Assembly: GCA_944324115.1 (NCBI GenBank)
Contig: CALUVB010000001.1
Coordinates: forward strand, 1-64,000
Reading direction: 5' to 3'
From: an uncultured Elusimicrobiales bacterium
Lineage (GTDB): Bacteria; Elusimicrobiota; Elusimicrobia; Elusimicrobiales; Elusimicrobiaceae
DNA length: 64,000 nt
In this document: piece by piece, positions 1 to 64,000 of the stretch
Layout of the letters: each line of letters begins with the position of its first letter
Numbering within the stretch: position 1 is the stretch's first letter
Position numbers and translations under genes: made by a program
Notes under the pieces: model-generated
Databases searched by the model: none
The model's input: only the letters and a program-made list of their open reading frames with translations
What the model was told of the DNA's origin: nothing

Positions 1-644
1 AAGGCCATTCTTTCTTCTTGAGAAGCCGTTTTCAAGCCCGTTTCTTCCAGGATCTGTCTTTTCAGCAGATTATATTTGCTGTTTGAAGTTCTGGGGTCAA
101 TTAACGCCTCATATTTGCTTATGATGTCTTGGATTCCTTGAGGGATATAATTGAGGGCTTCTGCTTCTCCCAAACGTTCTGTTAAACGGTAATTTTCGTT
201 CACCACATCTTGAAGCGCTTTTTGCAAGTTGCCTGTCTTGCGCTCCCAATCTTCTTTTTTAAGTCTGTTGAGAGTTTGAAGACCAGATACCTCGCGGGGA
301 AACTGGTTGGCGCGTATTTCTAACTCTGCAATTTTTCGCTGTTGGCCGGCAATTCTGTCTTGATGCAGATTTTTTACCTCATTTAATTTTTTCTGCATTT
401 CTGCTTGTACTTGCGTTGGGCGTTTGCTGATTGCCACACCTATTCCCGAAACTATTAATAGCGTTAAAGTGAACGGAAAAGCCTTCTCTCCTATCCAGGA
501 GAGTTTCTGCATATCATTTTTGGCCTGTTGTTGATACTCGGCCAATGTGCGGGGTTGTGTTTCCTGGGCAGCTGGTGCAGCCCACAGTATGCTCTGTCCT
601 AATAAAGAAAAGGATATTGCCAGAGCCAGTGTCTTACGTATCAT
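1..644 (-). CDS. Secreted/membrane-anchored coiled-coil protein, partial (C-terminus off window)
   Basis: The reading frame opens at an ATG (642-644) and stays open for 214 codons to the window edge, so the 3' end is missing. The start MIRKTLALAISFSLL is a signal peptide ending near LWA-APA. A second hydrophobic stretch at about residues 55-72 (FPFTLTLLIVSGIGVAI) should be a membrane anchor. Residues ~75-190 are charged and Glu/Lys/Gln-rich, as in a coiled coil. A GAGAGG Shine-Dalgarno lies upstream and a promoter (TTGCTA, 17 bp, TATATA) precedes it. The plan of signal peptide, early transmembrane segment and coiled coil matches the gene at 1970-2881, so it probably belongs to the same local set. 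I do not recognise a family and the function is unknown. Confidence 0.8.
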   Translation of the reverse strand, partial: MIRKTLALAISFSLLGQSILWAAPAAQETQPRTLAEYQQQAKNDMQKLSWIGEKAFPFTLTLLIVSGIGVAISKRPTQVQAEMQKKLNEVKNLHQDRIAGQQRKIAELEIRANQFPREVSGLQTLNRLKKEDWERKTGNLQKALQDVVNENYRLTERLGEAEALNYIPQGIQDIISKYEALIDPRTSNSKYNLLKRQILEETGLKTASQEERMA

Positions 645-675
645 GTGTAAATAACCTCTCTTATTTGTAATGCGC

Positions 676-704
676 TATATACTAAGTTGAGAAATATATA
701 GCAA
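676..704 (-). promoter_or_regulatory. Promoter of the leftmost secreted-protein gene
   Basis: On the minus strand, TTGCTA (699-704) and TATATA (676-681) are separated by 17 bp, upstream of a GAGAGG Shine-Dalgarno and the ATG at 644. The -10 lies in a 7-bp inverted repeat, CTATATA at 675-681 and TATATAG at 695-701, which could bind a regulator. The rest of 645-887 holds no gene. Confidence 0.55.
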
Positions 705-887
705 GTTTATATGTTTATTTTATGAAGATAAAAAACAGGCCACAAGGGTCTTTGGTCCCACAGAGTATATGGGTCTTTTATTCCCGGGTTTATAAAAAGA
801 GACTAAACTACACAATTTTTCAGGAGGATATTTTGGTTAAGGAAACTTCCGTGAAGATAAGATACTTCGTATGAAATAGCAAACGGT

Positions 888-1867
888 TTACCGGGCCAAC
901 TGGTATGTCTGTTGTCTGGCAGCCGCAGATTGACGGGGAAAAATGTGGTTTATCTCTTGTTCTGAGAATGGGGTACTGGCCAGCAAATCTAAGGTGTGGG
1001 CTAGACTGCGGCAATAAGAGACAGCTGGTTCATGAGCGGCCAGATGACGTAAATCTTGCTCGGTTGCGTCTATGAATAAAGAAGGATTTTCAGCCAAACG
1101 CTCCAACAACGCAGACTTGTCTGGTTGCAGCGTAAAATGCGCAGCCAGCAATATTCCTACAGACAGTAGCATACGCCGCGCCATAACAAAATAAAAGGAA
1201 GTCCGGCTGGACAGCGAGGCTTTTTGTTTTAAAAATTTTAAAGCGGCCGCTCTGCCAAATTTTCTTCTGTAGCTGACAGCTTCGTCTAATGTTTGAATTA
1301 AACTCTCCCGTTCGGCTGAGGGCAGCTGGCTGATGCGTTCCTTGTATTTTTTTAAGATGCGTTTGCTTAAATAGCTTTGGGGTTGAATCGTTTGGGGAGA
1401 GTCAAATAAGGAATTGGCCGGCGGCCGGGCAGTCTGGAGTGGGCGGTCCGGCATATCAAGCCAGTTAAGATCATCGGGAGAAGAATGCGCAGCAAACAGA
1501 TTGCCCATTTGATTTTCCGCATTCTTGCTTAGCGCAAAAAAACGGGATTTTGAAAGCGGAACGTTTGCCGGCTTTGCCTGTCCCCAGGCGTGTTTGTTTC
1601 CTTCTATTTCGGAGGCCAGGTCCCGGGCTGTGCGGAGTTGAGTCTGTTTCGTCAAGGCGGTTAAGAAAGCGGTCTGCGCACTTAAAGCAAGCAGCTGGAG
1701 CAGATAATCCGCTTCTGTGTCATGGCGTGAGAGAATTTGTTTTGCCTGTTGCTGCATATTGCGCAATTGCTGCAGGCGCTGAGAAGGCGTAACTGCCCAT
1801 AAAGAAGGCGCCTGTACTGTAAGCAGATTGCAAAATAAAAAAACAACAAGACTAATTTTTTAAACAT
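888..1867 (-). CDS. Secreted membrane protein, paralogue of the 1970-2881 gene; signal peptide frameshifted
   Basis: The long open frame runs from 1766 (a TTG) to 888 and encodes 292 residues ending in QLAR. It clearly resembles the next gene: LPSAERESLI vs LPPAEAHSLI, ENPSLFIDA vs ENPLLFLEA, a single conserved Cys (YCRSLAH vs LCRQFAN), a hydrophobic stretch (MLLSVGILLAAHF) and the same QLAR ending. A proper start exists at 1867 (MFKK), but its frame differs by one base. Reading one A twice in the A6 tract (1856-1861) gives MFKKISLVVFLFCNLL, a good signal peptide ending near LWA-VTP and joined to the main frame. I therefore annotate from 1867 with a -1 break. The cause may be a sequencing error, phase variation, slippage or true inactivation. 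Without the break the protein would lack export. Function unknown. Confidence 0.7.
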
Positions 1868-1873
1868 ATTTTT

Positions 1874-1879
1874 ATTGTA
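1874..1879 (-). promoter_or_regulatory. -10 box giving a leaderless start at 1867
   Basis: TACAAT on the minus strand ends six bases before the ATG at 1867, and no Shine-Dalgarno is present. A second, better-looking TATAAT lies about 20 bp further upstream (~1893-1898) and could give a short leader instead. Confidence 0.4.
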
Positions 1880-1935
1880 AAGAGAAAAAGAGCATTATAC
1901 AAGAAAATTTAGCCTCTTATATTAAATAGGTCTTA

Positions 1936-1965
1936 TAAAAAAAGCCCCCGCCATACGGCGGGGGA
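1936..1965 (-). terminator. Rho-independent terminator after the 1970-2881 gene
   Basis: GC-only stem CCCCCGCC/GGCGGGGG with a short loop, followed on the minus strand by a run of seven T. It starts about five bases after the stop codon. Confidence 0.85.
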
Positions 1966-1969
1966 AAAG

Positions 1970-2881
1970 TTATCGGGCTAATTGACGGGAAGTGGCGCCA
2001 TGCCATTTTCTCAGCATATTGGGGCTTTGCTGTAAGGCAATGCCCAAAGCGGAAGATGCTTCTTCTTCCGAAAGGGAGGCCGCTTGTTTGGTAAGATTTG
2101 CAAATTGGCGGCACAGCGCATCTGCTTTGGGGTTTTGTTCCCATTCGGCTAATTGTTCTTCTGAGGCTTCCAAAAAGAGCAACGGGTTTTCTTCTAAACG
2201 GGTCAGCTGTTTTTGGGCTTTGGCCTCTTGGGTGTCAAACACAGAAACTAAAATGGCAGCAAAAGCCACTACCTTCAGATAGCGGGTAGCTTTTATATAA
2301 AGTTGTTTTGTGGCAATATCCGAAGTACGATGAGCCAAAGCATTAAGAAAAGCCCGGCCGTTTGGGTGTTGCAAAGCTTGGTCTATATTTCTAATTAAGC
2401 TATGGGCTTCCGCTGGAGGCAGTTGAGCAATAAAACGTTGGTTTTCTCGGACAAAAGATTTGGCTTGCGGCGACTTGGCCCATGCAATATACTGGTCTAT
2501 ATTAGGTACGGCGTGTACAGCCGGAGCCGGTTTATTGGCCGTCTGTTTTACTATTTGTCGGGTATGTTTTTTGGTATTAGGCGGCAGAGGGTTTTTCTGT
2601 GAGGCAGAAGCGGTGGCTTGTTTTAATTGCGTTTCTAAATTTTTGATTTCGGCCGCTTGTTTCTCTGCAATTTGGTTTAGTTTTCCGGCTCTATATATAA
2701 GGTAAAGATCCAGAGCGGCGAATGAAGAAAGAATAGCCGTATAACTTAAATGCACAGCCCAATGCGGGGCATTTTGCGTTTCTTTCTGAAGTTGGGCCAG
2801 TGATTGCTTTTCCTGCGCGAAAGTGAGAACAGATGAAGAAAAAATGAGTGTACAACACAGCAGACAACGTAATAACTTCAT
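1970..2881 (-). CDS. Secreted membrane-anchored coiled-coil protein (unknown family)
   Basis: 303 residues. A signal peptide (about 1-22, ending LTFA-QEK) is followed by a hydrophobic segment at ~43-65 (AVHLSYTAILSSFAALDLYLIY), then a Lys/Glu/Gln coiled coil, a Pro-rich linker (~100-125), a helical middle, a second hydrophobic segment (YLKVVAFAAILVSVF) and a C-terminal domain ending QLAR. The C-terminal two thirds match the upstream paralogue at 888-1867. Start chosen because a strong GGAGGT lies five bases upstream. It ends at its own terminator, so it is probably monocistronic. No catalytic motif is visible. An envelope structural or adaptor role is only a guess. Confidence 0.8.
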   Translation of the reverse strand: MKLLRCLLCCTLIFSSSVLTFAQEKQSLAQLQKETQNAPHWAVHLSYTAILSSFAALDLYLIYRAGKLNQIAEKQAAEIKNLETQLKQATASASQKNPLPPNTKKHTRQIVKQTANKPAPAVHAVPNIDQYIAWAKSPQAKSFVRENQRFIAQLPPAEAHSLIRNIDQALQHPNGRAFLNALAHRTSDIATKQLYIKATRYLKVVAFAAILVSVFDTQEAKAQKQLTRLEENPLLFLEASEEQLAEWEQNPKADALCRQFANLTKQAASLSEEEASSALGIALQQSPNMLRKWHGATSRQLAR

Positions 2882-3029
2882 AGGACCTCCGTAAGTGGTT
2901 TGGGTTTAGACATAACCTAACTGCGTTCACTTCTCCAAACAGAGAAAAGTTTTTTCTCTATGTCCAACAAAACTATAAACCCTTTATTCCCAACTCAGCG
3001 GAGGCTGAAAGCCTTCGTGAGAAACCCTA

Positions 3030-3056
3030 ATAAAAGTCTCTGCCTCAAAGCAGAGA
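3030..3056 (-). terminator. Terminator after tRNA-Gln
   Basis: Stem TCTCTGC/GCAGAGA (3037-3056) lies immediately 3' of the tRNA on the minus strand and is followed by ACTTTTATT. It probably ends the ispE-spoVG-tRNA-Gln transcript. Confidence 0.6.
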
Positions 3057-3058
3057 AA

Positions 3059-3132
3059 TGGTTTCCGGACTAGGACTCGAACCTAGAATGACTGGACCAA
3101 AACCAGTAGTGATACCATTTCACCATCCGGAA
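3059..3132 (-). tRNA. tRNA-Gln (anticodon TTG)
   Basis: The cloverleaf folds by eye: acceptor TTCCGGA/TCCGGAA, anticodon stem ACTGG/CCAGT around loop TTTTGGT (anticodon TTG), T-arm CTAGG-TTCGAGT-CCTAG. The 3' CCA is encoded (3059-3061), unlike the other tRNAs here. It starts only ten bases after the spoVG stop, so it is probably processed from the ispE-spoVG mRNA. Confidence 0.95.
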
Positions 3133-3141
3133 GTAAATCTC

Positions 3142-3456
3142 TTATTCTTCTGGCGTATTGTGAGCGGCCGGCTCTTGCGCCGCAGACGAACCTTGCGGTT
3201 GCTTGGCTATCTCTTCCTCGTACGCCTTCAATACGTTTTCTTCTAAATAGCGGCGGAATTCCTGATTAATAGGGTGTACCATATCCTTGTGGGTGCCGTC
3301 AGGCAACTTGCGGGAAGGCATACACAAGAACACCCCTTTCGTTCCTTCTACCACTTTCATGTTGCGCACCACAAAAGCGTCGTCAAATGTGACGCTGGCA
3401 AACGCTTTTAGGCGGTCTTCCCCCATTAAATGGATCCGAATTTCAGTTATTTTCAT
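3142..3456 (-). CDS. spoVG: SpoVG family nucleic-acid-binding regulator
   Basis: 104 residues, normal SpoVG size. The start MKITEIRIHLM, the core LKAFASVTFDDAFVVRNMKV and the motif LCMPSRKLPDGTHKDMVHPI are diagnostic. In other bacteria SpoVG is a small site-specific DNA/RNA-binding regulator acting on envelope and division genes; the target here cannot be read. The acidic, Ala/Pro-rich tail (~85-104) is poorly conserved. It overlaps the end of ispE by 14 bp and is followed by tRNA-Gln, so the three are likely cotranscribed. ispE-spoVG adjacency also occurs in Firmicutes. Confidence 0.95.
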   Translation of the reverse strand: MKITEIRIHLMGEDRLKAFASVTFDDAFVVRNMKVVEGTKGVFLCMPSRKLPDGTHKDMVHPINQEFRRYLEENVLKAYEEEIAKQPQGSSAAQEPAAHNTPEE

Positions 3457-4345
3457 CCTTGTTCCCTCCGAAACGTACGGTAAATACTTTTCGTCCCTTT
3501 TGCTGCATTCTCCCTGCCAAATCTTCCGCCTGTTCCCGGGTGGGGGTTAAAGCAAAAACGGTAGAACCGGAACCAGACATTAATGGGGCTGCCCCCATGG
3601 AAGAAAAGTATTCTTTGACGTCGCGTACGGAACAAACATACGGCAACACGGCTTCTTCCAAGCGATTAAAGAGCAGACATTGCCACCGCGGCAAAGGCTG
3701 ACCCTCCCGTATGCACATAATTATTTTATCTAAATCAGTCAGTCTTGTCAATATCTGATCCGGAGCAGGTAATTTCAAACGGGCAAATACGCCTCCGGTG
3801 GGGACAGCGGTATCCGGATAGACCAATACGGCCCAAGGCAGAGGGCCTTGTGCAGGAACGGGAGTTAATTTTTCGCCGATGCCTTCTCCTTTTAAAAAAG
3901 TATCTGTGTACAGGAACAGTGGCACATCGGCCCCTAATTTGGCGGCCCGGGGCAGCAGCCGGAGCGGGTCTTGATGAAACATACGGCACAGCCCGCGCAA
4001 TACGGTGCCTGCATCGGAGGAGCCTCCTCCCAGCCCGGCTCCGAACGGAATATGTTTTTCCAAATGGATAGTTGCTTGCAGTTTTATGCCGAACTCTTCT
4101 TCAAAAACTTGCACTGCCCGCAACGCCAAATTGGTGGGGCCGTTTTCTAACCCGGCCGCCAAGGGACCGGTAATGGCAAGTTTAAGCTGTTCCTTTTGCG
4201 CGGGACAGGCTTCTATTTTCAACCGGTCCGCTAAGGAAACTTTGGCAAATAAAGTAGCCAATTCATGGTATCCATCGGGGCGTTTGCCAGTGACTTCCAA
4301 AAACAAATTGATTTTAGCCGGAGCATATAAAGTAAGAGATGGCAT
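3443..4345 (-). CDS. ispE: 4-diphosphocytidyl-2-C-methyl-D-erythritol kinase
   Basis: 300 residues. GHMP kinase that phosphorylates CDP-methylerythritol in the non-mevalonate (MEP) isoprenoid pathway. The N-terminus LYAPAKINLFLEV carries the substrate-binding KINL motif. The glycine-rich ATP loop reads PFGAGLGGGSSDAG (near residue 100) and the C-terminal GHMP motif reads MSGSGSTVFAL. dxs and a prenyl synthase of the same pathway lie at 44-47 kb. There is no Shine-Dalgarno: a TACAAT box ends seven bases before the ATG, so the mRNA is probably leaderless. Overlaps spoVG. Confidence 0.96.
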   Translation of the reverse strand: MPSLTLYAPAKINLFLEVTGKRPDGYHELATLFAKVSLADRLKIEACPAQKEQLKLAITGPLAAGLENGPTNLALRAVQVFEEEFGIKLQATIHLEKHIPFGAGLGGGSSDAGTVLRGLCRMFHQDPLRLLPRAAKLGADVPLFLYTDTFLKGEGIGEKLTPVPAQGPLPWAVLVYPDTAVPTGGVFARLKLPAPDQILTRLTDLDKIIMCIREGQPLPRWQCLLFNRLEEAVLPYVCSVRDVKEYFSSMGAAPLMSGSGSTVFALTPTREQAEDLAGRMQQKGRKVFTVRFGGNKDENN

Positions 4346-4352
4346 ATTCTTT

Positions 4353-4358
4353 ATTGTA
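4353..4358 (-). promoter_or_regulatory. -10 box of ispE, leaderless start
   Basis: TACAAT on the minus strand, seven bases upstream of the ispE ATG (4345), with no ribosome-binding site between. Confidence 0.5.
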
Positions 4359-4418
4359 ACTTTTTTAAATGATTTTTTTGCAGTTTCCCCGGTTATCGGG
4401 CATGTGTTCTCAGATAAT

Positions 4419-4442
4419 CAACGCCTCTTGGCAAGAGGCGTT
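4419..4442. terminator. Strong hairpin between the MORN gene and ispE
   Basis: Near-perfect inverted repeat AACGCCTCTT/AAGAGGCGTT about 47 bp after the stop of the MORN gene. There is no T-run on either side, so it may stabilise a 3' end or act as a weak terminator rather than a classical intrinsic one. Confidence 0.45.
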
Positions 4443-4488
4443 GGAAAATGTTTCATCAACAATAAACACATTGGAACCGGGCAGGGAA

Positions 4489-5559
4489 TTATTTCAGAGG
4501 TTTCCGTTCCGTATTATGGACCAAGGTGCCCCAATGGTATTCCTCGTTAATTAGCAAATCTCCATTTTCCGCAAAGACCTGTCTCGGCCCTTCCAGTAAG
4601 CCGTCAGCGTAATATTCGGTGCTGCGTTTTTGCCCGTTTGGAAAAAAACTAATTCGTTCTCCTTCCAAGCGGCCGTTTTTATAATTTTCTTGATACCACA
4701 GCTGTCCTTCCGGAAAATATAACAAACGCTTTCCTTGCAGTTTTCCGTTGTCGTAATTTTCCTCACAATCCGTCTGGCCGTCTTGGTATGAAGAAGTGCG
4801 TTTCCCCTGTAGTTTTCCATTCTGATAAAACGCTTTTACGCAGGGAACTCCGTTAGGAAAATAAGTTACCCATTCCCCATTAAGTTGGGCATTCTTGTAT
4901 TCAGCCTGCGTTTCCACCATGCCTTCGGCAGTGTAGGCATAATATCGGGCCGGCCCTTGCAGTTGGCCTTTTACATACTGTTCACGGATAATCGTGCGGC
5001 CTTTTTCGTCGTAGCGTACTAATTCTCCGTGCAGTTTGTTGTCTTTGTATTCGGATTCCGCACGCAGCTGGCCGTTTTCGTCAAATTCACGGGCCGGTCC
5101 GTCTGGAATAGAACCCAGCAATTCCAGCGTAGCTCCGTTGGCGGCTACGGTTTGTTCTGCTACTTCTTTTCCGTCTATGTAAAAAGATTGCGTTGCTTTG
5201 TTGACCTTAATTACCGTTCCGTCATAGTTAGGAATAGGCTTGGGGGCGCTTTCTATGATAGGAGTGCCATGCATGGTATGGTCCGCCACGTCTAATAAAA
5301 TGCCGTTTTTGTATTTTTCCGAGAAAGTAATTTCTCCGGAAACCAAATCAATAATTTCCAAGCTGCCGTCTAATTTGCCGGCTTTATAATGTTTGACCGT
5401 TTTTGTGTTTATGTCAAATTCTTCCACTTCCCCTTCCGGCAGCGTGCCTGCGGTATTAATAAGGTTGTGGTCTTTATCTAAAAATTCTTTTGCCAGCGGC
5501 AGCGCGCGGTAATAACTGCGGCTGTCAGGAGTTACCAGACAAATAATTTTTTCTTTCAT
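4489..5559 (-). CDS. MORN-variant repeat protein
   Basis: 356 residues. From about residue 160 on there are at least seven ~22-residue MORN_2-type units of the form G..Y....YKNG.L.G....YFP.GQ (for example GKLQGKRLLYFPEGQ and GRLEGERISFFPNGQ). Such repeats build an elongated beta-meander and occur in bacterial proteins often labelled YwqK-like. The first ~150 residues are different: MKEKIICLVTPDSRSYYRALPLA, then two more degenerate units. There is no signal peptide, so it is probably cytoplasmic. A GAGGAAG Shine-Dalgarno precedes the ATG. The gene stands alone and the YwqK antitoxin label would be only a name by similarity. Function unknown; fold call firm. Confidence 0.85.
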   Translation of the reverse strand: MKEKIICLVTPDSRSYYRALPLAKEFLDKDHNLINTAGTLPEGEVEEFDINTKTVKHYKAGKLDGSLEIIDLVSGEITFSEKYKNGILLDVADHTMHGTPIIESAPKPIPNYDGTVIKVNKATQSFYIDGKEVAEQTVAANGATLELLGSIPDGPAREFDENGQLRAESEYKDNKLHGELVRYDEKGRTIIREQYVKGQLQGPARYYAYTAEGMVETQAEYKNAQLNGEWVTYFPNGVPCVKAFYQNGKLQGKRTSSYQDGQTDCEENYDNGKLQGKRLLYFPEGQLWYQENYKNGRLEGERISFFPNGQKRSTEYYADGLLEGPRQVFAENGDLLINEEYHWGTLVHNTERKPLK

Positions 5560-5654
5560 CGGCGCTTCCTCTTTTTGTTTTATTTAGCATACCTTTTTTA
5601 ACCGGCTTGTGCAAACCTAAAAGCAAAAGCCGGTTCGTGTTTTTCTTTTTGGAC

Positions 5655-5683
5655 TTGACAGGGCCCTTTATGTCTGATACCCT
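5655..5683 (+). promoter_or_regulatory. Promoter of trxA
   Basis: TTGACA (5655-5660), a 17-bp spacer and an extended -10 TGA-TACCCT (5678-5683), about 45 bp before the trxA start. Confidence 0.6.
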
Positions 5684-5728
5684 TGTCTTATAAGTAGTTT
5701 TATCTTTAAGGTTTGAAAGGGGGCTTTT

Positions 5729-6049
5729 GTGAGCGAAGTGATTTTGACTGATGAAAATTTTGACCAAGAGGTTTTGAAATACCAGGGAGTCGTGTTGGTG
5801 GATTTTTGGGCTCCGTGGTGTGGGCCGTGCCGTATGTTGGGCCCTGTGGTGGAGGAGCTGGCTGAAGAGTATGCCGGAAAAGTGAAAGTGTGCAAGTTGA
5901 ATACAGATGAAGGTTCCATGACCAGCACCAAATACCATATTACTTCTATCCCCACTTTAATCTTCTTTAAAAACGGAGAAGCGGTGGGACAAAGTGTGGG
6001 GCTGCAGTCTAAAGCGGCTTTACAAGAGAAGCTTAATTCATTGCTCTAA
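5729..6049 (+). CDS. trxA: Thioredoxin
   Basis: 106 residues, normal thioredoxin length, single domain. The active site WCGPC is at residues 30-34 and the cis-proline motif SIPTL lies in the second half. Reduces disulfides in cytoplasmic proteins using electrons from thioredoxin reductase, which is not in this window. The start is GTG at 5729, chosen because GAAAGGGGG lies just upstream and MSEVILTDENF aligns with family N-termini. A separate secreted thioredoxin-like gene follows 15 bp later, suggesting cotranscription of a cytoplasmic and an exported redox protein. Confidence 0.96.
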   Translation: MSEVILTDENFDQEVLKYQGVVLVDFWAPWCGPCRMLGPVVEELAEEYAGKVKVCKLNTDEGSMTSTKYHITSIPTLIFFKNGEAVGQSVGLQSKAALQEKLNSLL

Positions 6050-6064
6050 TAGCAAGGAGCCGGT

Positions 6065-6661
6065 ATGAAATACACGAAAATACTGTTAGGCTGCCTGTTG
6101 TTTTTCCCTGTAGGATTGTCGGCGGAGCCGGCTTTGGCCGGGAATGCTTCTCCAGACCCGGCGGCAGCCCAAACGTTTGTGTATGCCCGCGCCGAATGGC
6201 AAATGCCGGCGGATATATATGAAGCTTTTTTAAAATTGCCTGCGTTAAAAGAACAGCAAAAAACATTACAGACGCGCGGAGCGGACTTAACCGAACAGGA
6301 AAAAACGGACAAGGCGCGCTATGAACAGCTTTTAAAAGGTTCTATTATGGTGGAAGTGGGGCATACCAATTGCAAGCCGTGCCGTCTTTTGGTATATGAA
6401 CTGTCTAAGTCCAATGCCAATGAGAAATCTTTGTTGGCCCAATGGCAAAGCAAGGGCGGTCGTTTCTATCAGTTGGACTCTTTAAAAGATTTGAACAGCA
6501 AGTCAGAAGAAAAGCTGGTTACATTATGGAATGCGCGTTCTGTGCCGGTCTTGCTGTTTTTTAAAGACGGGGAACAAGTAGCCCGTCTTAATGGAATGAA
6601 TGCACAAAATCCGGAGCAGACATTGGCCCCGGTGCGGCAGTACATAGCCAGTGTGAAGTGA
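6065..6661 (+). CDS. Exported thioredoxin-fold protein with CKPC motif
   Basis: 198 residues. A signal peptide (MKYTKILLGCLLFFPVGLSA) is followed by a low-complexity linker and a helical segment, then VGHTNCKPCRLLVYEL with a CxxC pair at about residues 103 and 106. The later ARSVPVLLFFKDG provides the cis-proline strand. This is a periplasmic thioredoxin-like oxidoreductase, but the CKPC centre and ~95-residue N-terminal extension match no well-known type (DsbA, ResA, TlpA). It has an AAGGAG Shine-Dalgarno and follows trxA directly. A GC-rich inverted repeat (6684-6701) lies after it but lacks a clear T-tail. Confidence 0.8.
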   Translation: MKYTKILLGCLLFFPVGLSAEPALAGNASPDPAAAQTFVYARAEWQMPADIYEAFLKLPALKEQQKTLQTRGADLTEQEKTDKARYEQLLKGSIMVEVGHTNCKPCRLLVYELSKSNANEKSLLAQWQSKGGRFYQLDSLKDLNSKSEEKLVTLWNARSVPVLLFFKDGEQVARLNGMNAQNPEQTLAPVRQYIASVK

Positions 6662-6707
6662 TAATTTAATTGGTTTCTTCGGCCCGCCTTCAAGGCGGGC
6701 CAAAGAA

Positions 6708-9293
6708 ATGCAACCTATGAGCTCTCCTGCAGAACAAACACTTTTTTTAATTGACGCACATGGTTTTTTGCATCGCAATTATCATGCGTTACCCAAATTG
6801 TCCACTTCTTCCGGTCAGGAAGTGGGGGCTTTGTATGGATTTGTACGTTGGTTAATCAAACTGCTTAATGAAAAAAATCCTTCTTATGTGGCGGTATGCT
6901 TTGATTCTCCCGGCGGCTGCGCGCGGCGCAAACGATTGTTGCCCACTTATAAAGCCAACCGCAAGAAACCCGATGACGCTTTAGTCAGCCAATTACAATT
7001 GGCGCGGGATATGGTGCGGGATTTGGGGCTGAGCGTGGTGGCAAAGGAAGGTATAGAGGCAGACGACTTGATGGCTTTTCTGGCGCTGCGTGCCCAACAG
7101 CAACAAATACCCAGCGTGCTGGTAACTTCAGATAAAGATGTATATCAATTTTTAAGTGAATATATCTCTATTTGGCCTTCCGGCGGGAAAGACGGATTGA
7201 AAGGGCCGGAGGCTGCGGTGGAAAAATTTGGCGTAGAGAGGCAATTCTTACCGGATTATTTTGCCATTGTGGGTGATGCGTCGGACAATGTGCCCGGCGT
7301 GGCCGGTGTGGGGCCCAAAACCAGTGTGGAGTTAATCAAAACTTTTGGCCATCTGGAAGATATTTTGCGTGCGGCGCAGAACGATGACCCCCGCATGAAG
7401 CCCGCTTTGGCCAAGAAATTGCGAGATCAGCAGGAAAATGCCTTACTCTCTAAACAGCTGGTCGTGCTGGACCCGGAATTGGATATGCCTTTTACGTTGG
7501 AAGATTACCGCGTGCATACGCCGGATCCGGCCCGATTGGCAGAACTGTTTGAACGCTATGAATTTAAAAATTTATTAACGGCTTTCCCTTTTCAATCAAC
7601 CCCGACGCCGCCTCTTTTTAATTCAGCCGCCGCTTCCCTTTCATTTAAAGAAGTGCTGGACAAGGCCGCCCATGCCGCTGAAGTTTTCCTGTATAGCGAA
7701 GACGAGCAATTCCTCTTTTCCGTCTCCGCCCAGGAATATGCCCAGCTGCCTTTGGCGGATATTGAGCCGTGGGAACTAGACGCTTTGAAAAAAATTATCT
7801 TTGATGAGCGCGTGCTGAAGATTGGCTATGATTTGAAGTTTACGCTGCGTGAATTGGATATTGATTTGCAAGGACAGCCTATCCGTTGTTTTGACGGGAG
7901 ATTGGCCCGTTATGTATTAGATCCGTCAAGCGATTTAAGTCCGGCCGGTACTATTGCCCACTATTTTTCCGCATTGGCCAATCAAGAAGATTTATCGGAA
8001 CGCCTGGCCCTTTATACCCGCTATATCTTTCCGCTGCGCGGAAAATTGGAAGAAGAATTGAAAGCTAAAGGCATGTGGGAATTGTATCAAACGCTGGAGC
8101 TGCCTTTGATGGGCGTGCTGGCGGCTATGGAATTTACGGGTATGAAAGTGGACTGCGCCTGGCTGGAAGGCTTTAAGATTTTATTAGAGCAGGAAATGGA
8201 TTCTTTGCAAGCGCAAATAGACCAGACGGCGGGCGCTGCGGTAAATATTAATTCTACCCGTCAGCTGGGCCAGTTGCTTTTTGAACAGCTGCGTATTCCT
8301 CCGGTCAAAAAAACGAAAACAGGATACTCCACCGATGAAGAAGTGTTGGCGCAAATTGCGCCGCTTCATCCTGTAGCGCAGCAAATTTTGGATTATCGCG
8401 CCAATGCCAAGTTAAAAAGCACCTATGTAGATAATTTGCTTTTAATGGCAGATGAGCAGGACCGGGTACATTCTTATTTGGATCAGACGGGTACGGTTAC
8501 AGGGCGTCTTTCCAGTTCGGCTCCGAATTTGCAAAATATCCCTGTTCGCACCGATAAGGGGCGGCAGTTGCGCCGCGCCTTTGTGGCAGAAAAGGGGAAG
8601 CTTCTGTTAAGTGTGGACTATTCCCAAATTGATTTGCGCGTGCTGGCCCATGAGAGTAATGACCCCGTGTTGGTGCAGGCCTTTTTAGACGGGGGGGATA
8701 TTCATACGCAGACGGCAGCGCAGATTTTCGGCGTGATGCCGCTGATGGTTACGGAAGAAATGCGCTCTGGCGCTAAAGCTGTAAATTTTGGTATTATTTA
8801 CGGGCAGGGACCTATGGGCCTCTCCCAAGCGCTGAATATTTCCATGCGCCAAGCCAAAGAATACATAGATAATTACTTCCAGAATTTTCAAGGCGTGCGC
8901 CGTTGGATAGATGAGAATGTGGTGAAAGCGCGTCAAAACGGATTTGTAAAAACGATGTTCGGTCATGTGCGTTATTTGCCTGAATTTAATATGGGTGTGG
9001 GGAGCATGGCTTCTTTTGCCCAGCGTGCAGCCATTAATACAATAGTACAGGGCGGTTCGGCTGATATTATCAAAAAAGCGATGGTGGATATTTTTCATAG
9101 TCTGCGCGGCACGGATGTAAAAATGATTATGCAGGTGCATGACGAGTTGATTTTTGAAGTGCCTGAAAAAGAATTAGATACATATGTGGCTTCTATCAAA
9201 ACCCAAATGCAAAATGCCGTAAAATTGCGTGTGCCTTTAGTGGTCAGCGCCAAAGCAGGCCCCGATTGGTACGATTTGAAGAAAATATCTTGA
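6708..9293 (+). CDS. polA: DNA polymerase I
   Basis: 861 residues. Fills gaps and removes primers in replication and repair. An N-terminal 5'-3' exonuclease (~1-290; FLIDAHGFLHRNYHALP, YKANRKKPDD, GDASDNVPGVAGVGPKT) is followed by a 3'-5' exonuclease-like domain (~300-470) and the polymerase. Polymerase motif A is VDYSQIDLRVLAH (~636), motif B RSGAKAVNFGIIYG (~686) and motif C MQVHDELIFE (~808). In the proofreading-like domain the first acidic motif (DxE) is not evident, where FLYSEDEQ stands, so proofreading may be lost as in Taq-type enzymes. A second ATG nine bases in is a possible start. coaE follows six bases after the stop. Confidence 0.97.
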   Translation: MQPMSSPAEQTLFLIDAHGFLHRNYHALPKLSTSSGQEVGALYGFVRWLIKLLNEKNPSYVAVCFDSPGGCARRKRLLPTYKANRKKPDDALVSQLQLARDMVRDLGLSVVAKEGIEADDLMAFLALRAQQQQIPSVLVTSDKDVYQFLSEYISIWPSGGKDGLKGPEAAVEKFGVERQFLPDYFAIVGDASDNVPGVAGVGPKTSVELIKTFGHLEDILRAAQNDDPRMKPALAKKLRDQQENALLSKQLVVLDPELDMPFTLEDYRVHTPDPARLAELFERYEFKNLLTAFPFQSTPTPPLFNSAAASLSFKEVLDKAAHAAEVFLYSEDEQFLFSVSAQEYAQLPLADIEPWELDALKKIIFDERVLKIGYDLKFTLRELDIDLQGQPIRCFDGRLARYVLDPSSDLSPAGTIAHYFSALANQEDLSERLALYTRYIFPLRGKLEEELKAKGMWELYQTLELPLMGVLAAMEFTGMKVDCAWLEGFKILLEQEMDSLQAQIDQTAGAAVNINSTRQLGQLLFEQLRIPPVKKTKTGYSTDEEVLAQIAPLHPVAQQILDYRANAKLKSTYVDNLLLMADEQDRVHSYLDQTGTVTGRLSSSAPNLQNIPVRTDKGRQLRRAFVAEKGKLLLSVDYSQIDLRVLAHESNDPVLVQAFLDGGDIHTQTAAQIFGVMPLMVTEEMRSGAKAVNFGIIYGQGPMGLSQALNISMRQAKEYIDNYFQNFQGVRRWIDENVVKARQNGFVKTMFGHVRYLPEFNMGVGSMASFAQRAAINTIVQGGSADIIKKAMVDIFHSLRGTDVKMIMQVHDELIFEVPEKELDTYVASIKTQMQNAVKLRVPLVVSAKAGPDWYDLKKIS

Positions 9294-9299
9294 TCTCTC

Positions 9300-9887
9300 A
9301 TGAATTTTAAAACCCGCAATCATCTGGTCTTGGGCCTTACCGGCGGTATATTATGCGGCAAGAGTACAGCACTGCAAGCATTTTCCCGTTGCGGCGCGTT
9401 TACCCTTTCTTGTGATGAATTAGTGCGGGAAATTGCTGCCCGCCCGATTGTCAAACGGCAACTAGAAGCTTTGTTCGGTACAACCGACAAAACGGCAATT
9501 GCGCGTCTTGTGTTTGTCTCAGTACAGGCGCGGAAGAAATTGGAAGCGTTGCTGCATCCGCTGGTTGCGCGGGAAATTAAAAAGTGTTTGCACCAAGACC
9601 GTACCGCGCTGCGTGTGGTGGAAGTGCCGCTGTTGTTTGAAGCTGGCTGGCAAAACGCTTTTGACTGGACCATATGCGTGGCCGCTCCGCAGGCGGCGCT
9701 GAGCCGGCGCTTGGCGGCGCGCGGTATGACGAAAAATGATTTTTTAAGAAGAAGCCGGGCGCAGTGTGGCTTGCAGGAAAAAGCCTCCCGGGCCGATATA
9801 TGTGTGTTAAATGATACGACGCCCCAGGCCTTGCAGGACAAAATACGTCAGCTGTGTCGTGCTTTTACTATTTACCAATCCAAATAA
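9300..9887 (+). CDS. coaE: Dephospho-CoA kinase
   Basis: 195 residues. Last step of CoA synthesis: phosphorylates the 3'-OH of dephospho-CoA. The P-loop reads GLTGGILCGKST (residues 12-23). DELVRE, LHPLV and VEVPLLFEAGW are the CoA-domain landmarks, and the lid Arg pattern lies in SRRLAARGMTKNDFLRRSRAQ. polA-coaE-rho is a compact run (gaps of 6 and 9 bp), probably one operon. No own Shine-Dalgarno is obvious, so translation may depend on coupling to polA. Confidence 0.95.
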   Translation: MNFKTRNHLVLGLTGGILCGKSTALQAFSRCGAFTLSCDELVREIAARPIVKRQLEALFGTTDKTAIARLVFVSVQARKKLEALLHPLVAREIKKCLHQDRTALRVVEVPLLFEAGWQNAFDWTICVAAPQAALSRRLAARGMTKNDFLRRSRAQCGLQEKASRADICVLNDTTPQALQDKIRQLCRAFTIYQSK

Positions 9888-9896
9888 GGAGTCAGC

Positions 9897-11369
9897 ATGT
9901 CAGACAATATCCAGCAGGAAAAACCTGCCAAAGCTCCGGCTGTTAAAGTCGGTGCCAAAACCGAAAACAAAACTTCTGTGATGGAGCGCAAAAGCTCTTG
10001 CGGGGCTAAACCTGTTGCCGCACCGCAGCGGCGGGTTATGCAAAAAACGGGGAATGCTTCTGCCCCCTACGCGCCGCAGCCGGTACATCGGCAGCCTAAC
10101 GGCGCCAAACCGATGGACGCGCGGGAACTTAACAAACTGAGCGTTGATGAATTGACAAAGCTGGCCCTTAATTACAATATAGAGGACATTTCCGGTCTGC
10201 GCAAATCTGCGCTAATTGGGAAAATTGTGGCTATACAAGCCAAACAGAATGGTTCTGTATATGGCGGAGGCGTATTGGAAATACTGCCCGATGGGTTTGG
10301 TTTTTTGCGTTCGGAAGAAAACAATTATTTGGCCGGTCCGGAAGATATTTATGTGTCTCCTTCCCAGATCAAGCGCTTCGGCTTGCGTAAGGGCGATACG
10401 ATTGAAGGATTAATCCGCCCGCCTAAAGAAGGGGAGCGTTTCTTTGCCATGCTGCAGGTGCAAAAAGTAAACGGGTTGGAATCTGCCAACGTCTATAACC
10501 GCCCGTTGTTTGAAAATCTGACTCCGCTGCACCCCAATGAACGTTTTACGTTGGAAATGGATAAAAATTCGTTGACGCAGCGTGTTATAGATTTGATGTC
10601 TCCTATCGGCAAAGGACAGCGTGCTTTGATTGTGGCTGCTCCTAAAACAGGCAAAACGATGATTATGCAAGCGATTGCGCATTCGTTGGCTGCCAATCAT
10701 AAAGATGTTGTGTTGATGGTGCTGCTTATTGATGAGCGCCCGGAAGAAGTGACCGATATGGCCCGCAGCGTCAAAGGGGAAGTGATTGCTTCAACGTTTG
10801 ATGAGCCGGCGGAGCGCCATGTTCAAGTGGCCGAAATGGTGCTGGAAAAAGCCAAACGCTTGGCGGAAATGGGCAAAGATGTCGTGATTTTGCTTGATTC
10901 TATTACCCGCTTGGCCCGCGCTTATAACACGGTGGCCCCCTCTTCGGGCCGCGTGCTGACCGGCGGGTTGGAGGCCACCTCTCTGCAGAAGCCCAAACGC
11001 TTTTTGGGCGCGGCGCGCAATATTGAAGAAGGCGGTTCTTTAACCATTATCGCCAGCGCCTTGGTGGAAACGGGCAGCCGCATGGACGAGGTTATCTTTG
11101 AGGAATTCAAAGGTACCGGCAACAGCGAAATCTGTCTGGACCGCAAACTTTCCGAGCGGCGCATTTTCCCGGCGGTGGATATTAACCGCAGCTCTACCCG
11201 TAAAGAAAACTTGCTTTTAACGGAAGATGAACTCAATAAAACGTGGATTATCCGCAAAGTGCTGGCTCCGCTGAGCAGTGTAGACGCTATGACGCTTTTG
11301 CTGGATAAACTTTCTTCCACCAAGTCCAATAAAGACTTTTTGAAACAAATGGAAGTTAACGCTTTTTAG
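9897..11369 (+). CDS. rho: Transcription termination factor Rho
   Basis: 490 residues, longer than the ~420 of E. coli because of an N-terminal extension (~1-75) rich in Lys, Pro, Ala and Gln. It then shows a Rho_N segment ([20 protein letters not shown]), the RNA-binding cold-shock domain ([15 protein letters not shown]), Walker A (APKTGKTM, ~248-255), Walker B ([10 protein letters not shown]) and the Q/R-loop region ([20 protein letters not shown]). Hexameric RNA helicase that ends transcription at unstructured RNAs. AAGGAG precedes the ATG. An intrinsic terminator follows. Confidence 0.97.
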
Positions 11370-11376
11370 GCGTAAA

Positions 11377-11420
11377 ACGGGGGCGGAGGCCCTTTTTGCT
11401 TGGCTTGCCCCCGTATTTTA
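11377..11420 (+). terminator. Terminator after rho
   Basis: Outer stem ACGGGGGC (11377-11384)/GCCCCCGT (11407-11414), with an inner AGGCC/GGCTT stem, followed by ATTTTA. Confidence 0.7.
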
Positions 11421-11429
11421 TGGTAAAAT
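11400..11429 (+). promoter_or_regulatory. Promoter of rpmE
   Basis: TTGGCT (11400-11405), 18 bp, extended -10 TGG-TAAAAT (11424-11429). It overlaps the 3' arm of the rho terminator and would give a ~40-nt leader. Confidence 0.5.
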
Positions 11430-11476
11430 AATCAAGAAGGCGTTTCTGCCCTGAACCATTTTTAGAGGAAACAAAA

Positions 11477-11845
11477 ATGAAAGAGAAAATACATCCGAAA
11501 TATGACTTTGTGGAAGCGGTCTGCGCTTGCGGTAATAAATTTATGACCCGCTCCACTGCCAAAACTTTAAAATTAGACATTTGCGCGGCCTGCCATCCGT
11601 TCTTTACCGGCAAACAAAAATTGCTGGATACGGAAGGAAGAGTGGAAAAATTCAACAAACGCTTTGCTTCCACTTCCGGCAAAACCGTAACCCGCAAACC
11701 GAAAACCGAAGTAAAAGCTAAAGCTAAATTGGCCAATAAAGCTGTTTTGAAAAAAGCCGCTTCCGCCAAGAAAGCTCCTAAAGCGGTTGCTCCGGCTAAA
11801 AAAGCGGCCAAAACGGAAGCTAAATCCGAAAAAGCTGCAAAATAG
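11477..11845 (+). CDS. rpmE: 50S ribosomal protein L31, with long Lys/Ala tail
   Basis: 122 residues, where L31 is usually 65-85. The first ~70 are canonical: [20 protein letters not shown] and [29 protein letters not shown]. The four Cys (C16, C18 and the C36-x2-C39 pair) make this the zinc-binding type. The remaining ~50 residues are almost only Lys, Ala, Pro, Val and Thr ([18 protein letters not shown]), histone-H1-like, and probably bind rRNA non-specifically or are disordered. AGAGGAAAC lies before the ATG. Own promoter and terminator. Confidence 0.93.
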
Positions 11846-11861
11846 CGACGCTTTTTAAGAA

Positions 11862-11894
11862 AACAGACTCTCGTTAGCGGGGGTCTGTTTTTTT
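11862..11894 (+). terminator. Terminator after rpmE
   Basis: 9-bp stem AACAGACTC/GGGTCTGTT followed by seven T. Confidence 0.85.
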
Positions 11895-11926
11895 ATTATC
11901 CGCCCTATGCGGGCAAGGAACAACCT

Positions 11927-12985
11927 ATGGATACCGCCAAATATATAGAAGAATACCAAGCATTGGAAAAAGAATTAATGAGTGGCTCATTGTCGGCCCA
12001 GGAACTGATGGAAAAATCCAAGAGGCATGCTTTTTTAAAGCCGATTATTGAGAAAGAAAACGAAATCAATTCCGTTTTAAAAGCCATAGAAGGAGACCGG
12101 GCTATTATTAAAGACGGCGCCGACAAGGAAATGGCCGCCTTAGCTGCAGAAGAACTTGCTGAGCTGGAGGCGCGCCTGCCGCAGCTGCAGCAGGATTTGC
12201 GCGTGTTGGTTATCCCGCCCGATCCCAATGATTCCAAAAGTATTTATCTGGAAATCCGCCCCGGCGCCGGCGGAGAGGAGTCGGCACTGTTTGCCGCCGA
12301 ACTGCTGCGCGTATATCAGCATTTTGCCGATGCAAGAGGCTGGAAAACGGAACTGTTGGAATATACTCCTACGGGGCTCAAAGGCTGCAAATATGTCAGC
12401 ATGTTTATTAAAGGGGAAGGGGCGTATTCTTGGTTGCGTGATGAAGCCGGCACCCACCGCGTACAGCGCGTGCCCGATACCGAAACCTCCGGCCGTGTGC
12501 ATACCTCCACAGTGACAGTGGCTATTATGCCGGAAGCGGAGGATATTGACATTGAAATCAAGCCGGAAGATTTGGAATTGGAAACCTGCCGCAGCGGCGG
12601 AGCCGGCGGACAGAACGTAAACAAAGTGGAGACCGCCGTGCGCATTATTCATAAACCTACCGGCGTGGTGGTATCTTGCCGTGAGGAACGCAGCCAAGGC
12701 AAAAACCGCGAAAAAGCCATGGCCATGCTGAAAGCCAAACTCTATCAGATAGAAGAGGAAAAAAGGAATAAAGAAATTTATGATGCGCGCAAAAGCCAAG
12801 TGGGCACCGGAGACCGCAGCGAGAAAATACGCACCTATAATTTCCCGCAGAGCCGCGTTACCGACCACCGTACCGGAAACAGCTATCATAATTTGACGGA
12901 AATTATGCAGGGTAACATTGACGAAATTTTGGAAGATTTGCGCAAATTGCGTCTGGAAGAAAAATTGAAAAATTTACAGCTGTAA
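11927..12985 (+). CDS. prfA: Peptide chain release factor 1
   Basis: 352 residues. Recognises UAA and UAG and triggers peptide release. The GGQ loop ([17 protein letters not shown]) has GGQ at ~226-228. The anticodon-like tripeptide is PDT at ~183 within [15 protein letters not shown]. coli RF1 has PAT at this place and RF2 has SPF, so this is RF1 with an unusual middle residue. An AAGGAAC Shine-Dalgarno is present. prmC, encoding the methylase of the GGQ glutamine, follows 220 bp later, a classical pairing. Confidence 0.96.
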
Positions 12986-13205
12986 TTAAGGTACAATGAG
13001 AATGATGACATCTTGTTGGCTTTGACGGGGAAATGAAGCAGCTGATTAGGCGCCGGGTATTTGGCAGTGCGATTTTTGCCGTGGAAATGATTTTTTAAGA
13101 CAAGGGATTAGGCATGGAATAAACCTAGAAGCAGCCCGCGCCGGCCTTTGTTAAAGTGCGCCCAAACAGCCGTTTTTCCCAAACTTTCATGTCTCAGCAG
13201 AATAT
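12986..13205 (+). other. Spacer between prfA and prmC, no gene seen
   Basis: 220 bp without a convincing gene, hairpin or promoter. A short open stretch around 13010-13098 has no start signal and no recognisable product. Confidence 0.5.
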
Positions 13206-14066
13206 ATGAATAAAAAAACAGCCCAACTCTCTTCCCGAATGGATTTATTAAAACAGGCAGAAAAGGAACTGACCCAGGCGGCTACGCCTCAGCCGCGTGC
13301 GGAAGCGGAGTTTTTGTTGGCTGCCGCCTTGGGGCTGACGCGTACGCGTATGTTGGCTTTTGGGAGTGATATGGTCGGAGCGGAAGAACAGGCGCGTTTT
13401 TGGTCCTTTATTGAGCAGAAAAAACAAGGCAGGCCGGTGGCGTATATTACCGGAGAAACAGATTTTTGCGGTTTAACCTTACATTGCGATGAGCGGGCCC
13501 TTACTCCGCGTCCGGAGACGGAAGAATTGGTGCAATCTGCCAGCCGTCTTTTTGAGCGGGGGGCAAACCCGGATATATTGGATTTGTGCACGGGTACAGG
13601 CTGTATTGCGCTGGCGCTGGCGGCGCGTTTTCCATGCGGAAAGGTGACCGCCGTGGATATTTCTGCACAAGCTTTGGCGTTGGCGGCAGAAAACGCCCGG
13701 CTGACTAAGCTGCAGGAGCGCGTGCAATTTCTGCAAAGTGATTTGTTTGAAAATGTACAGGGTACGTTTGATTTGATTATTTCCAACCCGCCCTATATCC
13801 CTACCGGGCAGTTGTCTGCGCTGGCGCCGGAAGTGCAGCGGGAGCCTTGTTTGGCCCTAGACGGGGGAGATGACGGATTGTCCTTAATACGCCGTATTGT
13901 CAGCTTGGCGCCGGATTATTTAAACCCGCGGGGAACATTGGCTATGGAGATTGGAGCGGAAGAAGCTTCAGCCGTGTGTGCCTTGTTTGATTCGGCGCGC
14001 TGGGAAGGCGGTGTAAAAAAAGATTTTTCAGGGATAGATCGTTTTGTTTTTGCCCGGTTGAAATAA
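13206..14066 (+). CDS. prmC: Release factor glutamine N5-methyltransferase
   Basis: 286 residues. Methylates the Gln of the GGQ motif in RF1/RF2 using S-adenosylmethionine. The N-terminal helical domain carries PRAEAEFLLAAALG and the PVAYITGETDFCGL motif. The Rossmann domain has SAM motif I DLCTGTGCIALALA (~124) and the catalytic NPPY (~193). An internal ATG at 13239 (MDLLKQAEKEL) is an alternative start closer to the family N-terminus, and no strong Shine-Dalgarno decides between them. Lies just after prfA. Confidence 0.95.
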   Translation: MNKKTAQLSSRMDLLKQAEKELTQAATPQPRAEAEFLLAAALGLTRTRMLAFGSDMVGAEEQARFWSFIEQKKQGRPVAYITGETDFCGLTLHCDERALTPRPETEELVQSASRLFERGANPDILDLCTGTGCIALALAARFPCGKVTAVDISAQALALAAENARLTKLQERVQFLQSDLFENVQGTFDLIISNPPYIPTGQLSALAPEVQREPCLALDGGDDGLSLIRRIVSLAPDYLNPRGTLAMEIGAEEASAVCALFDSARWEGGVKKDFSGIDRFVFARLK

Positions 14067-14126
14067 TACGATTCAAAGAACGGACAGAAGCGCCATTTTA
14101 TTATATGGATAAAAAAAGGAGTTTTT

Positions 14127-15398
14127 ATGGATAGATTTTTGGTGGAAGGCGGAAAAAGATTGCAAGGCACGGTTACAATCAGCGGTTCTAAAAATGCCTG
14201 TTTGCCTATTTTGGTGGCTTCTTTATTAACTGACGAACCTTTTGTCTTGCACCGGGTGCCCAATTTGCGCGATGTGCGTACTACACTCAAAATTCTAACC
14301 GCTTTGGGCAAGAAAGCGCTTTACCAAGACGGCACGGTAACCATTACCGCCGACGGACAGCTCAAGAATGTGCTGCCATATGAATTGGTCAAACAAATGC
14401 GTGCCAGTTTTTGGGTGGCGGGGCCGTTGTTGGCGCGTTTTAAAGAGGCGGTTATTCCGCTGCCTGGCGGTTGTGCTTTAGGAGCCCGCCCGGTGGATAT
14501 TCATTTAAAGGGATTTGAACGTTTGGGGGCTTCTTGCACTACGGAGCGAGGCAATGTGATTTTGTGTGCCCAATCTTTGCAGCCTGCCAAGATTACCCTG
14601 CGCTTTCCCAGTGTAGGAGCTACGCAGAATTTAATGATGTGCGCAGCACTGATACCTGGGGAAACGATTTTGGAAAATGTAGCTAAAGAGCCGGAAATTG
14701 ATGATGTGGCGGCAGTGCTTAATCGCATGGGAGCTGAAGTGTTTAGCGATGAAAAGGGCTGCTTGGTGGTGCGCGGCAAACAACGTTTGGAGGGGGTGGA
14801 ACATACGGTGGTGGCGGACCGTATAGAAAGCGGCAGTTATATGATTGCCGCCGCAGCCACGCGCGGTGATGTGCGGGTAAGCGGCTGTGTGCCGGAGCAT
14901 AATTCTATTTTGCTTGAATATTTGCAGGAGGCGGGGGTTCCGTTAGAGATAGGGCCCGATTATGTGCATGTAAAGCCCTATGAGGCCCCGCTTAAACCTA
15001 TTCGTATGAAAACCGCTCCTTATCCCGGTTTTGCTACTGATTTGCAGGCCCCCTGGATGACGTTGATGGCGCTGGCTGAGGGGGCGAGCGAAATAGATGA
15101 AGATATTTTTGAAAATCGTTTTATGCATGCGCCGGAATTGGTGCGTATGGGGGCGGATATTGTGACGGAAAAAAGTATTGCCCGCGTAAACGGTGTGCGC
15201 CAGTTGTCCGGCGCACATGTAATGGCTTCTGATTTGCGCGGAGGATTTGCGCTGCTTATAGCTGGTTTATGTGCCCAAGGAATTACGGAAATAGAACGTG
15301 TGTATCATATTGACCGCGGCTATGAAAACCCGGAAGGGAAATTGAACGCTTTGGGCGCCAAGGTGACACGCTATAACCCCGATAAAGACGATTTTTGA
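14127..15398 (+). CDS. murA: UDP-N-acetylglucosamine 1-carboxyvinyltransferase
   Basis: 423 residues, typical length. First committed step of peptidoglycan synthesis: transfers enolpyruvate from PEP to UDP-GlcNAc. SGSKNACLPIL (with the catalytic Lys), RASFWVAGPLLARF, and PGGCALGARPVDIH with the active-site Cys at ~116, the fosfomycin target, are all present, so fosfomycin sensitivity would be expected from this residue alone. An AAGGAG Shine-Dalgarno lies upstream. folC starts at TGATG overlapping its stop. Confidence 0.97.
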   Translation: MDRFLVEGGKRLQGTVTISGSKNACLPILVASLLTDEPFVLHRVPNLRDVRTTLKILTALGKKALYQDGTVTITADGQLKNVLPYELVKQMRASFWVAGPLLARFKEAVIPLPGGCALGARPVDIHLKGFERLGASCTTERGNVILCAQSLQPAKITLRFPSVGATQNLMMCAALIPGETILENVAKEPEIDDVAAVLNRMGAEVFSDEKGCLVVRGKQRLEGVEHTVVADRIESGSYMIAAAATRGDVRVSGCVPEHNSILLEYLQEAGVPLEIGPDYVHVKPYEAPLKPIRMKTAPYPGFATDLQAPWMTLMALAEGASEIDEDIFENRFMHAPELVRMGADIVTEKSIARVNGVRQLSGAHVMASDLRGGFALLIAGLCAQGITEIERVYHIDRGYENPEGKLNALGAKVTRYNPDKDDF

Positions 15399-16801
15399 TG
15401 ATGTGTGCGCGCTCTCAAGCGGCGCTTAGTATGAAATTCAGTTTATTTTTTAAACAGTTGCAGCAACGCAGCGGACCTGGATTTGGCGCCGGAAAGGCAG
15501 GTTTTGCCCGGCTTATGGAACGCTTGGGCAATCCGCAGAATCAATACCGTATTATTCATGTAGCCGGCACGAACGGAAAGGGCAGCGTATGTTATTTGTG
15601 TGCGGCTTCTTTGCAAAAGGCCGGCTGGCGGAGCGGCTTGTTTGTATCTCCTCATTTGTTTTTTCTCCAAGAACGTATCCAAATTAATGGAAAACCTATT
15701 TCTGCCCAAATGCTGGTTCAGTTGTGCCAGGAAGTTGTGGCCCAGGAACAAGAGCCGCTCAATTTTTTTGAGATTATCACAGCCGTCGCTTTGCTTTATT
15801 TTGCCCGTGAACAAGTGCAGTATGCGGTGCTGGAAACGGGTTTAGGCGGGAGAAAGGACCCTACGAATATTGTAAAGCCGCAGGTATGCGTCATCACTTC
15901 CATCGGATTGGACCATTGTGCCGTTTTGGGTGGTACGCTGAAGAAAATCGCCCATGAAAAAGCCGGCATTATTAAACCGGGCGTACCCGTTTTTTGTCCG
16001 CCGCTGCCGGCGTCGGCATGGGCGGAAATTCGCCGCCGGTCGGATACGGCGGGAGCACGGCTTAGGCAAGTCAAAACCGGCAGTCCGTTTAAGCTGCAAA
16101 AAATAGATTGGGGCCATGGGCGTTTGCTGTTGCAAAAAGGAAAAGAGCGGTGGCCTTTGGCAATTTTGGGCGAAAAACAAATTTCCAACGCCTGTTTGGT
16201 GTATCAAGTGTGCCGCTTTTTGGGCGTGCCGGAAAGTGCGCTCAAGAAAGCCTTTGCTCATATAAACGTTCCTTGCCGTTTTGAAGTGATGCGTCTCGGA
16301 AAGAAAACGTTTATTTTTGACGGAGCGCATAATCCGCAGGCGGTAACTGCGTTTACCTCGTTTTTTAAACGCAGCCCCTGGAGCCAGAACGCCGCATTGG
16401 TGTGCGGATTTATGAAAGACAAAGATTATCCGCAAATGATAAAGACGCTGGCTGCTTATTTTGCGGCCCTGTATATAACTACTCCCGGCGGAGTGCGCGC
16501 CGTGCCGGTGGGCGATTTGGCGGCAGCTTTATCCAACGAAAAAGGCCTGCAGCGCCGGCGAAGCGGTTTAAACCGGGCTAAAGCGGTTGCGGCAAAGACC
16601 GCCAAAAACGAAGTTTTAGATTGCCAAAAGGCCGTATTGCCTGCCGGCGGCGGGCCTTTTGTTTTTTCTTTCTCTTCTGCGGAGAAAGCTTTTCGTGCGG
16701 CGGCAGCCGCTTATGATACGGTGGCGGTGTGCGGCTCTTTTTATTTGGCGGGCAGACTCCGCGCGCGTAAGGGATTGACAGCGTTCTCTGATTGTGATTA
16801 A
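15398..16801 (+). CDS. folC: Folylpolyglutamate synthase / dihydrofolate synthase
   Basis: About 467 residues. Mur-ligase-family enzyme adding glutamate to folates, and possibly to dihydropteroate. IHVAGTNGKGSVCYLCA is the ATP loop. VLETGLGGRKDPTNIV, TSIGLDHCAVLGGTLKKIA and FIFDGAHNPQAV are FolC hallmarks. The start overlaps the murA stop (TGATG), arguing for translational coupling; an ATG at 15431 (MKFSLFFKQLQQ) is an alternative. A segment at ~385-415 (RRRSGLNRAKAVAAK) looks like a local insertion relative to the family. Confidence 0.93.
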   Translation: MMCARSQAALSMKFSLFFKQLQQRSGPGFGAGKAGFARLMERLGNPQNQYRIIHVAGTNGKGSVCYLCAASLQKAGWRSGLFVSPHLFFLQERIQINGKPISAQMLVQLCQEVVAQEQEPLNFFEIITAVALLYFAREQVQYAVLETGLGGRKDPTNIVKPQVCVITSIGLDHCAVLGGTLKKIAHEKAGIIKPGVPVFCPPLPASAWAEIRRRSDTAGARLRQVKTGSPFKLQKIDWGHGRLLLQKGKERWPLAILGEKQISNACLVYQVCRFLGVPESALKKAFAHINVPCRFEVMRLGKKTFIFDGAHNPQAVTAFTSFFKRSPWSQNAALVCGFMKDKDYPQMIKTLAAYFAALYITTPGGVRAVPVGDLAAALSNEKGLQRRRSGLNRAKAVAAKTAKNEVLDCQKAVLPAGGGPFVFSFSSAEKAFRAAAAAYDTVAVCGSFYLAGRLRARKGLTAFSDCD

Positions 16802-16833
16802 ATTAGATATATTACTTTTTCGGCGGGGCAGCT

Positions 16834-18651
16834 ATGGCATTTGAAAACAACCAGTCCGAAGGGCAAACCGATATAGCGCGTTTTTTGGAAAAGTTTAGCC
16901 AAGACGTATCTTCCTCTGACTTCTCTTTCAGCCGCCCTGAACCGCGGGAAAGCCGAAAATCCGCCTCTCTCTCTAACCAACAGAAATACCAGCAATCTTT
17001 TGAAAAACTAGAAGAAAAAATACGGGAGCTGGAAGATAAATTTGAAGCTTCTGCCGCCGTAAGCGAAGCGATTATGCGTGAGTTGGCTTTGAGCCGCAGC
17101 GCGGCGGAGGAAAACCGCAAAAGCAAAGAAGCTTTTATAGCCAGTATTTCGGCCACTATCGCCAATTTGAAGGAAAGCGTAGAAAACTTGTCCCGCGCCC
17201 AGCGTGCGCCCCGTTTGTATGACCCGGCGCCGGCCCCCGGCCGCGCTTTTGACGCGTTGCCGGCCGCCCAAACATCTGCCGAAGAATATTTGGCGATGAC
17301 ACATTATCGGCCGGAGAATTACCGCGCCGCCCAGCAAGCTAAACTGCATAGTGAACGAATGGAAAAAGAGCAGGCGTTGGCGGATTTGCGTGTAGTGCGT
17401 GCGGAAAAGGAGCGCGCTTTGACGGATTTAAATGATATGCGGGCGGAAAAAGACCAGGCCTTGTCTGCGTTGAGCAAAGCTCAGGTGGAAGCAAAACGCG
17501 CTTTGATGGATTTAACAATAGCCCGGGAAGAAAAAGACCGCGCCCAAGCGGAGAAAGACCGGGCCCAGTCAGACTTGCAGGTCATGCGCAGTCAAGCCCA
17601 AAGCGCGCTTTCGCATGTTAAAGAGGAGCGGGAGGCAAAAGAGCGTATTATTTCCAGTCTGCAGCAAAAGGCTTCCCAGCTTAAAGCGGTTAATGTGGCG
17701 TTGGACCGGGAAATCAAGCGGGTCCAGCAGGAAAAGATGGAAGCTTTGCGCAAATCTGCCGAACAGGCCAAAGAAATTCTGTCTTTGCGCGACGCGCTAA
17801 CCGCAGCCGAAGAACGCTTTAATTCATTTGATTTTGAAGGGCGTATCATTTCTATTAAACGCCATTATCAGCACAAAGTAAGCACATTGGAGAACCAGCT
17901 GCAGGAAATTTCTAATACCTGCATGAAGCAAGTGGAAGAAATTGAAGCGCTTAAGGAAGAAAATTTGAAGTTGCACAAGGTGGCTGAGGAAAGAGAGCAG
18001 CTGGCGGCTTTATATGAAGTGAAAACGCGCGAACTGGAAGAGCTGCAGGCTTCTGTGGCGCAGCTGCGTGCTGAAAACGATAATACCAACCAGGCGCGGT
18101 TGGCCGCGTTTACGCATCGTATGCAACACTTGCAGCAGGAACATGAAGAATTATCCCAGCGTTTAATGCAAGCGCAGCAGGCTTTGCAGTCTGTTACGGA
18201 AGAAAAGCAAACCTTGGAAGACAATTTTAAAGTATTGTTGGGTAAAATAGAGCAAAATGATGCGGTTATTGAAGAATTAAAACGGAAAATTGCTGTTTTG
18301 AGCCAAGAAAACCAAGAGCTGAAAAAAGAGCATTCTTCCACTCCGTCGGGACCTGTTTCCGCACCGGTAGTTCGCCAACCGGCCCCGGTGCGTCATCCTC
18401 TTGCCAAGCCGGCGGCTCCCGTTCGTACCGCCACGAAGGCGGCGCAAGATTCTTTGTCAGAACCGCAATCCGCACCCGTAGAAATGCAGAATACGCTGCA
18501 TTCCAAATTGCAGACAGACGCTGACTTGCCCGAAATACGGGTGGCAGACCCGGTCCCGCAGGAAGATCTTTATAATGGAGAGGACTTCTTGGAAAAAACG
18601 GACAGTTTTATTGGGCGAATGAAGTGGTCTATCTTCCGGGAAGACAAATAA
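16834..18651 (+). CDS. Long cytoplasmic coiled-coil protein, unknown
   Basis: 605 residues with no signal peptide or membrane segment. Residues ~50-120 and ~165-500 are continuous heptad-like Glu/Lys/Ala/Leu/Gln sequence, including imperfect internal repeats of the pattern ALxDLxxxRAEKxxA (~175-250). A Pro/Ala/Val-rich linker follows (~505-545), then a short acidic tail ending in FIGRMKWSIFREDK. The length suggests a filament or scaffold, perhaps in cell shape or division given murA, folC and ddl around it, but this is inference. It follows folC by 33 bp, with a GGCGGGG stretch as weak ribosome-binding site, and ends at a strong terminator. Confidence 0.8.
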   Translation: MAFENNQSEGQTDIARFLEKFSQDVSSSDFSFSRPEPRESRKSASLSNQQKYQQSFEKLEEKIRELEDKFEASAAVSEAIMRELALSRSAAEENRKSKEAFIASISATIANLKESVENLSRAQRAPRLYDPAPAPGRAFDALPAAQTSAEEYLAMTHYRPENYRAAQQAKLHSERMEKEQALADLRVVRAEKERALTDLNDMRAEKDQALSALSKAQVEAKRALMDLTIAREEKDRAQAEKDRAQSDLQVMRSQAQSALSHVKEEREAKERIISSLQQKASQLKAVNVALDREIKRVQQEKMEALRKSAEQAKEILSLRDALTAAEERFNSFDFEGRIISIKRHYQHKVSTLENQLQEISNTCMKQVEEIEALKEENLKLHKVAEEREQLAALYEVKTRELEELQASVAQLRAENDNTNQARLAAFTHRMQHLQQEHEELSQRLMQAQQALQSVTEEKQTLEDNFKVLLGKIEQNDAVIEELKRKIAVLSQENQELKKEHSSTPSGPVSAPVVRQPAPVRHPLAKPAAPVRTATKAAQDSLSEPQSAPVEMQNTLHSKLQTDADLPEIRVADPVPQEDLYNGEDFLEKTDSFIGRMKWSIFREDK

Positions 18652-18666
18652 ATTCAAATACATTTC

Positions 18667-18693
18667 AAAGCCTGATGTTCCATCAGGCTTTTT
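18667..18693 (+). terminator. Terminator before ddl
   Basis: 11-bp perfect stem AAAGCCTGATG/CATCAGGCTTT with a 3-base loop and T-tail. The ddl ATG is only 13 bp downstream, so some read-through or an internal promoter must feed ddl. Confidence 0.85.
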
Positions 18694-18706
18694 CACAGGG
18701 TAAAAA

Positions 18707-19786
18707 ATGACAGAACAGTTACAAGTGGCCGTATTGTACGGCGGCAAATCAACAGAACATGAAGTATCTATACACAGCGCGCAAACGGTGTGTGAGCAAT
18801 TGCTTAAAAACGCCCGCTACCGCGTATTGCCTATTTTTATTTCCAGAGAAGGACATTGGTTTTTGCAGGAAGTCTGCGGCGCCGCCACACCTGCCGACCA
18901 GCCTATTACGCCGGTTATTTCTCCCCAAGGCAGCTTGTATTTGCCGCAGCGTCAAGAATTTTTGAGTCCGGATATTTATTTCCCGGTGTTGCATGGTACC
19001 AATGGAGAAGACGGCACAATACAGGGGTTATTAGAATCATTAGATGTACCTTATGTGGGGTGCGGTGTGTTGGCTTCGGCGATGGGTATGGATAAAGAAG
19101 TAGCCAAGATATTGGCTTGGAAAAGGGGTATTCCCGTGTTGCCATACAAAAAGCTTTCCCGGGGGATTGCCTATGATAAAGCGGCGTTAGAAGCATGGGC
19201 TGTGCAAACTGGGCTGCCGGTATTTGTAAAACCCGTGCGGCTGGGATCTTCGGTAGGAGTAACTAAGGTTAAATCTACGGCGGCTTTGCACCAAGCTATA
19301 GAGTTCGCATTGCGTTTTGATACAGATGTATTGGTGGAAAAGGGCGTGGAAAGCCCCCAGGAAGTATTTTGCGCTTTATTGGGAGAGGGGGAGGAATTGC
19401 TTTCTTCCCAGTGTGGAGAACTCAAGAGTTTGGCAGGTGAGTTCTTTGATTACCAGGCCAAATATATTACGGCGGGCGGCTGTGAAACGCGTGTGCCGGC
19501 GGATTTGCCTAAAGAAACATTAGCCCAGCTTCGCCAGTATAGTGAGATTATATTTAAAGCATTGCGCGGAAGCGGTTTGGCGCGGGTGGATTTCTTGGTA
19601 GGAAAAGACGGGAAGGCTTGGTTTTCGGAAATCAATACCATTCCAGGGCTTTCTATGACCAGTTTGTATCCCCAGTTGTTTGAGGCGTCGGGGGTATCGT
19701 ATGCGCAGGTGTTGGAGCGGCTGATAGAGCTGGCCCGGCGCAACTGGGAACAGCGGCGCAGTATTTCTTTGGAGCGGGTAGGATAA
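18707..19786 (+). CDS. ddl: D-alanine--D-alanine ligase
   Basis: 359 residues. ATP-grasp enzyme making the D-Ala-D-Ala dipeptide of peptidoglycan. The N-terminus VLYGGKSTEHEVSIHSAQ, LHGTNGEDGTIQGLLE, VKPVRLGSSVGVTKV and the C-terminal SEINTIPGLSMTSLYPQL (metal-binding Glu/Asn and substrate loop) are all present, indicating a VanA-independent normal Ddl. Its last base overlaps the start of the next gene. Confidence 0.97.
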   Translation: MTEQLQVAVLYGGKSTEHEVSIHSAQTVCEQLLKNARYRVLPIFISREGHWFLQEVCGAATPADQPITPVISPQGSLYLPQRQEFLSPDIYFPVLHGTNGEDGTIQGLLESLDVPYVGCGVLASAMGMDKEVAKILAWKRGIPVLPYKKLSRGIAYDKAALEAWAVQTGLPVFVKPVRLGSSVGVTKVKSTAALHQAIEFALRFDTDVLVEKGVESPQEVFCALLGEGEELLSSQCGELKSLAGEFFDYQAKYITAGGCETRVPADLPKETLAQLRQYSEIIFKALRGSGLARVDFLVGKDGKAWFSEINTIPGLSMTSLYPQLFEASGVSYAQVLERLIELARRNWEQRRSISLERVG

Positions 19787-20256
19787 TGAAGGGGATTTGG
19801 CATCGTTTTGTGGAATTAGACTTTCGTGTACAGCTGGTGTTTGTTTTTTGTTTGTATGGTTTCCTGTTAAACTCCATGTTTTTATGTCGGGATATGCGCT
19901 ACGACGGCGTCTTGTTGCGGCTGCATTTGGGGTTTTGGGTGCTCTATGGCGGACAGATTGTGTTTATTCTGCTTAGAGAGCGTATGGTGTTTGTTTTATC
20001 TTTGCTTCAAGCCGTAGTGGCTTTTTTAACCAATGCGGATTTCTCTTTTGTACCCGTAGCGCGTTTGGTGGGATTTGTGGCTTATTGGTGGCAGGGGGGC
20101 TTTACGCTGGAAGGCATGGAAGTATATAAATATGTGTTTACTTCTGCTTGTTTGACGTTGGAATTATTAAAAACCTATTGGTTGTTTGCCTTGTTGCCGC
20201 CTCTAGTAAAGAGAAAAAAATCCTCGCAAGAGACTTATTCTAAAGAAACAGTTTAA
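19786..20256 (+). CDS. Small integral membrane protein, unknown
   Basis: 156 residues with about four hydrophobic helices (~15-33, 47-62, 66-85, 124-145) and a Lys-rich cytoplasmic tail. Overlaps the ddl stop by one base (TAATGA), so it is translationally coupled. I recognise no family. The position after ddl suggests an envelope role, which is inference only. Confidence 0.7.
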   Translation: MKGIWHRFVELDFRVQLVFVFCLYGFLLNSMFLCRDMRYDGVLLRLHLGFWVLYGGQIVFILLRERMVFVLSLLQAVVAFLTNADFSFVPVARLVGFVAYWWQGGFTLEGMEVYKYVFTSACLTLELLKTYWLFALLPPLVKRKKSSQETYSKETV

Positions 20257-20457
20257 TATTTTATTTACTCTTTTTGTTTCTGTCTCTTTTTTAGAACTCC
20301 CTAACAAATTGCTTAGCATTTGCGGCGGTACGGAATGCATGCCAGCAGGTGAACCGCGCGGCGCCTTTTTGGCTCGGCGTATTATGGCGGCAACTGCGAT
20401 GAGCGGAGCAGAATGCCCGCTCAAACAGCCGTACGCTCGGTGCCGGGGCGCTGAAAA
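20257..20457. other. GC-rich spacer between convergent genes
   Basis: 201 bp without a supported gene. The second half (20330-20450) is unusually GC-rich and CG-rich, like the spacers at 24325-24518 and 27620-28010. No T-tailed terminator is evident for either neighbour. Confidence 0.5.
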
Positions 20458-21618
20458 TTATTGATATTTGGCAATAAACGCTTCTTTAAACTGGCTGAAG
20501 GTGCCGGTTTCTATCGCTTGGCGTATATTTTCCATAGTGCGCGTTAAGAAACGGATATTATGCATAGAGAGCAAGCGGTGGCTAGTTAATTCTCCGCTGC
20601 GGAACAAATGGCTTAAATAGGCGCGTGAATAGTTCCGGCAGGCAAAGCAGTCACAATTGGCGTCTAGCGGCCGTTCGTCTAAACGGAAGCAGGCATTTTT
20701 GATATTCAAACGGCCTTCTTCAGTCATAACCATTCCATTGCGCGCCACACGGGTGGGCCACACGCAGTCAAACATATCCACTCCGCGTTCTACACAGTTT
20801 AATATTTCCACCGGGGTGCCCAGACCCATAAAATAGCGCGGTTTTTCTTCTGGGAGATTTTCAGTTACCGCCAAGACGGCTTCATTCATCTGCTTTGACG
20901 TTTCCCCTAAGGACAAGCCTCCTATGCAATAACCATGGGTGTCCAAAGAGGCCATATGCTGGGCCGCTTCTTTGCGCAAATCAGTGAAAATGGAGCCTTG
21001 AATAATACCAAAAAGCAGAGAGTTTCCTACCGTATAGGAGCCATCGGCCTTCGGGGCGATATGCTGTTGTGGAACGGTTTTTTTGTATTGCGCCGCTGCC
21101 CGTTCGGCCCAACGTTTTGTTTGTTCCAGCGCCAGGCGCGCATCGCGTTTGGAAGGATCTTTGGCATGGATGCATACGTCTAACATGGTCCAAATGTCAG
21201 AGCCGATCTCACTTTCAAATTCAATGACGTTTTCCGGCGTGAAAAGATGTTTGCTTCCGTCGTGATGAGAACGGAACAGCACGCCTTCTTCGCTGATTTT
21301 GCGCAGGGGGGATAAACTGTATACTTGGAAGCCGCCAGAATCGGTTAAAATGCTTCCGTTCCATTTCATAAATTGATGCAGCCCGCCCAAGGCCTGCAAG
21401 GTTTTCGTGCCGGGGCGTAAATATAAATGATATGTGTTGGAGAGCAAACATTCGGCATGAATATCCTGCAAATCTGCTGAAGTTAACGCTTTTACGCTGG
21501 CTTGGGTAGCCACCGGCATAAAAACGGGGGTTTTTACTTGGCCGTGTTTTGTATATAAAATACCAGTTCGGGCACGGGTTTGAGGGTCTTTTTTTAAGAT
21601 ACGAAAAGGGGAAATCAT
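20458..21618 (-). CDS. tgt: tRNA-guanine transglycosylase (queuine/preQ1)
   Basis: 386 residues. Exchanges G34 of GUN-anticodon tRNAs for preQ1. The catalytic Asp lies in LTDSGGFQVYSL (D93). The substrate loop reads GGLSLGET, the nucleophile region VDMFDCVWPTRVARNG, and the zinc site CDCFACRNYSRAYLSHL with a later SMHN is intact. queA, the next enzyme of the pathway, lies upstream on the same strand at 22.2-23.2 kb. A TGA-TAAAAT box ends six bases before the ATG without a Shine-Dalgarno, so this start is probably leaderless even though an RNA-like leader element sits 170 bp upstream. Confidence 0.97.
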   Translation of the reverse strand: MISPFRILKKDPQTRARTGILYTKHGQVKTPVFMPVATQASVKALTSADLQDIHAECLLSNTYHLYLRPGTKTLQALGGLHQFMKWNGSILTDSGGFQVYSLSPLRKISEEGVLFRSHHDGSKHLFTPENVIEFESEIGSDIWTMLDVCIHAKDPSKRDARLALEQTKRWAERAAAQYKKTVPQQHIAPKADGSYTVGNSLLFGIIQGSIFTDLRKEAAQHMASLDTHGYCIGGLSLGETSKQMNEAVLAVTENLPEEKPRYFMGLGTPVEILNCVERGVDMFDCVWPTRVARNGMVMTEEGRLNIKNACFRLDERPLDANCDCFACRNYSRAYLSHLFRSGELTSHRLLSMHNIRFLTRTMENIRQAIETGTFSQFKEAFIAKYQ

Positions 21619-21624
21619 ATATTT

Positions 21625-21630
21625 ATTTTA
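21625..21630 (-). promoter_or_regulatory. Extended -10 of tgt, leaderless start
   Basis: TGA-TAAAAT on the minus strand, six bases before the ATG at 21618. Confidence 0.5.
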
Positions 21631-21784
21631 TCATATGGGCGGGCGCTGCGTCTTGGGCGCAGAGCGTAAAAAAAGAGCATGGCGTGAGATAAAATAAAAA
21701 CCATACAGATACGCAGCGGGTTTGCTTATTGGCCGCATATGGCAGCGTTGTTTTCTCACGAGACACAGCAACAGATTATGCCGT

Positions 21785-21821
21785 AAAAAGGAACGCCTTT
21801 CCTAAGAAGGAAAGGCGTTCC
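21785..21821 (-). terminator. Terminator of the candidate RNA
   Basis: 13-bp perfect stem GGAACGCCTTTCC/GGAAAGGCGTTCC with a small loop. On the minus strand it is followed by TTTTT. About 170 bp upstream of tgt. Confidence 0.85.
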
Positions 21822-21910
21822 CTTGTGGTATACTGCCACCCTTTCTCCCCCCCGGGAAAACAGTAGGCAGTTGGAGAAAAAGATAGCCTATTAATATTAT
21901 TTTTTGTATA
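21785..21910 (-). ncRNA. Candidate structured small RNA or leader with pseudoknot and terminator
   Basis: A complete transcription unit without an ORF: promoter at 21917-21945, then two interleaved inverted repeats (21832-21837 with 21866-21871, ACTGCC/GGCAGT; 21841-21848 with 21873-21881, CTTTCTCC/GGAGAAAAA) that would form an H-type pseudoknot, then a 13-bp terminator hairpin and five T. It matches no RNA family I can name: it is not 6S, SRP or RNase P by eye, and the short preQ1 motif consensus is not evident. Its place in front of tgt makes a queuosine-linked regulator possible but unproven. Confidence 0.5.
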
Positions 21911-21916
21911 TAAAAA

Positions 21917-21945
21917 AGATTAGTAAATAAAAACGAACATGTCAA
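21917..21945 (-). promoter_or_regulatory. Promoter of the candidate RNA
   Basis: TTGACA (21940-21945), exactly 17 bp, TAATCT (21917-21922) on the minus strand, one of the best -35/-10 pairs in the window. The remaining gap to queA (21946-22172) shows no gene. Confidence 0.6.
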
Positions 21946-22172
21946 TAGGAAAAACAGTCTGTAGGCGGCAGGCGGCTTGTTAGTGTCTCAAGCAAGAAAG
22001 GGCACCAGATGCGGAAAATATGCCAAAGGCATATTGTGTTTTGGATAAACGAGACAGCGCGGCGTGCAGGAAGGGACTGCATGTTGTTGCGGCGGACCGA
22101 GTAAGAAATGCTTCTGTTACAAAAAAGATTTGTGCATTTCTCGGTTCAATAAGCTGAAGGATTATGCGTATT

Positions 22173-23207
22173 TTACAGAAGCAGCATGCTGTCTCCAAAC
22201 GAATAGAAGCGGTATTTTTTCTCCACTGCTTGGCTGTAAGCGCGGAAAATAAAATCTTCCGAGGCAAACGCAGTTACCATGCATAAAGGAGTGGAATCCG
22301 GGAAATGGAAGTTTGTAATAAAACAATCTATCGCTTTAAACTGATATCCAGGATAAATAAACAAATCGGTCCATTTTTTGCCGCTTTTTGTCAGTCCGTT
22401 CTCGGTAAAGCTTTCCAGCGTGCGCGTACTGGTCGTACCTACGGAAAAAATGCGTTTTCCCTCTTTGCGCGCGGCATTGATTGCAGCTGCCGTTTCGGCA
22501 GGCACTTCGGCCAGTTCCGGCAACATATGGTGTTGCTCCGGCTCTGTGCGCAGTGGTTTAAACGTGCCCCAGCCCACATGCAGGGTAATATAAACAATCT
22601 GTACGCCTTTGTCTTTCAATTTTTTTAGCAGTTCTTCTGTAAAGTGGAAGCCCGCCGTCGGCGCGGCGATGGATCCTTCATATTTGGCATAGACTGTTTG
22701 GTAGCGTTCTTTGTCTCCTGCCAAACTGGGGCTTAGGCCTTCGTGTTTACGGGCCTTTTCAATATATACCGGCAAAGGCATGAGGCCGTGCCCGTGGCAG
22801 AAGGGCAGGATATCTTCCTGGCTAAAACGTATCAGCACTTCATTATTTGCGGTTTTTCCTGTCATTTGGCCCCGCAAACCGTCTCCGAAATCCAATTCGG
22901 CGTTTTCTTTATAATCACGCGTCAGCACGGTCCATACGTGGGGATCTTGCTGGGGGCGCACCAGCAAAATCTCTACTTTTCCGCCGGTTTTCTTATGTGC
23001 AAAAAGCTTGGCGGGAAATACTTTGGTATTGTTTAGCACCAAGACGTCGCCGGGGTTAAAATATTCATGAATATCATGAAAAATGCGGTGTTCTATTGTT
23101 TGTGTGTCGCGGTGCAGCACCATTAGGCGCGAGCTGTCGCGCGGGGTGGCTGGCTGCTTGGCGATTAAAGGGTCAATATTAAATTGTTTAAAACGTTCAA
23201 AAGCCAT
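22173..23207 (-). CDS. queA: S-adenosylmethionine:tRNA ribosyltransferase-isomerase
   Basis: 344 residues. Adds the cyclopentene ring precursor to preQ1-tRNA, making epoxyqueuosine. DPLIAKQPATPRDSSRLMV, GDVLVLNNTKVFPAKLF, GSIAAPTAGFHFTEELL, LHVGWGTFKPLR and the C-terminal FITNFHFPDSTPLCMVTAF are family motifs. The start lies one base from the spoIID stop, so the two are coupled. Pathway partner of tgt downstream. Confidence 0.97.
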   Translation of the reverse strand: MAFERFKQFNIDPLIAKQPATPRDSSRLMVLHRDTQTIEHRIFHDIHEYFNPGDVLVLNNTKVFPAKLFAHKKTGGKVEILLVRPQQDPHVWTVLTRDYKENAELDFGDGLRGQMTGKTANNEVLIRFSQEDILPFCHGHGLMPLPVYIEKARKHEGLSPSLAGDKERYQTVYAKYEGSIAAPTAGFHFTEELLKKLKDKGVQIVYITLHVGWGTFKPLRTEPEQHHMLPELAEVPAETAAAINAARKEGKRIFSVGTTSTRTLESFTENGLTKSGKKWTDLFIYPGYQFKAIDCFITNFHFPDSTPLCMVTAFASEDFIFRAYSQAVEKKYRFYSFGDSMLLL

Positions 23208-23208
23208 A

Positions 23209-24324
23209 TCACTGCTCCGTTATTGTAGATGAAGGAAAATAATTGGACAAAATCTTCTTGTAATTTTTTCCGGCTTCCGCCATACCTTTAGCGCCGTCTT
23301 GGCACAACCCGACCCCATGGCCATAACCGTGCCCGGAGAACGTAAAACCGCCCGAAGATTTATCTATATCGGTGATTTTGCAGCTTCTAAGGACACTGCT
23401 GCCAACTGATAAGCGGAACTTGGGGCAAGAAAGTTCTTTTTTCCCTTTAGATGTGGCAAATAGAAGCGTTTCGGCGCGTTTGCTGGGGCTTTGTTTCCCG
23501 ATGCTGATTTTTTTGACATTGCCTTTTAAGCCATTTTTATTGACGAAATTATTGATAGATTTTTGAGGTACGGTTTTAGTCCAGCTGTAGCTTTTGCTGT
23601 GAGTGTCATACCCGCAAGAAGCGCCTTTTAAGGGTTTAATCGTGGGGGCGGAAGATCCTGTCCAGCTTTTTGCATCGTCTGTGCCGCCGCCGCAGTTGGC
23701 GTGATAATAGGTGTAGAAGGGTTTTTTCTGATAAGTGAGTATTTGCCCTTTAGTGGCTGTGACGGCTTGGCGCACACTGTCATATACTTTTCCTGAACCT
23801 TTATACATTTGGCTGCGAATGTCGCTGTATAAATCAAATTCTTTCTTCTTTTTATTTTTTATTTCCATCAGCGTATAGGTGCGGGCGGCGACGGCCTGGG
23901 CCTTCAGCGCTTCCAGCGGCCAGGAAGGACTCATTTCATAAGGCAGCACCCCCAGCAGATAATTTTCCATATCAGTATATTCAACCAGCTGGAATGTTTT
24001 CCCGGAAGGGACCGCATAAAGTTTACCGGTATAGCTGTTTTTTTGAAAGGTGAGCTTGACGCCGTGGGCGGGTTCTATGATTAAAGTGCCGTCGCTTCTT
24101 AAAGCTCCCAGCTGCAGTTTGCCGCCGCCTAATGCCTGTACGGAAAGAGATTCCGGCTTGCTGACTTTAAATTTTTTTTTGGAACCTTGCGCGTAAATAT
24201 AAACTAAGCCGGAGTTTTGGATTTGGGCGTTTTTTAAATTCTCAGCCAATAATATGCGCACTGTCTGCGCGCTGAGCGGAAAGGCACAGAACAAACAACA
24301 AGAAAGAATAAGCCATTTTTTCAT
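23209..24324 (-). CDS. Exported SpoIID/LytB-domain protein (likely glycan-strand hydrolase)
   Basis: 371 residues. Signal peptide MKKWLILSCCLFCAFPLSA. The SpoIID domain shows VEYTDMENYLLGVLPYEMSPSW, LEALKAQAVAARTYTL, AVTATKGQILTY, YYHANCGGGTDDAKS and the C-terminal GHGYGHGVGLCQDGAKGMA. SpoIID acts as a lytic transglycosylase on denuded glycan in Bacillus sporulation; in non-sporulating, diderm bacteria relatives are used for envelope remodelling. The catalytic Glu is probably in the YEMSPSW segment. Directly upstream of queA. No strong Shine-Dalgarno (GGGAAAC). Confidence 0.92.
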   Translation of the reverse strand: MKKWLILSCCLFCAFPLSAQTVRILLAENLKNAQIQNSGLVYIYAQGSKKKFKVSKPESLSVQALGGGKLQLGALRSDGTLIIEPAHGVKLTFQKNSYTGKLYAVPSGKTFQLVEYTDMENYLLGVLPYEMSPSWPLEALKAQAVAARTYTLMEIKNKKKKEFDLYSDIRSQMYKGSGKVYDSVRQAVTATKGQILTYQKKPFYTYYHANCGGGTDDAKSWTGSSAPTIKPLKGASCGYDTHSKSYSWTKTVPQKSINNFVNKNGLKGNVKKISIGKQSPSKRAETLLFATSKGKKELSCPKFRLSVGSSVLRSCKITDIDKSSGGFTFSGHGYGHGVGLCQDGAKGMAEAGKNYKKILSNYFPSSTITEQ

Positions 24325-24518
24325 ATCAGTTTCCCATAAGTTTAGGCATATGAGGCGTAAGCCCAGTTCGCTGCGGGGCCCGTTGTTGCGCCGCTATTAA
24401 GCGCTGTGCCCGACCGCGTTGCAGGGCCGCTTTGGAACGCCGGGCCGCTTTTAAAGGCTTCTTCCGGGCGGCCGATGCGGGAGCGGGCGGTTGGTCCCGG
24501 CACGCATACGGCTAAAAG
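24325..24518. other. GC-rich spacer between ruvB and spoIID
   Basis: 194 bp, very GC-rich in 24360-24500, with many short GC runs but no reading frame, clear hairpin with T-tail or promoter that I can support. Confidence 0.5.
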
Positions 24519-25541
24519 TTAAAATAACATGCCGTCTGTACGTTTTTTGCCCAAATGGTCGTATGCTTTTTTTGTAGCTACGCGGCCGCGTGGTGTGCGC
24601 GCAATAAAACCGGCTTTAATCAGATAAGGTTCTATAGCGTCTGTGAGCGTATCCACCGCTTCTGATACAGCAATAGCCAAATTTTCAACGCCAACAGGCC
24701 CTCCGCCAAAGCGGTCTATCAGCGCTTCCAAAATCCGTTTGTCTACGCTGTCTAAGCCTTCGCAGTCAATATCTAAAGAATCCATGGCGGTAACAGCAAT
24801 ATCACGTGTGATGACGCCCTGTCCTTTGACTTGCGCAAAATCGCGCGCGCGGCGCAGCAGGCGGTTGGCAATACGCGGTGTGCCGCGGGAACGTTTTGCC
24901 AGTTCCGTCAGTCCTTCGCGGTCAGCGGCGATATTAAGCAGCCGGGCCGAACGGGCCAAAATATCTGTAATTTCTTTAATTTCGTAAAAACCCAAATTAA
25001 ATACAATGCCAAAACGGTCGCGCAGCGGCCCGGTCAGAAGGCCGGAGCGAGTGGTGGCACCCACCAGCGTAAATTTAGGCACTGCCAGTTTAAGCGTGGT
25101 AGAGCCAGCGCCTTTGCCGGTATTGATAAAAAAAGTGAAATCTTCCATAGCGGGGTAAAGCGCTTCTTCCACAGTGGGGTTTAAGCGGTGTATTTCATCT
25201 ACAAATAAAATGTCCCCGTCGGAAAGTTCCGTAGTCAACATGGCGGCCAAATCCCCTGGGCGCGCCAGCACCGGGCCGGAAGTGGTTTTAATGTTAACGC
25301 CCATTTCTTTGGATAAAATGTTGGCTAATGTGGTTTTGCCAAGGCCCGGGGGGGAATAAAACAGACAATGGTCCAGCGCTTCGCCGCGGGAGCGGGCAGC
25401 CTGTATGAATATGCGTAAATTCTCTTTCAGTTTATCCTGTCCGACAAATTCATCTAGTGTCCCGGGGCGCAAAGCGGCTTCCAGGCCGGTGGATTCATCA
25501 GCCAGTTGGTGCACGTCTAACACTTCATTTTGATTGTTCAT
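24519..25541 (-). CDS. ruvB: Holliday junction branch migration ATPase RuvB
   Basis: 340 residues. Hexameric AAA+ motor pulling DNA through the RuvA-junction complex. [12 protein letters not shown], Walker [11 protein letters not shown] (~63-71), Walker B FVDEIHRL, sensor [18 protein letters not shown] and the C-terminal winged helix ([18 protein letters not shown]) are intact. Its ATG overlaps the ruvA stop by 4 bp, so it is coupled. Confidence 0.98.
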
Positions 25542-26149
25542 TTTTTCAATACCCGCAGGGCTTCTTTAATAATATGTTCTATGTTTTCGTCAGGGCGTAT
25601 GCCTTCATTGTAGAGCTGTTCTATGGCGCGCCGGCTTTCGGCTGCGGAATAGCCCAATGCTTCCAGCGCTTGCAGCACCCCGCTCATATAAGGTGCGTCG
25701 TCTAAGACTTTGATTTTGCTGGAGCCTTGCACGCTGACGGCGTCTATTTTATCTTTGAGAGAGGCGATCAATTTTTCCGCCGTTTTGGCGGTAAAACCAA
25801 AAATACCTGTTAAAATTTTGGGGTCGCGCTTGACAATAGCCGCATGAAAATCCGCCACGGAACGTAATGCTTTGTTTAAAAATTCCAGCGCTTTTTTAGC
25901 CCCCGTATTGGGAATGGCAGTTTTAAACAGGGTCCAAAGTTCCTTATCTTCTTTGGATAAAAACCCATATAAGACAGTGCCGTCATAAGGAGAAATGGAT
26001 TCTGCGATATAAAGCGCAGCTTCACGTCCGGTTTCCAATTCCAGCGCGCTGCTTTTGGCCATATTTATTTCATAACCTACACCGCCGCAGACTAGGATAA
26101 TCGCGTCGTCTTTTATTTCCAGCACTTCTCCTTTGAGGTATGCAATCAT
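25538..26149 (-). CDS. ruvA: Holliday junction DNA-binding protein RuvA
   Basis: 203 residues. Tetrameric junction-binding subunit. The OB-fold N-terminus [19 protein letters not shown] is followed by VGYEI, helix-hairpin-helix regions ([21 protein letters not shown]) and the flexible linker, then the RuvB-binding domain III ([19 protein letters not shown]). Although it follows ruvC by 80 bp, it has its own extended -10 (TGC-TAGAAT) six bases before the ATG and no Shine-Dalgarno, so a leaderless internal promoter is likely. Confidence 0.96.
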
Positions 26150-26155
26150 ATACTT

Positions 26156-26161
26156 ATTCTA
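26156..26161 (-). promoter_or_regulatory. Extended -10 of ruvA, leaderless start
   Basis: TGC-TAGAAT on the minus strand, six bases before the ATG at 26149, in the 79-bp ruvC-ruvA gap. Confidence 0.55.
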
Positions 26162-26228
26162 GCATATATGGCTGATTTCTTTGATGGGCTTTGCACGACA
26201 AAAAGAAGAAAATTATCTGCGGTATAAA

Positions 26229-26792
26229 TTATTTCCCGCATTTTTTTAATTGGGCGGCTTTGGCTGCTTTTATTTTTTCCAAAAAAGCGGCCTGCAAATT
26301 AATCTGTTGGTTCAGAGGGGCGGTTTTTAAATGGCAAATGCCGATAGCCACGGCGTCTGCCACATCGTCTGGTTCTGGTTTTTTGTCTAAGTTAAGCGTC
26401 AGCTGTACCATGCGCTGTACTTGTTTTTTATCGGCGGCGCCCGTACCGCATAAAATCATTTTTACTCGTTTAGGCGGATAAAAAGAGATTGCTTTTCCAG
26501 CCTGTTCGCACGCCAGAATGATAACGCCGCGCGTCATAACGGTGTTGGCCATAGTGACGGCGCGTTTTAAAAAAAAGTTTTGCTCCATAGCCACTTGGTC
26601 CGGGGTATAATCGGAAAGAATTTTTTGTAATTCTTGGTAAATATAAAGCAGACGCTTGGCCAAGTCCTGCCCCGTTTGGGTATGTATCAGCCCGCACGCC
26701 ACCAAAGACAGAGCGGCGCGTTCGCTGCGTTTTACAATGGCCCAGCCGGTGCGGTCCAAGCCGGGGTCTATACCCAATATTACGGATTGCAT
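26229..26792 (-). CDS. ruvC: Holliday junction resolvase RuvC
   Basis: 187 residues. Endonuclease cutting Holliday junctions symmetrically. Catalytic acids visible: D9 in LGIDPGLDRTGWAIV, Glu in VAMEQNFF (~69) and the Asp pair in PDDVADAVAIGICH. The C-terminus has an extra Lys/Ala-rich tail of about 25 residues. A TAAAAT box six bases upstream of the ATG suggests leaderless transcription starting right after the yebC terminator. Confidence 0.96.
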   Translation of the reverse strand: MQSVILGIDPGLDRTGWAIVKRSERAALSLVACGLIHTQTGQDLAKRLLYIYQELQKILSDYTPDQVAMEQNFFLKRAVTMANTVMTRGVIILACEQAGKAISFYPPKRVKMILCGTGAADKKQVQRMVQLTLNLDKKPEPDDVADAVAIGICHLKTAPLNQQINLQAAFLEKIKAAKAAQLKKCGK

Positions 26793-26798
26793 AGTCTT

Positions 26799-26804
26799 AT
26801 TTTA
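26799..26804 (-). promoter_or_regulatory. -10 box of ruvC, leaderless start
   Basis: TAAAAT on the minus strand, six bases before the ATG at 26792; it abuts the T-tail of the yebC terminator. Confidence 0.5.
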
Positions 26805-26840
26805 AACAAACCGCCCGTTTCCGGTAAAGGTCACGGGCGG
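26804..26840 (-). terminator. Terminator after yebC
   Basis: Stem CCGCCCGT (26811-26818)/ACGGGCGG (26833-26840), followed on the minus strand by TTTGTTTAAA. Confidence 0.75.
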
Positions 26841-26859
26841 ATTGAAAGTAATGGAAAAA

Positions 26860-27615
26860 CTATTTATCCAGTTTGGCCATAATATCATCGGGGATATTAT
26901 AGTTGGAGTAAACGTTTTTCGTGTCGTCGTGGTCGTCAAGTTCTTCAATCATATTCAATAAAGATTCAGCCACATGTTCATCAGTGATATTCACTTCCGT
27001 ATCGGGCAGCATAGTCAGCTCAGCCGATTCGGGGGTGATACCTTTGTCTTCAATGGCTTTTTTGACGGCTTCAAAAGTTGCATCCGGCGCAGTGATTACT
27101 TCGTAAGCGTCTCCTTCCGTACGCACGTCTTCTGCGCCGGCTTCCAACGCCAAATTCATCAAATCATCTTCTCCGATAGCCTCTTTAGCTACGACGATAA
27201 CACCTTTGTTTTTAAACATATACGATACACAGCCGGAAGTGCCGATAGAGCCGCCGCGGCTGGTGAAAATTTTGCGGATTTCCGCAAACGTGCGGTTTTT
27301 ATTGTCTGTAGTGCATTCCACAATAACAGCAGTGGAACCCGGCCCATAGCCTTCATAAGTGATTTCTTCATAAGAAACACCCGGCAGCTGACCGGTGCCT
27401 TTCATAATGGCGCGTTTGACGTTATCAGAAGGCATGTTCGCTGCGCGAGCATCGTCCATGGCTTTGCGCAGGCGGGGGTTTTGATCCGGGTTACCGCCGC
27501 TCATTTTGGCGGCGATGGTGATTTCTCTTAAAATTTTGGTAAATACTTTGCCTTTTTTGGCGTCTACGAGGGCCTTTTTGTGTTTAATACCGGCCCAGTG
27601 TGAATGTCCACCCAT
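26860..27615 (-). CDS. YebC/PmpR family protein (transcription or translation regulator)
   Basis: 251 residues. MGGHSHWAGIKHKKALVDAK, the basic KVFTKILREITIAAK, and the acidic YEGYGPGSTAVIVECTTDNKNRT are the three-domain YebC signature. Members bind DNA near quorum-sensing or ruv genes, and some relieve ribosome stalling at proline runs. Adjacent ruvC is a common context. AAGGAGC lies before the ATG and an extended -10 further up. Confidence 0.95.
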   Translation of the reverse strand: MGGHSHWAGIKHKKALVDAKKGKVFTKILREITIAAKMSGGNPDQNPRLRKAMDDARAANMPSDNVKRAIMKGTGQLPGVSYEEITYEGYGPGSTAVIVECTTDNKNRTFAEIRKIFTSRGGSIGTSGCVSYMFKNKGVIVVAKEAIGEDDLMNLALEAGAEDVRTEGDAYEVITAPDATFEAVKKAIEDKGITPESAELTMLPDTEVNITDEHVAESLLNMIEELDDHDDTKNVYSNYNIPDDIMAKLDK

Positions 27616-27648
27616 GGGTTTGCTCCTTACTGCAAGATTAGATAATTT

Positions 27649-27654
27649 ATTCTA
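27649..27654 (-). promoter_or_regulatory. Extended -10 promoter of yebC
   Basis: TGC-TAGAAT on the minus strand, about 34 bp before the yebC ATG, giving a short leader with an AAGGAGC site. Confidence 0.5.
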
Positions 27655-28012
27655 GCAAATTTTTGCGTGCCCGATATAGGGGCAGGCTGCTGTTTGCAAA
27701 GAGCCGTGGCAACACATTTATCCTATGAGCGGAAAACAAAGACAGACGAAAACGGACTGTTTGATTGGGGAATGTGGAGACATTGGGGCAGCGGGCCGAT
27801 TGAGCGGGCATGAGGCGGTATGGCAGCAAAGTCAGATGATGAGTATGGGTGCCGGGGAGCGGTTGCCGGGCAATGAGGCGGTATGGCGGCGGTAAGGCTG
27901 GGTTGCGGCGCGGCCTTTAGTGTATTTTTTAGTAGGGGTTGGCTGAAGGTTTTGGCTGGCATATTGGGTATATGTCGCGTTGGGGCGCCAAGAGCATAGG
28001 CTCATTTTTATG
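27655..28012. other. Spacer between divergent yebC and alkD, with direct repeat
   Basis: About 360 bp without a supported gene. A near-identical ~20-bp direct repeat ATGAGGCGGTATGGC occurs at 27810-27824 and 27873-27887, with GC-rich sequence around it. Open frames here are short and of odd composition (Pro/Ala/His-rich). Confidence 0.5.
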
Positions 28013-28018
28013 TAAAAT
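28013..28018 (+). promoter_or_regulatory. -10 box of alkD-like gene, leaderless start
   Basis: TAAAAT six bases before the ATG at 28025, without a Shine-Dalgarno. Confidence 0.5.
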
Positions 28019-28024
28019 AATTTC

Positions 28025-28735
28025 ATGAAGTGTTCAAAACAGATCTTACATGCTTTACAGGCCCAAGCCAATTCTGCCCGCGCAGCCGGACAGCAGCGTT
28101 TTTTTAAGACGGGGCCGGGGGAATATGCCCACGGGGACAAATTCCTGGGCTTAACCCTACCCCAAACGCGCGCTTTGGCTAAAAAATGGGCCGCACAGGC
28201 AGATGAAGAAGACCTAAAATCATTGTTTAAAAGTCCTTGGCATGAGGCGCGTGCGGCGGCGGTTTTGCTATTGGTGGAACAATTTGAAAAGAGTAAAACG
28301 GCGGTAGAGAAGAAAAAAGTTTTTGATTTTTATGTGGCTCATTTACCGCAGTGCAATAATTGGGATTTGATTGATATTTCCGTTTATAAAATTATAGGCG
28401 CCTATCTGTATGGACAGAAAGACCGCCGACTGTTTTACCGCTTGGCGCATTCTCACAATTTGTGGGAGCAGCGGGCGGCTATAGTGGGCACGATGTATTT
28501 GGTCAAGCGGGGGGATTTTGCTGTTACGTTGGATTTGGCGCGGCAGTTTTGCAGCCACCCTCATGAATTAATACATAAAGCCACAGGCTGGCTTTTGCGT
28601 GAAGTGGGCAAAAAAGACGAAGCGATTTTATGCGCGTTTTTAGATGAAAATTATTTCCGCATGCCGCGCACGATGCTGCGTTATGGAGTGGAGCGGCTGC
28701 CAGCCGAGAAAAAGAGATTATATATGGCAAAATAA
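28025..28735 (+). CDS. DNA alkylation repair protein, AlkD family
   Basis: 236 residues of HEAT-like helices. AlkD is a glycosylase that excises positively charged alkylated bases without base flipping. Landmarks: FFKTGPGEYAHGDKFLGL, QCNNWDLIDISVYKIIG (catalytic Asp region), NLWEQRAAIVGTMYLVKRGDF (DNA-binding Trp/Arg) and HKATGWLLREVGKKD. Divergent from yebC and the ruv genes, so the context is DNA repair. Leaderless start predicted; ends at its own terminator, monocistronic. Confidence 0.94.
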   Translation: MKCSKQILHALQAQANSARAAGQQRFFKTGPGEYAHGDKFLGLTLPQTRALAKKWAAQADEEDLKSLFKSPWHEARAAAVLLLVEQFEKSKTAVEKKKVFDFYVAHLPQCNNWDLIDISVYKIIGAYLYGQKDRRLFYRLAHSHNLWEQRAAIVGTMYLVKRGDFAVTLDLARQFCSHPHELIHKATGWLLREVGKKDEAILCAFLDENYFRMPRTMLRYGVERLPAEKKRLYMAK

Positions 28736-28737
28736 AA

Positions 28738-28758
28738 TCCGCCTGCTGGCGGGTTTTT
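28738..28758 (+). terminator. Terminator after the AlkD-family gene
   Basis: Short stem CCGCC/GGCGG with TGCT loop, then GTTTTT. Confidence 0.75.
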
Positions 28759-29113
28759 AGTATATAAATATTCCGGTTAAAGGAATGTGGATTGATGCTG
28801 CCTGGTGACTATTTTAAAAGTGCCAAATTAGGTTTGTGAATTGGGAAATTAAAATAGAGCGCACAAAATAATGCCCGATTGGCAAGACATCAAAAATAGC
28901 AGAAAAGGTAATCATAACAAAGTGTTTTCTTTTGCGGTAGTATACAAAGCCGACCTTGTTTATCACCTGCTGCGGGCAAAACCAAGCAGAATATGCCCGG
29001 AGGAAAATGGGAACATTTCTGTAAAAAACTGGTAGTGTCTCTTTAGCAAAAAGCATTCCCTGCGTTTTGCATTGTTTCCGTTTTGTTCCTTCTCTGTATA
29101 GGGGAAATGAGCA
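28759..29113. other. AT-rich spacer, no gene supported
   Basis: About 355 bp. An 80-codon open frame exists on the minus strand (28814-29056) but has no family resemblance or ribosome-binding site I can support. No hairpin or repeat stands out. Confidence 0.5.
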
Positions 29114-29114
29114 T

Positions 29115-29145
29115 AAAAAACCCCTTCTATTGCCAGAAAGGGTTT
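29115..29145 (-). terminator. Terminator after tRNA-Arg
   Basis: Stem AAACCCCTTCT/AGAAAGGGTTT, followed on the minus strand by further T residues. Confidence 0.8.
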
Positions 29146-29156
29146 GTATAGTAAAG

Positions 29157-29229
29157 TGCCCCGTGCGGGATTCGAACCCGAACCACCGGTTCCGAAGACC
29201 GGTACTCTATCCAGTTGAGCTAACGGGGC
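29157..29229 (-). tRNA. tRNA-Arg (anticodon TCG)
   Basis: Acceptor GCCCCGT/ACGGGGC, D-arm GCTC..GAGT, anticodon stem CCGGT/ACCGG around CTTCGGA (anticodon TCG), T-arm with GTTCGAATC. Discriminator A; the CCA end is not encoded and must be added by the CCA enzyme at 31.0 kb. Confidence 0.95.
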
Positions 29230-29349
29230 AAAAATTCCGGCCCAAGGGCCATGCTTTCTTATTTTAGCATTTTTATGAGGGACAGCAGACGCGGTATGCC
29301 CGGCAGCGGGTTGTCTGCGGAGTTTGGTCTGGTTTTAACCTGGCTGTTT

Positions 29350-30252
29350 TTACTTGCGCGAGGAGAGCGGCTCCGGGTGTACAGTAACAAAAGTTCCCGC
29401 CCCAAAACGTTCCCGCAGGTGTTGTTCCACTTGTTCTGTAATATCATGCACCCGCACGAAGGGGGTGTCGTCTGCTACATAGATGTGCAATTCTATGGCC
29501 GCATTGGGGCCAATGCGCCGGGTTTTAATTTCATGCGGTTCTACCACATGAGGCACGCGGGCACAGAGCAGGCGTATTTCTCCTTCTGCTTGAGCGCCTA
29601 AGGACCCGTCAGAAAGCTCCTGCCAAACGTTTTTTAAAATCTGCCACGCGGCTTCAAAAATAAAGAAGCTGACTACCACCGCCGCCAGCGGGTCCAGCAC
29701 AGTCCACTTTGGTCCTAAAAAATAAGCTCCCGCAATTCCGGCCAGTGTACCAATGGAAGAAAACGCATCAGAACGATGATGCCAGGCATTAGCCAGCAGG
29801 GCTTGGCTGTCTATTTTTTTGGCGGCGTGTACTGTATAGCGGTATAACCATTCTTTAACTATAATGGAAACAAATGCCGCCGCCAATGCAATAAAGCCCG
29901 GCGCAGACAAACTACGCCCTTGGGCTACAGAGGCAATACTGTTGACACCGCTTGACAAAATTTTAATACCCACTGCCGCCAATGCCAACGCAATTACCGC
30001 CGTGGCCAATGTTTCAAAACGCCCATGACCATAGGCGTGGTCCGCATCGGCGGGTTTAGCGGAAAAACGCAGACTGACCAGCACCACAATATCGGTGGCA
30101 GTGTCAGAAAGAGAATGCACCGCGTCGGCTATCATGGCCGCGCTGTGGCCCAAAACACCGGCTAAAAATTTTAAAATGGTCAGAATTAAATTGACGGCCA
30201 GTCCTTGCAGTGTTACGGAACGGGCTTGTTTTTCCCTATTGTTTGACTTCAT
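29350..30252 (-). CDS. Cation diffusion facilitator (CDF) metal efflux transporter
   Basis: 300 residues. Six helices with the two metal-site motifs: DAVHSLSDTATD in TM2 and HHRSDAFSSIG in TM5 (HxxxD, as in Zn-type members). The C-terminal cytoplasmic domain (~210-300) ends in histidine-containing strands (VHDITEQVEQHL, VTVHPEP). Exports Zn, Fe, Mn or a similar divalent metal by proton antiport; the exact metal cannot be read. No Shine-Dalgarno; TACAAT seven bases before the ATG suggests a leaderless start. Confidence 0.95.
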   Translation of the reverse strand: MKSNNREKQARSVTLQGLAVNLILTILKFLAGVLGHSAAMIADAVHSLSDTATDIVVLVSLRFSAKPADADHAYGHGRFETLATAVIALALAAVGIKILSSGVNSIASVAQGRSLSAPGFIALAAAFVSIIVKEWLYRYTVHAAKKIDSQALLANAWHHRSDAFSSIGTLAGIAGAYFLGPKWTVLDPLAAVVVSFFIFEAAWQILKNVWQELSDGSLGAQAEGEIRLLCARVPHVVEPHEIKTRRIGPNAAIELHIYVADDTPFVRVHDITEQVEQHLRERFGAGTFVTVHPEPLSSRK

Positions 30253-30259
30253 ATATACT

Positions 30260-30265
30260 ATTGTA
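30260..30265 (-). promoter_or_regulatory. -10 box of the CDF gene, leaderless start
   Basis: TACAAT on the minus strand, seven bases before the ATG at 30252. Confidence 0.45.
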
Positions 30266-30368
30266 CAAAAGCTGATAAATGAATAAAATAGATAGTAAAA
30301 ATAGATTAGTCTTTTTGATAAAGAAAATTAAGTGGAATAAAATAATATTTATTTGCTATAAAGAGAAT

Positions 30369-31007
30369 ATGAAATCAGTCAAATTTCCCGAAATGTTAGT
30401 GTGCCCCAACGGCTGCGAACCTTTTGAAGCGGACCGTTGGTCTTTTATCAATGTTACCCATACTCCGGAACTGAAAGATGCGGCTCTGGGCGGGGAGCTG
30501 AATTTGTTTTGTTGCCCCCAATGCAATACTTTTTTTCATGCGGATACGGATTTGATTTATTTAGATGAGCAGGCGGCGTTGTTGGTTTTTGTATTCTCGG
30601 ACAAAAACCGCCGCAATAAAAAAGAGTTGCTCGCCAAAATGGAAAAAGATTACGCTGTGCTGAAAGATTCTCTTTTTAAACAAATGAAATTGGATTTTGG
30701 ACCGATGTATGTATTTGGTCTGGAAGAATTAAAAGAAGTGGTGCTGCGCGAACAGCAACGCACTGACGAGTCGGAAGCTATAGCGGCGGCCGCCGCCGCA
30801 CTGGGAATGAAAGTGGCCCGTTTGGCCCCCCAGTGGGCGCGGCAACATCACAGTCCGCTGTATGTGGCTGTTGGGGGAGATGAGACGGCGGGGGGATATG
30901 CTGCCGCTGCCCGCAAAGTGCTGCAATCGGGGCTGAAGAGTCCGCTTTTGGCGCATTTTGCCGAAATTATGGAGGGGGAAGGCGCGTCAGCGCCTAATGT
31001 GTTATGA
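30369..31007 (+). CDS. CpXC-domain protein (predicted metal-binding, unknown role)
   Basis: 212 residues from the ATG at 30369. Two Cys pairs, LVCPNGCEPFEA and LFCCPQCNTFFHAD, form a likely zinc ribbon typical of CpXC domains, followed by a segment rich in acidic and aromatic residues. The middle is charged, then an Ala-rich stretch (~138-145) and a C-terminal part of unknown fold. The frame is open 90 bp further upstream, but that part is AT-rich, Lys/Ile-biased and lacks a start signal, so I reject it. The ATG of the CCA enzyme overlaps its stop by 4 bp, so the two are coupled. Confidence 0.8.
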   Translation: MKSVKFPEMLVCPNGCEPFEADRWSFINVTHTPELKDAALGGELNLFCCPQCNTFFHADTDLIYLDEQAALLVFVFSDKNRRNKKELLAKMEKDYAVLKDSLFKQMKLDFGPMYVFGLEELKEVVLREQQRTDESEAIAAAAAALGMKVARLAPQWARQHHSPLYVAVGGDETAGGYAAAARKVLQSGLKSPLLAHFAEIMEGEGASAPNVL

Positions 31008-32107
31008 TACCGAGAAAATATAAGGGACTGTTACAACCCATTGGTGCCTATGCCGATAAATTAGGTATAAAAGCTTGGGTGGTGGGGGGAGCCGTACGGG
31101 ATTTCTATTTAGGCAGAGACACCAAGGATATAGACTTAACCTTTGAAGGATCGGTGGAATCCATAGCCGGGTTCTGCGTGAAAAAGTGGGGTGGGGAAAA
31201 ACGGAGATTTTCCCAGTTCAATACATACCGGGTTGCTTTGCAAGACGGTCTGAAGCTGGATTTGGTGCAGGCCCGCAAAGAATATTATGCTCGGCCGGGC
31301 GCATTGCCGGAGGTAACTCCTTCTACGATTAAAGAGGATTTGTTCCGGCGTGATTTTACGGCTAATGCATGGGCGTTGAGCATTTTGCCCAAGAACTTCG
31401 GACACTCTTATGACCCGTTTGGTGCACAAAAAGCCATAGATAAAGGCGTGATTAAAATCCTGCATGACAAAAGTTTTTCAGATGATCCCACCCGCCTTTA
31501 CCGGGCTGCGCGTTTTGCGGGGCGTTTCGGTTGGGAGATAGAGCGCAACACAGCCCGCCTTATGCAAGATGCCAGCCGGGAGGAATATCCGCTGGTTTTG
31601 TCGCGGGAGCGGATTCGGCAGGAGTTTATTAAAGTGTTGGAAGAGAAAAAATTGCACGAGGTGTTTGATGTGTTGGAAAAGTATGATCTGTTGCAATTTG
31701 TTTATCCGGGGATAACATGGGGGCCGGCCCTGCTGAAAGGAAAAAGTATAGAAGCCAAACTGGGGATTTGTGCCTGTTTGCTGGGGGCGAGCGGTTCGGA
31801 GTTTTTATTGCATTTGCATTTGCCTAAAGAAACCGTACATGAACTGTTGGGAGCGTGGACCGTGTATGACGGGCAGAAATCTCCCACGTCGCCTTTGAGT
31901 GGGTTGCAGGAAGAAATCCTGCGTGCGGCATGCCCAGGGCTCAAACGTACTGCTTTGGAGCCTTGTTTTGTAAAAGGGCGTGAACTGCGGGAGCTGGGCT
32001 TGAGTGGGCGAAAAATATCTACCGCTATAGAGCGTTTTTGTAAACTGCAATGGCAAGGACGTATTGCAAACCGAGAGCAGGCACTGGAATTTTTGGAACG
32101 CGGATAA
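31004..32107 (+). CDS. CCA tRNA nucleotidyltransferase / poly(A) polymerase family
   Basis: 367 residues. Class II nucleotidyltransferase. VVGGAVRDFYLGRDTKDIDLTFEG holds the GG and DxD catalytic motifs. RRDFTANAWAL, DDPTRLYRAARFAGRFGWEIE and the ERIRQEFIKVL helix are shared by CCA enzymes and poly(A) polymerases. CCA addition is the likely role because tRNA-Arg, tRNA-Leu and tmRNA in this window lack an encoded CCA. The second half is less conserved and has no HD domain motif. Ends at a strong terminator. Confidence 0.92.
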   Translation: MIPRKYKGLLQPIGAYADKLGIKAWVVGGAVRDFYLGRDTKDIDLTFEGSVESIAGFCVKKWGGEKRRFSQFNTYRVALQDGLKLDLVQARKEYYARPGALPEVTPSTIKEDLFRRDFTANAWALSILPKNFGHSYDPFGAQKAIDKGVIKILHDKSFSDDPTRLYRAARFAGRFGWEIERNTARLMQDASREEYPLVLSRERIRQEFIKVLEEKKLHEVFDVLEKYDLLQFVYPGITWGPALLKGKSIEAKLGICACLLGASGSEFLLHLHLPKETVHELLGAWTVYDGQKSPTSPLSGLQEEILRAACPGLKRTALEPCFVKGRELRELGLSGRKISTAIERFCKLQWQGRIANREQALEFLERG

Positions 32108-32126
32108 AAACTGAAAAAGAGAAATT

Positions 32127-32162
32127 AACACCCTGTCGTTATACAAACGGCAGGGTGTTTTA
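32127..32162 (+). terminator. Terminator after the CCA enzyme
   Basis: 14-bp stem AACACCCTGTCGTT/AACGGCAGGGTGTT (with G-U pairs), then T-tail. Confidence 0.9.
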
Positions 32163-32180
32163 TGTGCAGCGGAAGGAGAG

Positions 32181-32726
32181 TTATTTCCCTTTTTGGTAAT
32201 AAATTTCTTTTTTGGTTTTGTCTGCGGTTTCTTCTCCGGCTAGCGCAGTTAGAATGGCAAAGCCAAAATCTATAGTGGCGGCGGCGCTTTTGCCTGTGAT
32301 AATGCGCCCGTCTGTGACGGCGTAGTCCTCTTTATAATTGCCGCCAAAATCAGCGTTCATGGCGGTAAAGCAGGTGTAGTTTTTGCCTTTTAAATAGCCA
32401 GCCCGGCCCAGAATAGTCGGTCCGGCGCAAATGGCGCAGAGATAGCGGCCGGTATCGTCAAAATCGCGCAGCAGCTGCTGCACTTCTGCGCTGGCTTCCA
32501 ATGCTTTCCATTGAGGGCCGCCAGGCAAAATCAGCGCGGCGTAATGTTCGTCTTTAAAATCCGAAAAAGGTTTCAAAGCACAGCAGGTTAGACCAAAACG
32601 GCCGGTGGCTTTGTCCCCGCGCAGGCTGTACACATCTACATCTAATCCGCCGCGGCGCAAAATAGCATAAGTGCCTACGGCTTCTATTTCTTCAAATCCA
32701 TCGGTTACAATCATACATACTTTCAT
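32181..32726 (-). CDS. DJ-1/PfpI family protein
   Basis: 181 residues from the ATG at 32726, which follows GGAGAAG; a longer open frame upstream overlaps the neighbouring gene and is rejected. MKVCMIVTDGFEEIEAVG carries the conserved Glu, and LCAICAGPTILGRAG holds the nucleophile-elbow Cys. VITGKSAAATIDFGFAIL is the family C-terminus. Members are glyoxalases, deglycases or chaperones in carbonyl stress; the activity here is not known. Coupled to the Cys-rich gene upstream (1-bp gap), suggesting a shared redox-stress role. Confidence 0.93.
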   Translation of the reverse strand: MKVCMIVTDGFEEIEAVGTYAILRRGGLDVDVYSLRGDKATGRFGLTCCALKPFSDFKDEHYAALILPGGPQWKALEASAEVQQLLRDFDDTGRYLCAICAGPTILGRAGYLKGKNYTCFTAMNADFGGNYKEDYAVTDGRIITGKSAAATIDFGFAILTALAGEETADKTKKEIYYQKGK

Positions 32727-32727
32727 A

Positions 32728-33183
32728 TTATTCTTCTCCTTCGCTTCGTTGTTCATAGGGCTCAAACTGCCCCGCAAAGAGTATATCTTCCACAATGCGT
32801 GCACAATCGGCCACACAGCCGCGGCAGGAGCGCAGGCGGTCTGTCTTTCCGTCACTGCCGCGCAATTTGGCGCAGGAGCAGGTGCCGTTCCATGTTTCAA
32901 ATTTTTCCGTCATGCTGCGGCCTAAATCAAAGGTGGCAAATTTGGAAGCGGGGTTTTGCATGTTGGCGTCGCTGTTTTTAAGGCCCGCCAACATCAGCAT
33001 GGCGCAGACGGAGCCGCAGGTTTCGTATCTTTTGGCCATGCCCAGTCCAAAGGCTTCTATGGCGCGAAAAGCAGTCTTTTCATTCATGTCCAACAAATCA
33101 CAATAGGTGCAAGCTACCGCCTGTGCGCAATTATATCCGTTTTTATGGCGCTCTTTGGCGTCTTTGACTCTAGATTTCATCAT
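32728..33183 (-). CDS. C_GCAxxG_C_C family redox-type protein
   Basis: 151 residues. GYNCAQAVACTYC, then TCGSVCAMLMLAG, then CSCAKLRGSDG and CRGCVADCARIVED fit the C-GCAxxG-C-C family, whose Cys residues suggest a metal or redox centre; these proteins are common in anaerobes and their role is unknown. At least eleven Cys are present. AAGGAG lies before the ATG. Coupled to the DJ-1 gene downstream. Confidence 0.85.
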   Translation of the reverse strand: MMKSRVKDAKERHKNGYNCAQAVACTYCDLLDMNEKTAFRAIEAFGLGMAKRYETCGSVCAMLMLAGLKNSDANMQNPASKFATFDLGRSMTEKFETWNGTCSCAKLRGSDGKTDRLRSCRGCVADCARIVEDILFAGQFEPYEQRSEGEE

Positions 33184-33352
33184 AATTTTCTCCTTAAAAT
33201 TTCAAATAAACGCTTTGGCATCTCTGCCAGGTTCGTCCTCGGCAGCCTGCTCCCTTACTTGGCATCAAACTGGCGCTTTAGACAGAGTGCTTTTTATCTT
33301 GGGCGGAGTCGGAAAAGCTCCCCCGTCAAAGAGACGGGTGCGTTGGGCAGTT

Positions 33353-34810
33353 TTATGCACCTGTCACTGCATGCGGCAAAGTGCATTTTTTGCTGATAAT
33401 CAGCCACGCCACCAGCGGATACATACACAAGAGCCCTACTTTTAACTGCAATAACTGCCAAGGGGTAAAGCTTTTTGCTGCCAGCCATACACAGGCCGCT
33501 ATGGCGGCTGTTAAAAACAACAAAAGCCCCAGCCGTACATATTGATATGGCAGGGGATATACTTTTTGCGTGAAAGCAAACAAACAACCCGCCATTACCG
33601 CATAGCTGCAGGCCACGGCCCAGCCCGCACCTATAATCCCCACGCGGGGCACCAGCATCAGGTTGACGGTGATGCTGGTGGCGGCCCCTGCCAGCGTAAT
33701 CCACATGAGCACGCGGGAGCGTTTGGTCATGACGGGCCCAACCATAAAATTAATATACAGCCCATAAAAGAAATAGCCCGTCAATACCAGCGGTATGACG
33801 GAAAGTCCGCCCCAGTACTGCGGCGCAATTAAGTGAAAAGAGCCAAAGATATTGCTGCGGATAATGTCGGGCATTAACAGCGAAAGCCCCAGCAACACCC
33901 ACGCCGCAAACGCGGTAAAGAAAGTCAGCACGCGCGCAAAAAGTGCTTTGGCGTCTGGATCTTTGGCATGGGCGAGAAAAAAGGGCCGCCACGCCTGGTC
34001 AAACATAGATACGATAAGCATCATAAAAACGCCGATTTTAAAATTAGCCTGGTAAATCCCCACCTCAGACAACCCCACCAGCTGCACCAAAATCGGTTTA
34101 TCTATTACGCTGACCAATAAACTGGCCAGCCCGGCAGGCACAAAAGGCCAGGCAAATTTGAGCATTTGTTTTTGCAAAGCCGGATTAAAGCGGCAGGGCT
34201 TGCCTTTGATTTCTTCCCATACAACAGGTGAGAGAAGCAAAAGCGATGTCAGCGAGCCAAAAATATTGGCCCAAAAAATAGACTCCACCCCCAATTTCAG
34301 CACGGCAACGAATAGCACATTGCCCAGCACGTTGACTACAATGGAGGCCGTGCGCACCCCGGCAAAATACCACGCCTGCCGCTGCAGGCGCAGCTTGGTG
34401 AATGGAATCATATTGAGCATGTCTAAGAACAAAATGAATATGGCTAAATAAATCAGCCGTACATTTTCCGCCCCGATGCCTGCCACATAGGCAAGCGGCT
34501 TGGCAACAAAGTACATGAGTATCCCCAGCGCCAGCCCGTAAAACAGCAGGCCGTAGAAACAATGCTGGAACACTTCTTTTTTATTTTTGGCTTCGCTGGC
34601 AAAGCGTAGGTAGCTTTGGTCCATACCAAACAAAAACACTACATTAAGCAGTGCCACCAGCGCAAATACCGACGCCACGATACCATAGTCGGCCGTGGCT
34701 AAATAGTAGGTGTAAAACGGCACCAGACAAAAATTAAGCAGGCGCGCCACGACAGTAGACGTGCCATATACTAACGTTTCTTTACCTAGGCGGATAATGT
34801 CTTTGGTCAT
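33353..34810 (-). CDS. Polysaccharide-biosynthesis flippase (Wzx/MOP superfamily)
   Basis: 485 residues with about 13-14 hydrophobic helices. The start IRLGKETLVYGTSTVVARLLNF and the segment PFYTYYLATADYGIVA are typical of O-antigen/teichoic flippases of the MOP superfamily, which move lipid-linked sugars across the inner membrane. MurJ is less likely because its conserved N-terminal pattern is not seen. No glycosyltransferase lies next to it, so the substrate is unknown. No clear Shine-Dalgarno. A weak hairpin CCCGTC/GACGGG lies after its stop (33320-33337). Confidence 0.9.
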   Translation of the reverse strand: MTKDIIRLGKETLVYGTSTVVARLLNFCLVPFYTYYLATADYGIVASVFALVALLNVVFLFGMDQSYLRFASEAKNKKEVFQHCFYGLLFYGLALGILMYFVAKPLAYVAGIGAENVRLIYLAIFILFLDMLNMIPFTKLRLQRQAWYFAGVRTASIVVNVLGNVLFVAVLKLGVESIFWANIFGSLTSLLLLSPVVWEEIKGKPCRFNPALQKQMLKFAWPFVPAGLASLLVSVIDKPILVQLVGLSEVGIYQANFKIGVFMMLIVSMFDQAWRPFFLAHAKDPDAKALFARVLTFFTAFAAWVLLGLSLLMPDIIRSNIFGSFHLIAPQYWGGLSVIPLVLTGYFFYGLYINFMVGPVMTKRSRVLMWITLAGAATSITVNLMLVPRVGIIGAGWAVACSYAVMAGCLFAFTQKVYPLPYQYVRLGLLLFLTAAIAACVWLAAKSFTPWQLLQLKVGLLCMYPLVAWLIISKKCTLPHAVTGA

Positions 34811-34815
34811 TGTTT

Positions 34816-34846
34816 AAAAAAGCCCCGCAGGCCCGGCCTGCGGGGC
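34816..34846 (-). terminator. Terminator after purine nucleoside phosphorylase
   Basis: 11-bp stem GCCCCGCAGGC/GCCTGCGGGGC, followed on the minus strand by six T. It separates this operon from the flippase gene. Confidence 0.9.
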
Positions 34847-34853
34847 ACGGATA

Positions 34854-35675
34854 TTAAAGTTTGGGTAAGATGGCTTCCAGCAAATCTTTAAATTTCCCTT
34901 CAATTTTTTTCGTCTCGCTGATTGTTTGTGCATGCGAAAGCGGAATTTTAGAAATGCCGCAGGCCATATTGCTTACCCACGCCAGTCCCAGCACTGCAAT
35001 ACCGCATTGGCGCGCCACCAGCACTTCCGGCACCACGCTCATACCCACAACGGCGGCTCCTAACGTTTTAAATGCGCGTATTTCGGCGGGTGTTTCAAAG
35101 TTCGGCCCCGTTGTGGCCAAGTAGGCGCCTTCTTTGGCGCTGATTTTTAATTTTTTGCAGGCGTCTATAGCGGTTTTGCGCATTTTTTTGTCATATGCTT
35201 CCGACAGGTCAAAGAACATCGGGCCAAATGCCGGGTCATGATTGCCAATCAGCGGATTATTGCACATAAAATTGATATGGTCGTTCAATACGCATAATGC
35301 GCCTGGTTTAAGTTTCATGTCCAAGGAGCCCACAGCAGCCGAGACAATCAGTTTTTGCACGCCCAACATAAACATGGTGCGTACAGATACTGCCAAATCC
35401 TTCATCGGGTGTCCTTCATAATAATGGAAACGCCCTTGCATGATCATCAGTTTTTTGCCTTTGTAAACGCCAAAAATCAAGTTGCCGCTGTGCCCCGGCA
35501 CGGTGCTGCGCAGAAAGCCGGGAATGTCGGCATAAGAGAGAACGATTTTTTTCTCCAACGGCGGAATAGAACCTGCCAGACCTGAACCGGTAATTAAGGC
35601 AATTTCCGGCTTAAAGTTTTTTGTTTTTTTGTTGATGAAAGCGACGGCTTTTTTGACTTGCTGTAGTTGGGTCAT
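34854..35675 (-). CDS. Purine-nucleoside phosphorylase
   Basis: 273 residues from the ATG at 35675, which has GGAGG just upstream; a longer frame to 35720 overlaps yraN and is rejected. Phosphorolysis of purine nucleosides for salvage. LITGSGLAG (phosphate loop), PGHSGNLIFG, MQGRFHYYEGH, NDHINFMCNNPLIG and TGPNFETPAEIRAF are trimeric PNP (class II) motifs. The residues VSNMACGIS near the C-terminus resemble the base-binding region; specificity for guanosine/inosine is likely. Last gene of rnhB-yraN-pnp. Confidence 0.95.
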   Translation of the reverse strand: MTQLQQVKKAVAFINKKTKNFKPEIALITGSGLAGSIPPLEKKIVLSYADIPGFLRSTVPGHSGNLIFGVYKGKKLMIMQGRFHYYEGHPMKDLAVSVRTMFMLGVQKLIVSAAVGSLDMKLKPGALCVLNDHINFMCNNPLIGNHDPAFGPMFFDLSEAYDKKMRKTAIDACKKLKISAKEGAYLATTGPNFETPAEIRAFKTLGAAVVGMSVVPEVLVARQCGIAVLGLAWVSNMACGISKIPLSHAQTISETKKIEGKFKDLLEAILPKL

Positions 35676-35688
35676 ACGGCCTCCGTAA

Positions 35689-36048
35689 TCATAAAATACC
35701 CCGCTGGGGGGAAAAGGCATTTTGTATATGCGTTATTTTCCCTGCCAGCAGACATATTACATCAAATCTTATACTATCAAATTTGGGCGTGTTTTCCTGT
35801 ATATAACATTGGGCGGTTAATACTATTTTGCGTTGTTTGGCGGCTGTAACTGCCGCCACCGGCCCGCCAAAAGCCCCGCTGGTGCGTTTTTTGACTTCGG
35901 CAAATACCAGCGTTTTGCCGTCTTGGGCAATAATGTCTATCTCTCCGTAAGGTCTCCGATAATTGCGCGCTAAAATGCGCAATCCTTTTCCCACCAGATA
36001 GTTGCAGGCGGCTTCCTCGCCTTGTGCGCCGCTTTGAGAAGTGTTCAT
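35689..36048 (-). CDS. YraN/UPF0102 family putative endonuclease-like protein
   Basis: 119 residues. GAQGEEAACNYLVGKGLRIL, YGEIDIIAQDGKTLVFAEVKKR (a restriction-endonuclease-like E..D..ExK core) and the C-terminal IRFDVICL match UPF0102. The biochemical role is unsettled. The classical position next to rnhB is kept: its ATG overlaps the rnhB stop by 4 bp. Confidence 0.93.
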   Translation of the reverse strand: MNTSQSGAQGEEAACNYLVGKGLRILARNYRRPYGEIDIIAQDGKTLVFAEVKKRTSGAFGGPVAAVTAAKQRKIVLTAQCYIQENTPKFDSIRFDVICLLAGKITHIQNAFSPQRGIL

Positions 36049-36686
36049 GGAAAAAGGGTCGGTTTAAAAAAATGGCGCACGGGGCCAAAGGTTTTGCGGT
36101 GCTGCGGACAGGGACCCAATTTTTCTAAAGCGGCGAGGTGTTTTGGGGTGCCGTATCCTTTATGTCCGGCAAAACCATAACCGGGATATAAGCGGTCCAA
36201 GACATTCATATATCGGTCCCGGAATACTTTGGCAATAATACTGGCGGCGGCGATGTTTAATGATTTGGCGTCTCCGTCTATTACGGGCTCTTGGGGCAGC
36301 GGGAAATCCCGTATACAATGCGGCCCGTCTATCAAAGCAACCGCTCCGGGGATAGAATAAAATTTTTGGGCTGCCCGGCGCATGGCTAAAAAAGTGGCCT
36401 GCAGGATATTATAGCGGTCAATTTCTTGCGCAGAGGCAAAGCCTACCCCATACAATACGCCAAGTTGCTGGACCCGCTGAAGAATCTCTTCCCGTTTTTT
36501 TGCAGTCAGCTTTTTGCTGTCGTTTACATCTTCAAAATAAGCGTATAAATTGGACCCGATAAAACACGCACAAGCCACCACCGGCCCCGCCAGCGGCCCG
36601 CGTCCGGCTTCATCTATGCCAAAGAGTGTGGCGGTTTCTAATTGCAGCGCCTTTTGTTTGTCAAAATCCTGAAGCGGTGTTTTCAT
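36045..36686 (-). CDS. rnhB: Ribonuclease HII
   Basis: 213 residues. Removes ribonucleotides from DNA. The catalytic acids lie in FGIDEAGRGPLAGPVVACA (Asp-Glu) with NDSKKLTAKKRE, ALIDGPHCI (third Asp) and GHKGYGTPKHLAAL. AAGGAACC lies before the ATG, with an extended -10 (TGC-TACAAT) further up. First gene of rnhB-yraN-pnp. Confidence 0.96.
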   Translation of the reverse strand: MKTPLQDFDKQKALQLETATLFGIDEAGRGPLAGPVVACACFIGSNLYAYFEDVNDSKKLTAKKREEILQRVQQLGVLYGVGFASAQEIDRYNILQATFLAMRRAAQKFYSIPGAVALIDGPHCIRDFPLPQEPVIDGDAKSLNIAAASIIAKVFRDRYMNVLDRLYPGYGFAGHKGYGTPKHLAALEKLGPCPQHRKTFGPVRHFFKPTLFP

Positions 36687-36822
36687 AGAAGGTTCCTTTT
36701 TGTTATTGTAGCATTTACCCGACTGAAAAACACATAAAAAGAAGATAAATTTTGATATGTTCTTAGGCCCGTATCTTAACTGCTTGGAAACGGAAGCGCG
36801 GGGGCAGTGATTTTAATATGAT

Positions 36823-36852
36823 AAAAAAGCCCCGCTTTATCGGCGGGGCTTT
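36823..36852 (-). terminator. Terminator after pssA
   Basis: 10-bp stem AAAGCCCCGC/GCGGGGCTTT followed on the minus strand by further T residues. Confidence 0.9.
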
Positions 36853-36865
36853 GGAGCAAATAGCG

Positions 36866-37663
36866 CTATTTTTCTACTTTTATGCCTTTAAAGGCGCGGT
36901 ATAATACCGCCAGCAGGCCAAAGAGTACATAAGCAGACATTACAATAAAGATAACATCTTGCGGGTAACGTACCAAAAGTACGACTAATACTACTATTAA
37001 CAACATAAGCCAAACGCTTATTTTTCTTTCCCGTTTGGATTTAAAAGCGGCGTAGGGAACGGTAGATACCATTAATATGGCTAAACCAATCATGGCAATT
37101 GCCACCAAATTATATAAATGGGGCAAAATAAACAGTTCCATGATGCGTAAATTATGCCCGCCCATATTGCTTTTCATAATAGTGTAAGAAATGGCAAAGG
37201 AGGCTAAAATAGCCGCCGGAGCCGGTACGGGCAAGCCGGAGAAATATTTTTTAGATCCTTCTCCCGCGTAAGCCATTGAATTAAATTTGGCTAAGCGCAA
37301 TACGCCAAAACAAGCATATACGCAGGCAATGGGCGCTCCCCAGAATGGATAGCGCTGCAATACCATAAAATACATAAGCAAGGCCGGCGCCGTGCAGAAA
37401 GAAATGGCATCTGCCAATGAATCCATTTCTATACCAAAATTGCTCTCCGTACCCAGCAGACGGGCCACGCGGCCGTCAAACAAATCAAACAGGGCCGCAA
37501 TTAAAATCAGCCAGCCCGCTTTGCTGAAATTGCCGTGGCTGGCGGCTAATATAGAGAAAAAACCACAGGCCAAATTCCCCAACGTAAAAAGGGAAGGAGC
37601 GGCCGCCGCACTTGTTTTTTTAAGTTTTTCCACGCCGGTGGAATGATTGTTTTCTTCGTTCAT
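36866..37663 (-). CDS. pssA: CDP-diacylglycerol--serine O-phosphatidyltransferase
   Basis: 265 residues, about seven to eight helices. The CDP-alcohol phosphotransferase motif reads DGRVARLLGTESNFGIEMDS followed by LAD, the full DGxxAR..G...D...D. Makes phosphatidylserine in the inner membrane. The N-terminus (1-20) is polar and the C-terminus Lys-rich. AAGGAAC lies before the ATG. psd, the next enzyme, is just upstream on the same strand but a terminator separates the two. Confidence 0.95.
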   Translation of the reverse strand: MNEENNHSTGVEKLKKTSAAAAPSLFTLGNLACGFFSILAASHGNFSKAGWLILIAALFDLFDGRVARLLGTESNFGIEMDSLADAISFCTAPALLMYFMVLQRYPFWGAPIACVYACFGVLRLAKFNSMAYAGEGSKKYFSGLPVPAPAAILASFAISYTIMKSNMGGHNLRIMELFILPHLYNLVAIAMIGLAILMVSTVPYAAFKSKRERKISVWLMLLIVVLVVLLVRYPQDVIFIVMSAYVLFGLLAVLYRAFKGIKVEK

Positions 37664-37674
37664 ATAGTTCCTTA

Positions 37675-37705
37675 AAATAAAAAAACGGCGCTAATGCGCC
37701 GTTTT
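37675..37705 (-). terminator. Terminator between psd and pssA
   Basis: Stem AAAACGGCGC/GCGCCGTTTT followed by TTTATTTT on the minus strand. pssA may depend on read-through or on its own promoter. Confidence 0.85.
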
Positions 37706-37713
37706 GAAAGTGC

Positions 37714-38382
37714 CTATTTCCACAAAGCCAATACGGTATTTCCGCCTTGTACTTTTTGGCCTTCTTTAACCATGACGCGCACGGCATTCTTAGGCAGATA
37801 AACCGCCACTTGGCTGCCGAAACGCACCAATCCGATTAATTGGCCGGCTTTCAGTTCTTGGCCGGGTTTTACCCAGCATTCAATGCGCCGCGCGATAGCA
37901 CCGGTGATTTGTTCCACATGGGCAAAGCGGTCGCTATTCGGGCGGTAAATTTGGATCAAATTGCGTTCATTCTTAGAGGCGGCATCGGGGTTGTTGGCAA
38001 AAAGGAATTCTCCTTTGTGGTAAAAAATTTCACCCACTACGCCGTTTACCGTAGAGCGCTGCACATGTACGTCAAATATGGACAAAAAGATACGCACTAC
38101 AACGGAGTTCGGGTCGTCTTCTGTCTTAATGCTTAGTACCGTGCCGTCAGCCGGGCAGGCGATTTCATCTTCGGCAAAGGCCACTTCTCTTCTTGGATTG
38201 CGGAAAAAGAAAGCACAAAAGCAAGCCACCACCAAAAACAGAGCGCCTAATATACGAAATCCAAAAAGTAAGAAAAACACCGCAATCAATAACGCGATGG
38301 AGAAGAAACGTAACCCTATGGGGAGTACGGTAAATATCCAACCAAAGCATTTGGTCAGAGTCCGCTGAAAGTCTTCTAACAT
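37714..38382 (-). CDS. psd: Phosphatidylserine decarboxylase proenzyme (short type)
   Basis: 222 residues, the short archaeal/Bacteroides-like type. Two hydrophobic helices (~20-60) are followed by FFRNPRR, CPADGTVLSI, LSIFDVHVQRSTVNG and the self-cleavage site RFGSQVAVYLP, where the Gly-Ser bond forms the pyruvoyl group. Converts phosphatidylserine to phosphatidylethanolamine. AAGGGG lies before the ATG. Functional pair with pssA. Confidence 0.95.
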   Translation of the reverse strand: MLEDFQRTLTKCFGWIFTVLPIGLRFFSIALLIAVFFLLFGFRILGALFLVVACFCAFFFRNPRREVAFAEDEIACPADGTVLSIKTEDDPNSVVVRIFLSIFDVHVQRSTVNGVVGEIFYHKGEFLFANNPDAASKNERNLIQIYRPNSDRFAHVEQITGAIARRIECWVKPGQELKAGQLIGLVRFGSQVAVYLPKNAVRVMVKEGQKVQGGNTVLALWK

Positions 38383-38426
38383 AATACCCCTTTTATACCG
38401 GTTGCTTCACAGCCGGATTTATGAAG

Positions 38427-38509
38427 TGGGCAGGGGGGGACTCGAACCCCCACGGTCTTGCGACCAACAGATTTTAAGTCTGTCGCGTCTACCATTCCGC
38501 CACCAGCCC
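38427..38509 (-). tRNA. tRNA-Leu (anticodon TAA)
   Basis: Anticodon stem ACAGA/TCTGT around CTTAAAA gives anticodon TAA. A long variable arm (TGGTCGCAAGACCG) marks a class II tRNA. T-arm GGGGG-TTCGAGT-CCCCC. Acceptor GGGCTGG/CCTGCCC with one T-T mismatch. CCA not encoded. Confidence 0.95.
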
Positions 38510-38602
38510 TCTGTATTTATTTTAACAAAAAAAGAAACTTCTCGCACGATTTACTGTGTTTTAATATCTAAAAGCGGCCGGTAAAAAATTTTTTATTGAG
38601 GC

Positions 38603-38629
38603 AAATGCGCCTTTGCTGCAAAAGGCGCA
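38603..38629 (-). terminator. Hairpin after the NYN-domain gene
   Basis: 9-bp stem TGCGCCTTT/AAAGGCGCA, four bases after the stop; the T-tail is short (TTTGCC), so the call is tentative. Confidence 0.5.
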
Positions 38630-38632
38630 ATG

Positions 38633-39049
38633 TTATTTTTCACTTTCGGCAAGCTTTAAACTGCGGTAAAATTTTTGGCAGAATAAGGCTTTGACTCCAA
38701 TGGCTTTTAGGCGGCTTTGCAAATCCCGGTCCGAAGTAACTGCCATGACGCGGGTGCCGTTCTGGGCCAAGAAATCCGCTTCTTGAAAAATATAATCGTC
38801 GGCGGTGGTTTCTTCTGAAAAGATAATATGTACGCCCGCCCGGTAAAGGGGGCCTACGGGGCGGTAACTCCCATCAAAGACTACGCGGTATTCGTGCATT
38901 GCATAGTTTTCATCTTGGGAAACTTGTTCCAAAAAATCTAAAAATTCAGCCGTTACGTCTTCTTCCGTGCGGGAAAACTGCCACAAGAAGCTGCGTACCA
39001 GGTTTAACCCATCAATAAGATAAACGGTTGGTTTGGTGGTTGTATACAT
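38633..39049 (-). CDS. NYN-domain protein (YacP-like predicted ribonuclease)
   Basis: 138 residues. PIN-like NYN fold: YLIDGLNLVRS (first Asp/Asn), FDGSYRP, SEETTADDYIF (central acidic pair) and VTSDRDLQSRLKAIG (last Asp). These match YacP/Rae1-type nucleases, which cut mRNA. Monocistronic between tRNA-Leu and tmRNA. The substrate is unknown. Confidence 0.85.
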   Translation of the reverse strand: MYTTTKPTVYLIDGLNLVRSFLWQFSRTEEDVTAEFLDFLEQVSQDENYAMHEYRVVFDGSYRPVGPLYRAGVHIIFSEETTADDYIFQEADFLAQNGTRVMAVTSDRDLQSRLKAIGVKALFCQKFYRSLKLAESEK

Positions 39050-39086
39050 ATGCTGTTAGAGCGGCTATTGTGCCGCGAACGTAAAA

Positions 39087-39114
39087 TTGCTATAAGAAAA
39101 TGATACAATATAAT
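39087..39114 (+). promoter_or_regulatory. Promoter of tmRNA
   Basis: TTGCTA (39087-39092), 16 bp, TATAAT (39109-39114). It would start transcription ~40 bp before the mature 5' end, which RNase P would trim. Confidence 0.6.
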
Positions 39115-39163
39115 ACCCTTTTCCGGCAGGGCCGGGAGGTTCTTTGACAATTTCCGTATTTAC

Positions 39164-39505
39164 GGGGGTGTAATAGATTCGACGGGTATCTGTTACTGCT
39201 CGGGAGCAGGTATTGGTTGGCCAGGCCAATTAAAATAGGGCTAACAAAATAACTAACGACAATCAAGTCGCTTGGGCTAACGCTTAGTCCACTGCCGTCT
39301 CTGTGCTTTTCACACGCGGGGACAAGGCAGTCATTATGTGAAATGCGGCATAGCGGGCGCGTTTCGTCTTGTTATGCTTAAGACCCACGAAACAAATCAT
39401 GCGGGTGCTGCCGTGCGCTTACTGCATGATTACCAAGCGCGGCTAAACCTGTAGGGCCTAAGCGGTTAAGATGTTCGGACGGGGGTGCGAATCCCCCCAC
39501 CTCCA
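39164..39505 (+). ncRNA. ssrA: Transfer-messenger RNA (tmRNA)
   Basis: The 5' end GGGGGTG pairs with 3' CACCTCC (one G-U). The conserved TAGATTCGACGGG near the 5' end and the T-arm GGGGG-TGCGAAT-CCCCC near the 3' end are clear. Length ~342 nt, and the CCA is not encoded. The only long tag frame after the AATAG-type resume region reads ANKITNDNQVAWANA then TAG (39240-39287), so the tag ends in ANA rather than the usual LAA. Rescues stalled ribosomes with SmpB, which is not in this window. Confidence 0.95.
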
Positions 39506-39659
39506 CTTTTTTACAGCAAAGCGTGCAGCTTTGCAGGGCCGGCCGTCTTGGCAATTGGCATACGTTTGCGTGGGCTTTAGGGCAAACGGCGCAGACAAGC
39601 CGGCGGTTTTCGGACAAAATATACGGGAATAATACAGATTTTAATTTTACGGAGGATTT

Positions 39660-41069
39660 ATGGCCGCAGATATTCAATTTGGCACAGACGGTTGGAGAGG
39701 CGTTATCGCATGGGACTTTACCTATAATAATGTACGCCGTATTGCGCAGGCGCTGGCGGATTATATTAATGAAAACGCCCCTTCTGACGAAGAAGGGAAA
39801 ATGGCCAAAGTATTTGTCGGTTATGACCGCCGCTTTATGTCAGATTTGTTTGCGGCGGATATTGCCAGCATTCTGCGTTCCAATAAGATAGATGTTACTC
39901 TGTCGGATCGGCCTGTGCCGACGCCTATGGTCAGTGCGCTTACGCTGCGGAAATTTTGGTTGGGGATTACAGTAACCGCCAGCCATAATCCGGCCCAATA
40001 CAACGGCGTTAAAGTGAAATGGGCCGGTTGTTCGGCCCCTTCCCGCGAAACAAGAGAAATTGAGCAGCTGATAGACGCCAATCCCGTGTTATTTTTATAT
40101 GGACAAAAAGCGGAACAGAAAAATTTGACGGATTTATATCAGAAATACCTTATGGGAACGGCCAATCTTAAAAAAATTGCCGCGCTTAAGGGTACTGTGG
40201 CGGTGGATTATATGTATGGGGTAACAGCCGGGTGGCTGGAAAAATTGCTTCCGTCTCAAAAAATTATCGCACTGCATGCGGAGCATGATCCCACTTTCCG
40301 TGGCTTGCAGCCGGATCCTTCGTTGAAGAATTTGGCGGAGCTTAAAAAGACTGTGTTGGAGAAAAAAGCAATAGCCGGCTTTGCTTTTGACGGAGACGGA
40401 GACCGTTTTGGATTGATAGACGAAAAAGGAAATTATGTGACTCCTTGTTTGTTGGCAGGGGTGTTGCTGAATTATCTGGTAAAAGCTAAAAAACTGAAAG
40501 GGAAAGTGGTGCAAACGCTTTCAATGGGGTATTTGCCTAAACGGATTGCCCGGGAACACGGTTTGACCTATGAAGAAGTACCTGTCGGATTTAAAAATGT
40601 GGCAGAACGAATGGCGCTGGAGGAAGTGGCCTTTGGCGTAGAGGAAGCAGGGGGGTATGCGTGGAAGGGTGGATCTTCGGACAGAGACGGGTTGGCGGTG
40701 GCTTTGGCGTGTCTGGAGATTATGGCTTGTACCAAGAAAAAGATTTCCGAATTATGCGATGAGGTAAGCAAACAGTATGGCGCTTCTGTCTATCAACGCC
40801 GGGATTTGCCGGCCGCCAAGCCGATAGAAAAAGGCGCTTTTGTGGAAAAATTGCGCAAGAAGCTTCCTAAAAAAATAGGGAACTTTAAAGTGGCGGAAGT
40901 GGCTACTACCGACGGTTTGAAAATTTATTTTGAGCAAGATGAATGGCTGTTGGTGCGTCCTTCCGGTACAGAGCCGTTAGTGCGGGTATATGCGGAGACC
41001 GCTACGAAAAAAGACACCCAATTGTTATTGGATTTTGGCGAGAAGTTGGTCGCACAATATATTAAGTAG
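39660..41069 (+). CDS. Phosphoglucomutase/phosphomannomutase family (alpha-D-phosphohexomutase)
   Basis: 469 residues, four domains. FGTDGWRGVIAWDFT, the phosphoserine loop TASHNPAQYNGVKVKW, the metal loop FDGDGDRFGLID, the sugar loop VEEAGGYAWKGGSSDRDG and the phosphate loop RPSGTEPLVRVYAE are complete. It interconverts hexose 1- and 6-phosphates. The sugar loop resembles no single subgroup clearly (it is not the GlmM type), so PGM/PMM activity is left open. GGAGG lies before the ATG. The response-regulator gene follows nine bases later. Confidence 0.94.
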   Translation: MAADIQFGTDGWRGVIAWDFTYNNVRRIAQALADYINENAPSDEEGKMAKVFVGYDRRFMSDLFAADIASILRSNKIDVTLSDRPVPTPMVSALTLRKFWLGITVTASHNPAQYNGVKVKWAGCSAPSRETREIEQLIDANPVLFLYGQKAEQKNLTDLYQKYLMGTANLKKIAALKGTVAVDYMYGVTAGWLEKLLPSQKIIALHAEHDPTFRGLQPDPSLKNLAELKKTVLEKKAIAGFAFDGDGDRFGLIDEKGNYVTPCLLAGVLLNYLVKAKKLKGKVVQTLSMGYLPKRIAREHGLTYEEVPVGFKNVAERMALEEVAFGVEEAGGYAWKGGSSDRDGLAVALACLEIMACTKKKISELCDEVSKQYGASVYQRRDLPAAKPIEKGAFVEKLRKKLPKKIGNFKVAEVATTDGLKIYFEQDEWLLVRPSGTEPLVRVYAETATKKDTQLLLDFGEKLVAQYIK

Positions 41070-41077
41070 GGGAGACT

Positions 41078-41437
41078 ATGTTAAAAATTGCATTGGTAGA
41101 CGACTCTGTGATTTTGCGTTCTGCCATTAAAAATGTATTGGAGTCGTCTGGGTTTGAAGTAGTGTTAGAAGCGGGCGGATCTAAGGAACTTTTTGAAAAA
41201 TTGGAAAGCACGACGCCTTCTTTGGTCTTGTTAGACGTGTTTTTTCCGACAGAAAATGGACTGGATATGTTGGCCCGCCTTAAAAAACAATATCCTCTGA
41301 TTAAAATACTGATGGTAACCGGCTTGAAGCAAGAGACTATTGCCGAAGAAGCCAAGCGGCTGGGCGCTGACGGTATTTTATACAAGCCTTTTGATACAGA
41401 TGATTTGCTGAATGCAGTGAAACAAGTCGCTTTGTAA
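41078..41437 (+). CDS. CheY-like single-domain response regulator
   Basis: 119 residues, receiver domain only. Acidic pocket in ALVDDSVILRSA, phosphoacceptor Asp ~53 in LVLLDVFFPTENG, Thr in LMVTGLKQ and Lys in LYKPFDTDDLL. No output domain, so it acts by protein-protein contact (motility, pili or a phosphorelay). No histidine kinase is in the window. Coupled to the mutase gene (nine-base gap, GGGGAG site) and followed by a terminator. Confidence 0.95.
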   Translation: MLKIALVDDSVILRSAIKNVLESSGFEVVLEAGGSKELFEKLESTTPSLVLLDVFFPTENGLDMLARLKKQYPLIKILMVTGLKQETIAEEAKRLGADGILYKPFDTDDLLNAVKQVAL

Positions 41438-41454
41438 TATAACATTGTTTTAGA

Positions 41455-41485
41455 AAAAGCTCCGCTTTTATGGCGGGGTTTTTTT
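41455..41485 (+). terminator. Terminator after the response regulator
   Basis: Stem CTCCGC/GCGGGG flanked by A- and T-runs, seven T at the end. Confidence 0.8.
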
Positions 41486-41634
41486 GTATATACAATCCAT
41501 AACTGTAAGAAGATAGGGTGCGTGAGGAAAACTTGCCGTTGGGAAGAGGATAGTCGCTGAGGAAAAATTCGGTTAGTTCCAAATGCTTGCCCGCGCGGAG
41601 GCCGGTTTGGAAGATGAATTTGGCATAGAGCAAG

Positions 41635-41965
41635 TTTTTATAAACGCCTTGCATTGTTTTTTTTTTTTGATAAATTTTGCTTATGAGAAAAATTTATCAA
41701 AGAAATATATTTTCTAAAAAAAATCATTTTGCAGGTAAAATAAACGGCTTTACGTTGATAGAACTGTTGGTGGTGGTGCTGATTATCGGCATCTTGGCGG
41801 CGATTGCCTTGCCCCAATATGAAAAAGCGGTGTTAAAAAGCCGTTTCGTACAGACACAAATTATGAGCCGAAACATATATGATGCATTGGAGCGGTATCA
41901 TATGGCAAACGGCACTTACCCGGCCGACTTGACGGAGCTGGATATTCAGATACCGGGTACTTATA
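41635..41965 (+). repeat. 331-bp direct repeat, copy 1 (pilin promoter plus conserved 5' half)
   Basis: Nearly identical to 42368-42698 with a constant 733-bp offset and no indels. It runs from the promoter through the T12 tract and the first ~94 codons, then similarity ends sharply at GGTACTTATA. Confidence 0.9.
41649..41676 (+). promoter_or_regulatory. Pilin promoter with T12 spacer, copy 1
   Basis: TTGCAT (41649-41654), then a spacer containing T12 (41657-41668), then extended -10 TGA-TAAATT (41671-41676), six bases before the ATG at 41683. No Shine-Dalgarno. Confidence 0.5.
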
Positions 41966-42213
41966 ATGAAGATAAGACAGCTGTATTTTTTGATGATTAT
42001 CGTTGTATATATTATTATAGAACGGGGCTTATGGACTCCATTTTTTGCGAAATGTTGAGGCCTGAAGAAATCGGTATGCGATATGCTTTTTTGCAAAAGA
42101 AAAAATATTGTATTACGACGGATAATAAGCAGGGAAAAGAATTATGCACTTCTATGGGGGGAAAAAATCCTTTTGACTCTGGAGCCGGCCTTTGGCATTA
42201 TGAGTTGCCTTAA
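41683..42213 (+). CDS. Type IV pilin-like protein, copy 1
   Basis: 176 residues. A prepilin leader of 21 residues ends in Gly, then FTLIELLVVVLIIGILAAIA, the methylated-Phe N-terminal helix with Glu5. LPQYEKAVLKSR follows, a form frequent in Elusimicrobiota pilins. The globular half has four Cys (two closely spaced pairs) likely to form disulfides. The variable C-terminal third differs fully from copy 2. Exported and assembled or inserted by a type IV pilus or type II secretion machine not seen here. Start at ATG 41683; a TTG two codons earlier is less likely. Confidence 0.93.
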   Translation: MRKIYQRNIFSKKNHFAGKINGFTLIELLVVVLIIGILAAIALPQYEKAVLKSRFVQTQIMSRNIYDALERYHMANGTYPADLTELDIQIPGTYNEDKTAVFFDDYRCIYYYRTGLMDSIFCEMLRPEEIGMRYAFLQKKKYCITTDNKQGKELCTSMGGKNPFDSGAGLWHYELP

Positions 42214-42344
42214 ACAGAAAAATTCTTTGGAGATGGGCAACTGTGTTGTTCGGTGTGACCAAAAGAGGAGGTTGCTTTTTGTTAGAATATCAAAACAGCA
42301 CAAAATTGGCATTTTTCAAACTGCATTTTTTCCTATTTGAATGT

Positions 42345-42372
42345 AAAAAACAGCCTGTATGGCTGTTTTTTT
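42345..42372 (+). terminator. Terminator after pilin copy 1
   Basis: Stem AAAACAGCC/GGCTGTTTT with TGTAT loop and a T-tail. Confidence 0.85.
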
Positions 42373-42698
42373 ATAAACGTCTTGCATTGTTTTTTTTTTT
42401 TGATAAATTTTGCTTATGAGAAAAATTTATCAAAAAGCTATGCTTTCTAAAGAAAATCATTCTGCGGGTAAAATGGGCGGCTTTACGCTGATAGAACTGT
42501 TGGTGGTGGTGCTGATAATAGGTATCTTGGCAGCGATTGCCTTGCCCCAATATGAAAAAGCGGTGTTAAAAAGCCGTTTCGTACAGACACAAATTATGAG
42601 CCGAAACATATATGATGCATTGGATCGGTATCATATGGCAAACGGCACTTACCCGGCCGACTTGACGGAGCTGGATATTCAGATACCGGGTACTTATA
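42368..42698 (+). repeat. 331-bp direct repeat, copy 2
   Basis: Second copy of the 41635-41965 segment, including the T12 tract (42390-42401), the promoter and the conserved half of the pilin gene. Confidence 0.9.
42382..42409 (+). promoter_or_regulatory. Pilin promoter with T12 spacer, copy 2
   Basis: Same layout as copy 1: TTGCAT (42382-42387), T12 tract, TGA-TAAATT (42404-42409), six bases before the ATG at 42416. Confidence 0.5.
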
Positions 42699-42958
42699 CT
42701 TCTACCAATAAAGAAGTCCGTTTTAACCATTATAGTTGTCAGTATTATCTTCAACAAGATGGTGCGAGTGACTCTATTTTATGCCAGCTTAGCCAGCCTG
42801 AGGTGGTGGGAATTCGCTATTTCTTAGACCAGCGTGCGAAGCCAAAATATTGTATAGCCGGCAGTTCCTCCAGTAGGGCTCAGGCCTTGTGCAAGTCTTT
42901 GGGGGGAACGAATCCCTATGATAATAGTAAAGGACTGATTCATTACGTGCTGCCGTAA
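42416..42958 (+). CDS. Type IV pilin-like protein, copy 2
   Basis: 180 residues. The leader ends in a GG-FTLIE processing site. The N-terminal helix and the region to IPGTY are identical to copy 1 except one Glu/Asp change; the leader differs at a few positions. The C-terminal domain is divergent but keeps the four Cys (SCQYY, ILCQL, YCIAG, LCKSLGG) and the same ending pattern GxxHYxLP. Tandem duplication with C-terminal diversification is evident. No plus-strand terminator is clear after it. Confidence 0.93.
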   Translation: MRKIYQKAMLSKENHSAGKMGGFTLIELLVVVLIIGILAAIALPQYEKAVLKSRFVQTQIMSRNIYDALDRYHMANGTYPADLTELDIQIPGTYTSTNKEVRFNHYSCQYYLQQDGASDSILCQLSQPEVVGIRYFLDQRAKPKYCIAGSSSSRAQALCKSLGGTNPYDNSKGLIHYVLP

Positions 42959-43130
42959 TTATTTCTTCGCTGCACCACAAGAAGGGAGATTTGGGGTGGT
43001 TTGCCTTTGTTGTGATGGAAGTTGGAGTTTGGAAATTCTGTTGCCTGAGGCATAAACTTTCCGAAGAAAACACTTTCTGCCGCATAAAGATGTACGATAA
43101 CACATAGATGTATTTAGTGGAAACATCCAA

Positions 43131-43156
43131 TAAAAAACCCCGGGAAACCCCGGGGT
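43131..43156 (-). terminator. Terminator after the LOG-family gene
   Basis: Stem ACCCCGGG/CCCGGGGT followed on the minus strand by TTTTTT. Confidence 0.85.
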
Positions 43157-43171
43157 CTTAAAAAAGAAGCT

Positions 43172-44002
43172 TTATTTAATCTTGTAGAATTTGGCGATGA
43201 TATCCCAAGCTTCTTGCGCCGTATCTACAATATGGCAGGTGCGGGCTTCCTCGTTATCAATGACGCCATATGAAGCCAGCGCCTTGAAACTGACGACGGA
43301 ATTCCAAAATTCCCGCCCCACTAAGATAATGGGAATATCCTCTTTTTTCCCCGTTTTGACCAGGGTTAAAATTTCAAACAGTTCATCAAATGTCCCATAT
43401 CCGCCCGGGAACACCACAAAAGCGCGCGAACGCATGACCAAATGCAGTTTGCGGATAGCAAAATAATGAAATAAGAAGGCTAAATCTTTGGTAATGTAGG
43501 CGTTGGGGTGCTGTTCATGCGGAAGTGTGATATTAAAGCCTACGCTGCGGCCTCCGTTCTCAAAAGCGCCGCGGTTGGCCGCTTCCATTAAGCCCGGACC
43601 GCCGCCGGTAACTACCGCGAAACGGTTTTTGCCTTTTTTCACTACCAGTTTGGCAAATTCGCGTCCTACTTCATAGTATTTGGATAAACTGAGCAATCCT
43701 TTGGCTTCGCTTAGTTTTTCCTGCAACGCTTTGCTTTTAGGGTTGCGGGCCAAGGCTTTTTGCGCCGCTTGTACGGCGGCTTTGGCCTCTTTTTCCGGAC
43801 GTACCCGCGCACTGCCAAAGCAGACGATGCTTTGGGTAATGTTCAAAGCTTGCAAATACAGCTCCGGTTTCATTACTTCCAGTTCAATACGCACCGGGCG
43901 CATGGCTGGTTTATTTAACAATTCAATATCTTCGTACGCCCGGATATAAGAGCTTTCATGCTCAATACTGGCTATTCTGTTTTTCTTGATATTTTTTTTC
44001 AT
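43172..44002 (-). CDS. LOG family (TIGR00730-type Rossmann) protein
   Basis: 276 residues. VTGGGPGLMEAANRGAF and PGGYGTFDELFEIL are the LOG motifs (GGGPGxMEA and PGGxGTxxE), shared with cytokinin-nucleotide phosphoribohydrolases. The role in bacteria is likely nucleotide hydrolysis or sensing; older labels of lysine decarboxylase are misleading. The N-terminal ~60 residues are specific (EVMKPELYLQALNI). Last gene of ispA-dxs-LOG, with a three-base gap to dxs. Confidence 0.93.
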   Translation of the reverse strand: MKKNIKKNRIASIEHESSYIRAYEDIELLNKPAMRPVRIELEVMKPELYLQALNITQSIVCFGSARVRPEKEAKAAVQAAQKALARNPKSKALQEKLSEAKGLLSLSKYYEVGREFAKLVVKKGKNRFAVVTGGGPGLMEAANRGAFENGGRSVGFNITLPHEQHPNAYITKDLAFLFHYFAIRKLHLVMRSRAFVVFPGGYGTFDELFEILTLVKTGKKEDIPIILVGREFWNSVVSFKALASYGVIDNEEARTCHIVDTAQEAWDIIAKFYKIK

Positions 44003-44005
44003 GGG

Positions 44006-45859
44006 TTATTTGCTCCATTCCAGGATCTGAGCTGCTATTTGAGAAGCAGTCAGCCCTACCTGTTCATAAAGCTGGGCCGCTTTCCCGTGTTCTATAAATT
44101 CATCAGGCAACCCTAAACGCAGCAGGCGGAAAGGCTTGTCCTGTCCGGTTACATATTCCGCCACGGCGGAGCCAAAGCCGCCGCACAAAGCATTGTCTTC
44201 CACGGTTACGAGTGCGGGAGAAACGTGTAAGGCTTGGTCTATTATTTCCGTATCCAGCGGTTTTACAAAACGGGCATTGATGACGCCTGCATGGATTGCT
44301 TTTTCTTTTAATATCTCCGCCGCTTCCAATGCCGGGTGTACGCGGTTGCCTATGGCAATGATGGTCACGTCTTTTCCTTTACGAAGCCAAACGCCTTTGC
44401 CTATGGGCAAATCTTTTAATTCTTCTTCTATGGGCACATTAAATCCGGCCCCGCGCGGATAGCGCAGCACAAAGGGTTTGTCGCTGTCTAAACCGGTTTT
44501 AAGCAGGTGCCCCAGTTCGTTTTCATCTGCCGGTGCGGCGATAATTAGATTGGGCGTGCTGCGCAAAAAGCTCAAGTCATAAGCGCCATGATGGGTGGGG
44601 CCGTCTTCCCCTACCAATCCGGCCCGGTCCAAAACAAAAACGACGGGCAGATTTTGCAGGGCAATATCATGCACGATTTGGTCATAGCAACGCTGGGCAA
44701 AAGAAGAATAAACCGCTACCACGGGCTTAAGCCCTTCAGCCGCCAGCCCAGCGGCGAAAGTGGCTGCATGTTCTTCGGCAATACCCACGTCAAAGAAACG
44801 TTGGGGGTAAGTGTGGCGGAACTCATCTAGGCCGGTTCCTTCCGGCATGGCGGCGGTAATAGTATTAATCTTTTTGTCTGTTTTTGCTAATTTTAAAATG
44901 GCGTCTGAGAAGGCTTTGGTAAATGTAATTCGGTCGCTTTTACCAATTAGGTCTCCTGTGTCGGCGTCAAACATGCCTACACCATGAAATTGGGTCGGTT
45001 TTTCTTCCGCCGGCGTATATCCCTTTCCTTTTTTGGTGACTACATGCAATAAGACCGGCCCTTTGACTTCTTTCACGTTTTCCAATACATCTACCATGGC
45101 GTTTATATCATTTCCGTTTACCGGCCCGAAGTAGCGGAACCCCATTTCTTCAAAAATAGTGCCGGGAAATAAAATAGAGCGCGCCCGCTTGGCCAGTTTG
45201 GCGGCGTTGTTGCCCACTTCATCAAAACGCTTTAAAAAATTGGTTGCTTTTTCTTCTGCCAGCTGGACATATTTTTTAGTCAATAGCTTGGTTAAAAACT
45301 GGCCCAATGCGCCGACGCGTTTAGAAATAAACATTTGGTTGTCGTTTAAAATCACTAACATGTCCGTAGCCAACAGGCCCGCATTCTGCATGGCTTCATA
45401 GGCCATACCGCCCGTCAGCGCGCCGTCTGCCACTAAGGCGATTACCTTGGCGTCTGAATTTTTTTGATCCCGCGCAATAGCCATGCCCAACGCTGCCGAT
45501 AAAGCGGTACTGGCATGCCCGACGCCGAATTCATCATATTTGCTTTCGCTGCGTTTGGGAAATCCGCTTAACCCTCCCTTGGTGCGTATGGTGTGAAATT
45601 TACCTTGGCGCCCGGTCAGCAGTTTATGGGCGTATGCTTGGTGGCCGGTATCAAAGACCAGTTTGTCTTTCGGGGTATTAAATACATAATGCAGCGCTGT
45701 AATGATTTCTACCGCGCCTAAACTGGAGCCCAAGTGTCCGCCGTTTTTGCTGGTGGTTTTTATAATTTCTTCACGGATTTCCTGGCATAATTGGGGAAGC
45801 AATTCGCGTTTAATATTACGCAAATCAGCGGGGGTCTTGACGGTGGGCAATACTTTCAT
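44006..45859 (-). CDS. dxs: 1-deoxy-D-xylulose-5-phosphate synthase
   Basis: 617 residues. Thiamine-dependent first step of the MEP pathway, from pyruvate and glyceraldehyde 3-phosphate. GGHLGSSLGAVEI, the TPP motif ALVADGALTGGMAYEAMQNA with ILNDNQMFIS, and the second-domain FDVGIAEEHAATFAAG with LDRAGLVGEDGPTHHG are intact. AAGGAG lies before the ATG. Follows the prenyl synthase gene by nine bases; ispE of the same pathway is at 3.4 kb. Confidence 0.97.
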   Translation of the reverse strand: MKVLPTVKTPADLRNIKRELLPQLCQEIREEIIKTTSKNGGHLGSSLGAVEIITALHYVFNTPKDKLVFDTGHQAYAHKLLTGRQGKFHTIRTKGGLSGFPKRSESKYDEFGVGHASTALSAALGMAIARDQKNSDAKVIALVADGALTGGMAYEAMQNAGLLATDMLVILNDNQMFISKRVGALGQFLTKLLTKKYVQLAEEKATNFLKRFDEVGNNAAKLAKRARSILFPGTIFEEMGFRYFGPVNGNDINAMVDVLENVKEVKGPVLLHVVTKKGKGYTPAEEKPTQFHGVGMFDADTGDLIGKSDRITFTKAFSDAILKLAKTDKKINTITAAMPEGTGLDEFRHTYPQRFFDVGIAEEHAATFAAGLAAEGLKPVVAVYSSFAQRCYDQIVHDIALQNLPVVFVLDRAGLVGEDGPTHHGAYDLSFLRSTPNLIIAAPADENELGHLLKTGLDSDKPFVLRYPRGAGFNVPIEEELKDLPIGKGVWLRKGKDVTIIAIGNRVHPALEAAEILKEKAIHAGVINARFVKPLDTEIIDQALHVSPALVTVEDNALCGGFGSAVAEYVTGQDKPFRLLRLGLPDEFIEHGKAAQLYEQVGLTASQIAAQILEWSK

Positions 45860-45868
45860 GTGAACTCC

Positions 45869-46915
45869 TTAATAGGTGCGGGTTTTAAAAAACTCTGCCA
45901 TGGCATAAAGCGGCGTCAAATTTTTGCGTTTGACGTTTTTTAGACAGTCCAATGCTTTTTGTGCCTTGGCAATTAACAGCTGGGCATGTTTGCGGCTTCC
46001 TTCCAGCCCAAATAAACTGACGAAAGTCAATTTGCCGTTTTGGGCATCACTGTTGGATTTTCCCAACTGTTCGGCTGACGCGGTAACATCTAAAATGTCG
46101 TCTACAATCTGAAATACCAACCCAATGCATTGGGCATATTGCTGAATATGTTTTAAATCCGCCCCTTTAGCTCCGGCCAGCAGGGCGCCGGTTTCTACGC
46201 TGGCGCAAATCAAAGCGCCGGTTTTGTTGGCATGAATATAGCGAAGCACGTTTTCCGGCGTCGTTTCTTTGACAGAAGAAGGAAGTAAGAAATAGTGCAG
46301 GCTTTTGTCAGAGAGTTTTTTTGAGGTCTTTTTCAATTTTTCCGCGCGCACGCTGGCTGCCTCGTGAGTGCCCATACCTTCGGCATAGACGTCGGCGGTT
46401 TGGCCGCCCACCATGCCGGAAGCTCCTGCCCGGTGGGCAAAATTTTGCAAAGCGTTCAACGTGTTTTCCGCTCCGATGGTTTTGATTTTCCCGTTCTGGG
46501 CAAATACTTCAAATACATAGGTCAGCAGCGCATCACCGGCCAAAAGAGCCAAATCTTCGCCAAATACCTTATGATTGGTGGGTTTTCCTCGGCGCAGATC
46601 ATCATTGTCCATGCAGGGCAAATCATCATGGATTAAAGAATAGGTATGCAGCATTTCCAACGCGCAGGCGGCGGGCATAACGTCGGCGGCTTTTTTGCCG
46701 AAAGCTTCCGCCGTAGCCATGGCTAAAATAGGGCGTACCCGCTTGCCGCCCGCTTGCAGGGAATACTCCATAGAGTCTGTTAAAATTTTGGGAGAATTGG
46801 GAATCTTGGCGGTAAATTTAGACAGATTCTTTTCCACCAAGTGGGCACGCTGTTTTAAGTATGCATTAAAATCCAGGGTTGTTTTGTTAGATACAGTACG
46901 AGCAGCTTTTGTCAT
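45869..46915 (-). CDS. Polyprenyl (farnesyl/geranylgeranyl) diphosphate synthase
   Basis: 348 residues from the ATG at 46915 (AGAGGTGG upstream); an earlier ATG at 46951 would include the TATAAT promoter box and is rejected. Trans-prenyl synthase with the first Asp-rich motif in LIHDDLPCMDNDDLRRGK and the second in FQIVDDILDVT. The arrangement DDxxxxD resembles short-chain FPP/GGPP synthases (IspA). Makes the prenyl chain for undecaprenyl and quinone synthesis. Starts the dxs operon. Confidence 0.94.
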   Translation of the reverse strand: MTKAARTVSNKTTLDFNAYLKQRAHLVEKNLSKFTAKIPNSPKILTDSMEYSLQAGGKRVRPILAMATAEAFGKKAADVMPAACALEMLHTYSLIHDDLPCMDNDDLRRGKPTNHKVFGEDLALLAGDALLTYVFEVFAQNGKIKTIGAENTLNALQNFAHRAGASGMVGGQTADVYAEGMGTHEAASVRAEKLKKTSKKLSDKSLHYFLLPSSVKETTPENVLRYIHANKTGALICASVETGALLAGAKGADLKHIQQYAQCIGLVFQIVDDILDVTASAEQLGKSNSDAQNGKLTFVSLFGLEGSRKHAQLLIAKAQKALDCLKNVKRKNLTPLYAMAEFFKTRTY

Positions 46916-47059
46916 AACCACCTCTAAAAGGGCATTTACCTTATTATACATTAATGCTTAGTGAGAAAACAGACGCTTGCCTGGGAGTTAGAAACAGTTT
47001 CGGGCAGAAACAGAAAATATCAGAAACATTTCTCTTTTTAAACTTCTTTGAGGCCAGTT

Positions 47060-47158
47060 GGAAAAGGATGTGTCGCGGGGGCTGTCGTGCGTGTTGCTTT
47101 ATCGGCATATTGGCGGCGGCAGCTTTGGCGCAGTTTGGGCGCCGGCGCGGCTTATGAT
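47060..47158 (+). pseudogene. Relic of a type IV pilin N-terminus
   Basis: One frame reads CCFIGILAAAALAQFGRRRGL before a stop, which resembles the pilin IIGILAAIALPQYEKAV. The DNA at 47091-47131 agrees with the pilin gene at about 30 of 41 positions by eye (TTATCGGCAT.TTGGCGGCG). The upstream GTGTTG stretch also resembles the LLVVVL codons with an indel. No leader and no C-terminal half remain. Confidence 0.45.
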
Positions 47159-47205
47159 TTTCACGATTGTCGTCTTAATAAATCGCCTCCGCCTGTACAT
47201 TTTTA

Positions 47206-47211
47206 TATAAT
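47206..47211 (+). promoter_or_regulatory. -10 box of hydF, leaderless start
   Basis: TATAAT six bases before the ATG at 47218, without a Shine-Dalgarno. Confidence 0.55.
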
Positions 47212-47217
47212 TTGTAC

Positions 47218-48405
47218 ATGGTAAAACTCAACAGACCTCACATCGGCATTTTCGGGCGAATGAATGCGGGCAAAAGCTCACTGATTAATGTATTAAGCGG
47301 GCAGGATACGGCCGTGGTGTCGGCTGTACCCGGTACGACGACGGACCCTGTTAAAAAAATCATGGAAATTTTGGGTGTCGGCCCGGTTACGTTGATTGAT
47401 ACCGCCGGATTAGACGATACCTCTGAGTTGGGGCCGCAGCGGACAGCAAAAACTAGGCAAATTCTAGACCAGGTTAATCTTGCTGTTATAGTATTTGCGC
47501 AGGAACCGGGAGTTTATGAACAGGAGTTGGCTGCTTTATGCAAGCAGCGTGCGCTGCCCTTTTTCTTGGTGCATAATAAACGGGATTTATATCCGGCAGT
47601 TCAGCCTGTTTGGAATGGGGCGGAAGTGGTGGAGTTTTCCTGTTTAGAGAAAGAAAATGCCCCTTTGGTTGAGGCTATTATCCGCCATTTGCCTCATAAT
47701 GCCTATAGTGCAGATGATATTTTTGGCGGTTTTGTGAAAGCGGGCGATGAGGTGGTGCTGGTTATCCCGATAGACGCTTCCGCTCCACAGGGGCGGTTGA
47801 TTTTGCCCCAGGTGCAAACGTTGCGTGGCTTATTGGATATACATGCACGCGGAATTTGTCTGCAACCTGCAGAACTGGGCGGCTGGCTGGCGAAACATAC
47901 ACCCCGCTTGGTGGTAACCGATTCACAGGCATTCCAATACGTCAGCTCAGTGGTGCCGGCCTCTGTGCCGCTGACCAGTTTCAGCATTTTATTTTCTCGG
48001 GTAAAAGGCGATTTTGATTTGTTTTTAAAAAGCACTCCCGCCATTGACCGCTTGCAGGAAGGGGATAAAGTATTGATCTTGGAATCTTGTTCCCACAGCG
48101 TCAATAAATGTGATGATATCGGCCGGGTAAAAATTCCAGCTTGGCTGCAGAAAAAAACTGGGGTTTCCCTGCAATTTGATGTATTATCTAACTTAGATCC
48201 GCTTCCTTGCGCATTGGATAGCTATAAACTGGCGGTACAATGCGGAGGCTGTATGGTAACCCGCGCCCAAATTTTGGCCCGCTTGCGTCGTTTGCAGGAG
48301 GCGCTCGTGCCTGTAAGCAATTATGGTATGACGATTGCGTGGTGTACGGGAATTTTTGAACGCGTAACGGAAATCTTCCGCCGGTCGGTAAACGGAGAAG
48401 ATTGA
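47218..48405 (+). CDS. hydF: [FeFe]-hydrogenase maturation GTPase HydF
   Basis: 395 residues. N-terminal GTPase: P-loop GIFGRMNAGKSSLIN, switch PGTTTDPV, DTAGLDD and NKRD. The C-terminal cluster-binding domain has LESCSHSVNKCDDIGRVKIP and VQCGGCMVTR, which is the CxH...HCxxC scaffold with the second His replaced by Gln. HydF receives and delivers the di-iron subcluster. HydE, HydG and hydrogenase are not in this window. Its presence implies hydrogen metabolism in an anaerobe. A leaderless start from TATAAT is likely; an in-frame TTG two codons earlier is rejected. Confidence 0.94.
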   Translation: MVKLNRPHIGIFGRMNAGKSSLINVLSGQDTAVVSAVPGTTTDPVKKIMEILGVGPVTLIDTAGLDDTSELGPQRTAKTRQILDQVNLAVIVFAQEPGVYEQELAALCKQRALPFFLVHNKRDLYPAVQPVWNGAEVVEFSCLEKENAPLVEAIIRHLPHNAYSADDIFGGFVKAGDEVVLVIPIDASAPQGRLILPQVQTLRGLLDIHARGICLQPAELGGWLAKHTPRLVVTDSQAFQYVSSVVPASVPLTSFSILFSRVKGDFDLFLKSTPAIDRLQEGDKVLILESCSHSVNKCDDIGRVKIPAWLQKKTGVSLQFDVLSNLDPLPCALDSYKLAVQCGGCMVTRAQILARLRRLQEALVPVSNYGMTIAWCTGIFERVTEIFRRSVNGED

Positions 48406-48447
48406 CATTCTGGCTTAGCGTCATATACTATAGATGTAGGAGCAGAT

Positions 48448-49068
48448 ATGAACTATTTATGGGTATCGTTGTTTATACTTACTACGGCCTTAGCTGCCGG
48501 TGCGGCTCCGGTAACGAATATAGAAGTTAACCGGCCAACCACATCGGCGTCTGTCAATAGGCCGACAACAGCGGGTGCGGTGTCGCGCCCGACTACGGCG
48601 TCAGCGGTTTCCCGTCCGACTACATTTGTGCCTGTCAGCCGCCCCACTACCGCCGCAGAGGTGCAGCGCCCTACCACCCAGACCGAAGTGTCGCGTCCCG
48701 GGGAGAGGGGGCTCTCTTATGTTCCTTCAGCCGGTGGCACAAAAGGAACGGCTGTTTCTTCCGGCCAATCCGCCCCGGCCGCATCTTCTGCCCGCCAGAC
48801 AAGTTCCTCGTCTTCCGGTTCCGGCAGCTATACGCCTTCTTATAAGCAGGCTAAAGATTTTGCGACTGGTGCGGCGCAATCTTCCTTGGGAATGGGGGCA
48901 GATGCAACTTCTAGGACTGCAGAAGGCAGCTCTTTTGTGGCAGATATAGATAAAGTAAAAGCAGACGCCCAAGCTAATGCCCAAGCGCAAGAAGCCCAGC
49001 GGACTGCTTCCTTGGCTCAAGGATTGAAGAAAGCCCAAGAACAAGGACAAAGCAAAGAAAAGAAATAG
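48448..49068 (+). CDS. Secreted RPTT-repeat protein, unknown
   Basis: 206 residues. Signal peptide (1-19, ending GAA-PVT). Residues ~24-85 hold seven units of nine residues with core V(N/S/Q)RPTT(xxx): EVNRPTTSA, SVNRPTTAG, AVSRPTTAS and so on, the last one being VSRPG. A Ser/Ala/Gly-rich region follows (~90-135), then a helical Gln/Ala/Lys-rich tail. There are no Cys or catalytic motifs. Repeats of this kind suggest a surface or periplasmic stalk, perhaps glycosylated at Thr/Ser. AGGAG lies before the ATG. A strong terminator follows. Confidence 0.8.
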   Translation: MNYLWVSLFILTTALAAGAAPVTNIEVNRPTTSASVNRPTTAGAVSRPTTASAVSRPTTFVPVSRPTTAAEVQRPTTQTEVSRPGERGLSYVPSAGGTKGTAVSSGQSAPAASSARQTSSSSSGSGSYTPSYKQAKDFATGAAQSSLGMGADATSRTAEGSSFVADIDKVKADAQANAQAQEAQRTASLAQGLKKAQEQGQSKEKK

Positions 49069-49114
49069 CGCTAAAATCACCCCGGCTTTATCGCAGGCCG
49101 GACATTTTCTAGAT

Positions 49115-49149
49115 ACAATCCCTCTTGCAAAAGGGGGATTGTGCTTTTT
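49115..49149 (+). terminator. Terminator after the RPTT-repeat gene
   Basis: 12-bp stem ACAATCCCTCTT/AAGGGGGATTGT (with one G-U), loop GCAA, tail GCTTTTT. Confidence 0.85.
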
Positions 49150-49200
49150 GGTTGTAGCTGGGCCACTGCTTTACTTTTAAAACACAGAAATCTTTTTAAT

Positions 49201-49461
49201 ATGGTGACCGCCTGGCTGTTTCACTTCCTAGTCTAAGCCCAAGCCTTAGCAGAAGAAGTGGAATATGTCGCTAATAGAGTTTGGGGAATAAAGGCCGCTC
49301 TTAGGAAGAAGTATATGGAAAGTGAAGAAAACAAGGGCTTATCGGAGAATGCGCTTTATGACAGAACAACCAGAAAAGCGTTTGTTGCCGAAGAGATTTG
49401 TGGGAAATTAATTTTAAAAAGCGTTCAAATGACCCTTTCCGTTTTCAGATGGATAAAATAA
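49201..49461 (+). pseudogene. Small secreted-protein gene broken by an in-frame stop
   Basis: From ATG 49201 the frame reads MVTAWLFHFLV, TAA, AQALAEEVEYVANRVWG and on to a stop at 49461. The first part looks like a signal-peptide core and AQALA like its cleavage region, so a single nonsense codon (49234-49236) splits one ORF of about 86 codons. A GTG at 49258 could restart translation of the 67-residue remainder. No Shine-Dalgarno is evident. Family not recognised. Confidence 0.35.
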
Positions 49462-49476
49462 TTCGGTTTGCCAATA

Positions 49477-49503
49477 AAAACCCCCGCTTTTAAGCGGGGG
49501 TTT
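49477..49503. terminator. Bidirectional terminator between the relic and fba
   Basis: 10-bp stem AAACCCCCGC/GCGGGGGTTT with A- and T-runs on both sides; serves the convergent fba gene. Confidence 0.9.
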
Positions 49504-49515
49504 GTTTCGTAAAAC

Positions 49516-50493
49516 TTATTTTACGCGGCCGGCAGAGCCAAATACATTTTGGTTCTTTTCGGCGTACATTTTAATTAATTCTTCGCGTGCCGGGCCCAAG
49601 TATTTGCGCGGGTCAAATTCGCTGGGCTTGGTGGCAAAGATTTTGCGGATAGTGGCGGTCATGACTAAGCGGCCGTCGCTGTCCACATTGATTTTGCACA
49701 CGGCCATTTTGGCGGCTTTGCGCAGTTGTTCTTCGGGCACGCCTGCGGCGTCTTCAATTTTGCCGCCGTATTCGTTGATTTGTTTCACAGCCCACTGCGG
49801 TACGCTGGAAGAACCATGCAATACGATGGGGAAACCGGGCAAGCGTTTGGAAACTTCTTCCAAAATATCAAAGCGCAATTCGGGCAATTTTTCGCCGGGT
49901 TTGACTTTAAATTTATAAGCGCCGTGGCTGGTGCCAATGGAAATGGCCAACGAATCTACACCGGTGCGTTTTACGAAATCTTCCACTTGGGCCGGGTCGG
50001 TATAGGTATGGTGTTCGGCGGATACTTCATCTTCAATACCGGCCAAAACGCCCAATTCACCTTCCACCGTCACATCGTGCTGGTGGGCATAGTCTACTAC
50101 TTTTTTGGTCAACGCTACGTTTTCTTCGTACGGGAGATGGGAGCCGTCAATCATTACAGAGGAGAAACCGTTGTCAATGCAGTCTTTGCACAGTTCAAAC
50201 GTATCCCCGTGGTCCAAATGTAAGCAGAGAGGAACCGGTTTACCGATTTCTTTCATCATTTCTACCGCACCGCGGGCCATCCAGCGCAAAAGCGTGGCAT
50301 TGGCATATTTGCGGGCACCGCTGGAAACCTGCAAGATTACCGGGGAACCGGTCTGCACACAAGCGGTCACAATGGCCTGCAATTGTTCCATGTTATTAAA
50401 GTTATAAGCCGGAATGGCATAACCGCCAGCCATGGCTTCTTTAAACATTTCTCTGGTGTTAACCAGACCCAACTCTTTATAAGACACGGTCAT
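49516..50493 (-). CDS. fba: Class II fructose-bisphosphate aldolase
   Basis: 325 residues. Zn-dependent cleavage of fructose 1,6-bisphosphate in glycolysis. LHLDHGDTFELCKDCIDNGF carries the catalytic Asp and zinc His, AEHHTYTDP and GTSHGAYKF provide further ligands, and VLHGSSSVPQW the C-terminal zinc His. AGGAGGC lies before the ATG. Monocistronic, ending at a terminator. Confidence 0.97.
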   Translation of the reverse strand: MTVSYKELGLVNTREMFKEAMAGGYAIPAYNFNNMEQLQAIVTACVQTGSPVILQVSSGARKYANATLLRWMARGAVEMMKEIGKPVPLCLHLDHGDTFELCKDCIDNGFSSVMIDGSHLPYEENVALTKKVVDYAHQHDVTVEGELGVLAGIEDEVSAEHHTYTDPAQVEDFVKRTGVDSLAISIGTSHGAYKFKVKPGEKLPELRFDILEEVSKRLPGFPIVLHGSSSVPQWAVKQINEYGGKIEDAAGVPEEQLRKAAKMAVCKINVDSDGRLVMTATIRKIFATKPSEFDPRKYLGPAREELIKMYAEKNQNVFGSAGRVK

Positions 50494-50706
50494 TTGAACT
50501 GCCTCCTGAAAAAATATTTCTGTCCCCCATATTTTACATTATTTAAAGTGGAAAGGATATGCAGGCCCCCGCTAAAGCATATTGCCGCCAGTCTCTCTGC
50601 CGGGGCGAAACAAGCGCCCTGTCTGCGGCGGTTGGAGTGAGCAAATATAAGAAGATGGCGCTTTTTCTCATTTAACCTGCCCGGCTGTTTCTCAAACGCC
50701 CTGTAC

Positions 50707-50735
50707 TTGCCAAAGGGGAGCTTTGTGAGTATAAT
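50707..50735 (+). promoter_or_regulatory. Promoter of the M42 peptidase
   Basis: TTGCCA (50707-50712), exactly 17 bp, TATAAT (50730-50735), with a GGGGAG ribosome site before the ATG at 50770. The upstream part of the gap (50520-50700) is GC-rich and shows no gene. Confidence 0.65.
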
Positions 50736-50749
50736 GTAATGTACATTAC
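50736..50749 (+). promoter_or_regulatory. 14-bp perfect palindrome at the transcription start (candidate operator)
   Basis: GTAATGTACATTAC begins directly after the -10 box and covers the expected start site, the position of a repressor operator. Confidence 0.5.
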
Positions 50750-50769
50750 GCGCGTGTACGGGGAGTTAC

Positions 50770-51804
50770 ATGGATTTTGCCAACCTACAAAAACTAACAC
50801 AATTAAACGGCGTATCCGGCCGTGAAGATGCAGTCCGTCTGGAGATTTCCCGCCAGCTGGAAGAATTGGGCTTGACGCCCCGCACAGATGCTTTGGGTAA
50901 CTTAATCGCTTACAAGCCGGGTTGCGGCTCCCATCAGGTGATTTTGTGCGCCCACATGGACGAAGTGGGGCTGATGGTAAAATATATCTCTGCGGAAGGG
51001 TTTTTGTTTTTTGTGCCGGTGGGGGGGATAGACCCGCGTACGCTGCTTGCCCAACGGGTGACGGTGCATACGGCTTCCGGTCCGCTGACGGGAGTAATTG
51101 GCACGAAACCCGCCCATATTACCCAAGAAGCAGAGCGGGGAAAAGCGGTGCCGCTGACGGATTTATTTATTGATGTGGGGCTGAACGGGGAACAGGCGGC
51201 AGCCGCCGTATGTGAAGGGGATTTTGTTACCTTGGAACGTTCGTTTGCGGCGGTGGGGGAGAACCGGTTCTGCTCTAAAGCGTTTGATAACCGAGCCGGC
51301 TGTTTCTGTTTGCTGGAGGCACTAAAACGCGTATCTAATCCGGTGTATGGCGTACATGTCGTTTTTTCTTCTCAAGAAGAAGTAGGATTGCGTGGGGCGG
51401 GAGTGGCCGCTTTCGGGTTGGAAGCAGATGTCGCTTTTGCCATTGATGCTACCGGGGCGGCGGATATCCCGCTCTGCCGGCCTCAGGATTATATTACCCG
51501 GCTGGGTGCCGGGGTGGCTCTTAGCGCCATAGATGCGGCTACTATTACGCCGTCGTGGCTTTTTGACGCCTTGAAGACTTTGTGTGTGCAGCAAGATATC
51601 CGTTTTCAAGTGCGTATTGCGCCGCGCGGAGGGAATGACGCCGGCGCTATTCACCGATCACGCACGGGGATAGCTTGCTGTGCTTTGTCTGTTCCGACGC
51701 GCAATATCCATTCCAATGTGGAAGTGGTGGATAAGAAAGATTTGCAGGCAACGGTCGAGTTGCTGTGTGCTATTCTAGAAAAAGGATTAAAAGGATTGAA
51801 CTGA
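50770..51804 (+). CDS. M42 family metalloaminopeptidase
   Basis: 344 residues. Metal ligands and catalytic residues are in place: ILCAHMDEVGLM (His, Asp), SKAFDNRAGCF (bridging Asp), SSQEEVGLRGA (Glu pair), AIDATGAAD and NIHSNVEVV (last His). M42 enzymes form tetrahedral dodecamers that trim peptides; some were labelled endoglucanases in error. The transketolase gene follows by two bases. Confidence 0.95.
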   Translation: MDFANLQKLTQLNGVSGREDAVRLEISRQLEELGLTPRTDALGNLIAYKPGCGSHQVILCAHMDEVGLMVKYISAEGFLFFVPVGGIDPRTLLAQRVTVHTASGPLTGVIGTKPAHITQEAERGKAVPLTDLFIDVGLNGEQAAAAVCEGDFVTLERSFAAVGENRFCSKAFDNRAGCFCLLEALKRVSNPVYGVHVVFSSQEEVGLRGAGVAAFGLEADVAFAIDATGAADIPLCRPQDYITRLGAGVALSAIDAATITPSWLFDALKTLCVQQDIRFQVRIAPRGGNDAGAIHRSRTGIACCALSVPTRNIHSNVEVVDKKDLQATVELLCAILEKGLKGLN

Positions 51805-51806
51805 TT

Positions 51807-54155
51807 ATGATGAACTCTTTTGAGCTTTCCCACAAACGTTCTTTATACGTAAATATTACCGATTATCTGCAGCATGAGAAGTACCGCCTGTCTGCCGAAG
51901 AAAAAGAGCAACTGGAAAAAGTAGATGTAGCGTACCGGGCCTTGGTGGCTATCTTGTATAATTTTGTGCCTACGTCGGGTCATCCGGGAGGCAGCATATC
52001 ATCTGGTCGTATTGTAGAAAGTTTGTTATATAAAATGATGGCTTATGAATTGGCAGCGCCGCAGCGTTTAGATGCGGATATTGTTTCTTATGCGGCCGGG
52101 CATAAGGCGCTGGGGCTGTATGCTCTGTGGGCGTTGCGTAATGAGTGTGTGCGTATTGCGCAACCTGCTTTGTTGGCGGCTAAAGAACAAGACCAGCTGC
52201 GATTGGAAGATTTATTGGGATTTCGCCATAATAAAGTGCAAGGGACTCCTCTTTTTAAGCAATTTCATTGTAAAGCGTTAGGCGGTCATCCGGAGCCGCT
52301 GGTGCCGTTTGTACGCACCAGTACGGGAGTCAGCGGAGTGGGCGACGCTTCTGCCGTGGGGCTGGCGTTGGCGGCGGCGGACACATATGGGGAGCATTGT
52401 CCAATAGTGAATATCTTGGAAGGGGAAGGAGGCCTCAGCGCCGGCCGGGTCAGCGAAGTGTTGGCGGCGGCTTCTACGGCCCAGTTGAAAAATGTCATTT
52501 TCCATGTGGATTGGAATGAAGCTTCCATTGAAAGCGACCGTGTTACTAATGACGGGCAAAATCCCGGCGATTATACGCAGTGGACTCCTATGGAGTTTTT
52601 CCGCATTCATGATTTTAATGTGATTTTTGTGCCGCAAGGCCATCATTTTGAACAGATTTACGCCGCTCAAAAACTGGCCCTGGATTTACCTGGCCACCAG
52701 CCGACGGCTATTGTGTACCGCACCGTAAAAGGCTGGCGCTATGGAATAGAAGGGCGCACTTCTCACGGAGCCGGACATAAATTCTGTTCGGCGGAGTTTT
52801 ATGACACGTTGGCGGAGTTTGAACGCGTATTTGGGGTATCATTTCCACGTTTTGAGGGAGAAAAAACACCGGAAAATATAGAAAGAAATTACTGGAGTAC
52901 GCTGTTGACCGTGCGGCAAGCTTTGGAAAAAGAGCAAAAAGTGGCCGCTTTTGCCGCGCAGCGTGTGCGTGAACGGGCAGCGGATTTGCGCTTTTTGGCC
53001 CGTCAGCAGAGAGCGGGCTTGGGAGATGTACAAAAAATTTATACGGATTTTCCCCCAGAAAACGTTCCGGCGGAATTTACTTTTACTCCCGGTGAAAGTT
53101 ATACTACGCGTGGCGTGCTGGCCCAGGTGTTGGCTTATTTGAACAAACAAAGCGGCGGTTGTATTTTGACTGGATCTGCTGATTTGTATGGTTCCACCAA
53201 TGCCGGCAAAATAGCCAAAGATTTCCCGAAAGGGTTTTATAATGCAGTCACAAATCCGTTGAGCCGGGAGCTTTCCGCCGGCGGGATTTGTGAAGACGGC
53301 TTGGCCGGGATTTGCAGCGGGATTTCTTCGTTTGGCAAGCACATAGGGGTTTGGTCGTCTTATGCTGCGTTTGTGGCCTTTGCCCATGTGGCGGCCCGTT
53401 TGCATGCCATCGGCTATCAAGCCGCCCGGGAGGCCGGCGCTCACCCCAACACTTTGGTCTTGTTTAATGGACATGCCGGTGTGCCAACGGGAGAAGACGG
53501 CCCTACTCATGCCGATCCGCAAGCCTTGCAGCTGCTGCAGGACAATTTTCCCAAGGGCAGCAGCATTACGCTGACCCCGCTTGAGGTTGATGAAATTTGG
53601 CCGCTGGTGACGAAGGCCTTGCAGCTGCGTCCGGCGGTATTAAGCCCGTTTGTGGTGCGGCCTTCCTACAAATGTCTGGACCGCGCGGCATTGGGTTTGG
53701 AACCGGCCTCTGCGGCGGCAAACGGCGTCTATTATTTGAAAAAACCACAAGGCCAGCCTGAGGGCGTTATTTTTGTTCAAGGCGCCGGTGCCGGGCGGAT
53801 TTTTGCAGAAGGCGTGTTGCCTAAACTGATAGAAGAAAATACCAATGTGGCGGTGATTTATGTAACAAGCCGTGAGCTGTTTGAACAGCTTCCTTTGCAG
53901 GAACAAGAGCGGTTGGTGCCCAGCGCTTGGAAAGCCATAGCCACCGCGATTACAGATTTTACGCTTCCTACGATGGATTGCTGGTTGCACAGCGATGCAG
54001 GCCGTACCTGCGCGCTTTGGCCGCACAAAGGTGGCTTTTACTTAGGCAGCGGCAGCGCAGAAAAAGTATATGAGGAAGCGGCAATGGACACTGCGGGCCA
54101 ATTGCGCGCCGTCAGAGAATATCTGGCGCTGCGTAAACAGGCTGCCTGGCGCTAA
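51807..54155 (+). CDS. Transketolase-family enzyme, unusually long single chain
   Basis: 782 residues from ATG 51807 (an earlier in-frame ATG inside the peptidase gene is rejected). SGHPGGSIS and the TPP motif LEGEGGLSAGRVSEV with HVDWNEASIES lie in the first domain. SHGAGHKFCSAEFYD, the pyrimidine domain with GICEDGLAGICSGISSFG and FNGHAGVPTGEDGPTHADPQ lie in the second, and a C-terminal domain follows. Typical transketolases have ~660 residues, so this one is over 100 longer, with insertions around 100-150 and 330-420. The reaction is probably the pentose-phosphate ketol transfer but is not certain. Cotranscribed with the peptidase. Confidence 0.85.
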   Translation: MMNSFELSHKRSLYVNITDYLQHEKYRLSAEEKEQLEKVDVAYRALVAILYNFVPTSGHPGGSISSGRIVESLLYKMMAYELAAPQRLDADIVSYAAGHKALGLYALWALRNECVRIAQPALLAAKEQDQLRLEDLLGFRHNKVQGTPLFKQFHCKALGGHPEPLVPFVRTSTGVSGVGDASAVGLALAAADTYGEHCPIVNILEGEGGLSAGRVSEVLAAASTAQLKNVIFHVDWNEASIESDRVTNDGQNPGDYTQWTPMEFFRIHDFNVIFVPQGHHFEQIYAAQKLALDLPGHQPTAIVYRTVKGWRYGIEGRTSHGAGHKFCSAEFYDTLAEFERVFGVSFPRFEGEKTPENIERNYWSTLLTVRQALEKEQKVAAFAAQRVRERAADLRFLARQQRAGLGDVQKIYTDFPPENVPAEFTFTPGESYTTRGVLAQVLAYLNKQSGGCILTGSADLYGSTNAGKIAKDFPKGFYNAVTNPLSRELSAGGICEDGLAGICSGISSFGKHIGVWSSYAAFVAFAHVAARLHAIGYQAAREAGAHPNTLVLFNGHAGVPTGEDGPTHADPQALQLLQDNFPKGSSITLTPLEVDEIWPLVTKALQLRPAVLSPFVVRPSYKCLDRAALGLEPASAAANGVYYLKKPQGQPEGVIFVQGAGAGRIFAEGVLPKLIEENTNVAVIYVTSRELFEQLPLQEQERLVPSAWKAIATAITDFTLPTMDCWLHSDAGRTCALWPHKGGFYLGSGSAEKVYEEAAMDTAGQLRAVREYLALRKQAAWR

Positions 54156-54173
54156 CGATATAAGGAGAATAAA

Positions 54174-54602
54174 ATGGCAGAAGAAAAACCTTACTTAACC
54201 GGAAGAACCTATATTTTCAGATTACCCAAAGGCAAAGATTTGCTGGAATCTCTGGCTGATTTTTGCCATGACAACCAAGTCAAATGCGGCATCGTCAATG
54301 TGATTGGTGCGGTGGAAAATGCTACAGTCAGCGTCTTTGACCAAGCCAAAAAGAAATATGACAAGAAAGTAATTGCGCAGCCGATGGAAATTCTTTCCCT
54401 TTCCGGCAATATCAGTATTCAAGACAACCGCCCCTGCGTACATGCGCATGTGATGTTTGCCGATAAAGACTATCAAGTATTCGGCGGCCATTTGCTGCCC
54501 GGTACGAAAATATTTATTGGAGAGGCCTATATCCAAGAGCTGGTAGGCGAACCGAAAGTGCGCCGCATGGATAAAGTCACCAAAGTGGCTTTGTGGGGAT
54601 AA
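54174..54602 (+). CDS. PPC-domain (DUF296) protein
   Basis: 142 residues. TYIFRLPKGKDLLESLADFC, GIVNVIGAVENATVS and HAHVMFADKDYQVFGGHLLPGTKIF define the plant-and-prokaryote-conserved domain, a trimeric beta-sandwich with conserved His pairs. The bacterial role is unknown; DNA binding is known for plant AT-hook versions only. AAGGAG lies before the ATG. Third gene after the peptidase and transketolase. Confidence 0.92.
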   Translation: MAEEKPYLTGRTYIFRLPKGKDLLESLADFCHDNQVKCGIVNVIGAVENATVSVFDQAKKKYDKKVIAQPMEILSLSGNISIQDNRPCVHAHVMFADKDYQVFGGHLLPGTKIFIGEAYIQELVGEPKVRRMDKVTKVALWG

Positions 54603-54621
54603 AACTCCGCTTGCTTTGTAT

Positions 54622-54651
54622 TCCCGCGTCTTGCTGAGGCGCGGGATTTTT
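54622..54651 (+). terminator. Terminator after the PPC-domain gene
   Basis: 10-bp stem TCCCGCGTCT/AGGCGCGGGA followed by TTTTT. Confidence 0.85.
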
Positions 54652-54711
54652 GTATATAAAAGGTATGTCAGGAAAAGGATATTGGCGGTTGGGGCGGTTT
54701 TAAAGAATTGC

Positions 54712-54717
54712 TACAAT
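54712..54717 (+). promoter_or_regulatory. Extended -10 of the TPR gene, (near-)leaderless start
   Basis: TGC-TACAAT, eight bases before the ATG at 54726; no Shine-Dalgarno. Confidence 0.5.
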
Positions 54718-54725
54718 AAAAATAT

Positions 54726-56408
54726 ATGAAAAAGATAGCGTTAGCTGTACTCTTTGTGTTGGGCATAGGGGCTGGGGCATGGGCTTTTTTCCCGTTTTCG
54801 TTTGGAAAAGAAGAACTGAAAACGGATTATTCCCAAACGGTATGGGATCGGATTATGTTGGAACAATCCGTTTCAGATATGCGCCGGGGAATGGGGGAAA
54901 TGTCTATGGCGCGTTACAAAGACGCTTCTAATTCCTTTGCTAAAGCGATTATCAAAAATGCCCAAGATCCACTGCCTCATCTTTTATATGGCGCTTCTTT
55001 ATACTGGAGCGGAAAAGTAGACGACGCAATGAGTGAGTACCGGGAAGCCTTGCGTTTGGATTCGCAGAATGCTATGGGGTATCAGCTGTTGGGCATTGCT
55101 TGGGGCTGGAAGGGGGATATCGCACAAGCGCAGGAGAATTTTGAAACAGCCAGCCGGCTGGACCCTGCCAAGGCGGATACGCACATGAATTTGGGTTCTA
55201 CTTACGCCGCGCAAAAGAAGTTTGATAAAGCGTTAGACGAGTACCGCCGCGCCGTGGAATTGGCTCCGCGTGAAGCGCTTTATCATTACCAGTTGGGTAC
55301 GTTGTATGATTTTATGGGGCGCGATGAACAAGCGGAAGCCTCTTATAAAAAATCTTTAAAGCTTTTTTACCGCTATGAAGACGCCCAGCTGGCGCTGGCG
55401 GCTTTATACGAAAAACGGGAATCCTATAAAGAAGCTTTAAAATACTATAAAAAAGCTGTTAATACAAAACCCGGCGATTATGTGGCCCGTTTGCGTTATG
55501 CTTATTTATTAATGCGTATGGGGGAGAAAGACAAAGCGCGCGACGTGTTGGAAGAAGCGTTTTCTATCGTACAGTTCAAGGCCGACGGACTGGCCCTAAA
55601 CGCCGTGTACCGCGCCAGCGGGCGCGGGGGGGACAGCTTCCGCAAGCAAATAGAAAAATTCAAGGATAATTTGCTCAAAGTCCCTTCCACTAAAGATGTA
55701 AATGTGGAGGTAAGCCTAGATTACAGTCCCATTACGCAGCCGTCAGAGGCAGCCGCCTCTGACAGCCGTTTTGCCGAAGCCTACGCCTCCTTGCGCGCCC
55801 CTTCTGCGGTATCTGCCGCAGGGCAAGCGGTTTCTCCGATGTCTTTTAAACGCAGTTTTGTGTTGAATGCTTCTTCTTCCGCAGAACGGGAAATGCAAGT
55901 GGAAGAACTGGTGGCGGAATTGGAGCGTGCCGTCAATGCGGGGGCTGATAAATACGATGTGAATATGACGCTGCAGGGACGCACTATGGATTATGCTTCT
56001 CCGTCTGCGCTGACGCAGCAGCGCAATTCTCCGCCCAAGGCTGTTTATGACCCGCGTATTGTGGGTAATGACATGGGCTTGTGGGTCATGGGGAAGAGCT
56101 GGGTGCGGTATGTAGACGAAATTAGGGCGGACTTAAATGAGCATGTGTTGCAAACGCCCACTTCTTTGTATCTTTTGCTCCAAGGATTGGCGGGGTTGCT
56201 TTCAGGTGATGCCGCTGCTGCGGCCCAAAGCTTTCAACGGGCGCGTCAAACGGACTTGACGGATGCGCTGCCGTTGTTGGGGTTGGGAACAGCCGCCGTA
56301 ATGGCAGACGATGATGATGGCGCTTTGTCCTATTACCGCCAAGCTTTGGAAAAAGACCCCGGCAATAAAACGGCCAAACGAAATATAAAAGTACTGGAAC
56401 ACGAATGA
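54726..56408 (+). CDS. Exported tetratricopeptide-repeat protein
   Basis: 560 residues. The signal or anchor sequence MKKIALAVLFVLGIGAGAWA is followed by six or seven TPR units (~50-285; for example LHLLYGASLYWSGKVDDAMS-like and GTLYDFMGRDEQAEASYKK), a low-complexity Ala/Ser linker (~335-460) with PSAVSAAGQAVSPMSF, and one more TPR pair near the C-terminus (LSYYRQALEKDPGNKTAK). A periplasmic scaffold for protein assembly is likely. rsmA overlaps its stop by 4 bp. Confidence 0.88.
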   Translation: MKKIALAVLFVLGIGAGAWAFFPFSFGKEELKTDYSQTVWDRIMLEQSVSDMRRGMGEMSMARYKDASNSFAKAIIKNAQDPLPHLLYGASLYWSGKVDDAMSEYREALRLDSQNAMGYQLLGIAWGWKGDIAQAQENFETASRLDPAKADTHMNLGSTYAAQKKFDKALDEYRRAVELAPREALYHYQLGTLYDFMGRDEQAEASYKKSLKLFYRYEDAQLALAALYEKRESYKEALKYYKKAVNTKPGDYVARLRYAYLLMRMGEKDKARDVLEEAFSIVQFKADGLALNAVYRASGRGGDSFRKQIEKFKDNLLKVPSTKDVNVEVSLDYSPITQPSEAAASDSRFAEAYASLRAPSAVSAAGQAVSPMSFKRSFVLNASSSAEREMQVEELVAELERAVNAGADKYDVNMTLQGRTMDYASPSALTQQRNSPPKAVYDPRIVGNDMGLWVMGKSWVRYVDEIRADLNEHVLQTPTSLYLLLQGLAGLLSGDAAAAAQSFQRARQTDLTDALPLLGLGTAAVMADDDDGALSYYRQALEKDPGNKTAKRNIKVLEHE

Positions 56409-57166
56409 GAAAATACGGGCAGCATTTTCTAGTCAATGAACGTATTATAGAGGCTATAGTGTCTGCCGTACCGTCGGAACAGAATATAGTGGAAATCGGT
56501 CCCGGGCGGGGGGCGTTGACGCAGAAATTGGTAGAAAAAAATAATCTTTCTCTTACTGCGGTGGAAATAGATCCGCAGATGAAAGCCTATTTGCTGGCGC
56601 ATTTTCCTGCGTTGCGGGGGCGCGTGTTGTTGGCTGATTTTTTGGATTTTGATATGGCGCTTTTGCCGCGGGAGTCTGTTTTTTTTGTCAGTAATCTGCC
56701 GTATATTGACGCAGCGGCTATTTTAGATAAAGTGCTTTCGTGGCCTTATTTTTCCGGCGCGGTGTTTATGTTTCAAAAGGAACAAGCCCAGCGCATTTTG
56801 GCTTCAGCCGGGGCAGAAGGGTATGGCCCTTTAAGTATTTTGACGCAGCTGCGGGCCCGGCCGCAGCTTTTGCTGCGGGTAGGAAAGGCGTGTTTTAATC
56901 CTCCTCCCAAAGTGGAAAGCGCAGTCCTGACCTTTAAGAAACAGAAAAATCCGCTTTCTCCGCTTTCATATTCTCATTTTGTTCATTTCGTCAAGGCGGC
57001 TTTTGCTCATAAGAGAAAGACGCTGTATAATTCGCTTATTTTGTCCGGCTTTGATAAGAAAAAAACGGAAGATGTTCTTGCCCGTGCTTTGCTAAAACCT
57101 ACCGCCCGCGCGCAGGAAATTACATTGGAGCAATATTTACAACTGCATGCCTTGTTTATGCGGTAA
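56405..57166 (+). CDS. rsmA: 16S rRNA dimethyladenosine transferase
   Basis: 253 residues. Dimethylates two adjacent adenosines in helix 45 of 16S rRNA. GQHFLVNERIIEAIV, VEIGPGRGALTQKLVE (SAM motif I), VEID, LADFLDFD and FVSNLPYIDAAAIL (the catalytic NLPY) are present, with FNPPPKVESAVL in the C-terminal half. ATGA overlap with the TPR gene. It is convergent with ftcD, with an 11-bp overlap of the two 3' ends. Confidence 0.96.
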   Translation: MRKYGQHFLVNERIIEAIVSAVPSEQNIVEIGPGRGALTQKLVEKNNLSLTAVEIDPQMKAYLLAHFPALRGRVLLADFLDFDMALLPRESVFFVSNLPYIDAAAILDKVLSWPYFSGAVFMFQKEQAQRILASAGAEGYGPLSILTQLRARPQLLLRVGKACFNPPPKVESAVLTFKKQKNPLSPLSYSHFVHFVKAAFAHKRKTLYNSLILSGFDKKKTEDVLARALLKPTARAQEITLEQYLQLHALFMR

Positions 57167-58121
57167 GGCCGGCTTTCCATTCCAAGATTTGCTCTGCAGG
57201 TACAAAAGGCTTCACTTCATCTAAGTGCAATCCCCGCACGGCGCTTTGTACCAAAAGCGTTTCGTTGGTTTCGTGCGGAGCGTAATATTTTCCGGCGGTC
57301 AGCATTGCTTGCAGCGGTACCAGACCGACCAGCTCGCAGCCGGTTGCTTTTAGGCCTAACGAAGCGGCTTGTTTTTGGCAGAACTCATAAACCGCGTGCA
57401 GAGGGGCGGAGTGGAAGTTGGTAATATTGCAAGATACTTGGGCCCGGGCAAAATTGGACATATACCAGCCAATTGCTTTTACCCCAGGCATTCCGCCGCC
57501 GCTTTGACGTATCTTAGAAGCAATTATTTGGGCGGGGGCTGGGTCTTGGGTGTTTAAATTAATATTAAAGGCAATCAATATATCACGTGCCCCAATAATG
57601 CACGCACCTGTTTGCTCCGCGCGCGGAGTAAGAGAAGCCGGCCCAAAATCCGGAGGAAGATGCTGCAGTTTTTGGGCCAAATTTTCATATTCTCCCCGAC
57701 GAATGAAGGCCAAATTTTGCCGTTGTGGCGCGCTGGCGGCGGCTTCATATAGATAAACGGGGACTTGTAGTTCGTTCCCTACCCGCGCCGCCAACTGCCG
57801 CGCCAAAACGGCGGTTTGCGGAAGGGTTATGTTTCGAAGCGGAATTAACGGACATACATCTACAGCGCCTAGCCGGGGGTGTGCGCCATGTTGTTTGCGC
57901 ATGTCAATTAAACGGCAGGACAAAGCGATGAAGTCAAACAATGCTTGTGCCATTTCTGCCGGCGTACCTGTTATAGTGAATACAGTGCGGTTGGCGCAGG
58001 GGTTGGCGTCTATTCCCAACAAGCATATCCCGCGCGCGGCCCGCAGCAGGCGGGCCAGCTGCTGTAAAAGGACAGGATTTTTTCCTTCGGAAATATTGGG
58101 TACGGCTTCTAGTAATTGCAT
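57156..58121 (-). CDS. ftcD: Glutamate formimidoyltransferase (FtcD N-terminal type)
   Basis: 321 residues from the ATG at 58121; the in-frame ATG at 58139 is upstream of the TATAAT box and rejected. Transfers the formimino group from formiminoglutamate to tetrahydrofolate in histidine breakdown. EAVPNISEGKN, FTITGTPAEMAQALF, QHGAHPRLGAVDVCPLIP (catalytic His), CNITNFHSAPLH and ELVGLVPLQAML are family motifs. The cyclodeaminase half is absent and no hut genes lie nearby. Leaderless start predicted. Confidence 0.93.
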   Translation of the reverse strand: MQLLEAVPNISEGKNPVLLQQLARLLRAARGICLLGIDANPCANRTVFTITGTPAEMAQALFDFIALSCRLIDMRKQHGAHPRLGAVDVCPLIPLRNITLPQTAVLARQLAARVGNELQVPVYLYEAAASAPQRQNLAFIRRGEYENLAQKLQHLPPDFGPASLTPRAEQTGACIIGARDILIAFNINLNTQDPAPAQIIASKIRQSGGGMPGVKAIGWYMSNFARAQVSCNITNFHSAPLHAVYEFCQKQAASLGLKATGCELVGLVPLQAMLTAGKYYAPHETNETLLVQSAVRGLHLDEVKPFVPAEQILEWKAGLTA

Positions 58122-58127
58122 AGATAA

Positions 58128-58133
58128 ATTATA
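58128..58133 (-). promoter_or_regulatory. -10 box of ftcD, leaderless start
   Basis: TATAAT on the minus strand, six bases before the ATG at 58121. Confidence 0.5.
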
Positions 58134-58203
58134 GCGCAAAAAGACGTGTCGCTTGAATAAAAAAGAAAAGTCCGTGTAAAAATGTGTGATTTTAAAAAAG
58201 TTT

Positions 58204-58212
58204 TGCTATAAT
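58204..58212 (+). promoter_or_regulatory. Extended -10 promoter of cspA-like gene
   Basis: TGC-TATAAT (58204-58212), with no good -35. It gives a ~57-nt leader. Confidence 0.6.
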
Positions 58213-58219
58213 ACATATA

Positions 58220-58242
58220 GATACCTATTAAGTTTAGGTATC
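58220..58242 (+). promoter_or_regulatory. 5'-UTR hairpin of the cold-shock gene
   Basis: 8-bp perfect stem GATACCTA/TAGGTATC with a 7-base loop at the very start of the transcript, upstream of AAGGAAG. It could control mRNA stability or translation at low temperature. Confidence 0.45.
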
Positions 58243-58275
58243 CGAGATAATTAATATAAGGAAGTAAAAAGTAAA

Positions 58276-58479
58276 ATGGCAAACGGAAAAGTGAAGTGGT
58301 TTAACGACCAAAAAGGTTATGGTTTCATTACCCCCGAAGATGGTTCTAAAGATCTCTTTGTGCACTACCAGGAAATCCAGGGCGATGGTTTCAAGACCTT
58401 AGCTGAAGGCCAGGAAGTGGAATTTGAAATCGTAGAATCCGAAAAAGGCCCGAAAGCCGTGAAAGTCGTTAAAAAATAA
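58276..58479 (+). CDS. Cold-shock protein (CspA family)
   Basis: 67 residues, single OB-fold. RNP1 KGYGFIT and RNP2 DLFVHYQEI are present. Binds single-stranded nucleic acid and melts RNA structure. It has a structured leader and its own terminator. Confidence 0.96.
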
Positions 58480-58504
58480 ATTTTTATTTTTTAGACTTTT
58501 CAAG

Positions 58505-58530
58505 ACCCGCGCTTTAGGGCGCGGGTTTTT
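58505..58530 (+). terminator. Terminator after the cold-shock gene
   Basis: 8-bp stem ACCCGCGC/GCGCGGGT followed by TTTT. Confidence 0.85.
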
Positions 58531-58549
58531 AATATATGGAGGGAATGAA

Positions 58550-59920
58550 GTGACGGGAAGGAAGACAGTTCAGCAAGCGTCTTTGTCGGAATTGTGGCTT
58601 TTGTCATATCCGTTGATTGTTACTATGGCGGCCCAAGTGATTATGCAATTTGTAGACCGCATGTTTTTGGCTTGGTACAGCCATGACGCATTGGCAGCTT
58701 GTGTGCCGGCGGGCGTGTTGGCCGTGACGTTTGGGGCGTTGTTTATGGGGCTGGCCAGTTATACCAGCGTATTTATTTCACAATATTATGCCCAAAAAAA
58801 ATATGCTTCCGTTACTATTTCTTTATGGCAGGGAATACTGCTGGCGGTGCTTTCGTCTTGTTTGTTGGCTGCATTGACGCCGCTAGGCGGCTGGATTATC
58901 CGTCTTTTTGATCATGCTGCGGCAGTAACTCCGCTGGAACTAAAATATTTTGGTATTTTAAACCTGTTCGGCGGGTTTCCCATTATTAATAATGCGCTTG
59001 CCAGTTTTTTCAGCGGCAGAGGTCAAACTAAAATACCCATGTGGGTTACATTGTGCGGAAATGCCGTGAATATTTTGTTGGATTATGTGATGATTTTCGG
59101 CAAATTGGGTTTCCCGGAAATGGGGATTGCGGGGGCGGCTTGGGCTACGGTGCTGGGTTCTGCCTCCATGACGTGTGTATTTGCAGGTTTAATCTTTGCC
59201 GGCCGCGTACGAAAACGCTTTAAAGTAGCCAAACTGGCTGGATTTTATAAGCCGGTATTTTCCCGGTTGCTGCGTTTTGGCGTGCCAAATGGATTTGGCT
59301 TTTTGATGGATATCATGTCCTTTACCTTGTTTACGTTTATGGTGGGTAATATTGATGTGTTGTCCTTGCAGGCCAGCAACGTGGTAATGTCCATGCAGCC
59401 GGTTGTGTTTATGGTGTTGCTGGGACTGGGAATAGGAATACAAATTTTAGTCAGTAAATACCAAGGGCTCCAGCGGCCTGATTTGAGCGTACAAGTGGTG
59501 AAAAACGCTTGCAAAATAGGGTATGCTTATGCCGGCACGGTAGGATTAAGTTTCTTTTTCTTGGCGCCCTTTTTTGTGGGGTTGTTTATTCCGGCATCTT
59601 CTCCCGATGCGGCACTGATTGCGCAAAAAACATATCCGCTGATGAAATTGGTCAGTTTCTTTGTTGTGTTTGACGCTACTTATCTGATTTTTGGCGAGGC
59701 TATCCGCGGCGCTGGCGATACTAAGTTTTATATGTTTATCATGGTGTTTTGTGCTTGGTTTTTGCTTATTCCCGGCACTTGGCTGATTGTCTATAGATGG
59801 CATGGCAGCGTCTTTGCCGTATGGAGTTGGTTAACGTTTTATGCGGCTTTGACGGCGATATTTATGCTGTGGCGTTTTTGGTTGGGCAAATGGAAAAAAA
59901 TCCATATAACGGGATCTTGA
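58550..59920 (+). CDS. MATE family multidrug/cation efflux transporter
   Basis: 456 residues, 12 helices. LWLLSYPLIVTMAAQVIMQFVD at the start, FVDRMFLAW, GLASYTSVFISQYYAQK and the second repeat MQPVVFMVLLGLGIGIQILVSKYQG identify MATE. Extrudes drugs or metabolites with Na+ or H+. The start is GTG at 58550, eight bases after GGAGGG. It follows the cold-shock terminator closely. Confidence 0.94.
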   Translation: MTGRKTVQQASLSELWLLSYPLIVTMAAQVIMQFVDRMFLAWYSHDALAACVPAGVLAVTFGALFMGLASYTSVFISQYYAQKKYASVTISLWQGILLAVLSSCLLAALTPLGGWIIRLFDHAAAVTPLELKYFGILNLFGGFPIINNALASFFSGRGQTKIPMWVTLCGNAVNILLDYVMIFGKLGFPEMGIAGAAWATVLGSASMTCVFAGLIFAGRVRKRFKVAKLAGFYKPVFSRLLRFGVPNGFGFLMDIMSFTLFTFMVGNIDVLSLQASNVVMSMQPVVFMVLLGLGIGIQILVSKYQGLQRPDLSVQVVKNACKIGYAYAGTVGLSFFFLAPFFVGLFIPASSPDAALIAQKTYPLMKLVSFFVVFDATYLIFGEAIRGAGDTKFYMFIMVFCAWFLLIPGTWLIVYRWHGSVFAVWSWLTFYAALTAIFMLWRFWLGKWKKIHITGS

Positions 59921-60073
59921 GAGCTAGAAAATAGAAAGCGGAGAACCGGCTGGAGCAGGCGGGTTGTCTTCTTCTCTGTAAAAGGAAGTATAGCGGCATA
60001 GTAGCCTGCTGGTCTGATTTTTCTGTCTGTTTAGTAGTACCAAGGGACTATGTGCCTTTTATATTGCGGTATT

Positions 60074-60101
60074 AAAAACCCCCGGTTTGCACCGGGGGTT
60101 T
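60074..60101. terminator. Bidirectional terminator between MATE and alpha-2-macroglobulin genes
   Basis: 10-bp stem AACCCCCGGT/ACCGGGGGTT with A- and T-runs on both sides. The rest of 59921-60119 shows no gene. Confidence 0.85.
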
Positions 60102-60119
60102 TGGTATAAACGGAACCGT

Positions 60120-63100
60120 TTAATCTTCTTGCGGTAATACGTTTAGGCGCGCAGAATCGGTATGAGCCGAGAACTGCGGCGCATACATGGACTGCACTTG
60201 TGCCGGCAGCGCATGATAATCGCCGCCTAAGGTGGGGCGCAGAGTGTAACGCAGCGTATAAGTGCCGGCCGGCACGCGGTCAAAGAAGAAGTTGGTGGCT
60301 GCGTCTCTGTTTTCGCGATATACGCTTAAAACGTCGCGGCTCCAACCACTCAATAAATCCGTGGCTTCAAATCCGGCAGGTTTCGGATCGGAGAGCACCA
60401 CAAAGTCAAAGGCGGAATCTGTCGTTATAGTCAAACGCACTTCTATTTCGCTTCCGACGGGCACGGCTTCACCGGGTTGAAGGGGGCGCACCTTTTCGGT
60501 TCCGTTTTCCGTATATTTGAGCAAGTATTGGCGTTTCACGTTCAATACCCCTTGCGGTGAATTTTTCGCGTTGGCGGTGGTGTAGAGCGCATCTAATGTT
60601 ACAAAGCCGGTCAATCCACCGCGTTTTGTTACTGTGGCCGTATAGTAGCGGGGGGATACGTCGTCGGCTTCTTGGGTCCAGGCCAGCTGCTCGCTCCAGT
60701 CAAACGGCTCAAAGTGGAAGGTTTTTTTCATATCCCCCCAGTTTAACGTATATTCTGCCGGATCGTCTAACAATCCGTTGCGTTTCATATAATCCAGCAA
60801 GGCATAGATGGCTTCCGCTGTAGCGGCTGAACTGTCCCACACTTGGGCTTGGCGGTTAAACAACAACCACTTTACCAAGCCTTCCGCTTTGTCGGATTCG
60901 GGGCGTATTTCCAGCAAAACGCGCAGCGCGGCAGTTTGGGTGGCCAAGGTGTCGTTGTACCACAGCCAGCTTTGTTCTTCTGGGGCGAAATACGAACCAG
61001 TAACAGGGTCCGTTTTAAGCTGAGAAAGAACCAAGTCTAAATAATTCTGCGCTTTTGTTCCTTTTCCTAAGCGGTAATACGCTGCGGCCGCATAGGTTTG
61101 GCCCAGCGGCGTCATGTAACGGGCATGGCTGTTGGCATAATCCAACCAGTTTTGTACGGGGGCCTGTTTGATTTCTTGCCACTGTTGCGGGAATGCCGTA
61201 AACACATAAGCCGCATATAAAGCTTGGGCTACGGCAGCGGCGGAGGGGTCCTCCTGCTGCAGATTTTTTTCAATGCGCGGCCCCAGCCAGGCCAAGGCTT
61301 TTTGAGCTGCTTGTTGGGGGATTTGTCCTCCGTATCGCAGCGCTTCGGCGTATGCCGCCAGCAAACGCAGCGTAATATATTCGCTGGGCTGTCCTCCCGG
61401 CATCCAAGTGTAGCCTCCGGAGGCCGTTTGATATTTCGCCAATTCTTTTTCTGCTTGGGCGCGTGCCTTGGCCACGGCGGAGGGATTGAACAAATCCGTC
61501 AGAAACGCTTCGCGTTGGTCTCCGCCTTGAGCCTGCTGTAGCCAAGGGGTTTCTTCCACTAACATTAACCGGGCGGGGTCTTGATTATCCCATACGGGGT
61601 TTTGGGTGGTGCGTTTGGGCAAGTCCGCTACAGCGTTTTGCAACATGGGGTAGGTTTTGTAGAACCCGTTTACCACTGCCAGCGGCACATAGCGGTCTGC
61701 CATGCTTAACGCATCATTGTGGCGCGGTTTTAATAGCTGCGGCATTGCTTCAAACACAGAGAGCAATAAGCCCGGATCCACCCGTAATGTTACAGAAGAT
61801 ACCTTCCGCGTATTATCTTCCGTCAGCAGATTTTCCAGTTTCAGCGTTTCGCGGCCGCTCTCTAAAGCAACTGTAGTGCTTTCGGTCAAGCGTTCTTGGG
61901 CCGGCAGCAACGGGATTTGACGGCTTTCTGCGTCAATATCTTGGCCGGAGCGTACGGTGGCGGTTAAGTTGAGTATTCCTACTCCCTGCGGCAGAGCAAC
62001 CGGCCAGCTCACTTCGGCAGTGCCTCCCGCTGGTACGGAAACGCTTTGGGTGCGTTTTTCAATGCCCAGCTTTGCCGCGGCGTCTTGATTATTAAGCAAG
62101 ACATCTATTGTTACCTCTGTGGAACGTTTTTTGTCCGTCAAGTTAGTTACTTGCGCCACTAATGTGCTTTTATCTCCTTCGCGCCAGAAACGCGGCAGCG
62201 CAAGGCGCACCATTAATTCTTTGCGTGTAATGGTTTGGGCGGTATATGAACCAAAGTCGGCATTTTTAGTTAACGCAAATGCGGCAATATTCCACGATGT
62301 TACGCTTTGCGGCATGGTGAAAGCAATAGTTCCTTCTCCGGCCTGCAGCGGCAGCATAGGATTAAAGTAGGCGGTTTCCGAGAAGTCCGTACGGGGAGCT
62401 TCATCTTGGGCGGAAGCGCCGCTTTCTGCCGCAGCAGTATCAAACGCTGCGTCAGCTACGACGGATTCTTCTTTCGCCATAACGGCGTCTCTTGCCAGCA
62501 TATTGTTTGCCATGGGAGCTGCAGCCGGCATGGTTTTGACGGCTCCTCCTCCGCGGGTGGCAGCCGCATAGGAGAAGAAACGCGGCTGTAAATTCAGCTG
62601 CGGCAGTACGGGGGGAGTGATATCTTCTTCTTCCGTTTCTTCCGGTTGGTAAAGAGTGGTGGAGAATACGGAGAAGCCGCTGTCGGTCAATTCCGCCCCA
62701 AACGCAGGAGAAGGATACAATCTGTTCAAGGACAGTACGCTCTGTTCTGATGAAACATAATAATCCAATGATTTGTCATATATGCGTATGGAAGCCTGCC
62801 CTTGCACTGGAGCGCCGGAGGCTTTTTTGGCGGTTAATTTCCAAGATACTTTCTGTCCGGGTTTAACTTCCGCGGGGATAGCGGCATTGAAAGAGATTTC
62901 TTTGTTGTCAAACGGGATATTAATAAACGTTTGGGCGGTATAGAAATGGTAATCCCCCGCTCCGAACCAGCGCAGGTATACTCCGCCTCTCCATTCATTT
63001 TGAATGGGCAACGCATAAATGCCGGCTCCGGGGCCAATCAGCTCGCGCATAGCCAAGAACTTGCCGTCATTATATACTTCTATCCGCTTGGCTCCCGTCA

Positions 63101-64000
63101 AGGCTTGCGCTCCCAACAGTATTTTAGCCTGTGTGCCCGGGTAATAGGTGTTTTGTTGTACGATGGCCACTGCGGGCAGTTGCAATCGAGACTGTTTTTC
63201 CGCTACTAAAAACACCAGTTCTACATTATCCGCATTTTTGCCTTGCAGTTTTAATTTATAAATTCCTTCCGGCAAAGCTTCTATGCGCAACGAAGCGTCT
63301 TCTCCTTTTTTAAGAGAAAAAGACTGCTTGGAAATACGCCTCAGCTCTTTATTATGGGAGTAGAGCGCATCTAAATTGGTTTCGCCTCCGGCAGATTCGT
63401 CTGCATAGAGGTCATTTGATGCGGGCAGTATATTTTCCAATTCATAAATTTCAGCCGTAAATTTACCGCTTATGCTTTGTCCGTTTACATCGGTCAGTTT
63501 TACTTGGGCCAGTGGACTGGGTGTTTGGGCGTCATAGAATCCTTTATCGAAAGCCACTTGGAAGAAAGCGGCATGCCGGCTGGCTTTATATGTATGTTGG
63601 GTTTCTATCACGCGGCCGGAGGAGTCCATGACGGAAGCATGTACGGTAAACACACTGGGAAATCCGTTATCCTGGCCGGGCAGAGGGGTGAATTTAATTT
63701 CAAAATTTCCTTCTCTGTCCGTAGTAGTTGTACCTTCTGTGATAAATTCATTCCCTACGGGGAAATATCCGGTGCGCCACCACCAAAAAGGCGGACGGAA
63801 ATAGGTGCGGTGTACAGTATAGCTGACGGAGGCTTTCTCTAATGGAGCGCCAAAATAATAGTGGGCGCTGCCTTGAAGGGTGGTTTCTTTATCATATTGG
63901 AGTTGGGCGGCGTCGGCCAATGTGATTTGGTATTCCGGCCGTTTGTATTCATCTACTCGGAAGTTGGCATAAGCCCGGATATTTTTGCCGGCAGATGTAT
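60120..64000 (-). CDS. Bacterial alpha-2-macroglobulin family protein, partial (N-terminus off window)
   Basis: About 1,293 codons visible; the frame stays open to the window edge, reading FRVDEYKRPEYQITLADAAQL, a macroglobulin MG-domain strand, so the true start lies outside (an internal TTG at 63920 is not the start). Following MG domains, the Ala-rich bait-like segment (KTMPAAAPMANNMLA, ~470-520) and FSETAYFNPMLPLQAGEGTI, the ANA/thioester region reads LLKPRHNDALSMADRYVP. The usual GCxEQ thioester is absent. Terpenoid-like helices follow, then a receptor-binding-like C-terminus (GGLTGFVTLDALYTT). A periplasmic protease trap or envelope-defence protein is the family role. Confidence 0.92.
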   Translation of the reverse strand, partial: TSAGKNIRAYANFRVDEYKRPEYQITLADAAQLQYDKETTLQGSAHYYFGAPLEKASVSYTVHRTYFRPPFWWWRTGYFPVGNEFITEGTTTTDREGNFEIKFTPLPGQDNGFPSVFTVHASVMDSSGRVIETQHTYKASRHAAFFQVAFDKGFYDAQTPSPLAQVKLTDVNGQSISGKFTAEIYELENILPASNDLYADESAGGETNLDALYSHNKELRRISKQSFSLKKGEDASLRIEALPEGIYKLKLQGKNADNVELVFLVAEKQSRLQLPAVAIVQQNTYYPGTQAKILLGAQALTGAKRIEVYNDGKFLAMRELIGPGAGIYALPIQNEWRGGVYLRWFGAGDYHFYTAQTFINIPFDNKEISFNAAIPAEVKPGQKVSWKLTAKKASGAPVQGQASIRIYDKSLDYYVSSEQSVLSLNRLYPSPAFGAELTDSGFSVFSTTLYQPEETEEEDITPPVLPQLNLQPRFFSYAAATRGGGAVKTMPAAAPMANNMLARDAVMAKEESVVADAAFDTAAAESGASAQDEAPRTDFSETAYFNPMLPLQAGEGTIAFTMPQSVTSWNIAAFALTKNADFGSYTAQTITRKELMVRLALPRFWREGDKSTLVAQVTNLTDKKRSTEVTIDVLLNNQDAAAKLGIEKRTQSVSVPAGGTAEVSWPVALPQGVGILNLTATVRSGQDIDAESRQIPLLPAQERLTESTTVALESGRETLKLENLLTEDNTRKVSSVTLRVDPGLLLSVFEAMPQLLKPRHNDALSMADRYVPLAVVNGFYKTYPMLQNAVADLPKRTTQNPVWDNQDPARLMLVEETPWLQQAQGGDQREAFLTDLFNPSAVAKARAQAEKELAKYQTASGGYTWMPGGQPSEYITLRLLAAYAEALRYGGQIPQQAAQKALAWLGPRIEKNLQQEDPSAAAVAQALYAAYVFTAFPQQWQEIKQAPVQNWLDYANSHARYMTPLGQTYAAAAYYRLGKGTKAQNYLDLVLSQLKTDPVTGSYFAPEEQSWLWYNDTLATQTAALRVLLEIRPESDKAEGLVKWLLFNRQAQVWDSSAATAEAIYALLDYMKRNGLLDDPAEYTLNWGDMKKTFHFEPFDWSEQLAWTQEADDVSPRYYTATVTKRGGLTGFVTLDALYTTANAKNSPQGVLNVKRQYLLKYTENGTEKVRPLQPGEAVPVGSEIEVRLTITTDSAFDFVVLSDPKPAGFEATDLLSGWSRDVLSVYRENRDAATNFFFDRVPAGTYTLRYTLRPTLGGDYHALPAQVQSMYAPQFSAHTDSARLNVLPQED

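Follow-up and report, generated by a model that had tools for sequence, protein, structure and literature searches.

The window analyzed here, 64 kb of DNA from an uncultured Elusimicrobiales bacterium, carries a probable small RNA gene on the minus strand between queA and tgt, two genes whose identities were confirmed by Pfam (Table 1). The original prediction had placed an RNA between these genes, with a TTGACA-17-TAATCT promoter, a 13-bp terminator and no open reading frame, and each of these elements was recovered: the promoter is present as described, the terminator consists of a 13-bp core followed by T5, and the frame that opens at a GTG in the linker soon stops or is lost or variable between copies. 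The predicted RNA is ∼125 nt long and its terminator ends ∼165 nt before tgt. An automatic feature scan listed neither the promoter nor the terminator of the RNA, so both rest on our reading of the sequence together with their conservation. The region folds better than 200 of 200 shuffled sequences (z = -5.9), a strong score that is mostly due to the terminator.

Table 1. Coordinates of the putative small RNA gene, its parts and other features in the 64-kb window
Feature	Positions	Strand	Basis or conservation
queA	22173-23207		Pfam Queuosine_synth
RNA promoter, 17-nt spacer between boxes	21917-21945	-	Spacer of 17 nt in 9 of 10 copies, 16 nt in G047
-35 box TTGACA	21940-21945	-	TTGACA in 6 type A copies, TTGAYN in 4 type B copies
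-10 box TAATCT	21917-21922	-	Type A copies keep TTTACTAATCT or slight variants of it
AU-rich RNA leader, putative start near 21911	21861-21911	-	51% mean identity in type A
Two 5' arms of the putative pseudoknot, within the leader	21873-21879 and 21866-21871	-	
Hairpin UUUUCCC-GGGG-GGGAGAA	21843-21860	-	Same sequence in 6 species; 4 more have an equivalent 7-bp hairpin and share the loop
Hairpin 3' arm and linker read as GGGGGGGAGAAAGG-GTG	21838-21853	-	Resembles a ribosome-binding site in 9 of 10 copies
Linker AGGGUGGCAGUAUACCAC	21825-21842	-	Type A: GGGUGGCAGUAU, with almost no variation; type B: GGGUGAGUUGYA
Intrinsic terminator, 13-bp core and U-tail	21785-21824	-	Fold; paired changes
Terminator core GGAACGCCTTTCC/GGAAAGGCGTTCC, then T5	21785-21821	-	
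tgt extended -10 box TGATAAAAT, outside the RNA	21625-21633	-	In 26 of 30 tgt loci
Extended -10 box and tgt start	21616-21633	-	Example of the boxes enriched in the genus
tgt	20458-21618	-	Pfam TGT
tmRNA gene	39164-39508	+	Confident Rfam match

By DNA search, copies were recovered from further genomes of the genus, just upstream of tgt, and in total homologues were found in 10 species of this one genus of Elusimicrobiales (records named "uncultured Elusimicrobiales bacterium"), each directly upstream of tgt and in the same orientation. The copies are of two types. Type A carries the exact 19-mer TTTTCCCGGGGGGGAGAAA, found at the tgt locus in 6 of 66 genomes of the genus, while type B, marked by CTTTTCCGGGGGGAAAAGGGTGAGTTG, was recognized in 3 more genomes by reading their queA-tgt intervals and in a fourth by covariance search. 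No copy is evident in 55 of the 66 genomes, although 62 of them have tgt. When 90 genomes of the family and 341 of the phylum were searched with a model built on both types, no convincing copy turned up beyond the 10. Of the weak covariance matches, those inspected were L130 and L131 (from another genus) and L078 (in G026), all of which lack the motif; further weak matches lay in G141, G095 and G167. In a phylogenetic tree of tgt, the 10 RNA-bearing species fall within one group of 11 (support 84/90), such that all but one species of a single subclade carry the RNA; one gain and one apparent loss would suffice to explain its distribution, although support for the group is moderate. Its place near queA and tgt has been inherited within one clade, and by itself does not show a link to queuosine.

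The remainder of the queA-tgt gap differs in content between species, with opposite-strand pilin-like genes in L041, L046, L047 and L049 and kinase-like or YrbL-like genes in L045, L051 to L053 and L056 (all identified by eye). A mobile or phage origin was considered and rejected, as there was no match to plasmids or viral contigs and the single weak phage match was confined to the AT-rich promoter and leader. The hairpin 19-mer also occurs once in a Bacteroidetes MAG (L134, 6294-6312) and once in a Desulfobacterales MAG (L138, 4436-4454).

Neither the element nor the 10 homologous loci matched any Rfam family at the gathering score, in agreement with the original prediction, which had recognized no RNA class in it; sub-threshold matches align chiefly the terminator. 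Elsewhere in the window, Rfam identified a tmRNA gene. The literature we searched, which covered few subscription journals, contained no title describing small RNAs of the Elusimicrobial lineage.

Comparison among relatives, the check proposed with the original prediction, revealed both conservation in 10 species and paired changes in the hairpin and terminator. In type A, mean identity is 92% across the hairpin and linker (a figure lowered by an inserted A in one copy), 51% in the leader, 41% beyond the terminator and 54% at fourfold-degenerate sites of tgt; the corresponding values in type B are 98, 76, 55 and 82%, where the figure for tgt draws on three genomes. The promoter, hairpin, terminator and the GGGUG that starts the linker are conserved across copies, and the GGGG loop is invariant across types even though the stem differs, with type B forming CUUUUCC-GGGG-GGAAAAG. 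The -10 box and the hairpin lie 51 to 89 nt apart in type A and only 12 to 18 nt apart in type B, which together with the low identity of the type A leader indicates that the leader is not essential. When the two types are aligned, all hairpin cells pair and two pairs are changed on both sides, as are 9 of 12 modelled terminator pairs, and sliding the pairing by 1 to 3 columns destroys most of this signal; since the alignment had been made to fit the structure and the changes in the hairpin go back to a single A/B split rather than many events, we regard the covariation as supportive rather than strong. Three type B loci (L045, L048 and L080) additionally share a conserved AT-rich stretch upstream of the promoter, AATAATCTAATTATTTTTTA, which contains a TAATCT resembling the -10 box of type A; it could be a second promoter or an upstream element.

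The original prediction also described an H-type pseudoknot. Two crossing pairs of complementary segments do exist (TTTCTCC/GGAGAAA and ACTGCC/GGCAGT), and crossing complementarity of such length appears in ∼1% of shuffled leaders, but the conserved structure is a different one. While the 3' arms fall in the conserved block, the 5' arms are confined to this genome and absent in the nine relatives, and type B has almost no leader to hold them. The conserved hairpin and the first pair are in competition, and in the predicted fold the second pair extends this hairpin in a nested manner; the minimum-energy fold is nested throughout, although the program used does not predict pseudoknots. Because the 5' arms occur only here, the fold is nested and type B has hardly any leader, we rejected the pseudoknot as a conserved structure and regard it as at most a feature of one species.

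The tgt gene appears to have a promoter of its own. Among 30 tgt loci inspected, 26 carry an extended -10 box, TGnTAAAAT, 6 to 8 nt ahead of the ATG, whether the RNA is present or not; two more carry TGnTAGAAT, and the last two are G059 and G041, where tgt closely follows another gene. No Shine-Dalgarno sequence is evident before the tgt ATG in this genome. The genus is enriched in boxes of this kind that lie 4 to 8 nt before an ATG with no obvious Shine-Dalgarno sequence: with two mismatches allowed, TRATAAAATATANATATG had 27 matches in this genome, compared to 1 for the reversed pattern, and in G047 TGnTAWAAT preceded an ATG 52 times versus 10 in the control. These patterns suggest that leaderless transcripts are common in the genus. 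With its box so close to the start codon, the main tgt mRNA should begin downstream of the RNA's terminator and is probably leaderless, making it doubtful that the RNA lies within the 5' leader of the tgt mRNA.

We therefore favor, with some confidence, an independent small RNA gene of ∼125 nt that has its own promoter and terminator and acts in trans. This had been one of two options in the original prediction, and it gains from the conservation of promoter, hairpin and terminator in 10 species and from the apparent promoter of tgt. Transcription would start at the sigma-70-type promoter on the minus strand and end at the intrinsic terminator; the working part would be the 3' half, comprising the 7-bp GGGG-loop hairpin, the GGGUG linker and the terminator hairpin, and either the loop and linker would base pair with mRNAs or a protein would bind the RNA. 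Sequence comparison establishes the anatomy and its conservation, and we infer expression and action in trans because the sequence is so rigidly conserved and is separate from the tgt transcript. Independent, intrinsically terminated sRNAs of bacteria are similar in their sigma-70-like promoter, length of ∼100 to 130 nt, succession of hairpin, linker and terminator, lack of an open reading frame and narrow phylogenetic range. Here too the promoter and the terminator are both conserved among relatives and no coding frame is. The RNA differs from such sRNAs in matching no Rfam sRNA family at threshold and in that a search of the genome for Hfq found none, which would make any pairing Hfq-independent.

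Searches for pairing partners yielded no credible target, a weak negative given that they covered one full genome and about half of a second. The complement of the linker, ATACTGCCACCC, occurred at near-control counts in six genomes, with no target in common. Pairing with the start of tgt, where Ser-Pro-Phe codons look complementary, ranked only 376th among 1,407 gene starts in G047 and 96th among 592 in G043, and this candidate was rejected. A scan of ortholog pairs for 454 genes produced one outlier that beat 60 of 60 controls, and the top five as a group equaled the controls; we judged the outlier an artefact of a crude gene finder, because the ORF looks non-coding and its pairing sites differ between the two genomes.

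Of the other readings, a cis-acting attenuator is unlikely. It would place the element in a long tgt leader, where a ligand, protein or tRNA acting on the hairpin and linker switches termination. The order of hairpin, linker and terminator is an attenuator layout, and the constant position and orientation of all 10 copies right in front of tgt would also be explained by a role in cis and counts against an sRNA acting in trans. The 5' arm of the terminator (GGGAA) can moreover pair weakly with UUCCC of the hairpin, but as an antiterminator this amounts to ∼5 bp and is lost in G016, where the terminator arm reads GCAAACG, and no other is evident. The distance from the terminator to tgt ranges from ∼70 to ∼510 nt across copies, and a probably leaderless tgt start downstream of the terminator, with the same extended -10 box in genomes that lack the RNA, argues against attenuation.

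Two further possibilities concern how an independent RNA might work. We give a rather small chance to a new class of Hfq-independent regulatory RNA in which the GGGG-loop hairpin and the Shine-Dalgarno-like GGGGGGGAG...GGGUG serve as a decoy or antisense, possibly controlling tgt or queuosine. Quite unlikely, in our estimate, is a protein-binding RNA that serves as a sponge or scaffold instead of an antisense RNA; the hairpin stem is almost invariant in sequence, beyond what pairing alone demands, and the searches for pairing targets came up empty, but there is no candidate protein and no resemblance to known protein-binding motifs among those tested.

The original prediction had also raised a preQ1-type attenuator of a new form, a proposal that finds no support here. 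Riboswitches for preQ1 are pseudoknots in leaders that bind this ligand, and the class I switch of Bacillus subtilis is followed by a terminator (PMC11625349). The RNA described here shares with the B. subtilis switch the downstream terminator and with preQ1 classes I to III (RF00522, RF01054 and RF02680) the vicinity of queuosine genes and, in this genome only, crossing complementarity. Unlike these classes, it has no conserved pseudoknot, matches none of their covariance models and probably lies outside the tgt mRNA, as it should end before tgt's own promoter. It is also missing from most genomes of the genus although nearly all have tgt. A new preQ1 or queuine riboswitch controlling tgt is accordingly very improbable. 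Equally hard to credit is a leader peptide or small protein read from the linker GTG (GGGGGGGAG-AAAGG-GTG), since, for all the likeness of the preceding sequence to a strong ribosome-binding site, in G010 and G047 the frame meets a TAA after three codons, in G016 its start is GTA, the frame runs across the terminator, and the residues it encodes are not conserved from one type to the other.

We conclude that the locus probably holds a real sRNA gene, ordinary in kind, specific to its lineage and not filed before. A riboswitch call needs more than crossing repeats in a single genome and nearness to queA and tgt. To our knowledge, few regulatory RNAs have been described in the Elusimicrobial phylum, and these findings add a small-RNA family that Rfam lacks and provide its exact conserved module for testing; the lineage is an uncultured one of the Elusimicrobiales in which Hfq was not detected. 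In addition, the leaderless appearance of tgt and other genes, with their extended -10 box, may aid annotators of these genomes.
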